Assembly: GCA_905233835.1 (NCBI GenBank) | Contig: CAJOGB010000003.1 | Span: 1 to 36,120 of the forward strand | DNA from: an uncultured Lachnospiraceae bacterium | GTDB taxonomy: Bacteria; Bacillota; Clostridia; Lachnospirales; Lachnospiraceae | DNA length: 36,120 bases | Direction: 5' to 3' | Shown here: in pieces, positions 1 to 36,120 of the stretch | Layout: each line of letters opens with the position of its first letter | How positions within the stretch are numbered: the first letter of the stretch is position 1 | The notes under the pieces: model-generated | Database searches by the model: none | The model's input: the letters and a program-made list of their open reading frames with translations, nothing else | Told to the model about the DNA's origin: nothing | Program-made: the position numbers and the translations under genes

Positions 1-588
1 ATTGAAGACGTGGATATTTGTGCCTGCTGTGCGCCCCATGTAAAAAACACCACAGAGGTGGGGCTTTTAAAAATATTGGATGCCGCTGCTTATAAGGGCG
101 GAATTCGTATTTCCATTCTTTGCGGTATGCGTGCGCTTTTTCATTATCGGGATTGTTTAAATCGCTGCATTTTGATTTCACAGCTAACTTCCAAACCACA
201 GGAAGAGATTGTGGAAGCGGTGCAGCAGCAAAAGGATAGCATCGGCACGTTGCAGCAGCAGATTTTTTCTTTACAAAAAAAACTGCTTCGAATGCAGGTA
301 AAAACGGTAGATAAAGATGCTTCCGATGTCATTCTTTTTGTGGAAGGTGTGGATACAAATGTGATTCGCTATCAGATTAATGAACTGACTTTATCCCATC
401 CGGGATACTGTGGGATCTTTAATAAAAACGAAACCGGATATAATTTCATCATCGGTTCCAAAGAAAAGGATTGCAACGAGATCGGAAAGCATCTTCGAGA
501 GAAATTCTCTGCAAAGTGCGGTGGAAAATCCGTAATGATTCAAGGCTCTCTGGAGGCTACGGAAGAAGATATAAGAAACATATTTTAA
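1..588 (+). CDS. Alanyl-tRNA editing protein (AlaX-L/DHHA1 type), C-terminal part; 5' end outside window
   Basis: Frame 1 is open from base 1 (IEDVDICACCAPHVKNTTEVGLLKILDAAAYKGGIRISILCGMRAL...), resembling the AlaX CxxH zinc region followed by a DHHA1-like C-terminus. Confidence 0.8.
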   Translation: MEDVDICACCAPHVKNTTEVGLLKILDAAAYKGGIRISILCGMRALFHYRDCLNRCILISQLTSKPQEEIVEAVQQQKDSIGTLQQQIFSLQKKLLRMQVKTVDKDASDVILFVEGVDTNVIRYQINELTLSHPGYCGIFNKNETGYNFIIGSKEKDCNEIGKHLREKFSAKCGGKSVMIQGSLEATEEDIRNIF

Positions 589-594
589 CGAAAG

Positions 595-633
595 AAAACT
601 CGGGCAAAAGGTGCTCCCTCGTGCCCGAGTTTT
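595..633. terminator. Intrinsic, probably bidirectional terminator
   Basis: AAAACTCGGGCA (595-606) pairs with TGCCCGAGTTTT (622-633), with a T-run after it, between convergent genes. Confidence 0.85.
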
Positions 634-636
634 TTA

Positions 637-2531
637 TTAATTTTTCTTTTTTGTAAAGTATTCGGAAAGCTTATCAATAGGTACCGGCTTTGCGTAATTA
701 AATCCTTGGATGTAATCAAAACCGTGCTTGATACTGAACTGTTTTTGCTCTTCCGTTTCCACGCCTTCCACCAAAGGAGAAATGTTTGACTCCTTCAACA
801 TGTGAATTAAGGCATGAATCATTTCCTCGGTCATGTGCCGTTCAATCCAGTCATCTGGATCAACAAAACAGACAAATTGACGAAGTTTGAATAACCGGTT
901 CCGAAATCATCCAGGTAAAAACTGATGCCTTCGTCGCTCATGCTTTGCATGTTGGAAGCAACTACATCAGCGTTTTCGTACATACTGCTTTCGGTAACCT
1001 CTAAGCGAACCTTGGAAGGATTGATACCGTTTTTCTCTATGATTTCGATTAAATCATCGGTCATCTTCTTAATGGACAATTCAATGGGTGAGCAGTTTAC
1101 TGTAATACACTCAAATTCGTATTCGTCCTGAATGCGTTTAATCTCTTCACACACCTTATTTAAAATAATCTTTGTCAACGGATGGATACAGCTGTTGGCT
1201 TCCGCAATCGGAATAAACTGTCCCGGTCCTAAAATCTTTCCGTCAATTTCAAGTCGCATCAGAGCCTCTGCGCTTAAGAAGGCTTCTTTTTCTACGGAAT
1301 AAATGGGCTGTGCGTATGCCAACACACGAATGTCATCCAAATCACGTTTATCGCGGATGTCTTCAATGGCCAAATGGATACGGTAGTATTCCATAAATTC
1401 GGTAATCTCTTTTGTGCCGGAGAAAATTTCTTCGTTTTCAATGGTCGGACTTAATCGATCGCACAAAAAGGTGTAATAGTGTTGAAGAATATCCAAGCTC
1501 GACAAAAACGGATGGCTGCCCATGCCGATGGCTTTGTAGGAAGCGGGGAAATATCCGTATCCCGTAGGGGAGTTAATGATATTTGTCACTTCGTTAAAGT
1601 AATCAATGGCAGTGGTCTTTTTATCCAAGAAAGCAAATGCCGCATAGGTGCTTCCGGAGATTCGGTAGCAGTGACTGGTAGGGCAAATGCGTTCCGTACG
1701 ACGTGCCACATCCGTAAGCATATGGTGAATCGTGGACTCCTGAATCAAAAGCGTTGTTTTTTCAAGCTGTGGAACCATAACATATACAATGGCGAAGTCT
1801 TTGTTCTTTTTCATCGCCTTTGCAATGATGGTGTTTAACGGATCGGCAGACTGCATACCGGTTTCTTCGTCGTAGGGATTACTGTGGAATAAAAGGTAGC
1901 AGGCCATGAAAGGCAAAATATAGGTTAACCCGATAAATACGGTTCTCGGGATCAAAAGCTGAACCACTAAAGTAATGCCGATGGCGGTGATGAAAATCTG
2001 TCCGCTAAGCAATACGATCTTCGGTACTCGTTTGTAATTGGATACCACTACCGCAAACATCATTACACAGGCAATGAGTCCCGTGGAAGAACAGAAAGAA
2101 ATAAAGTGCTCAAACAATTCCACATCATTTAAAAACGGTTGGTTAAGTTTTCGGTAGAAAAAGAAATAGCCAAAACCGATTCCGGCATATAAGACGATGG
2201 TAATAATCGTACTGTAGCGTGAGCGTTTTTTAAATTCTTTTGTTTCGCCGAAGACGAGATAGTAGACATAGGAAAAAATAATGTTTAAAACCGCTATATA
2301 GGTAGTTGCGTATAAAAAGAAACATGCCAATATAAACGGGTTCGACGTAATCTGATATACATATTTTTGACTTCCTATTAATAATAGCAGACAACTGCCG
2401 ATCAGACCGATAATCAGACCGGCTAAATTGATATAGAAACCTTTTGTCTTTTTGGGATTGGAATAGAATAAGAAAAAGATAATCAATAATCCAATCAAAA
2501 GGCTGGAATATTCTCCGTATACGTTAATCAT
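637..2531 (-). pseudogene. Membrane-anchored degenerate GGDEF plus EAL protein, disrupted within the EAL domain
   Basis: ORF 831..2531 has N-terminal TM segments, a GGDEF-like region (RISGSTYAAF at the motif position) and an EAL domain up to DDFGTGYSNFVN, then goes out of frame. ORF 637..834 carries the EAL C-terminus (LIHMLKESNISPLVEGVETEEQ...GFDYIQGFNYAKPVPIDKL). The segment normally carrying the IKxD motif is absent. Confidence 0.82.
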
Positions 2532-2621
2532 AAATATTTACACTCACCAAGTTTTCTGTTATTTGAGGTCAATATTAACCCCATCATCCTCATTTTTCCA
2601 TATTTATAGTGTATTGGCAAT

Positions 2622-2639
2622 ACAAATTTGAAAATTTGT
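2622..2639. promoter_or_regulatory. Operator-like perfect palindrome upstream of the radical SAM gene
   Basis: ACAAATTT-GA-AAATTTGT, 8-bp arms, ending 3 nt before a -35-like box. Confidence 0.4.
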
Positions 2640-2642
2640 TCA

Positions 2643-2671
2643 TTGAAAAAAGGCTTTTCGAGACCTAAAAT
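2643..2671 (+). promoter_or_regulatory. Putative sigma-A promoter for the radical SAM gene
   Basis: TTGAAA (2643-2648), 17-bp spacer, TAAAAT (2666-2671). Confidence 0.55.
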
Positions 2672-2724
2672 CACTATCAGGATGAAAATGTGAGGTTATA
2701 TTATTTTTAATTAGGAGGATGATT

Positions 2725-4209
2725 ATGGCTTCTGTAGCAGAAAATATGAAACACGCAGCGGAACGTCAGGCTTTTTCGATTGCTATCGACGGCTTCTTAA
2801 ACCATTTGGATAAGAAGAACTATAAGGAAAGAACCGAGACCTACGTTAAGCTTGTAAACATGGCTGAAAAGTTCTTTGGAAAAATCGACGAGAACACTTT
2901 AAATAAGGTTCGTGCCGCAGTTTCCAATCCGGATAACCGTTGGGTGAAGTACATCAATAAGATTATCGATGAAACCAATCCGAAGTTTGCAAAGAAGTTT
3001 ATCTTAAACTTAGGATACGAAGCATTCTTCCGCGGAACAAAGATGATTCGTGCAAACCGTGAGAAGTATGGTTGTAATATTCCTTGGTTAATTCTTTTCG
3101 ATCCCACCATGGCATGTAACATGCACTGTGTAGGATGCTGGTCAGGAACCTACGGACATAAAGCAAATCTTACCTTTGAAGATATGGATAAGATCGTTAC
3201 CGAAGGTAAAGAACTTGGTGTTTACCTTTATATGATGACCGGTGGTGAACCGATGGTTCGTAAGGCAGACATCATTAAGCTTTGCGAAAAGCATAACGAT
3301 TGTATCTTTGCGGCATATTCCAACTCTACATTAATCGATGAGGAACTTTGCAAGAAGGTAGTGGAACTCGGAAACTTAACCTTCATGCTTTCTATCGAAG
3401 GAACACCGGATACCAACGATGCACGTCGTGGTGAGGGTCACTATGCAGCAGTTATGAAAGCAATGGATCTTTTGAAAGAGTACGGTATCGTTTACGGTAC
3501 ATCCATTTGCTATACCAGAGATAACATTGAAGCAGTTACCAGTGATGATTTCTTAAGATTTATTTCATCTAAGGGTGCTCGTTTCGGATTCTACTTCCAC
3601 TACATGCCGGTTGGAAACAATGCGGTACCGGAATTAATGCCGACAGTAGAGCAGCGTAGAAAGATGATTGAAAAGATTCGTCAGGTTCGTTCTAAGGACT
3701 GTGATATCGAATTCTATCCGATGGACTTCCAGAACGACGGAGAATATGTAGGCGGATGTATTGCCGGAGGAAGAAACTACTTCCACATTAACTCAAACGG
3801 TGATGCCGAGCCTTGCGTATTTATTCACTACTCAGATACAAACATCCATACACACAGCATTTTAGAGATGTTACAGTCTCCGTTGTTTATGGAGTATCAT
3901 AAAGGACAGCCCTTCAATCGTAACCATTTACGTCCGTGCCCGATGCTTGAGAATCCGAAGCTCCTTCGTGAGATGGTTGCTCGAAGCGGTGCACACCAGA
4001 CAAACCTTGAGTCTCCGGAAGAAGTAGATCACCTTTGTGCAAAGTGCGATCACTATGCAGAGGAGTGGGGCGTTGTTGCGGATGAAGTTTGGGCAAGCCA
4101 GACACATCATAAGAAAAACTACGAGAATTACTCGAAAGAACATCGTGAGCATCCGGAATTGGCTGCTTTCGAAGAGCTTGAAGAAAAGAGTGAAAGTAAA
4201 GTAGGTTAA
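2725..4209 (+). CDS. Radical SAM protein with additional C-terminal cysteines
   Basis: CNMHCVGC (CxxxCxxC) and a GGEP motif. C-terminal CIAGG/CVFIHYSD/CPMLENP/CAKC cysteines suggest an auxiliary cluster region. AGGAGG at 2713-2718 fits ATG 2725 better than the tracked start at 2719. Confidence 0.88.
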   Translation: MASVAENMKHAAERQAFSIAIDGFLNHLDKKNYKERTETYVKLVNMAEKFFGKIDENTLNKVRAAVSNPDNRWVKYINKIIDETNPKFAKKFILNLGYEAFFRGTKMIRANREKYGCNIPWLILFDPTMACNMHCVGCWSGTYGHKANLTFEDMDKIVTEGKELGVYLYMMTGGEPMVRKADIIKLCEKHNDCIFAAYSNSTLIDEELCKKVVELGNLTFMLSIEGTPDTNDARRGEGHYAAVMKAMDLLKEYGIVYGTSICYTRDNIEAVTSDDFLRFISSKGARFGFYFHYMPVGNNAVPELMPTVEQRRKMIEKIRQVRSKDCDIEFYPMDFQNDGEYVGGCIAGGRNYFHINSNGDAEPCVFIHYSDTNIHTHSILEMLQSPLFMEYHKGQPFNRNHLRPCPMLENPKLLREMVARSGAHQTNLESPEEVDHLCAKCDHYAEEWGVVADEVWASQTHHKKNYENYSKEHREHPELAAFEELEEKSESKVG

Positions 4210-4222
4210 TCTTTATTAAAAC

Positions 4223-4297
4223 ATAAAAAACGTAGCATACATTTTTGCCGGGTGCATAAAAAAGCACTCTATACAAAAAGTATGCTACGTTTTTTAT
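4223..4297. terminator. Nested bidirectional terminator
   Basis: 18-bp outer stem (TAAAAAACGTAGCATAC-type arms, 4223-4240 with 4280-4297) enclosing an inner GGGTGC/GCACTC hairpin, between convergent genes. Confidence 0.85.
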
Positions 4298-4300
4298 TGT

Positions 4301-4942
4301 TTAAAATTGAATTAGTTTTCCTTCAGAGATTCCGTAGCTGCATTTTTCAATCTCTTCGATTTTTATCTGGGCGTTGGTTTGGTTGATTAATTCTTTTTTT
4401 AACGATTCAACTTCTTCTTCGTCTACGTACACGTGGAAGACCACCCGGTCACTGTAGGCGCTGTCTGCGATAAAAATGTTCTTTTCATTTAAAAGATACT
4501 GTACTTTCCCCAAAAGACCATAATCAATATCTAAGGAGAGATGAAAGCCCTCGTGGCGTTCTAAAAGCGTACAAGCGGCCAAGCCTTCTTCAGTGGCTTT
4601 TGTGTACGCCCGAACCAATCCGCCGGTGCCTAAGAGTACGCCACCGAAGTATCGGGTAACCACGGCGCAGACGTTATGGACATTTGCCCCCAAAAGAACG
4701 TCCAACATGGGGTGACCTGCAGTGCCGGAGGGTTCTCCGTCGTCGGAAGAACGAACCAGTTCGTTTTTGTCTCCGATGAGATAGGCAAAGCAGTTATGTC
4801 TGGCGTCGTAGTGTTCTTTCTTTTTCTCGGCAATAAAGGAAAGAGCCTCTTTTTCACTGTGAACGGAGGCGATGGCGCCGATAAAAGTTTATTTTTTTTC
4901 GACGATTTTTCCTTCGCCGTTTTCCAAGATTTCGTATTCCAT
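4301..4942 (-). pseudogene. YigZ/IMPACT family protein with an in-frame TAA at codon 18
   Basis: The minus-strand frame from ATG 4942 reads MEYEILENGEGKIVEKK*TFIGAIASVHSEKEALSFIAEKKKEHYDARHNCFAYLIGDKNELVRSSDDGEPSGTAGHPMLDVLLGANVHNVCAVVTRYFGGVLLGTGGLVRAYTKA... The TAA is at 4889-4891. The tracked 135-aa ORF is only the part after an internal Met. Confidence 0.85.
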
Positions 4943-5003
4943 AATCCACATTATATGCAATGGAATGCAGAAACGCCATAGACTTTCTATAAATGTGATT
5001 TTC

Positions 5004-5012
5004 TGTTATAAT
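5004..5012 (+). promoter_or_regulatory. Extended -10 promoter element for the PBP gene
   Basis: TGTTATAAT at 5004-5012; no strong -35. Confidence 0.4.
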
Positions 5013-5043
5013 ATCTAAAGCTATGTGCTAAAAAGGAGTTTCT

Positions 5044-7560
5044 ATGAATTACGGAAAGAAAAACTTAAAGAAGAACAGACAAACTCTTTCAAACAAAAAA
5101 TCAAAAGCAAAAAAGAAATTTGCCATATCCTTCCTTCGTACCTTCGTCATCTGTATTGCACTGGTGATTGTAGGTGCCTTGGGAGTGGCATCCGTTTATA
5201 CCACCAGATTGGTTTCCAATCTTCCAGATGCATCTACCATAGATATTTCACCCAATGGTTATTCCACTACCATTTACGATGCTTCCGGTGCGGAAATCGA
5301 GAATCTCGCAGCATCCGGAGCAAACCGTGAGTATGTGGAACTGTCTCAGATCCCCGAGGATTTGCAGCATGCATTTGTGGCCATTGAGGATGCCAGATTC
5401 TATGAGCATAACGGTATCGACGTACAAGGTATTCTTCGTGCCGTATGGATCGATCTTATCAGTGTGGTAGGAGGAAATCGTGCATCTCAGGGTGCATCCA
5501 CCATTACACAGCAGTTATTAAAGAATAACTACTTTACCACATGGACTTCCGAGAATTCCTTTAAGGATCGACTGGACCGAAAGATTCAGGAACAGTATTT
5601 GGCGATTCAGATTGAAAAAGTAGTTACCAAAGATCAGATTTTGGAAAACTATTTAAATACCATTAACTTGGGACAAAACACCCTGGGTGTTCAGTCTGCT
5701 TCCCGGCGGTATTTTAATAAGGATGTAAGCCAATTAACTCTTTCCGAGAGTGCGGTTATCGCCGGAATCACACAGAATCCGTCAAAGTATAACCCGATAT
5801 CAAAACCGGAGGAGAATGCGAAGAGACGGAAAAAGGTCCTTAAAAACATGTTGGAGCAGGGATACATCGATGAGAAAGCCTATAATGCGGCATTAGATGA
5901 TGATGTATACGATCGAATCCAGGTAGTAAATAACGAGATGACCTCTTCTTCCACCTCTTACTTTGTGGATGCCCTAACCGATCAGGTGGTTAAGGATTTG
6001 GTGGAGCAAAAGGGTTACAGCGAGACCGAAGCATATCAAAAATTGTATGCCGGCGGTTTGTCCATTTATTCCACACAGGATACGGAAATTCAGTCCATCG
6101 TGGAAAGTGAGATTAACAATAAGGAAAATTACGCGACGGATCCGAAGGTTTCCTTCAGCTACAGACTTACCATCACAAAGGCGGACGGAAGTCTGGAAAA
6201 CTACAGTGAACAGACCATGCTTTCCTACTATCAGAAAGCTAATAAAAACTACTCTATCAACTTTAAGTCTGAGGAAGAGGCACAGGCTGCCGTCGATGCC
6301 TACAAGGCAGAACTTATGGAGCCGGGAGATACCATTTCCGAAGCAGGCGAGTCTTTGACCTTTACGTTACAGCCGCAGGCGGCTATGACGGTTATGGATC
6401 AGTCTACCGGTCACGTGGTGGCTTTGGTTGGTGGACGTGGTGAAAAGACTGCCAGCAAGACCTTAAACCGTGCCACGGGTATTACCCGTCAGCCGGGTTC
6501 TACCTTTAAAGTATTGGCGGCTTATGTTCCTGCTTTGGATGCCGGCGGTCTTACACTTGCATCCGTACAGGACGATGCTCCTATGACTTATGCAAACGGA
6601 ACACCGCTTTCCAACTACGATAATCATTATCGCGGTTACACCAATATCCGTACCGCCATTACCTACTCCATTAACGTGGTAACGGTAAAGACCTTAACGG
6701 AAATCGGTACTTCCTTAGGATTTAATTACGCACAGAAACTTGGAATCACTACACTTGATTCCGGAGATAATAACCAGTCCCTTTGCTTGGGCGGTATTAC
6801 AAACGGTGTTACCAATTTGGAACTTACCGCAGCCTATGCCACCATCGCAAACGCCGGTCGTTACAATAAGCCGGTATTCTATACTAAGGTGTTGGATCGA
6901 AACGGCGAGGTACTTTTGGACACCACCGAAAACGAATCTACGGAAGTGTTAAAACCTACAACTGCTTGGTTGATTACCAATGCCATGAGAGATGTTATGA
7001 CAGCCGGAACCGGTGGACGTGCAAACTTCAGCGGAATGGCGGTAGCCGGAAAATCCGGAACGACCACAAAGGATCGTGATACGGTATTCTGCGGATTCAC
7101 TCCGTATTACACGGCTTCCATTTGGGGCGGATTTGATGATAATACACCGCAGTCTAATACCACATATTCAAAGAATATTTGGCGTGAAGTTATGAAAAAG
7201 ATTCATGCGAACTTGCAGAACACAGACTTTACAAAGCCGGAGGGCATTGTTCAGGTGGCTGTCTGCAGTAAGTCCGGACTTTTGCCCATTGAAGGTGTAT
7301 GTGACTGCGATCCGAGAGGTTCCATGGTTTATACGGAATATTTTGCCGAAGGAACGGAACCTACCGAGTACTGTGATCACCATACGCAAATCGATGGTGT
7401 GACCTATATTGTCGGAGCGTCAGAAGGAACCGATGATACCGCATTTGCGGTACCGGGAAGTCTCCTTTCACCGGTGGAAGAAATCCATGCGGATGCGGCC
7501 TACGATCCGGCGGCAGGAGTAAATATTGGAGATATTCAAGTGGAAATCCCGCCTATGTAA
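5044..7560 (+). CDS. Class A penicillin-binding protein (transglycosylase/transpeptidase)
   Basis: EDARFYEHNGIDVQGILRA and QGASTITQQL (glycosyltransferase 51); RQPGSTFK (SxxK), YSINV (SxN) and GKSGTT (KSGT) (transpeptidase). Preceded by AAAGGAG. Confidence 0.97.
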   Translation: MNYGKKNLKKNRQTLSNKKSKAKKKFAISFLRTFVICIALVIVGALGVASVYTTRLVSNLPDASTIDISPNGYSTTIYDASGAEIENLAASGANREYVELSQIPEDLQHAFVAIEDARFYEHNGIDVQGILRAVWIDLISVVGGNRASQGASTITQQLLKNNYFTTWTSENSFKDRLDRKIQEQYLAIQIEKVVTKDQILENYLNTINLGQNTLGVQSASRRYFNKDVSQLTLSESAVIAGITQNPSKYNPISKPEENAKRRKKVLKNMLEQGYIDEKAYNAALDDDVYDRIQVVNNEMTSSSTSYFVDALTDQVVKDLVEQKGYSETEAYQKLYAGGLSIYSTQDTEIQSIVESEINNKENYATDPKVSFSYRLTITKADGSLENYSEQTMLSYYQKANKNYSINFKSEEEAQAAVDAYKAELMEPGDTISEAGESLTFTLQPQAAMTVMDQSTGHVVALVGGRGEKTASKTLNRATGITRQPGSTFKVLAAYVPALDAGGLTLASVQDDAPMTYANGTPLSNYDNHYRGYTNIRTAITYSINVVTVKTLTEIGTSLGFNYAQKLGITTLDSGDNNQSLCLGGITNGVTNLELTAAYATIANAGRYNKPVFYTKVLDRNGEVLLDTTENESTEVLKPTTAWLITNAMRDVMTAGTGGRANFSGMAVAGKSGTTTKDRDTVFCGFTPYYTASIWGGFDDNTPQSNTTYSKNIWREVMKKIHANLQNTDFTKPEGIVQVAVCSKSGLLPIEGVCDCDPRGSMVYTEYFAEGTEPTEYCDHHTQIDGVTYIVGASEGTDDTAFAVPGSLLSPVEEIHADAAYDPAAGVNIGDIQVEIPPM

Positions 7561-7581
7561 ATAAAAAAATAAGAAATAATA

Positions 7582-7636
7582 AAAAGGGACGGTTCTTTTG
7601 TCTCCCTCTCGGGAGACAAAAAGAACCGTCCCTTTT
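7582..7636. terminator. Long bidirectional terminator hairpin
   Basis: AAAAGGGACGGTTCTTTTGTCTCCC (7582-7606), loop TCTC, GGGAGACAAAAAGAACCGTCCCTTTT (7611-7636); about 25 bp with one bulge, between convergent genes. Confidence 0.88.
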
Positions 7637-7649
7637 ATTAAGTTATAAT

Positions 7650-8117
7650 TTACATATGCAAGAGAGAAAGAACTCCTGCGGCACCTACGCCCATAATAAT
7701 TCCTGCGAGGATAACGCCGCAAACAATGGCAAGTACGCTTTTCTTAAAGTCCATATCCAACAAGGATGCCGCCAGTGTTCCTGTCCAAGCGCCGGTTCCC
7801 GGTACCGGAATTCCCACGAATAAAAAGAGAGCAACATATAAGCCCTGTCCGGTTTTTTCCTGAAGCTTTACACCGCCTTTATGACCTTTTTCCAGGCAGA
7901 AAGTAAAGAATCCGCCGATGATCGGTTTATCTTTTCCCCATTCCAGAACCTTTCTTGCAAAGAAGAAAATAATCGGAACCGGAATCATGTTTCCCAAAAT
8001 ACAGACGGGATAAAGAATTCTCGGATCAAGTCCCATGGCAAGTCCCGTAGGTACCGCCACGCGAAGTTCAATTAATGGAACCATGGAAATAAAGAAACAA
8101 ATTATGTACTGTAACAT
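7650..8117 (-). CDS. COG2426-like small multidrug export family membrane protein
   Basis: 155-aa hydrophobic protein with PLIELRVAVPTGLAMG and VGIPVPGTGAWTG motifs; RBS-like GGAGGG upstream. Confidence 0.8.
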   Translation of the reverse strand: MLQYIICFFISMVPLIELRVAVPTGLAMGLDPRILYPVCILGNMIPVPIIFFFARKVLEWGKDKPIIGGFFTFCLEKGHKGGVKLQEKTGQGLYVALFLFVGIPVPGTGAWTGTLAASLLDMDFKKSVLAIVCGVILAGIIMGVGAAGVLSLLHM

Positions 8118-8144
8118 ATTGCCCTCCTAAATTTTCATAAAACA

Positions 8145-8174
8145 AAAGGCTTTGATAAAACTATCAAAGCCTTT
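8145..8174 (-). terminator. Terminator downstream of tRNA-Gln
   Basis: 13-bp perfect stem AAAGGCTTTGATA/TATCAAAGCCTTT, loop AAAC, T-rich tail on the minus strand. Confidence 0.8.
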
Positions 8175-8183
8175 AGGATAAGC

Positions 8184-8255
8184 TGCCCAGCAAGGATTCG
8201 AACCTTGGAAATGACGGAGTCAGAGTCCGTTGCCTTACCGCTTGGCGACTGGGCA
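8184..8255 (-). tRNA. tRNA-Gln (anticodon CTG)
   Basis: Reverse complement TGCCCAGTCGCCAAGCGGTAAGGCAACGGACTCTGACTCCGTCATTTCCAAGGTTCGAATCCTTGCTGGGCA. Acceptor TGCCCAG/CTGGGCA, anticodon stem ACGGA/TCCGT with loop CTCTGAC, T-arm CAAGG-TTCGAAT-CCTTG. Confidence 0.95.
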
Positions 8256-8377
8256 TCAGTGACTGCTTTTTAGCAGGTCAACAATAGGTATTATACTTAA
8301 GGCGGTATAAGAATGCAAGCATTTTTTTAGAAAAAACAGAAAAATTATGATATAATCCTAACTTCAGGAGAATTGTC

Positions 8378-10159
8378 ATGAGAGAAAGAGTAAAAAACGG
8401 CTTAGGAACAAGCCTTGACTTCATCCGGATGATTCCGGAGATTTTAATTTATCAAGTAATTACAAAGCTTTTGCTTTTTGTTATCGTTACACTGTTAAAG
8501 CAAAATGCACTGCTGTTTTTGTATCGTGCGGGAAGAAGCGCGTTTACCAGCGGAGACTTGCCCTATTTGTTTAAGACCAAATACGGGTGGCTTATAGCCG
8601 GAGTGGGTCTTTTGGCACTGTTTATCTATACCGTGTTTGATATCAATGCCATGTTTCTTTTGGCGGACAGTGTACTTAATGAAAAGAAAAAGAGTTGGTG
8701 GATTATATTAAAGGAAGCCTTTATTTCTTTAAAGTATTTTACCCATCCACAGGGGCTGTTTGTGACCCTTTATTTATCCTTTTTGGGACCCCTTATTGGA
8801 ACGGCGGTGGGATTTTCCTTTATGATTGGATTTTCGGCACCGAACTTTGTTTTAAGATATATTTCCACCAATCCGTGGCTTCGGGTGCTGGTACTTTTGG
8901 GAGTCCTTTTGTATTTGGCGGTTGCGTTTATTTATATCTTTACGATTCTAAATGTAATCTTTAAAGAGGAAAAAATAAATATCGCCATGAAATCCTCTCG
9001 CAAAGCGGTGGCGGAAAATTGGACAAACTATGCATGGAACCTGCTTATGTTTTTCGTTAAGGCAGCAGTATTTGCAGTGGGTTTATTTGTCGTGTTTTAT
9101 TTTTTGCCCATTCTGTTTATAAATGTGCTTCCGATGCCGGTGGCATTTGCCAGGGGATGGAAAATCTTTTTTTCTATGATATTTACGGTGGGCAGTTTCT
9201 TGTTTATGCTTCTTTTTTGTCCGTTTTTGGCCATTCGAATCACCATGCTGTATCGGAATCAGCCCACCATACCGACGACGGAGGAGAGCAGCCGCGCTCA
9301 ATTGTCAAAACTATGGAAGCGATTTTTTGCGACGTCTTTGGCAGCGACCCTTGCCTTCAGTGTTTTCGGAGGAATTTTCTTTGATGAAATCTTCCCGATT
9401 TCCAACGAGACGGAAATTGTAGCTCATCGTGCCGGCGGAAATTTAAGTATTGAAAATTCCTTGTCCGGATTAAAAAAATCCATCGCAAATAACGTATCGG
9501 TGGCGGAGGTGGATATCCAGAGGACAAAGGACGGAACCTATATTATTTGTCATGACGCCGATTTGAAAAAGACCACGGGAAAAGCCGGAAATCCCACGGA
9601 GTTAACATACGCCCAAATACAAAACTATCGATTGAAAAACAGACAGCGCCCTTGGGAAGAAGGAGAGCGAATTCCCACATTGGAAGAGATGCTTGATGAG
9701 GCAAAGGGAAATATTAAACTCTTTTTGGAGTTGAAGGGAGAAAGCGCCGATCCCCAAATGGTTCATGAAGTATATGCGATGTTAAAAGAGCGGGATATGA
9801 TTTCGGATTGTACCGTCATTTGTTTTAATTATGAAATGATTGAATATATCGAGCGGGAACATCCGGATATGGAAACCGGTTATTTGGTATACTTCTCCTT
9901 CGGAAACTTGGAGGAATTAAACTGTGATACCTATATGGTGGAAACCGAGTGCTTGAGTGCCGGCGAGATCAACCGTATTCACGCAGCCGGGAAAAAGGTG
10001 GCGGTTTGGACCGTAAATACCACATCGGAATTAAACCGGTGGTTGCTTACGGATGTGGACTATGTGGTGACGGATGAAGTTTTGGCGGCACGCTTATTGA
10101 AAAAGTATATTTATAACGGAGCGGATGAGGAGCGTATTCTTCAGAAGCTTGTGATGTAG
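8378..10159 (+). CDS. Membrane-domain glycerophosphodiester phosphodiesterase (GDPD)
   Basis: N-terminal multi-TM region, then a catalytic-type GDPD domain: AHRAGGNLSIENS, EVDIQRTKDGTYIICHDADL, LFLELKG. AGGAG upstream; TATAAT at 8351-8356. Confidence 0.92.
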   Translation: MRERVKNGLGTSLDFIRMIPEILIYQVITKLLLFVIVTLLKQNALLFLYRAGRSAFTSGDLPYLFKTKYGWLIAGVGLLALFIYTVFDINAMFLLADSVLNEKKKSWWIILKEAFISLKYFTHPQGLFVTLYLSFLGPLIGTAVGFSFMIGFSAPNFVLRYISTNPWLRVLVLLGVLLYLAVAFIYIFTILNVIFKEEKINIAMKSSRKAVAENWTNYAWNLLMFFVKAAVFAVGLFVVFYFLPILFINVLPMPVAFARGWKIFFSMIFTVGSFLFMLLFCPFLAIRITMLYRNQPTIPTTEESSRAQLSKLWKRFFATSLAATLAFSVFGGIFFDEIFPISNETEIVAHRAGGNLSIENSLSGLKKSIANNVSVAEVDIQRTKDGTYIICHDADLKKTTGKAGNPTELTYAQIQNYRLKNRQRPWEEGERIPTLEEMLDEAKGNIKLFLELKGESADPQMVHEVYAMLKERDMISDCTVICFNYEMIEYIEREHPDMETGYLVYFSFGNLEELNCDTYMVETECLSAGEINRIHAAGKKVAVWTVNTTSELNRWLLTDVDYVVTDEVLAARLLKKYIYNGADEERILQKLVM

Positions 10160-10201
10160 TTTTATTTGACGTAGGTTTTTTCCTATACTATTATTTTAGT
10201 T

Positions 10202-10871
10202 ATGTATGAGATGAAAACGCGGATTCCGTATGAGAATGTGGATACAGAGGGTATCCTAACGGATGCGGGTCTTTTAAAACAATCATTGTGAGGACATCGG
10301 ATACGGACTTCCCTGGCTTCGGGAACATGACCTCGGATGGTTTGTAATCTCTTGGCAGATTCATATAACAAAACGTCCGAATTTTGGAGAAGAAGTTTAT
10401 GTAGCGACCATGCCCTATGCGTTAAAGGGTCCCATCGGAAATCGAAACTTTTTGCTTTTGGATGAAAACAAAACTGTGCTTGCAGAGGCAAATTCCATTT
10501 GGCTTTTGATGGATTTGAAGGAACAAAAACCCCATCGCATTCCGGAGGACATGAAGGAAGCCTTTAAAGAGGACGAACCTCTTTCCGTAGATTGGCCGTC
10601 CAGGAAGATTTCCATTCCAAAACAGCGGGATACTTGTTTTTCTTTTGCGGTATCCCCCATGCATGTGGATACCAACGGGCATATGAACAATGCCTAGTAT
10701 ATGGACGCGGCATCAAGTACCATGCCGGCGGACTTTTATGCAAAAGAACTTTACGTGGAGTACAAGGTGCAAGCGATGCTGGGAGATGAAGTGGTTGTGA
10801 CTCGAGCAGGTAACCAAATCGTACTTGAAAACACAGAACACGAACCTTACGCAACAGTAGTATTTAAATAA
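10202..10871 (+). pseudogene. Acyl-ACP thioesterase remnant
   Basis: MYEMKTRIPYENVDTEGILTDAGLLKQSL* (TGA 10289-10291). A shifted frame from 10290 reads EDIGYGLPWLREHDLGWFVISWQIHITKRPNFGEEVYVATMPYALKGPIGNRNFLLLDENKTVLAEANSIWLLMD...HVDTNGHMNNA* (TAG 10695-10697). The same frame continues YMDAASSTMPADFYAKELYVEYKVQAMLGDEVVVTRAG...VVFK*. Confidence 0.85.
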
Positions 10872-10884
10872 AGGACGGATAGAC

Positions 10885-11721
10885 ATGTTAAAATTAGGTG
10901 AATATCAAAAATTACAAATAATAAAAAAAGTTGAATTCGGCGTATACTTGGCCGAGGACAAGGGCAGCGAGGAGAAAGTGCTTCTTCCCGTAAAGCAGGT
11001 GCCAAAGAAAGCCCGTATCGGTGATGAAATCGAGGTATTTTTATATCGCGACTCCAAAGACCGTATGATTGCAACTACGGCAAAACCTCTGATTACCATG
11101 GGACAAATCGCACCCCTTACCGTAAAGGAAGTAACCAAAATCGGTGCCTTTTTGGACTGGGGATTGGAAAAGGATTTATTTCTTCCGTATAAGGAAATGA
11201 CCGAAAAGGTGCAGAAGGATCAGGAAGTTTTGATTCGATTGTATACCGATAAGAGTAATCGCCTTTGCGGTAGCATGAAAAAGATTTATGACCAGTTAAA
11301 AACAAATTCTCCGTATCAAATCGGCGATGAAGTAGTGGGCCGTATTTACGAATTCGGTCATGACTTCGGAACTTTCGTGGCTATTGAAGATATCTACTCC
11401 GGTATGATTCCGAAGCATGAGGATGTTTCCAAATATCATATTGGGGATTGCGTTAATTTGCGTGTCACCAACGTAAAGGAAGACGGAAAATTAGACGTTT
11501 CCCTTCGTGAAAAATCCTATGTGCAGATGGAAGATGATGCCGAGACACTGCTTTCCTTAATCGATGCTTATGCAGGGGTTCTTCCCTTTACGGAAAAAGC
11601 ATCTCCGGAAGTAATCAAACGCGAAACCGGTTTGTCAAAGGCAGCATTTAAACGTGCCATCGGAAGACTATACAAAGAAAGAAAAATCGATTTATCCGAC
11701 GGAAAAATCCGCCGTGTCTAA
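10885..11721 (+). CDS. CvfB-like S1 RNA-binding protein
   Basis: Tandem S1-like segments (GAFLDWGLEKDLFLPYKEM; DFGTFVAIEDIYSGMIPKHE) and a C-terminal winged-helix-like segment (SPEVIKRETGLSKAAFKRAIGRLYKERKI). Confidence 0.87.
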   Translation: MLKLGEYQKLQIIKKVEFGVYLAEDKGSEEKVLLPVKQVPKKARIGDEIEVFLYRDSKDRMIATTAKPLITMGQIAPLTVKEVTKIGAFLDWGLEKDLFLPYKEMTEKVQKDQEVLIRLYTDKSNRLCGSMKKIYDQLKTNSPYQIGDEVVGRIYEFGHDFGTFVAIEDIYSGMIPKHEDVSKYHIGDCVNLRVTNVKEDGKLDVSLREKSYVQMEDDAETLLSLIDAYAGVLPFTEKASPEVIKRETGLSKAAFKRAIGRLYKERKIDLSDGKIRRV

Positions 11722-11775
11722 CATGCATTCATCGACATTAGGTCGATTGATATATTAAGGAAAGAAGGTAATGAA

Positions 11776-12150
11776 ATGAAAAAGATTATTTCAACAGACA
11801 AGGCTCCGGCAGCAATCGGACCATATTCACAGGCAGTGGAAGTAAACGGACTGGTGTATACTTCAGGTGTCATTCCTGTAGATCCGGCTACCGGCAATAT
11901 TCCGGAAGGAAGCGTAGCACAGGCAAGACAGGCTTTTACCAATATGAAAAACTTGGTAGAGGCAGCAGGCTCTTCCATGGATAAAGTATTAAAGACCACT
12001 GTATTTATCAAAGAGATGAACGACTTTGCAGCAATCAACGAAGTATATGCAGAATTCTTTCCGGAACCATATCCGGCAAGAAGCTGTGTGGAAGTAGCAA
12101 GACTTCCGAAGGATGTTATGCTTGAAATCGAAGTAATCGCAGAAAAATAA
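11776..12150 (+). CDS. ridA: RidA family (reactive intermediate/imine deaminase)
   Basis: IGPYSQAVEVNGLVYTSGVIPVDPATG...ARSCVEVARLPKDVMLEIEVIA. Confidence 0.95.
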   Translation: MKKIISTDKAPAAIGPYSQAVEVNGLVYTSGVIPVDPATGNIPEGSVAQARQAFTNMKNLVEAAGSSMDKVLKTTVFIKEMNDFAAINEVYAEFFPEPYPARSCVEVARLPKDVMLEIEVIAEK

Positions 12151-12157
12151 ACATCAA

Positions 12158-12187
12158 AAAAAGAAGGTTCATCTGAACCTTCTTTTT
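12158..12187 (+). terminator. Intrinsic terminator after ridA
   Basis: AAAAAGAAGGTTC-ATCT-GAACCTTCTTTTT. Confidence 0.88.
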
Positions 12188-12194
12188 GTTTACG

Positions 12195-12398
12195 TTAAAT
12201 ACTCATGTCGAAGTTCCCGCCGATATTCGGGTTAACGGATAATTCCATACCCGGTGCGGAGGCAATCATTTCTGCGACGCCTGCGCCTTGCATTTTTAAT
12301 GCATCCATCGACATATCCAAAACAGCATAGCCTACGTCGTTATAGGTCTGTGCACGTGAAAGATATGTGGATAATGCAGCTACTGATGTAACATCCAT
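12195..12398 (-). CDS. YjfB-like putative motility protein
   Basis: MDVTSVAALSTYLSRAQTYNDVGYAVLDMSMDALKMQGAGVAEMIAS... ; AAAGGAG precedes ATG 12398. The tracked start at 12428 lies upstream of this RBS. Confidence 0.7.
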   Translation of the reverse strand: MDVTSVAALSTYLSRAQTYNDVGYAVLDMSMDALKMQGAGVAEMIASAPGMELSVNPNIGGNFDMSI

Positions 12399-12432
12399 AG
12401 ACTTGCTCCTTTCGATAGTTATAGTCACTTAT

Positions 12433-12460
12433 ATTATAACACGATTTTTGGAAAATACAA
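12433..12460 (-). promoter_or_regulatory. Putative promoter of the YjfB-like gene
   Basis: Minus strand TTGTAT, 16-bp spacer, TATAAT. Confidence 0.45.
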
Positions 12461-12496
12461 CTTACGCCACGATATGGCGAGAATGGGAAAATTATA

Positions 12497-12525
12497 TTGA
12501 CAAATTTTTGTCAATGTTCTATATT
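12497..12525 (+). promoter_or_regulatory. Crotonase promoter with an overlapping operator palindrome
   Basis: TTGACA (12497-12502), 17-bp spacer, TATATT (12520-12525). TTGACAAA-TT-TTTGTCAA (12497-12514) is a perfect inverted repeat over the -35 box and spacer. Confidence 0.7.
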
Positions 12526-12589
12526 TGCATTATGTAAACCACGAGGGAAAATATTTGGGTATTTTCCGAAAAAATAGGAGGAAGGTTAA

Positions 12590-13393
12590 ATGGGAAATTT
12601 TAATAACTTAAAGTTGGAAGTGGCAGATGAAATTGCAACACTTACCATCTCTCGTCCGGCAGCGTTAAATGCGCTAAACAGTGAGACATTGGAAGAGTTG
12701 GATGTGGCTCTTACCGAGATCGAAGCCAGAGATGATATCAAGGTGGTAATCTTAACCGGTGGTCCGGATAAAAAGGATAACCAGTTTAAGTCTTTTGTGG
12801 CAGGTGCGGATATTTCCGAAATGGTAAACTTTACCGCTCCGGAAGCCAGAGCATTCGGCATCAAAGCCAGCGTTCCATTCTTTAAATTAATGAATATGCG
12901 TCAGGTAACCATTGCAGCGGTTAACGGATTTGCTTTAGGAGGCGGATGTGAAATCGCTATGGCATGTGATATCAGAATCGCTTCCGAAAATGCAATCTTT
13001 GGTCAGCCGGAAGTGGGCCTCGGGATTATCCCCGGATTCGGCGGAACCCAGAGACTTGCAAGATTAATCGGAATGGGTCGCGCAAAGGAATTGATCTTTA
13101 CCTGCGATAACATTGATGCTCAGGAAGCATACAGAATCGGCTTGGTAAATAAGGTTGTTTCTACGGAAGAACTTTATGATACCGCTAAGAAGATGGCAAA
13201 GAAAATTATCAGCAAAGGAAGCTATGCGGTTTCTATCGCAAAAGCTGCTATTAATAACGGATATGATATGGACATTAAGAATGCGGTTGAGATGGAAGCA
13301 AACCTCTTTGGTGTGGTAAATGATACCCATGATAAGAAAGAAGGTATGGGAGCTTTCTTGGAAAAACGCGAAGCAAACTTAACTGATTTCTAA
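12590..13393 (+). CDS. Enoyl-CoA hydratase (crotonase family)
   Basis: KSFVAGADISEM, ALGGGCEIAMACDIRIASENAIFGQPEVGLGIIPGFGGTQRL. Confidence 0.93.
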   Translation: MGNFNNLKLEVADEIATLTISRPAALNALNSETLEELDVALTEIEARDDIKVVILTGGPDKKDNQFKSFVAGADISEMVNFTAPEARAFGIKASVPFFKLMNMRQVTIAAVNGFALGGGCEIAMACDIRIASENAIFGQPEVGLGIIPGFGGTQRLARLIGMGRAKELIFTCDNIDAQEAYRIGLVNKVVSTEELYDTAKKMAKKIISKGSYAVSIAKAAINNGYDMDIKNAVEMEANLFGVVNDTHDKKEGMGAFLEKREANLTDF

Positions 13394-13420
13394 AGTTGTT
13401 TTAAAAAGGGGTAAATATAA

Positions 13421-13450
13421 AAGAGGGACGACCAAATGGTCGTCCCTTTT
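13421..13450. terminator. Bidirectional terminator
   Basis: AAGAGGGACGACC-AAAT-GGTCGTCCCTTTT between convergent genes. Confidence 0.85.
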
Positions 13451-13453
13451 ATT

Positions 13454-14209
13454 TTATGCAATGGCCCATTCTTTTTCACTTTCAGGGATGCGGATTACTT
13501 CCCCTGCCATGCCCAAGCGTTCCGCCAACAGGGTTTCGTATCCGTTTCCGTACTTGGAAAAAGATACCTGGCGGATATCTAATTCTTCCAAAATCGCCAC
13601 TAATTTTAAATCCATGGCTTCTGCGATTTTTAGTTCCATCAAGTACTGATCTTTTTCCAAAAGATCTTTTCCTTCGTTTCCGTATTTCAAATCCAAATGA
13701 TTGATTCTCCACCGAATGTTTTGATCGAAGGTGATGCGTAGTTCCGGGTCGATGGTTCCGACCATTGCGATGCGATCATAGGAAATCGCCATGGCCGGTC
13801 GAAGTCCCGGATAGCATTTTTTAAAATAATCTATCTCCGCGGAAATCTGGGAGGATTTTTCCAACGGAATATTTTCATATAAATAATCTTTTGATTCTTT
13901 ATATGGAGCGGAAATTCTTCGCTTATATACAATTCCTTTATATTTCTTTTTTATCTCAATAAAGGAAGGACTCTCGTCTGTGGGAATCCCGTAGGAACGA
14001 AGACGAAGTTTTTCTTTGTAAACCGGTTTTTCCAAGGAACGGCGAATGAGTTCAAAGTCCGGCGTGTCAAAATAGATATTTAAAATGGAGGTTTTCCCGT
14101 AGTCATCTATTTTTGCCATATCTTTGATTCTTTCCATGAAACCAAGATATTGTTCTTTATTTAACAGGTATTTTAGCTCTTTTCTTTTAAAGGTATATTT
14201 GTTTGCCAT
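13454..14209 (-). CDS. VTC domain protein (candidate polyphosphate polymerase)
   Basis: FKRKELKYLLNKEQY, IYFDTPDFELIRRSLEKPVYKEKLRLRSYG, FIEIKKKYKGIVYKRR, ISYDRIAM. Confidence 0.88.
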   Translation of the reverse strand: MANKYTFKRKELKYLLNKEQYLGFMERIKDMAKIDDYGKTSILNIYFDTPDFELIRRSLEKPVYKEKLRLRSYGIPTDESPSFIEIKKKYKGIVYKRRISAPYKESKDYLYENIPLEKSSQISAEIDYFKKCYPGLRPAMAISYDRIAMVGTIDPELRITFDQNIRWRINHLDLKYGNEGKDLLEKDQYLMELKIAEAMDLKLVAILEELDIRQVSFSKYGNGYETLLAERLGMAGEVIRIPESEKEWAIA

Positions 14210-14283
14210 AATGGTTCTCCTTTTTCTTTACGGGTACATCATATATGCCAAACCTTAAACTATCCTTAAAAAGAAATAAAAAA

Positions 14284-14304
14284 GTGGGCTTAGTTAAAGC
14301 CCAC
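14284..14304 (-). terminator. Terminator overlapping the end of the GT2 gene
   Basis: GTGGGCTT-AGTTA-AAGCCCAC; on the minus strand it includes the TAA stop (14290-14292) and is followed by a T-run. Confidence 0.75.
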
Positions 14305-15306
14305 AAGTTTTTGTGATATTTTATAACCCATAACGGAAAGTCTTCTTCCGAATTTGCCCGGAAGATTCATGGATCCGCCTAGGATTCCGTAGCGCAAATG
14401 TTTATAGGTGCGCTCGTCTTTTTTCTTAATGTATTTCCAGAGTTTTTTCACCTTTGCGATATTCTCCGGATTCTTTGAAACATAGCCGATGGCAGAAGAA
14501 ACAACGGTAATCATTTCCAAATAGGAAAGCATGTACTCACGTAAATGTTTTTCTTCAATGGACCATAAATCGTAAGCGTCCACCATCAAATAGTTTACCC
14601 GAAGCTGCTGATCGATACGCTTAATCATGGTAGCTTCCGCTACGGACTGGCCCTCGCGACCGATGTAATAACGATAGAAATCCACATCCAGATAGTAAAT
14701 GGTTTTTACGTAAGGAAGGGGAACGAAAACAAAAAGGTTATCTACATAAAAGGTGTGCTTTGGAAGCTCCAACTTACATTCCCGAAGCATCGCGGTACGA
14801 TAGGTTACGGAGTGCATCAAAATGGAAAAACCTTTGATGTTTCGTTTCATGCCGTCCCAACCGATGATTTCCTTTTGCGGGAAAAGCAATCGATACTGCA
14901 TGTGACGATGCTGGTTGGTGGAAGGCTTTTCGTACACATAGTTTGTTAAAAGCATATCCACCGGGGTGCCTGCGTTTACAAGATTTCTTAAGGTGTCCAA
15001 AACCTGCATGTAAGCGTCTTTGTCTACCCAGTCATCGGAATCCACAACTTTATAATATAATCCGGTTGCATTACGAAGACCGGTGTTTACCGCTTCTCCG
15101 TGACCGCCGTTTTCCTGATGTACGGCTTTGCAAATGGTTGGATATTTTTTTGCATATGCGTCTGCGATCTCTGCGGTTTTGTCGGTGGATCCGTCATCAA
15201 CGATGATGATTTCCACATCTTCGCCACCGATTAAAAGAGATTCGATGCATTTTCCCATGTACGCGTAGGAATTGTAGCATGGGATGCCAAAACTGATAAG
15301 TTTCAT
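14290..15306 (-). CDS. Glycosyltransferase family 2
   Basis: ISFGIPCYNSYAYMGKCIESLL, EIIIVDDGSTDKTAEIAD, VVDSDDWVDKDAY. Confidence 0.92.
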   Translation of the reverse strand: MKLISFGIPCYNSYAYMGKCIESLLIGGEDVEIIIVDDGSTDKTAEIADAYAKKYPTICKAVHQENGGHGEAVNTGLRNATGLYYKVVDSDDWVDKDAYMQVLDTLRNLVNAGTPVDMLLTNYVYEKPSTNQHRHMQYRLLFPQKEIIGWDGMKRNIKGFSILMHSVTYRTAMLRECKLELPKHTFYVDNLFVFVPLPYVKTIYYLDVDFYRYYIGREGQSVAEATMIKRIDQQLRVNYLMVDAYDLWSIEEKHLREYMLSYLEMITVVSSAIGYVSKNPENIAKVKKLWKYIKKKDERTYKHLRYGILGGSMNLPGKFGRRLSVMGYKISQKLVGFN

Positions 15307-15361
15307 ATTTTACTCCTAATAAATAATCCACTAATGATTATATCAATTATTTGGGGTGTGT

Positions 15362-16459
15362 CTACTTTTGATTCAAAAATCCGGACTTCCCCAGTTCGAT
15401 TTGGGCGATGTTGGCGTAGGTTTCGAATGCAGAAGGTATTGCGTATTCTTTTTGAATCTTTTCTTTGGTTACAAGAATGCTTTCCGGATCGATGGTGGCA
15501 TCGGAAAGATCTGCCACACGTACAAGATATCCTTTCATACGCCATTCTACGTGGGAAAAGATATGCTTTGCGTCCGGTAGGGCTTCAATCAAAACGGGAT
15601 CTAACCCTTTTTCCCTGGCAAAAGAAACCACATCCTTTCGGTTAAGATGACCCTCTGCTCCCGGGAATTCATATAAGCCAGCAAGAAGCCCTTTGCTCGG
15701 ACGTTTTTGAATTATAATATCCTTTCCGTCCATAATCAAAAAGACGGTTCGCTCTTCGATTCGTCGCTTTGCAGGTTTTGATTTTACGGGATATATATCG
15801 TAGGTTTTGTGTTTGTGAGTAAGGCAATGTGCCTTCCAGGGGCATGAGTCACACAGGGGCTGTCCGTTTGGCACACAAATGCAGGCTCCGATTTCCATAA
15901 GTGCCTGGTTAAAATCTCCCGATGCGTCTTTTGGTATAATGGTGGAGAGTAAATCCTGTACAGCTTTTTTTACAGATTCTTTTTTGATATCGGAGTCGTC
16001 CTCTGCCACGCGACAAAGGATGCGAAGCACATTTCCGTCCACAGCCGGATGAGGCAGGCCAAAGGCGATGGATGAAATCGCGCCTGCGGTGTAATTTCCG
16101 ATGCCGGGAAGAGAAAGGATTTCTTCGTAGGATTTTGGAAAGCCTCCCTCGTAGTTTTCAACCATTACTTTTGCAGCGCGTTGCATATTTCGCACTCGAT
16201 TATAGTAACCGAGACCCTCCCAGAGTTTTAAAAGTTCATCCTCCGGGCATGAAGCCAAATCTAAGATGGTGGGAAGTCGATGTAAAAATCGTTCGTAGTA
16301 TCCCTTTACGGCTTCCACTCTTGTCTGCTGCAACATGATTTCGGACACCCAAATGTGATAGGGATTTTTATCTTTTCGCCAAGGCAAATCTCTTTTATTT
16401 TTTTTATACCAACCCAAGGCGGGTGATACCAATTTTTCCAAATTAAAATTATCTAACAT
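15362..16459 (-). CDS. mutY: A/G-specific adenine glycosylase
   Basis: RDLPWRKDKNPYHIWVSEIMLQQTRVEAV, GIGNYTAGAISSIAFG, CxxxxxxCxxCPW...C iron-sulfur ligands, C-terminal NUDIX-like domain. ATG 16459 preferred to the tracked TTG at 16468. Confidence 0.95.
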   Translation of the reverse strand: MLDNFNLEKLVSPALGWYKKNKRDLPWRKDKNPYHIWVSEIMLQQTRVEAVKGYYERFLHRLPTILDLASCPEDELLKLWEGLGYYNRVRNMQRAAKVMVENYEGGFPKSYEEILSLPGIGNYTAGAISSIAFGLPHPAVDGNVLRILCRVAEDDSDIKKESVKKAVQDLLSTIIPKDASGDFNQALMEIGACICVPNGQPLCDSCPWKAHCLTHKHKTYDIYPVKSKPAKRRIEERTVFLIMDGKDIIIQKRPSKGLLAGLYEFPGAEGHLNRKDVVSFAREKGLDPVLIEALPDAKHIFSHVEWRMKGYLVRVADLSDATIDPESILVTKEKIQKEYAIPSAFETYANIAQIELGKSGFLNQK

Positions 16460-16498
16460 ACCAAGCAATTATAACATAAAAAAGATGCGATCCCGGAT

Positions 16499-16527
16499 TT
16501 GAGTTTAGATCGCAGAATCATTATAAT
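16499..16527 (+). promoter_or_regulatory. Putative promoter of the PAP2-fusion gene
   Basis: TTGAGT (16499-16504), 17-bp spacer, TATAAT (16522-16527). The tracked TTG start codon is the first triplet of the -35 box. Confidence 0.6.
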
Positions 16528-16567
16528 AAAAGGGATTACGAAACGAAACTTGGGGGTCTTAAAAATC

Positions 16568-19195
16568 ATGCATTTTGGTGTGGTGTTTTTATATTATTTG
16601 CAGGCGCTTCGATTGTCCTGCGGAAGCATTTTTGACGACTTCATGCTGTTTGTTACGGATACGGCGGGAGGAACATTTTCTTTTTTGGTGCTTGCTTTAT
16701 TCTATTGGTGTTTGAATAAAGAATTGGGCAGTGCCATTCTTTTAAATCTTTCCTTTGGTTCCAATGTCAATTATTTGTTGAAAAATCGATTTAAGATTCC
16801 GAGACCTTGGCATCGGGATCCAAGAATCGTTCCGGTATCCGCGGCCTTGAAGGATGCATCCGGCTATTCCTTGCCCAGTGGTCATGTGGCACGATCAGTG
16901 GCTACCTATGGTGTAATCGCTTCTGATTTTTCAAAGCGCGGTGAAAAAAAGGAACATACCCTTTGGCAGACGCTCGGCACCTTTTTATGGGTGTGGGTTT
17001 TTCTTATCATGTTTTCCCGCATGTATTTGGGAGTACATACGCCTCTTGACGTATTGGTGGCCCTCGGCCTCGGCCTTCTGTGGACGAAGGTGTTTTCTGT
17101 TGTGCAACGGGTGATTAAGGAAGAGGTTGTTTTAATCTTTGCTGCATTAATAGCGGTTTATTCTATTTGCCGCTACGGTTTAAATGCAAATGCGGGTGTG
17201 ATGATCGGCCTTGTGTTCGGATGGTACGCGGAGCAAAGATGGATCGGATTTAAAACCGAGGGAGAACCTGCAAGAAAGGTGCTTCGGTTTTTAATCGGCG
17301 GTGGATCCTTGGTTTTGCTTTTAACCCTGCTTCCCCAGTTTATAACCGTATTTACTTTGGAGCGTTATGCAAACTTTGTGACCTATTTGGTTGCGGGTTT
17401 GTATGTAACGGTTATTTTCCCCACATGTTTTTCTTTGGTGCAAAAAAGAAAAGTTTCTTTGCAACGCATGCTGGTTGTAAATACTTCTTTTGTGTTGGCG
17501 CTTGTTTTGGTTTTGGGATCTTTGGGATTTTACTGGACCAGAAACCCCAGACTTCTGGCAGAGGAAGATGCGGATCGTATTATTGCTGCCGCAAATGTAA
17601 CCAGTGAGGAAACCGCTACGGGAGATATCAATACGGTGGATATCAAAGAAAATGCCATGACCATCGTGGCGGACGGAGGATATGCCGCCAGATATCCGGC
17701 AAACTCTCTGGCCGCATTTAAAAACGCTATGGAAATGGGCGCTGATTCTTTGCGCTGTGATGTACAGGTCTCCTCCGACGGTGTGTTGGTTTTATATAAA
17801 ATGCCAACCTTTTTAAATGAAGATGAAGAAACCTGTCGTATCGGACAGTTTACCTATGACGAACTTCGCAGAATGTCTTTTGACGATGCGCACTTAATAA
17901 GCATGGAACAGTTTTGGAAACTGGTGTCCGAAACCGACTTGGAGATTTATGTAAATATCGTGGATGTGGGAAATGCCCAGAGAGAAACGCTCATTCAAAA
18001 TGTTTACGCCGGACTGGATGCATTGGAAATGACAAAGCGGGTTACCTGCATGTCTTCAAATTACAGTTATTTGGAATCCATTCGCGCATTGGACGAAGAT
18101 CTTTCTTTGATGTATGAGACCTCCAGCGGAACTGTGGATATTTTAGAAAAATATCCTTCGGATGCTTACAGTATTTCCGTGGATAATTTAAGCAGCGAAT
18201 TGGTTTCCGCCATTCAGGAAAGCGGAGCAAAAGTATATGCGTATGACGTGCAAAATCCAACCCAGCTTTTGAATGTATATCGCTTCGGAACAGACGGTGT
18301 ATTTTCCGAAAACTACGGCTTGGCCAGCGTGGTATCTCACCCGGAATATTCATTTCTTTGCGACCGATTCGAAGCATCTTATGCCATGCCCGGATTATAC
18401 GGATACTACGTTCCGAAGATGTGTGAGGATATGATTTGTCAGGGAATGACACGAACCCCTACAAACATTATCGTATCCGCATACAGTTATTCCGGAGATT
18501 ACAATAGCATCTTGTATGTAATGGACTTGGACGGAAATCTCATGAAGATCATTGATTTGGGATTCCAGTCTCATGTGGGTGGAATTGCCTACGATGAAGC
18601 CCATGATGTGCTGTGGATTACGGGACGTCTCGGATATGTATATGCCTTGGATTGGAGCAAGCTTCGTGAAAAGATAGAACAAGAGGATCCCTATAACATT
18701 ATTTACCGTCACGACGGAAGTTATCTTGCTTACTTTGATGCGGGCCTGATTAACCACAAAGGTATCAAGGTGGCATCTTTCTTAACCATGTTTGAAGGAA
18801 AACTCTATGTGGGAAGTTACGTAAACGGCGGAAACGGAATTCTAAACGGGTATGAAATCGATGATGACTGCCTGGTTACTTTGGATTCGTCGGTAGAAAT
18901 TCCTCAACGTATTCAGGGCTTATGCTTCTATCGCGATGTGGCAACGAATACGGTTTACATGTTAATGAGCCAAAGTTACTCCGTGTTTGACAGTCAGCTC
19001 CTTCGATTTGAATACCGTGATACCACGAAAAAATACAAATACGCTTCGGATTATTGGAGACTTCCGGAGGGTGCGGAACAGATCGTGATGACGACGCGTG
19101 GGCTCTACCTTTTATTTGAATCTTCTGCGAAGAAATATCGCAGTACCGCACGATTGGTAAACGATCAGATCTTTGTAATTCGAATGAACGAGTAG
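16568..19195 (+). CDS. PAP2 phosphatase fused to a degenerate GDPD-like domain and a C-terminal beta-propeller-like domain
   Basis: PAP2 motifs KNRFKIPRP, PSGH and SRMYLGVHTPLD. GDPD-like segment VADGGYAARYPANSLAAFKNAMEMGADSLRCDVQVSSDGVLVLYKMP lacks the HR and HD catalytic residues. The C-terminus has repeat-like segments (GGIAYDEAHDVLWITGRLGYVYALDW). Start ATG 16568 follows GGGGG. Confidence 0.82.
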   Translation: MHFGVVFLYYLQALRLSCGSIFDDFMLFVTDTAGGTFSFLVLALFYWCLNKELGSAILLNLSFGSNVNYLLKNRFKIPRPWHRDPRIVPVSAALKDASGYSLPSGHVARSVATYGVIASDFSKRGEKKEHTLWQTLGTFLWVWVFLIMFSRMYLGVHTPLDVLVALGLGLLWTKVFSVVQRVIKEEVVLIFAALIAVYSICRYGLNANAGVMIGLVFGWYAEQRWIGFKTEGEPARKVLRFLIGGGSLVLLLTLLPQFITVFTLERYANFVTYLVAGLYVTVIFPTCFSLVQKRKVSLQRMLVVNTSFVLALVLVLGSLGFYWTRNPRLLAEEDADRIIAAANVTSEETATGDINTVDIKENAMTIVADGGYAARYPANSLAAFKNAMEMGADSLRCDVQVSSDGVLVLYKMPTFLNEDEETCRIGQFTYDELRRMSFDDAHLISMEQFWKLVSETDLEIYVNIVDVGNAQRETLIQNVYAGLDALEMTKRVTCMSSNYSYLESIRALDEDLSLMYETSSGTVDILEKYPSDAYSISVDNLSSELVSAIQESGAKVYAYDVQNPTQLLNVYRFGTDGVFSENYGLASVVSHPEYSFLCDRFEASYAMPGLYGYYVPKMCEDMICQGMTRTPTNIIVSAYSYSGDYNSILYVMDLDGNLMKIIDLGFQSHVGGIAYDEAHDVLWITGRLGYVYALDWSKLREKIEQEDPYNIIYRHDGSYLAYFDAGLINHKGIKVASFLTMFEGKLYVGSYVNGGNGILNGYEIDDDCLVTLDSSVEIPQRIQGLCFYRDVATNTVYMLMSQSYSVFDSQLLRFEYRDTTKKYKYASDYWRLPEGAEQIVMTTRGLYLLFESSAKKYRSTARLVNDQIFVIRMNE

Positions 19196-19214
19196 TGGTT
19201 ACTGACTGTTTTTC

Positions 19215-19244
19215 TTGACATGTGTGTAGGAATACAGTTAAAAT
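19215..19244 (+). promoter_or_regulatory. Putative promoter of the NiaR-linked cluster
   Basis: TTGACA (19215-19220), 18-bp spacer, TAAAAT (19239-19244). Confidence 0.55.
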
Positions 19245-19246
19245 TA

Positions 19247-19283
19247 CACCTAGGTTTACAGTTGTCTTGTCACCTGTATTTAC
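19247..19283. promoter_or_regulatory. Paired operator candidates
   Basis: CACCTAGGTTTAC (19247-19259) and CACCTGTATTTAC (19271-19283) share CACCTNNNTTTAC, 24 nt apart; the first lies in a 12-bp near-palindrome ACACCT/AGGTTT. Confidence 0.45.
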
Positions 19284-19301
19284 CGGAAAAAGAGGAAGAG
19301 G

Positions 19302-19871
19302 ATGAAACGGGATCTTATCTTGGTGATTGATATGCAAAATGTCTATGCAAAAGATGGCGCTTGGTGCTGTCCGAAGGCAGAGACTGCTTCGCAAAACATT
19401 CACCGTCTCTTAGATGAATCACAGGAAAATAGCGATGTGATTTTCACAAAGTTTCTTGCACCGAATAATCCGCAGGGTACTTGGGAAGATTACAACCGGG
19501 AGAATGTATCCGTCAACGAAGATGTTTTTTCGAATGAATTGATGGAGTCGTTTTCGGAAGATGTAAAAAAATTTCCTGTGTATTTAAAATCCACCTATTC
19601 TTCTTATGAAATTCCCGAAGTAAAAGAGATGGCGAAAAAAGCCTCTCGGGTAGTTTTGTGCGGCGTGGTAGCGGAATGCTGTGTGTTGTCTACGGCATTT
19701 GCACTTATCGATGCGGGAGTGGACGTAGTCTATCTTACGGACGCTGTGGCGGGTATCGATGAGGAAACCGAAAAAGCAACGGTAAAGGTATTGGAGGGAT
19801 TATCTCCGATTCAGGTAAAGATCATGACAACAAAGGAATATTTAACATCCATGGGAAAGGGAGAAAAATAA
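19302..19871 (+). CDS. Isochorismatase-family cysteine hydrolase (nicotinamidase-like)
   Basis: LILVIDMQNVY, LKSTYSSY, CGVVAECCVLSTAFALIDAGVDVVYLTDAV: D-K-C triad pattern. Confidence 0.85.
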   Translation: MKRDLILVIDMQNVYAKDGAWCCPKAETASQNIHRLLDESQENSDVIFTKFLAPNNPQGTWEDYNRENVSVNEDVFSNELMESFSEDVKKFPVYLKSTYSSYEIPEVKEMAKKASRVVLCGVVAECCVLSTAFALIDAGVDVVYLTDAVAGIDEETEKATVKVLEGLSPIQVKIMTTKEYLTSMGKGEK

Positions 19872-19873
19872 CT

Positions 19874-20476
19874 ATGGGAAACATTTTTAAAACCAAATTA
19901 AACACAGCAACCATCGTTTTAATTCCTGCATGTATCGGAATTAACTATCTTGGCAAATTATTTGCTTCATTTTTGAAACTTCCGCTTTGGTTGGACTCCA
20001 TCGGAACCTGCTTGGGAGCATGCCTTGGCGGACCGATTATCGGAGCAATTTGCGGTGCTTTAAATAACTTAATCTATGGACTTACCACAGGAGATAACAT
20101 TACACTTATTTATGCCATTACAAGTTTGTTCATCGGTCTCGCTGTCGGTGTTACCGCTCGTCTGGGATTTATGGAGACCTTCCCGAAGTCATTCGTTTGT
20201 GCACTTGCAGGCGGACTTGCGGCAGTAATCGTTTCTACACCCCTTAACGTTATTTTCTGGGGCGGTACCACAGGAAATGTTTGGGGCGATGCTTTATTTG
20301 CTTCCACACAGGCAGCAGGTATGCCGGTAGCCTTAGGTTCTTTCTTGGATGAGTTGGTTGTAGATGTTCCGGATAAGATTCTTACCATCATCATTACCTT
20401 CTTAATCTTAAAAGGACTTCCGAAGAAACTTACATCTTTATATGATGTAAACGCACAGATTGAAAGATTGGATTAA
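19874..20476 (+). CDS. ECF transporter S component
   Basis: 200-aa hydrophobic protein (LPLWLDSIGTCLGACLGGPIIGAICGALNNLIYGL) immediately upstream of EcfT and EcfA-like genes. Confidence 0.78.
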   Translation: MGNIFKTKLNTATIVLIPACIGINYLGKLFASFLKLPLWLDSIGTCLGACLGGPIIGAICGALNNLIYGLTTGDNITLIYAITSLFIGLAVGVTARLGFMETFPKSFVCALAGGLAAVIVSTPLNVIFWGGTTGNVWGDALFASTQAAGMPVALGSFLDELVVDVPDKILTIIITFLILKGLPKKLTSLYDVNAQIERLD

Positions 20477-21249
20477 TGAGCTCTTTAAGTTTATATGTCG
20501 ATAAGGGCAGTTGGTTGAATCGACTGCATCCGTATGTAAAATTGTTATATATATTGGCAGCGATATGCATACCATTGATAGGGGGAAAGCTTTGGCTTTT
20601 CCCTATCGTAATTTTATGCAGTATCTGCCTTTTAATCAGCGGAAGATGTTTTCGAAAGTCTCTTCCTCTGATTGCGTTTTCCTTTACCATGATCTTGGTT
20701 ATCTTTTTGGTGCAAGGCCTTTTTTATCATGCCCGTGAAAACGTGATGTTCCAAATCGGTGCTTTGACCTTCTACAAAGAAGGGGTGCTGTATGCCACAA
20801 AAATCAGCTGCAATATTTTAAATATGCTTTTATCCTTTGCGGTCTTTGTTCTTACCACATCCATACCGGAGTTTGTGGACGAATTGGAAAAAAGCGGATT
20901 TCCACCGAAGTTTGCCTACATCATTACCTCTGTATTTCAGATTGTACCGCAAATGATGAAGACAAAGGATACCATTGTGGATGCACAGCGAAGCCGTGGA
21001 ATGGAAACGGAAGGAAAACTTCTTACCCGTATGAAGGCTTTTTTGCCGTTGATTTCACCGGTGGTTATGAGCGCGCTTATTAATACCAGAGAACGCGCCA
21101 TCGCATTGGAAGTCCGGGGATTTGGAAGAAAAAATAAAAAGACCATTCTTTCGGAACGAACAAAGCGACCCATTGATACATTTTTGGAAGTGCTTCTTAT
21201 CGTTCTTATTTTGCTTACTTTGGTATGGAGGATTGCATCATGTCTTTAA
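20476..21249 (+). CDS. ECF transporter T component
   Basis: EcfT-like membrane protein; DAQRSRGME...ALEVRGFGRKNKKT contains the two coupling-type RG motifs. TAATG overlap with the S gene. Confidence 0.88.
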   Translation: MSSLSLYVDKGSWLNRLHPYVKLLYILAAICIPLIGGKLWLFPIVILCSICLLISGRCFRKSLPLIAFSFTMILVIFLVQGLFYHARENVMFQIGALTFYKEGVLYATKISCNILNMLLSFAVFVLTTSIPEFVDELEKSGFPPKFAYIITSVFQIVPQMMKTKDTIVDAQRSRGMETEGKLLTRMKAFLPLISPVVMSALINTRERAIALEVRGFGRKNKKTILSERTKRPIDTFLEVLLIVLILLTLVWRIASCL

Positions 21250-22829
21250 TTGAAATCGAGCATTTGAAATATCGCTATCCCAATACCGAGAAGCTGGCCT
21301 TGGATGATATTTCCCTTTCCATTGAAAAGGGAGAGTTTATTGGAATCGTAGGAAGAAACGGCGCCGGAAAAAGTACCCTTGGACAGGCAATCATCGGATT
21401 GGTTCCCAGATTTTATAACGGAGCCTACGGTGGAAAGGTGACGGTAAACGGAAGGTTGGTGGAAGAAACTCCCACACCGGAAATGTGCGAAACCGTGGGA
21501 CTTATTTTCCAAAATCCCTTTAATCAATTATCGGGAGCAAAGGAAACGGTTTTCGGAGAGGTTTGCTACGGCGTGGAAAATTTGGGTGTGGAACCAAAGG
21601 AGATTCATCGCCGCGTGGAAAACGCCTTAAAGCAGCTGGATATCTGGGAGTATCGGGACAGAAATCCCTTTGAACTTTCCGGCGGTCAGATGCAGCGCGT
21701 TGCCATAGCAAGTATTCTTGTTATGCAGCCGGATATTATCATTTTGGATGAGCCCACTTCTCAGTTGGATCCCCAGGGAACCGAAGAAGTGTTTTCCGTG
21801 GTTGACAAACTTACAAATACCGGTATCACCATTTTGATGATTGAACAAAAATTGGAAAAATTGGCGGGCTATTCCGATCGGATTATCTTGATGGACGACG
21901 GAAAGGTCGTTGATTTTGATACACCGGAAGCGGTTTTTAAAAGAAGTGACTTGGAGTCCTTCGGCGTGCAACCCTTTGTGTATTATCCGGGACGAAAGGT
22001 AACGACAAAGGAATTGGAAACTTATTACGGATCCGGTGTAATTAAAAATGAACAGGCATCATTAAAAGAAGAAATCTTTGCAGTAAAAGATGTGGATTTT
22101 TCTTACTTAAAAGATGTGCCGATTTTTGAAGGGTTAAATTTGTCTTTGGATAAACGCCCCACGGCCATTATCGGACAAAACGGTGCGGGAAAGACCACGC
22201 TGGTTCGCCTTTTAAAAGGACTGTTAAAACCGGTAAGCGGAAATATTTATTTTATGAAGGAAGCTATTTCCGAAAAAACCGTGGCGATGCTGGCGGATAA
22301 AGTGGGCTATGTTTTCCAGAATCCGGACGATCAGATCTTTAAATATAAGGTCATTGATGAAGTTATGTTCGGACCTTTAAATATCGGAATGTCGCCAAAA
22401 AAGGCTAGGGAAGAGGCAAAAAAAGCCCTTGAGCTTATGGGACTTTCCGGAATGGAAGATGTAAATCCCTATGACTTGGAATTATACGAGCGAAAGATGA
22501 CGGCCATCGCATCGGTAATCGCCATGGATACGGATGTGATTATTTTGGATGAGCCTACCATTGCCCAGGATTATTTGGGAAGAAAAACCATCGGAAAGAT
22601 GATTCGAGAGATGACCGCAAAAGGAAAACTGGTTATCGCGATTTTACATGATATGGATTTTGTTTGGGAGAATTTTGAAAGAGTTATCGTCATGGCCCAC
22701 GGAAAGATTCTTTGCGAAGGAAACTCTGCGGAGGTGTTCTCTCAGGATGAAATCCTAAAAGAAGCCAGACTACAGAAGCCCCATGGCGTTGCCTTGGGAC
22801 AGTCCCTGCAGAAATCGGGAGAGATATAA
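21240..22829 (+). CDS. ECF transporter fused dual ATPase (A-A')
   Basis: Two Walker A motifs (GRNGAGKST; GQNGAGKTT) and two Walker B motifs (IIILDEPTSQLD; VIILDEPTIAQD). The first half has LSGGQ; the second has YDLELYERK in that position. ATG 21240 follows GGAGG and overlaps the ecfT stop. Confidence 0.93.
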   Translation: MSLIEIEHLKYRYPNTEKLALDDISLSIEKGEFIGIVGRNGAGKSTLGQAIIGLVPRFYNGAYGGKVTVNGRLVEETPTPEMCETVGLIFQNPFNQLSGAKETVFGEVCYGVENLGVEPKEIHRRVENALKQLDIWEYRDRNPFELSGGQMQRVAIASILVMQPDIIILDEPTSQLDPQGTEEVFSVVDKLTNTGITILMIEQKLEKLAGYSDRIILMDDGKVVDFDTPEAVFKRSDLESFGVQPFVYYPGRKVTTKELETYYGSGVIKNEQASLKEEIFAVKDVDFSYLKDVPIFEGLNLSLDKRPTAIIGQNGAGKTTLVRLLKGLLKPVSGNIYFMKEAISEKTVAMLADKVGYVFQNPDDQIFKYKVIDEVMFGPLNIGMSPKKAREEAKKALELMGLSGMEDVNPYDLELYERKMTAIASVIAMDTDVIILDEPTIAQDYLGRKTIGKMIREMTAKGKLVIAILHDMDFVWENFERVIVMAHGKILCEGNSAEVFSQDEILKEARLQKPHGVALGQSLQKSGEI

Positions 22830-23384
22830 ATGAGCGGAGAAGAAAGAAGAAAAGAAATAGTTAAGCTTTTAAAAAGCGCGGACAAACCGATTCCCGGAAG
22901 AAAGTTGGCAAAAAGATTTGATGTCAGCCGTCAGGTAATCGTGCAGGATATCGCGCTTCTTCGAGCAAAAAAGACAGAGATTACGTCTACCAATATGGGT
23001 TATGTTCTTTCGAAAAAAGATACGGTAAGCCGCGTGTTTAAGGTATCTCATTCCGATGAGCAGGCGGAGGAAGAATTAAAGCTTTTTGTGGACTTGGGCG
23101 GATACGTGGAAGATGTGTTTGTGTATCATAAGGCCTACGGTCTTTTGCGTGCGGAGTTATCCATTGGCAGCAGAATGGATGTGGAAAAGTTTATGTCGGA
23201 TATCCGAAGCGGTAAATCTTCACTTTTAAAAAATGTAACTTCGGGTTATCATTATCATACGGTGAGTGCTTCTTCGGAAGCGGTTTTGGATGTAATCCAG
23301 GAAAAGTTAAAGGAAAAAGGATTTTTGGCTACGTTGACAGATTATGAACCGGTAGATTTTTCGAAGGCGAAAGAGAAGAAATAA
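22830..23384 (+). CDS. niaR: NiaR-type transcriptional repressor (HTH plus 3H domain)
   Basis: N-terminal HTH (GRKLAKRFDVSRQVIVQDIALLRAKKTEITSTNMGYVL) and 3H-type histidines (KVSHS, VYHKAYG, SGYHYHT). Confidence 0.88.
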   Translation: MSGEERRKEIVKLLKSADKPIPGRKLAKRFDVSRQVIVQDIALLRAKKTEITSTNMGYVLSKKDTVSRVFKVSHSDEQAEEELKLFVDLGGYVEDVFVYHKAYGLLRAELSIGSRMDVEKFMSDIRSGKSSLLKNVTSGYHYHTVSASSEAVLDVIQEKLKEKGFLATLTDYEPVDFSKAKEKK

Positions 23385-23386
23385 GT

Positions 23387-24292
23387 ATGTCTAAAGTAAG
23401 AATATTGGGGACCGGTGTGGCTACCATGGATATTTACCCGGATAAGCATCGTATGTACCCCGGCGGAAATGAATATAACGTGGCTTGTAATGCGGCGCTC
23501 TTGGGAGCGGATGCCGGTTTTTTGGGTGTGTTCGGAAACGATAAGGCCGGAGAGATTTTGGAGTCCACATTAAAAGAACTTCGTGTGGATACCTCCATGT
23601 GTCATCATGAAATCGGTTCTTCCGGATACAGTTTGGTAAAACTGAAGGATGACGGTGACCGTATCTTTTTGGATTGGAATCAAAAAGGGGTTACGGATTT
23701 ACATCCCATTCAGTTTACAAATGAAGAACTGGATTACATACGTACCTATGATGTGATTACCATGGGACGTGTGGCGGATGTATCTTTGGAGATGATTAAG
23801 CGATTGGACGAAGAGGATTGTATTCCCATTTGTTATGATTTTCATGCGGCGTTTACGGATGAAGATATCGAGGCCATAGCACCCCACATTGTTTACGGAT
23901 TTTTCTCCTGCAGTCATTTGGACGAGATGGAAATCCAAAGAGTATTAAAAAAGGCGGTGGATTTGGGATGCGATATCGCCATCGGAACCCAGGGATGCGA
24001 TCCGATTTATGCATACGACGGAGATTGCTATTATATCCATGAGGTCCATGAAGTACACGCCATTGATGCATTGGGTGCCGGAGATTCCTTTATCGGAGCC
24101 TTCTTGGTGGACTATCTTTCCTATGACGAGGAAGTTGATGTAAAAGACCCACAGGAAAAGGTGGAACACGCACTTTTTGCGGCAGCACAGCATGCGGCTA
24201 CGGTAGTCGTTAAAGAGGGAAGCGTGGGAATCGGTTATGATTATGATCCGCCGGCGTTTGAAGATGTGGTAAATGTGACAAATATGTTATAA
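23387..24292 (+). CDS. PfkB-family carbohydrate/nucleoside kinase
   Basis: GGNEYNVACNAALLGADAGFLGVFGND and DALGAGDSFIGAFL. Confidence 0.9.
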   Translation: MSKVRILGTGVATMDIYPDKHRMYPGGNEYNVACNAALLGADAGFLGVFGNDKAGEILESTLKELRVDTSMCHHEIGSSGYSLVKLKDDGDRIFLDWNQKGVTDLHPIQFTNEELDYIRTYDVITMGRVADVSLEMIKRLDEEDCIPICYDFHAAFTDEDIEAIAPHIVYGFFSCSHLDEMEIQRVLKKAVDLGCDIAIGTQGCDPIYAYDGDCYYIHEVHEVHAIDALGAGDSFIGAFLVDYLSYDEEVDVKDPQEKVEHALFAAAQHAATVVVKEGSVGIGYDYDPPAFEDVVNVTNML

Positions 24293-24327
24293 TGGAAAAT
24301 GATGCACACATTTATGGGGGAGACGTG

Positions 24328-26196
24328 ATGGGTGAAAAAGAAGAAATGGAGGCTCTTCGTCGGGAGAACGAAAAGCTGAAAGAAGAAAATGCGGCACTTC
24401 ACGAACGATTAAAAAGTGGTGAAGAACAGAAACGAATTTTTACACAGCGTTTGAACCACGGAATTCGAACGCCTTTAAACGCGTCTATCGGTCTTACGAA
24501 TCTGATTCTTCAAAAGAAGGTTCGAGAAGACGAATTGGAAAACTGTATACGAAGGATTGAAAAATCCGGAAACGAGATAAAAAAAGTTTTAAACGATCTT
24601 TGGGATTATTCGTTTTTGACCAATGAGAAAGTTCGCCTGGAGGAACGCGAGTACAGTATGGCGGAACTCTTAAGCGAAGTGGATGCACAGCTTCGGGTTC
24701 GCACCGGAGGAAAAGAAATACGCGAACATTTGGAACTGGATCCGGACATGCCCAGCGTTTTGTACGGAGATGCCACCCGCTTAAAGCAGATTCTTATGGG
24801 TGTGGTGGAAAATGCCATTCGTTTTACCAAAGAGGGAAGTATCTTTTTAAAGATTCGTGTAGATCTTTTGGATAACAGTGATACGGCCAATCTTTTCTTT
24901 TCCATTCGGGATACCGGATTGGGATTCAGTGAAGAGCAGGTAAATAAAATGTTCGAACCCTTCGGTGGAAAAGAAATTATTGATGAGGATTTGGACGAAT
25001 TGGAAACCGGATTTGAACTTCCCATTGTTCGTCGATTGATTGAAATCATGAACGGCGGAATTCAGGTTTCCAGTGAAAAAGGAAAAGGCACGGAGATATT
25101 ATTTGTGATACCTCAGAAAGTAGTTGATAAAAGTCCCATTGATTTTTCGGAAGACGTTATTGACGATTTCCATTTTGTGGCACCGAACGCAAAGGTTTTA
25201 ATCGTTGATGATAACGAAATAAATCTTACGGTGGCAAAGGGCCATCTTCTTCCCCTTCAGATGCAAATCGACTTGGCAGCAAACGGGGAAGAAGCCATCG
25301 AAAAAGTAAAACAAAATCCCTATCATTTAATCTTTATGGATTATATGATGCCGGGATTAAATGGTTTGGAAACCGTGAAAAAAATCCGTGAGGAAGATGG
25401 TGGGAAATACAAAGATATTCCAATGATTGCTTTAAGCGCCAATGTCATTGAAGAGACAAAAAAAATCTTCAAGGCAGAGGGCATGAACGATTATTTGGAA
25501 AAGCCCATTAAGCCAAATGATATTATTTCCATGACAAAGAAATGGCTGCCGAAGGATCTGCTTCAAAAGACGGAGGAAGCCACCTTTGAAATCAAAGTGG
25601 AACAGAACCTTCCGAAGATTGAAGGAATCAATCCCGAAGAAGGTGTGAAGTATTCTGGATCAAAGAAGCGTTGGCTTGAGATGCTTTCCGATTTCTATCA
25701 TATTATCGATTTTAAAAAGAAGAAAATCGAAGATGATATGGCTGCGGAAGATTACGCTTCCTATACCGTGGAAGTGCATGCTTTAAAAAATACGGCGCGT
25801 TTGATCGGCGCCATGGAGCTTTCTACAGAGTTTTACGAACTGGAACAGTTGGGAGACGAAAAAAATGTGGATAAGATCCGAGAAAAAACTCCCGGTGTAC
25901 TGAACCATTTTGAAAGCTATAAACCGATTTTAAAACCATATGCTTTTTCAAGTGAGGAGAAGGAAAGGAATGTGGTTTCCAACGATGAAATCATCGCTGT
26001 TTTAAAGGAAATCCGAGATGCCATCGACGGGTTTGATTTAGACGGTGCGGACGAAGGTATGGAGAAGTTAAATACTTACGAAGTGCCAAAGCAGTACAAG
26101 GATCGCATGAAGAAACTTCGTGCATTGGTGGCGGATGTTGCTATGGAGGATGTCATCAGTGAAACAACAGCACTGATTGACGAACTTAGCAAATAA
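24328..26196 (+). CDS. Soluble hybrid histidine kinase (coiled coil-HisKA-HATPase-REC-HPt)
   Basis: H-box LNHGIRTPLNASIG, N-box VENAIRFT, G1 DTGLGFS, REC LIVDDNEIN...FMDYMMPGLNG, HPt VHALKNTARLIGA. GGGGGAG supports ATG 24328. Confidence 0.88.
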   Translation: MGEKEEMEALRRENEKLKEENAALHERLKSGEEQKRIFTQRLNHGIRTPLNASIGLTNLILQKKVREDELENCIRRIEKSGNEIKKVLNDLWDYSFLTNEKVRLEEREYSMAELLSEVDAQLRVRTGGKEIREHLELDPDMPSVLYGDATRLKQILMGVVENAIRFTKEGSIFLKIRVDLLDNSDTANLFFSIRDTGLGFSEEQVNKMFEPFGGKEIIDEDLDELETGFELPIVRRLIEIMNGGIQVSSEKGKGTEILFVIPQKVVDKSPIDFSEDVIDDFHFVAPNAKVLIVDDNEINLTVAKGHLLPLQMQIDLAANGEEAIEKVKQNPYHLIFMDYMMPGLNGLETVKKIREEDGGKYKDIPMIALSANVIEETKKIFKAEGMNDYLEKPIKPNDIISMTKKWLPKDLLQKTEEATFEIKVEQNLPKIEGINPEEGVKYSGSKKRWLEMLSDFYHIIDFKKKKIEDDMAAEDYASYTVEVHALKNTARLIGAMELSTEFYELEQLGDEKNVDKIREKTPGVLNHFESYKPILKPYAFSSEEKERNVVSNDEIIAVLKEIRDAIDGFDLDGADEGMEKLNTYEVPKQYKDRMKKLRALVADVAMEDVISETTALIDELSK

Positions 26197-26206
26197 GGGG
26201 AATGAT

Positions 26207-26968
26207 ATGAGACGTGACAATATTTTGTTTGTGACCGAGGGTAAGAATTACCTAAACGAATCCATTATCGATAATTTAAGTGATAAAGGATTTAAAGTAA
26301 TTCAGTGCGCCGCTGAAAAAGAAGAATTGGAATCGGCGACTCAGCATTCGGTGGTTGGTATGCTTTTGTTTGTGGATGACAGGGTCCTAAAAGCAGCCAA
26401 CAAACTGGAGTGTGTCAAAGAGTGCGTGCTTCGTGAGGACATTCCGATTTTCCTTTTGGGCCAAAAAGAAGATATCGATCGAGCCATGACGGTACTGCCA
26501 CCCCATACGGTGCGGGAATCCTATATCCGTCCCATTGATATTAAGGATGTGGCCATTAATATCCGTATGGATGTGGATCGGCTTTCTTATGAAGAAAGAC
26601 AAAGTATTTTGGTGGTGGATGATTCCGGTGCTTACCTTAGAAGTGTACGAGAGTGGCTGGGAGATAAATACCAGGTGGTACTTGCAAACTCCGGAGCTAT
26701 GGCCATTAAATCCATGACGCTTAAAAAACCGGATTTGGTTTTGTTGGATTATGAAATGCCTATCGTGGACGGAAAACAGGTACTTGAAATGATTCGTTCC
26801 GAGACAGAATTTTCGGATGTACCGGTCATCTTTTTAACCGGTAAAAATGATAAAAAAAGTATCATGGGGGTTATGTCTTTAAAGCCCAACGGATACTTAT
26901 TAAAAACCATGGATCCCATTGAAATCATTCGGGCCGTGGACGAATTTTTCTCAACATATAAGGGGTAG
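26207..26968 (+). CDS. Response regulator with N-terminal pseudo-receiver-like and C-terminal receiver domains, no output domain
   Basis: C-terminal REC: SILVVDDSGAYL...LVLLDYEMPIVDGKQVL...VIFLTGK. The N-terminal half looks receiver-like but lacks a clear phosphoacceptor motif. Confidence 0.8.
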   Translation: MRRDNILFVTEGKNYLNESIIDNLSDKGFKVIQCAAEKEELESATQHSVVGMLLFVDDRVLKAANKLECVKECVLREDIPIFLLGQKEDIDRAMTVLPPHTVRESYIRPIDIKDVAINIRMDVDRLSYEERQSILVVDDSGAYLRSVREWLGDKYQVVLANSGAMAIKSMTLKKPDLVLLDYEMPIVDGKQVLEMIRSETEFSDVPVIFLTGKNDKKSIMGVMSLKPNGYLLKTMDPIEIIRAVDEFFSTYKG

Positions 26969-26970
26969 AA

Positions 26971-27858
26971 ATGAACGGACTTGAAAACAAAGAAGTAAAC
27001 AGTATTGTGGAACAGATTTTAAAAGACTATGAGATGGGCAAGGATATCGACACCATGAAGGTGTACGATCAGCCGGATCGCATGGCCATTAAAGAAATTG
27101 TTAATAAATTGATTCGAATCGTATATCCCGGTTACTATCGGGATAAGGTTTATAAAAGTTATAACCTCCAAGGAAACTTAACGGTTTTAATCGAGGATGT
27201 GCTTTATAACTTAAGTAAGCAGATTACCACGGTTTTAAAATACGATTGCAAGTGTGAGCCGGATGAGAAAAAGTTTGAGGAACAGGCTCATAACATTTCT
27301 TTGGAGTTTTGCTCTCGTATTCCAAAAATCAGAGAATATGTGGAGACGGATTTGGAGGCCACCTATGAGGGAGATCCGGCAGCTTACAGTAAGGATGAAA
27401 TCATTCTTAGCTACCCGGGACTTTTGGCCACCACGGTTTATCGTTTGGCACATGAACTTTTTACATTGGATGTTCCATTGATTCCTCGTATGATGACGGA
27501 GTATGCGCATTCAAAAACAGGAATTGATATTCATCCGGGAGCCACCATCGGAAAGTATTTCTTTATCGATCACGGTACCGGAGTGGTTATCGGTTATTCC
27601 ACCATTATCGGGGAACACGTTAAGGTGTATCAGGGAGTTACATTGGGAGCACTTTCTACCAGCGGAGGCCAAGCGCTTCATGGGGTACGAAGACATCCTA
27701 CCATTGAGGATAATGTCACCATCTACTCCGGTGCATCTATTCTGGGGGCAGATACGGTTGTCGGTGAGGGATCGGTAATCGGATCGAACGCATTTATTAC
27801 AGAGTCACTTCCTGCGGGAACCCGGGTAACAATTAAAAATGATCAGAGAAAAGTATAA
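26971..27858 (+). CDS. cysE: Serine O-acetyltransferase
   Basis: EYAHSKTGIDIHPGATIGKYFFIDHGTGVVIGYSTIIGEHVKVYQGVTLGALS, left-handed beta-helix hexapeptides. Confidence 0.92.
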   Translation: MNGLENKEVNSIVEQILKDYEMGKDIDTMKVYDQPDRMAIKEIVNKLIRIVYPGYYRDKVYKSYNLQGNLTVLIEDVLYNLSKQITTVLKYDCKCEPDEKKFEEQAHNISLEFCSRIPKIREYVETDLEATYEGDPAAYSKDEIILSYPGLLATTVYRLAHELFTLDVPLIPRMMTEYAHSKTGIDIHPGATIGKYFFIDHGTGVVIGYSTIIGEHVKVYQGVTLGALSTSGGQALHGVRRHPTIEDNVTIYSGASILGADTVVGEGSVIGSNAFITESLPAGTRVTIKNDQRKV

Positions 27859-28744
27859 GAAAAAGCTTACAGATATATTAAAAAAGATTTCCGTCATATC
27901 GGCACTTCCGGCGCTTCTTATTGCAACGGCAGCAGTGCTTTTGCTACCGATTGTGATTATGACTTTTGCGTGGGATGTTACCCACATGTTGGCGATTTTA
28001 TATATCTTTTACGGTATATTGGTTATCGTGGTCAATCGATGGGAAGTCTGGGCAAAATTAAAAGAAATCGGTCACGCCATTCCGCTGATCGATCATATGA
28101 TGCGCGAAAAGAATTTTCGGTTTCGTGTTTTTTTGTACTGGAGTACGTTTATCAGTTTCTTAATGCTGGTATTCTACATCTGGGCAGGTTGGGCATACGG
28201 ATCCTTTTGGTTTTTTGCATTGGCAGGATATAACTTTGTGGTAATGGCCATTCGCATGATTATGTCTCGAAGAGATTTTTATTATAAGCGGAAGGGTTAT
28301 TCGGGAGAACGCTTGTATCGTCGTCAGATGCATACCTATCGATGGGTGGGTGCTTCCATTCTGTTTTTAAATATTTTTATCGGCGGTATGGCCCTTCTTA
28401 TGACTTTTGAAAATCAGTATTTCCCATACCATCCGGCACTTATTATGAGTATCGCATTATTTGCGATTTATCGATTCATTACCGGTTTTATCAACGCAAA
28501 GAAGTTCCAGGATAATAAGAATAAAATTTTTTCTGCCGCAAAGATTTTGGATATGATCATCGGAATCATGGCTATGTATACCTTGCAGACCACACTGTTA
28601 TCTCTTTTGCCGGATGACCACATGGGTCGATTCTATGCGAATTTGATCGTGGGTGTTTTGGTATTTACCTATTCACTGGTCATTGGAGTTCGAATGATTG
28701 TGCATGCGACTTGTGAATTGGTCGCCATAGAAAAAAATAAATGA
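27839..28744 (+). CDS. Uncharacterised multi-pass membrane protein
   Basis: 301 aa, several hydrophobic segments; start overlaps the cysE 3' end by 20 nt. Confidence 0.75.
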   Translation: MIREKYKKKLTDILKKISVISALPALLIATAAVLLLPIVIMTFAWDVTHMLAILYIFYGILVIVVNRWEVWAKLKEIGHAIPLIDHMMREKNFRFRVFLYWSTFISFLMLVFYIWAGWAYGSFWFFALAGYNFVVMAIRMIMSRRDFYYKRKGYSGERLYRRQMHTYRWVGASILFLNIFIGGMALLMTFENQYFPYHPALIMSIALFAIYRFITGFINAKKFQDNKNKIFSAAKILDMIIGIMAMYTLQTTLLSLLPDDHMGRFYANLIVGVLVFTYSLVIGVRMIVHATCELVAIEKNK

Positions 28745-29535
28745 GTTATTTAGACGAGCATTATAATAAATTTTTCGAAGAAAAGCGTTTGGATTCCCGT
28801 CACGGACAGGTGGAGTATCGACTGACCGCAAAGCGAATTAAAGACGTTTTAAATGAGATTGAAAAAACGGGACGTAAAAAAAACGAGATAAGGGTCGCGG
28901 ACATCGGAGCCGGCACCGGTCGCTATGCCATTTTTTTGTTTGAAGAAGGATATGATGTAACGGCGGTGGAATTGGTGCAGCACAATCTTGGCATTATGAA
29001 GCAAAAATGCCCAAGTTTAAACTGCTATAAAGGAAACGCACTGAAACTGAAACGAATCCCGGATGAAAGCTGTGATGTGGTGCTGCTTCTCGGTCCCATG
29101 TATCATTTGTTTTCCTACGAGGATAAGTTAAAGGCCCTTTCGGAAGCAAAGCGGATTTGTAAATGTGGCGGAAGAATCTTTGTGGCCTACTTAATGAATG
29201 AGTACGGAATCATAACGTATGGGTTTAAAGAGAAGCATATTTTGGAAGTAAAAAGCGAAGGCCGTTTGACCGACGACTATCAGTGTGTTTCCAAAGAAGA
29301 GCATTTGTATGATTATGTTCGCATCGAAACCATTGATGCGTTAAAGAATGACGCTTCTTTGAAACGCGAGGTTTTATTTACACCGGACGGACCGGCAAAT
29401 TATATGCGCCCCTTTTTAAATCAATTAAGCGAAGAAGAGTTTGAAGAGTTTGTTTCCTATGTGGAAAGTATAAGTACACGCAGTGATTTAATGGGTGCGG
29501 CGGCACATACGGTGGATGTGCTTATAAAGGAATGA
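28741..29535 (+). CDS. Class I SAM-dependent methyltransferase
   Basis: IRVADIGAGTGRYAIFLFEEGYDVTAVEL, SCDVVLLLGPMYHL. Confidence 0.9.
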   Translation: MSYLDEHYNKFFEEKRLDSRHGQVEYRLTAKRIKDVLNEIEKTGRKKNEIRVADIGAGTGRYAIFLFEEGYDVTAVELVQHNLGIMKQKCPSLNCYKGNALKLKRIPDESCDVVLLLGPMYHLFSYEDKLKALSEAKRICKCGGRIFVAYLMNEYGIITYGFKEKHILEVKSEGRLTDDYQCVSKEEHLYDYVRIETIDALKNDASLKREVLFTPDGPANYMRPFLNQLSEEEFEEFVSYVESISTRSDLMGAAAHTVDVLIKE

Positions 29536-29544
29536 GGTTTTTAT

Positions 29545-30192
29545 ATGACGCAAAAAGAGCGAATGGAAGCGGGGATTGTTTACGATCCCGCAGATCCGGA
29601 GATTGAACGGGAACAGGGTGCATGCTTGGAAAAGTTGTACGACTTTAATGTCACCAGACCTTCCGAAATGGAGAAACGGCAGGAGCTTTTAAAGCAGATG
29701 TTTGGAAGTATCGGAAGAGGGTGCTATATCGAGCAACCCTTTCATGCGAACTGGGGTGGAAAGCATTGCCACTTTGGCGAGTTGGTGTATGCGAATTTTA
29801 ATTTGACTTTGGTGGATGACGGAAACATCTACGTGGGAGATAAAACCATGTTTGGTCCCAACGTTTGCGTAGCCACGGCCAATCATCCCATTAATGTGGA
29901 ACTTCGTGAAAAGATGCTTCAGTACAATAAAGATGTGCATATCGGAAAGTGCGTTTGGATTGGAGCAAACAGTGTGATTTGTCCGGGAGTAACCATCGGA
30001 GATAATACGGTTATCGGAGCGGGAAGTGTGGTGACAAAAGACATCCCCGCAAATGTGGTGGCCGCAGGTGTGCCATGTAAAGTGATTCGAGAAATCGGTG
30101 CGCGGGATGATGAGTTTTTCTATAAAGATGAAAAACTGGACTGGGAAAATTTAAAAGATATGGTGCCGCAGTTTGGGCATGTAAAGGAATAG
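29545..30192 (+). CDS. Maltose/galactoside O-acetyltransferase-like (hexapeptide repeat)
   Basis: PFHANWGGKHCHFGELVYANFNLTLVDDGNIYVGDKTMFGPNVCVATANHPI...WIGANSVICPGVTIGDNTVIGAGSVVTKDIPANVVAAGVPCKVIR. Confidence 0.92.
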   Translation: MTQKERMEAGIVYDPADPEIEREQGACLEKLYDFNVTRPSEMEKRQELLKQMFGSIGRGCYIEQPFHANWGGKHCHFGELVYANFNLTLVDDGNIYVGDKTMFGPNVCVATANHPINVELREKMLQYNKDVHIGKCVWIGANSVICPGVTIGDNTVIGAGSVVTKDIPANVVAAGVPCKVIREIGARDDEFFYKDEKLDWENLKDMVPQFGHVKE

Positions 30193-30216
30193 AATAACGT
30201 TTCGCATGGGGAGAAT

Positions 30217-31116
30217 ATGGACGTTAACGGAAGTGATTATGAAAAAAATATTTTAAAGGCGATATTTGCCACAGACGGAATTAAGTTTTTCGTAAAAGAC
30301 AAAGACCGAAAATTTGTGGATGCAAATCAGGCGTTTTTGGATTTTTACGGATTTGAATCCGTGGCGGTTATTCGCGGACGCACGGATGAGGATATGGGCT
30401 GGCATGTGGATCCGGTTCCCTTCAAGCAGGACGAACTTCGTGTCATTGAAAACGGAGAAAAGATTGATGGGGCGGAAGGAAACTGTATTATCCGCGGAGA
30501 GATTCGAAATATCCGTGCCTTTAAGATGCCGATTTATGACGATGATGAAAACATCATCGGCTTGGTGGGATATTTTTATGACATTACTGAAGAGGTTCGG
30601 GAAAAGGAGCATACGGAAAAACGAATACGCCGAGATAAATTAACCGGTCTTTTAAACAAGGACGGTTTGGTAGAACAGTTAACGGTGTATGAAGGCGGAT
30701 ATAGACTTCGAGGAATTAACTTCTGCTGTATTTATTTAAATATCGATAATTTCAGAGACATCATGACACAGTATGGCGAAGAGTTTGCGAATGATCTTTT
30801 GATTAACATCGCAGAGTGCTTTTCCCTTACCCTTTCCACCGGCGGTGTCATGGCTCGTATGTATAAAGATAATTTTGTGATTTTGCATCAGATAACCAGA
30901 GAAGATCAGGTGGATATTTTGATCTCCCGACTTCGACTGGCATTAAATAAGGTAAAGGTTTTATCGGAGAATCAACTGAAGCCAGGAATCTCCGTGGGTG
31001 CTGCTTTAATATCCGAAGCGGAAGACGGAGAGCATTTAATTAACTTGGCGGAAGCGAGAATGTTAGAGGATAAAAACCGAAGAAAAGATAACGGTATTCA
31101 TGCCGGAATGAGCTAG
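30217..31116 (+). CDS. PAS domain plus catalytically degenerate GGDEF domain
   Basis: PAS-like N-terminus (FFVKDKDRKFVDANQAFLDFYGF). GGDEF fold cues (RDKLTGLLNKDGL, IYLNIDNFRDI) with ARMYKDNFVIL at the GGDEF position. Confidence 0.82.
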   Translation: MDVNGSDYEKNILKAIFATDGIKFFVKDKDRKFVDANQAFLDFYGFESVAVIRGRTDEDMGWHVDPVPFKQDELRVIENGEKIDGAEGNCIIRGEIRNIRAFKMPIYDDDENIIGLVGYFYDITEEVREKEHTEKRIRRDKLTGLLNKDGLVEQLTVYEGGYRLRGINFCCIYLNIDNFRDIMTQYGEEFANDLLINIAECFSLTLSTGGVMARMYKDNFVILHQITREDQVDILISRLRLALNKVKVLSENQLKPGISVGAALISEAEDGEHLINLAEARMLEDKNRRKDNGIHAGMS

Positions 31117-31132
31117 AAAGGGGATTTATGTA

Positions 31133-32287
31133 ATGGAAGTTTCAAAGAACATTTTATATGTGGGAGTGGATGATACATCCATCGATTTATTTGAGAGTCA
31201 GTATCCTATGGAAGAAGAGGTGGGCATCTCATATAACTCTTATGTAATTTTGGATGAGAAGATTGCCGTTATGGATGCGGTGGATAAACGAGGAGAAGCA
31301 GAGTGGTTTGCAAATCTAAAGAAAGCACTTTCCGGAAAGACTCCGGATTATTTGGTAGTGCAGCATTTGGAACCGGATCATTCCGGCTGCGTACAGAAAT
31401 TTGTGGAGAAGTATCCTTCCGTACAGGTGGTTTGCTCAGCAAAAGCAAAACCCATGCTTCCACAGTTTTTTGACTTTGATATGACAAATGTTCTTGGTGT
31501 GGCAGAAGGTGATATCTTGGAACTGGGAAGTCATACCCTTCACTTTGTAATGGCACCCATGGTTCACTGGCCGGAGGTTATGGTGTCTTATGAGTCTTCG
31601 GAAAAAGTATTATTTTCCGCTGACGGATTCGGAACCTTTGGAGCTATCAAGAATAACGTTCCTTGGGAGCAGGAAGCCAGCCATTATTTCTTAAATATTG
31701 TGGGTAAGTACGGCGCAAGTGTACAGGCGTTGTTGAAAAAAGCAGCTACGTTGGAAATCGAAAAGATTTGTCCGTTACACGGACCGGTGTTATCCGGAGA
31801 TTTAAGTCCCTATTTAGAGAAGTATCAGATTTGGTCTTCCTATGAACCGGAGATTGACGGGATTTTGGTTTGCCATGCTTCCGCACACGGAAATACGAAA
31901 AAGGCAGCAGAAGATTTTGCGGAGGAATTAAAGGCAGCAGGAGCCAAAGTAAAAGTGTTGGATCTTTGCAGAGAAGATGTTTCCGAAGCGGTTGAAAAAT
32001 GCTTCCAGTATAAAAAGATTGTACTTGCGGCCATTACCTATGACGGAAATTTATTCCCTGCGATGCAGGATTTGATTTATCATCTTTCCATTAAAAATTT
32101 CCAGAACCGCACCATCGGTTTGATTGAAAACGGTTCTTGGGCACCGGTATCCGGAAAGAAGATGCGTGAGCAGTTGGAAACTATGAAGGACGTGACCGTC
32201 TTGGAAGAGCAGGTAACTTTAAAGACCAAGGCTCACGAAGAAAACAAGGCGCAGTTTGAAGCGTTAAAGAAAGCACTTTTGGCATAA
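31133..32287 (+). CDS. FprA-type flavodiiron protein
   Basis: HLEPDHSGCVQKF, MVHWPEVMVSY, SADGFGTFG, CPLHGPVLSGDL, and a C-terminal flavodoxin domain. Confidence 0.93.
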   Translation: MEVSKNILYVGVDDTSIDLFESQYPMEEEVGISYNSYVILDEKIAVMDAVDKRGEAEWFANLKKALSGKTPDYLVVQHLEPDHSGCVQKFVEKYPSVQVVCSAKAKPMLPQFFDFDMTNVLGVAEGDILELGSHTLHFVMAPMVHWPEVMVSYESSEKVLFSADGFGTFGAIKNNVPWEQEASHYFLNIVGKYGASVQALLKKAATLEIEKICPLHGPVLSGDLSPYLEKYQIWSSYEPEIDGILVCHASAHGNTKKAAEDFAEELKAAGAKVKVLDLCREDVSEAVEKCFQYKKIVLAAITYDGNLFPAMQDLIYHLSIKNFQNRTIGLIENGSWAPVSGKKMREQLETMKDVTVLEEQVTLKTKAHEENKAQFEALKKALLA

Positions 32288-33064
32288 ATGGGAAATAAAA
32301 ACTTTCGACTGAAAATCTCATACGACGGAACCAGATACTTGGGTTGGGAACATCAACCCGGAAAAGATACCATCCAAGGAAAAATCGAGATGGTGTTGGC
32401 TCGCATGATTGGGTTGGAGCCGAACCAGGAGGAGTTCTTCGGAGATAACCCGCCGGTGGATGTGATTGCTTCGGGACGAACCGATGCGGGAGTGCACGCA
32501 AAAGCCCAGGTGGCAAATGCAGTTTTGGATACCAATCTTTCTGCGGAAGAAATTCGGGATTATTTAAATACTTATCTTCCGGATGATATCGCGGTTACCG
32601 ATGTAAAAGAAGTTTCCGATCGATTCCATGCCAGATACAATGCGGTTGGAAAAACCTATCAGTACACTTGCTTTGAAGGACCGGTAAAGCCGGTGTTTAA
32701 TCGAAAGTACTACACTTATTTGGATTCGCCTGTGGATGTGGATGCCATGCAAAAGGCAGCAGAGTATCTCGTCGGTGAACATGACTTTAAATCCTTTTGC
32801 GGAAACAGCCACATGAAAAAATCCACTGTTCGTGTGGTGGATAAAATCGAAATCAAACGAAGCAAAGGATATATTTATTTTACCTTTCACGGCACCGGTT
32901 TTTTACAAAACATGGTGCGAATCTTAGTGGGCACACTTTTGGAAGTGGGTGCCGGTCGAATGTCACCATCGGACATGCCCGGTATCTTAGAGGCCAAAGA
33001 TCGAAAAGTTGCGGGTCCCACCGCCCCCGCCAAAGGACTTTGTTTGGTGAAGGTGGATTATTGA
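32288..33064 (+). CDS. truA: tRNA pseudouridine synthase A
   Basis: KISYDGTRYLGWEHQPGKDTIQG, ASGRTDAGVHAKAQVANA, FTFHGTGFLQNMVRILVGTLLEVG. Confidence 0.96.
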   Translation: MGNKNFRLKISYDGTRYLGWEHQPGKDTIQGKIEMVLARMIGLEPNQEEFFGDNPPVDVIASGRTDAGVHAKAQVANAVLDTNLSAEEIRDYLNTYLPDDIAVTDVKEVSDRFHARYNAVGKTYQYTCFEGPVKPVFNRKYYTYLDSPVDVDAMQKAAEYLVGEHDFKSFCGNSHMKKSTVRVVDKIEIKRSKGYIYFTFHGTGFLQNMVRILVGTLLEVGAGRMSPSDMPGILEAKDRKVAGPTAPAKGLCLVKVDY

Positions 33065-33081
33065 TTATAAGTTTTATAGAG

Positions 33082-33109
33082 ACAGCGAAGGAGACTTCGC
33101 TGTTTTTTT
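33082..33109 (+). terminator. Intrinsic terminator after truA
   Basis: ACAGCGAAG-GAGA-CTTCGCTGT followed by T7. Confidence 0.9.
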
Positions 33110-33149
33110 ATTCTGAAACGTTTTTTATGCAATTCGCACAAAAACGAAT

Positions 33150-33248
33150 TTGACGTTTTGTGAATGATTTTGAGCGAAAATGTTTGAACTTGACGGAAAC
33201 AGATGATAAACTGAAGATAGTTGAAGGAATTTGACTGACTTTGAATGA
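33150..33248 (+). promoter_or_regulatory. Phased TTGANNGA array around the fru operon promoter
   Basis: TTGANNGA at 33170, 33190, 33221, 33231 and 33241; near matches at 33150 and 33160. Candidate promoter TTGAAC (33184-33189), 17-bp spacer, TAAACT (33207-33212) with an extended TG. Confidence 0.55.
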
Positions 33249-33273
33249 AACTAGAGGAGAGAAGGGATTAAAA

Positions 33274-34017
33274 GTGCTGACAGAACAACGTTTTGAAAAA
33301 ATCTTAGCGATTGTGGAATCCAGAGGAAGCGTTACCGTGGCGGAACTTATGAAGGATTTAAAGTCTTCCGAGTCCACCATTCGAAGAGATTTAACGACTT
33401 TGGATAAAGAGGGTCTTCTTACCAAAGTGCGCGGCGGTGCGATTTCAAAAACTTCCTTTGCCACCAGAGACGATGAGGTAAAGCTTCGTAGGGAACGAAA
33501 TACCAAGGAAAAGATTTCCATCGGAAAATATGCCGCTTCTTTAATTCAAAAGAATGATTTTGTGTATATCGATGCGGGAACTTCTACGGATTTGATGTTG
33601 GATCATATCAAAGAGCGTGAAGCGGTTTATGTAACCAACGCCGTAAGTCACGCCATGCGCTTGGCGGGAATCGGCTGCAAAGTATTTTTGTTGGGCGGAG
33701 AATTTAAACATACAACAGAAGCAATCGTGGGTGAAGAAGCCATCCTTTCCATTGAAAAATACAATTTTACCAAAGGATTTTTCGGAACAAACGGCATTAC
33801 GGAAAAAAACGGCTACACCACTCCGGAAGTAAAGGAAGCCATGGTAAAACGACATGCCATGAAGTGCTGTAAAGAGTGCTTTGTCCTTGCGGATGATTCC
33901 AAGTTCGGACAGGTGTCCGCCGTGAAATTCGGAAAGTTCGAAGATGCGGTTGTGATTACAAATAAAATCCCCAAGGGATTTAAGGATAAGAAAAATATAA
34001 AGGAGGTGGGAGCGTGA
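33274..34017 (+). CDS. fruR: DeoR-family regulator of the fructose operon
   Basis: LTEQRFEKILAIVESRGSVTVAELMKDLKSSESTIRRDLTTLDKEGLLTKVRGGAI. GTG 33274 follows AGGAGAGAAGGG; the tracked TTG at 33241 lies in the repeat array. Confidence 0.88.
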   Translation: MLTEQRFEKILAIVESRGSVTVAELMKDLKSSESTIRRDLTTLDKEGLLTKVRGGAISKTSFATRDDEVKLRRERNTKEKISIGKYAASLIQKNDFVYIDAGTSTDLMLDHIKEREAVYVTNAVSHAMRLAGIGCKVFLLGGEFKHTTEAIVGEEAILSIEKYNFTKGFFGTNGITEKNGYTTPEVKEAMVKRHAMKCCKECFVLADDSKFGQVSAVKFGKFEDAVVITNKIPKGFKDKKNIKEVGA

Positions 34018-34922
34018 TCTATACGGTGACTTTTAATCCGTCCTTGGATTACATTGTTTCGGTAAATCATTTTAAACCGGGGATTGTAAACAGAACCGTG
34101 GCGGAACTCATGTTTCCGGGCGGAAAAGGAATTAACGTATCCATGGTATTAAAGAATCTCGGATACGACAGCGTGGCCCTCGGCTTTATGGCGGGCTTTA
34201 CCGGAAACGAGATTGTTCGTCTGTTGGAAGAAAAAGAGATTAACAGTGACTTTATTTCCGTAGCACATGGAATGAGCCGTATCAACGTAAAACTTCGTTC
34301 CGATGAGGAGTCCGAAATCAACGGTATGGGACCGGAAATCGGACGAGAGGACATTCAAAAACTCTACACCCAGTTGGATAAGTTAAAAGAAGGAGACATC
34401 CTGGTTTTGGCCGGAAGCATCCCTTCCGTGATGCCGGAGTCCATGTATATGGATATCATGCGATATCTTTCCGGAAGAGGTATCGATATCATCGTGGATG
34501 CCACCAAGGACTTGCTCTTAAACGTTTTGGAATATCATCCGTTTTTGATTAAACCAAACAACCATGAACTTGGTGAAATCTTCGGCGTGAAGTTAAAGAC
34601 AAAGGACGATGTGATTCCTTATGCCAGAAGAATGCAGGAAAAAGGTGCGAGAAACGTGCTGGTTTCCATGGCTGGGGAAGGCGCACTCCTTGTTACCGAA
34701 GAGGGTCGTGTGTATGAGTCTATGCCGCCGAAGGGTGAAGTGAAAAACTCCGTTGGTGCGGGAGACTCCATGGTAGCAGGTTTCTTGGCCGGATACTTAA
34801 GCTCACACGATTATGAGCAGGCTTTTTACATGGGACTTTGTACAGGAAGTGCTTCTGCGTTTTCCGATAACCTGGCCACCAAGCCGGAAGTGGAAGCTCT
34901 TTTAAAGCAACTTGGTAAATAA
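34014..34922 (+). CDS. fruK: 1-phosphofructokinase
   Basis: YTVTFNPSLDYIV, GGKGINVSMVLKNLG, GAGDSMVAGFLAGYL; GTG start after AAAGGAGG, overlapping the fruR stop. Confidence 0.93.
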   Translation: MIYTVTFNPSLDYIVSVNHFKPGIVNRTVAELMFPGGKGINVSMVLKNLGYDSVALGFMAGFTGNEIVRLLEEKEINSDFISVAHGMSRINVKLRSDEESEINGMGPEIGREDIQKLYTQLDKLKEGDILVLAGSIPSVMPESMYMDIMRYLSGRGIDIIVDATKDLLLNVLEYHPFLIKPNNHELGEIFGVKLKTKDDVIPYARRMQEKGARNVLVSMAGEGALLVTEEGRVYESMPPKGEVKNSVGAGDSMVAGFLAGYLSSHDYEQAFYMGLCTGSASAFSDNLATKPEVEALLKQLGK

Positions 34923-34980
34923 TGTCATTTTGACATTTTTATGAGTAATAAATATAAAGAGGAAAAGAGAGGTAAAAAAG

Positions 34981-36120
34981 ATGAGAGTAAAAGATTTACT
35001 TTCTGCGGCTTGCATTGACTTAAACGGTTCTGCAAGCAGCAAAAAAGAAGCCATCGAAAAGATGGTGGACTTGATGTCAAAGAGGGGAAATATTTCCGAC
35101 AAAGAAACCTATTTAAAGGGAGTCTTTGCAAGAGAAGAAGAATCAACGACAGGTATCGGTGAAGGAATTGCCATTCCACACTGCAAATCCGATGCGGTTA
35201 ACGCTCCGGGGCTTGCGGCTATGCGACTTCCCAACGGTGTGGATTATGATTCCCTTGACGGTGCACCGGTAGATTTGATTTTTTTAATCGCTGCACCAAA
35301 CTCCGAGGACAATGTTCACTTGGATGTACTTTCCAGATTGTCCATGCTTTTAATGGATGAGAAGTTTGTGGCAGATCTTCGCGCAGCAAAAACACCGGAG
35401 GAATTCTTAGGTGTGATCGATGCGGCTGAAAATGCAAAGGAAGCAGCTGAAGGCAAAAAGGAAGATGCTAAGGCTGCGACCGTTTTGGCGGTTACCGCAT
35501 GCCCAACGGGTATTGCACATACCTACATGGCAGCGGAGGCCATCGAAAAGGCCGCAGAAAAACTGGGTATTACCGTAAAGGTAGAAACCAGAGGAAGCGG
35601 CGGAGCAAAGAACGTGCTTACGGATACGGATATAAAAAACGCAAAGGCAATCATCGTGGCTGCGGATACAAAAGTACCGGTAGATCGATTTGCAGGTAAG
35701 CCGGTAATCCAGTGTAAGGTAGCCGACGGAATTAATAAGGCAGAAGATTTATTAAAACGTGCAGAAAAAGGTGATGCACCGATTTTTGAAGCCAAGGGAG
35801 CAGATGCATCTGTGGAAAGAGGAAACGAGTCTGCAGGACATCAGGCATATAAACACTTGATGAGCGGTGTTTCTCATATGCTTCCTTTCGTTATCGGCGG
35901 TGGTATTTTAGTAGCACTTGCATTCTTAATTGATACACTTTGCGGATATGGAGCAGTTGCCGGTGGTGCATTCGGTAGCGCAACACCTCTTGCAGCATTC
36001 CTTAAATATGTTGGTGGTCTTGCAATGGGACTTATGGTTCCGGTGTTGGCCGGATATATTGCATATTCTATTGCAGATCGTCCGGGTCTTGCAGTTGGTT
36101 TTGCCGGTGGTATGCTTGCT
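34981..36120 (+). CDS. fruA: PTS fructose transporter IIABC component, 3' end beyond the window
   Basis: Open from ATG 34981 to the window edge: MRVKDLLSAACIDLNGSASSKKEAI... (IIA, GIAIPHCKSDAV), VTACPTGIAHTYMAAEAIEKAA (IIB), SHMLPFVIGGGILVAL (IIC). Confidence 0.95.
   Translation, partial: MRVKDLLSAACIDLNGSASSKKEAIEKMVDLMSKRGNISDKETYLKGVFAREEESTTGIGEGIAIPHCKSDAVNAPGLAAMRLPNGVDYDSLDGAPVDLIFLIAAPNSEDNVHLDVLSRLSMLLMDEKFVADLRAAKTPEEFLGVIDAAENAKEAAEGKKEDAKAATVLAVTACPTGIAHTYMAAEAIEKAAEKLGITVKVETRGSGGAKNVLTDTDIKNAKAIIVAADTKVPVDRFAGKPVIQCKVADGINKAEDLLKRAEKGDAPIFEAKGADASVERGNESAGHQAYKHLMSGVSHMLPFVIGGGILVALAFLIDTLCGYGAVAGGAFGSATPLAAFLKYVGGLAMGLMVPVLAGYIAYSIADRPGLAVGFAGGMLA

Follow-up and report, generated by a model that had tools for sequence, protein, structure and literature searches.

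The window, the whole 36,120-nt stretch of Lachnospiraceae DNA that was analysed, contains an open frame at positions 16568 to 19195 of the + strand, which translates into 875 amino acids. The longest ORF call begins at TTG 16499; because homologues begin at the position of ATG 16568, with which their starts align, this ATG was taken as the start. The features of the gene, together with a second GDPD gene used for comparison, are as follows.

16568 to 19195, + strand: whole gene, PAP2, pseudo-GDPD, and a predicted five-bladed propeller (translation; homologues with the same domain order)
16568 to 17539, + strand: membrane part, residues 1 to 324, consisting of the PAP2 core and additional C-terminal helices (AlphaFold2 helices; positive-inside pattern)
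16742 to 17104, + strand: PAP2 phosphatase domain, residues 59 to 179, motifs intact (PF01569, E 3e-18; invariant motifs)
17537 to 17647, + strand: linker, residues 324 to 360 (AlphaFold2 pLDDT <50 for residues 324 to 356)
17651 to 18322, + strand: pseudo-GDPD TIM barrel, residues 362 to 585 (PF03009, E 2e-18; AlphaFold2 barrel; Foldseek match 2pz0)
17672 to 17677, + strand: catalytic HR position, here Asp369-Gly370 (alignment with active homologues)
17699 to 17701, + strand: Glu of EN(T/S), here Ala378 (alignment)
17753 to 17761, + strand: metal-binding ExD, here Arg396-Cys-Asp398 (alignment)
17798 to 17803, + strand: catalytic HD, here Lys411-Met412 (alignment)
17954 to 17962, + strand: ExK (third metal ligand and Lys), here Asn463-Ile-Val465 (alignment)
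18242 to 18244, + strand: conserved Trp on strand 7, here Tyr559 (alignment)
18380 to 19192, + strand: beta-propeller, residues 605 to 875, read as five blades (AlphaFold2 model of the tail alone; Foldseek)
8378 to 10159, + strand: comparison gene, a membrane GDPD with intact catalytic residues (PF03009, E 6e-32; PF10110, E 1e-14)

A Pfam search of the 875-residue protein placed PAP2 at residues 59 to 179 (E 3e-18) and GDPD at residues 371 to 582 (E 2e-18) and assigned no family to the C-terminal tail. The full-length AlphaFold2 model, built with 50 aligned homologues (mean pLDDT, 90.9), consists of a helix bundle to residue 324, a disordered linker (324 to 356), an eight-stranded TIM barrel (365 to 582), and an all-beta tail. 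All three parts of the fusion proposed by an earlier, sequence-only reading of this DNA (PAP2, GDPD-type barrel, and propeller) appear in the model; the relative placement of the domains is not reliable, because the pTM is only 0.62. A promoter scan gave a count no higher than the chance expectation.

The PAP2 part carries the complete superfamily signature, KxxxxxxRP (K72, R79, and P80), PSGH (residues 103 to 106), and SRxxxxxHxxxD (S150, R151, H157, and D161). These motifs are invariant across six aligned fusions, and with the Pfam match (E 3e-18) they uphold the earlier statement that this part is intact. In the positive-inside analysis, the loops at residues 120 to 133, 180 to 188, 224 to 239, and 290 to 301 were positively charged. 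Since the four loops are read as lying inside, PSGH, H157, and all residues after 324 are predicted to face outside, although the PAP2-motif loop also carries positive charge. The active site of PAP2 membrane enzymes faces outward, in agreement with this predicted topology.

The middle domain has the GDPD fold, as indicated by the Pfam match (E 2e-18), the eight modelled strands of the barrel, and a Foldseek match to 2pz0 (TM-score, 0.84 by target length). Its catalytic signature is lost. Alignment with active homologues showed nine replacements (H369D, R370G, E378A, E396R, H411K, D412M, E463N, K465V, and W559Y). Both catalytic histidines (HR and HD) are missing, with D369 and K411 in their places, and among the acidic metal ligands of ExD and ExK, R396 and N463 are found and D398 is the only metal-site residue remaining. 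The losses that the sequence-only reading had listed at HR, EN(T/S), ExD, and HD were all borne out; its list was incomplete, having missed E463N, K465V, and W559Y. The paralogue at 8378 to 10159 does keep HR, EN, ExD, and HD, as that reading had said.

In Staphylococcus aureus LpgD, the E78A and H93A variants were deficient in LPG hydrolysis and H51A activity was reduced (PMC10404611); by our alignment, these residues would correspond to window E396, H411, and H369. Because the catalytic residues are lost and LpgD mutants at the equivalent sites are impaired, it is very unlikely that the window barrel performs the canonical GDPD reaction. By analogy with AvrBs2, a GDPD-derived synthetase which shows that the fold can change its reaction, the altered barrel might instead keep a different catalytic activity, and its mouth does carry fixed new polar residues (D369, R396, D398, N463, Y559, and D560). 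AvrBs2, however, needs the canonical GDE residues H274, E304, D306, and H319 (PMC12807533), whereas both histidines and two of the three acidic metal ligands are gone from the window barrel, and we regard a changed chemistry as highly improbable.

The tail was folded alone and gave an all-beta model (pLDDT, 92; pTM, 0.91) with a circular array of four-stranded blades, predicted from the strand list to number five. Its best Foldseek matches were beta-propellers (probability, 1.00), which agrees with the suggestion that the last ∼300 residues look like blades; a sequence search of the tail against the PDB returned nothing better than weak matches to DUF4374 (E 0.34). When dead members are compared with active ones, the tail is the most conserved part of the fusion (0.49, versus 0.33 for the GDPD domain). 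The tail propeller occurs in 52 of 397 family genomes, or approximately one in eight. Elsewhere it often makes up proteins of 380 to 400 residues that have a hydrophobic segment at the N terminus, or it is combined with fn3, leucine-rich (LRR_5), List_Bact, or M15 peptidase domains (L039 to L061 and L203 to L214), and these domain contexts suggest that the propeller may be a cell-surface module. The tail-only proteins matched DUF6454 best among known families (E 7.5e-6) and have no Pfam family of their own. Their genes showed no conserved neighbours beyond the genes common to closely related loci. In three such related loci, a GDSL/SGNH-like hydrolase gene, named from its start sequence only, adjoins the tail-only gene (L204:5815-6417, L209:6035-6634, and L212:8718-9317).

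In the draw of 397 family genomes, the PAP2-GDPD-propeller architecture was present in five genomes besides the window's own, and two further three-domain genes were found outside the draw, in G427 (same genus as one member) and in L084 (a Lachnospiraceae metagenome-assembled genome [MAG]). The seven other three-domain genes, which come from independent genomes, were read through, and the order of their domains is unchanged; the fusion represents a genuine, if rare, gene family. The copy of Eubacterium plexicaudatum ASF492 is split into two frames (L121:10129-12602), by either a mutation or an assembly error. L083 and L085 encode PAP2-GDPD proteins without the tail, and the genes of L086 and G392 run off their contigs and are incomplete. 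In addition, PAP2 is followed in two Oscillospiraceae MAG proteins (L098:8549-10498 and L105:3588-5489) by a GDPD-like C-terminal part of a very different kind, with its catalytic residues retained; these may have arisen by a separate fusion.

Among the homologues readable through the barrel, the GDPD signature is lost only in the window protein and those of G079 and G427, which both belong to another genus and encode proteins 64 to 65% identical to that of the window. The three proteins have identical replacements at positions 369, 370, 396, 463, 465, and 559 (H to D, R to G, E to R, E to N, K to V, and W to Y) and differ from each other at 378 and 411. They are monophyletic in the PAP2 tree (support, 100/100), and the simplest history would be a single loss of GDPD catalysis, to which the PAP2 tree by itself gives no date. 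The GDPD residues are kept in each of the eight remaining homologues that can be read through the barrel, six of them three-domain proteins, and incomplete L086 keeps the readable share. The idea that the architecture in general lacks GDPD catalysis was therefore rejected. The sequence-only reading had proposed a survey of the architecture and of whether the loss is conserved, and had held that homologues with retained catalytic residues would refute its interpretation; this applies by half, in that every more distant homologue retains them and the loss is fixed in one derived clade. A second family draw for more dead members returned mostly the same genomes and one further GDPD-only match.

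Since they are common to three species in two genera, the losses are beyond chance. A frameshift, chimera, or binning artefact might be suspected because the window genome is fragmented, with 82% completeness, and the seven other genomes of its genus did not yield the gene. Against this, the 64 to 65% identical protein with the same lost residues is encoded in two independent assemblies from another genus, and mutY, glycosyltransferase, and VTC genes are common to the window contig and its congeners. The independent homologues refute such an error, and we give it next to no credence.

The dead GDPD domain remains under purifying selection. NG86 omega for this domain was 0.15 (G000-G427) and 0.21 (G079-G427), and comparable pairs gave 0.15 for PAP2 and 0.09 for the tail; these values are rough, with dS near saturation and undefined for several pairs, and saturation left most pairs without a YN00 dN/dS. 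A pseudogene was rejected together with an artefact, on the basis of the independent homologues with the same losses, the lack of stops, and the omega of 0.15 to 0.21. Constraint has nevertheless been partly relaxed, because the GDPD:tail distance ratio is 2.46 in the dead clade, versus 1.10 in active homologues (catalytic columns excluded). The dead domain evolves faster than both the tail and the PAP2 part of the dead clade.

The divergence is unevenly distributed over the barrel. Within the dead clade, a thin basis of three sequences, two of them from one genus, identity was 0.76 at the barrel mouth versus 0.49 at the back (permutation p, 0.0001); in active homologues, the values were 0.71 and 0.42. 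The mouth was defined as the strand ends and the loops after them, independently of conservation, and excludes the long loop that follows strand 2. This loop, the former site of the second catalytic His, has diverged (identity, 0.43 within the dead clade). That diverged loop, and the fact that the dead domain is less well conserved than the active one when each is set against its PAP2 and tail, are what would be expected if the pseudo-GDPD were a degenerating relic or mere spacer, with only PAP2 and the propeller mattering. Against this stand the low omega with no stop in three genomes, a mouth conserved as strongly as in active enzymes, and identical new residues at six catalytic positions. 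We consider a relic rather unlikely: constraint kept on the mouth after the loss of chemistry favours binding over decay, and the pocket looks repurposed. The barrel that the sequence-only reading had assumed is supported by the AlphaFold2 and Foldseek results, and the loss of catalysis is fixed in a clade and is no sequencing error.

A LicD-family gene lies within ∼7 kb in five of the seven active loci with enough flank, directly upstream of the fusion in three (L082, L084, and L066). The fusions of L082, L084, L064, L066, and L121 have glucose-1-phosphate cytidylyltransferase-like genes nearby; CDP-glucose 4,6-dehydratase genes occur in L082, L064, and L066, and RfbH genes in L082 and L066. 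In G386, another PAP2 of this family, encoded two genes from the active fusion, is joined to an MdoB/LtaS-like phosphoglycerol transferase. A PAP2-MdoB/LtaS-like fusion gene at L066:14205-16628 (− strand) is flanked by LicD-family genes and lies close to an active PAP2-GDPD-propeller gene. These LicD and CDP-sugar neighbours fit surface phospho-polymers and point to surface phospho-glycan or glycerophospholipid metabolism in the active relatives.

The dead-clade genes are not adjacent to LicD or CDP-sugar genes. In G079, the gene follows dTDP-glucose-dehydratase-like, CapD-like, epimerase, and glycosyltransferase genes; in G427, it follows a glycosyltransferase-like gene; and in the window, it is divergent from mutY, a glycosyltransferase, and a VTC gene. 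Absence of LicD as a marker of the dead clade was rejected as not significant: no more than 129 of 200 family genomes have LicD, and the LicD-less genus is one lineage. LicD is also common enough that its presence as such does not discriminate. The mutY-glycosyltransferase-VTC block (window 13454 to 16468) is inverted relative to an enoyl-CoA hydratase gene when three congeners are taken for comparison, and the inverted block ends at the fusion gene. No full-length copy is present in the other seven genomes of the window's genus, which would fit gain as well as loss.

The protein might also work in lipid recycling together with a separate active GDPD of the cell. The window genome keeps the membrane GDPD at 8378 to 10159 and another GDPD gene on contig C16; either could generate a lipid phosphate that PAP2 would then dephosphorylate, and the pseudo-GDPD would serve to dock the substrate or the partner enzyme. 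Production of lysophosphatidic acid by a GDPD enzyme is established for S. aureus (PMC10404611). Genetic linkage is no closer than ∼6 kb, however, and such recycling seems to us distinctly unlikely.

The reading we prefer, at roughly even confidence, is an outward-facing PAP2 phosphatase joined to a propeller and to a pseudo-GDPD that binds rather than cuts. The protein would be an integral-membrane lipid-phosphate phosphatase with its active site outside and with the pseudo-GDPD and beta-propeller on a large ectodomain. Most likely, its ancestor combined two activities on the outward side of the membrane: GDPD would have cleaved a glycerophospho- or sugar-phospho-diester, be it a lysophospholipid, a glycerophospholipid, or a phospho-decorated glycan, and PAP2 would have removed the exposed phosphate. 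In the window clade, GDPD would have lost its general acid/base and metal ligands and been retained as a binding domain, whose rebuilt mouth may capture or position a phosphate-bearing headgroup near the PAP2 site, a putative coupling of the two domains. The propeller may contact the cell wall, a glycan, or a partner protein.

This reading is supported by the reality of the family, the modelled TIM barrel and propeller, the intact residues of the active homologues beside the fixed replacements of the dead clade, the monophyly of the clade, the conserved mouth, and the low omega, as well as by the positive-inside pattern, the LicD/CDP-sugar neighbours, the PAP2-MdoB/LtaS-like fusion, and the LpgD mutants. 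It is weakened by the small number of dead sequences (three), the partly relaxed GDPD, the pTM of 0.62, and the lack of LicD/CDP-sugar neighbours in the dead clade. The proposal that the dead domain is a sensor is compatible with these data: the predicted outside ectodomain and the conserved mouth fit a ligand-binding role, the mouth strengthening the idea. For a teichoic acid as possible target, the evidence comes solely from the gene neighbourhoods of the active homologues. More specifically, and only tentatively, the pseudo-GDPD could be a metal-free phosphate-headgroup receptor, in which Arg has replaced Glu at one metal-ligand site, and it could gate or target the attached PAP2. A single polypeptide would then sense a surface phospho-glycan or lysophospholipid and tune lipid-phosphate turnover. 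Live and dead GDPD within the same three-domain membrane protein offer a clean natural contrast for the role of a pseudo-GDPD. The analysis also exposes an uncharacterised PAP2-GDPD-propeller family, most of whose active members are tied to surface glycan clusters with LicD and CDP-sugar genes, and a propeller domain lacking its own Pfam entry.

A limited search of the open-access literature found no bacterial pseudo-GDPD. PgpB, YodM (5jki), and SepP have PAP2 motifs in common with the window protein, with weak sequence matches; to our knowledge, they have no ectodomain, unlike the window protein. Foldseek matched the barrel to the GDPD fold of Bacillus subtilis GlpQ (5t9b). GlpQ-type enzymes are soluble and active and are not known to carry PAP2 or a propeller, unlike the window protein. 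A GlpQ-type glycerophosphodiesterase is described as acting on teichoic acid (PMC7086022). LpgD, the lysophosphatidylglycerol phospholipase D of S. aureus, also carries a GDPD TIM barrel on a membrane helix; it is catalytic, whereas the window protein has Arg and Lys at the equivalents of E78 and H93 (PMC10404611). The tail has the propeller fold in common with the DUF6454, DUF4374, NHL, and glutaminyl cyclase beta-propellers, but profile or fold matches are weak, and it is placed in none of these families and has a conserved signature, QG...HxGG..AYD...QG...LEQ...FES. The protein of Parablautia intestinalis (L082, RAYQ01000015.1) has the same three domains in the same order, with ∼38% overall identity to the window protein; its GDPD residues are intact and its gene lies within a LicD and CDP-sugar cluster, whereas the window GDPD is dead.
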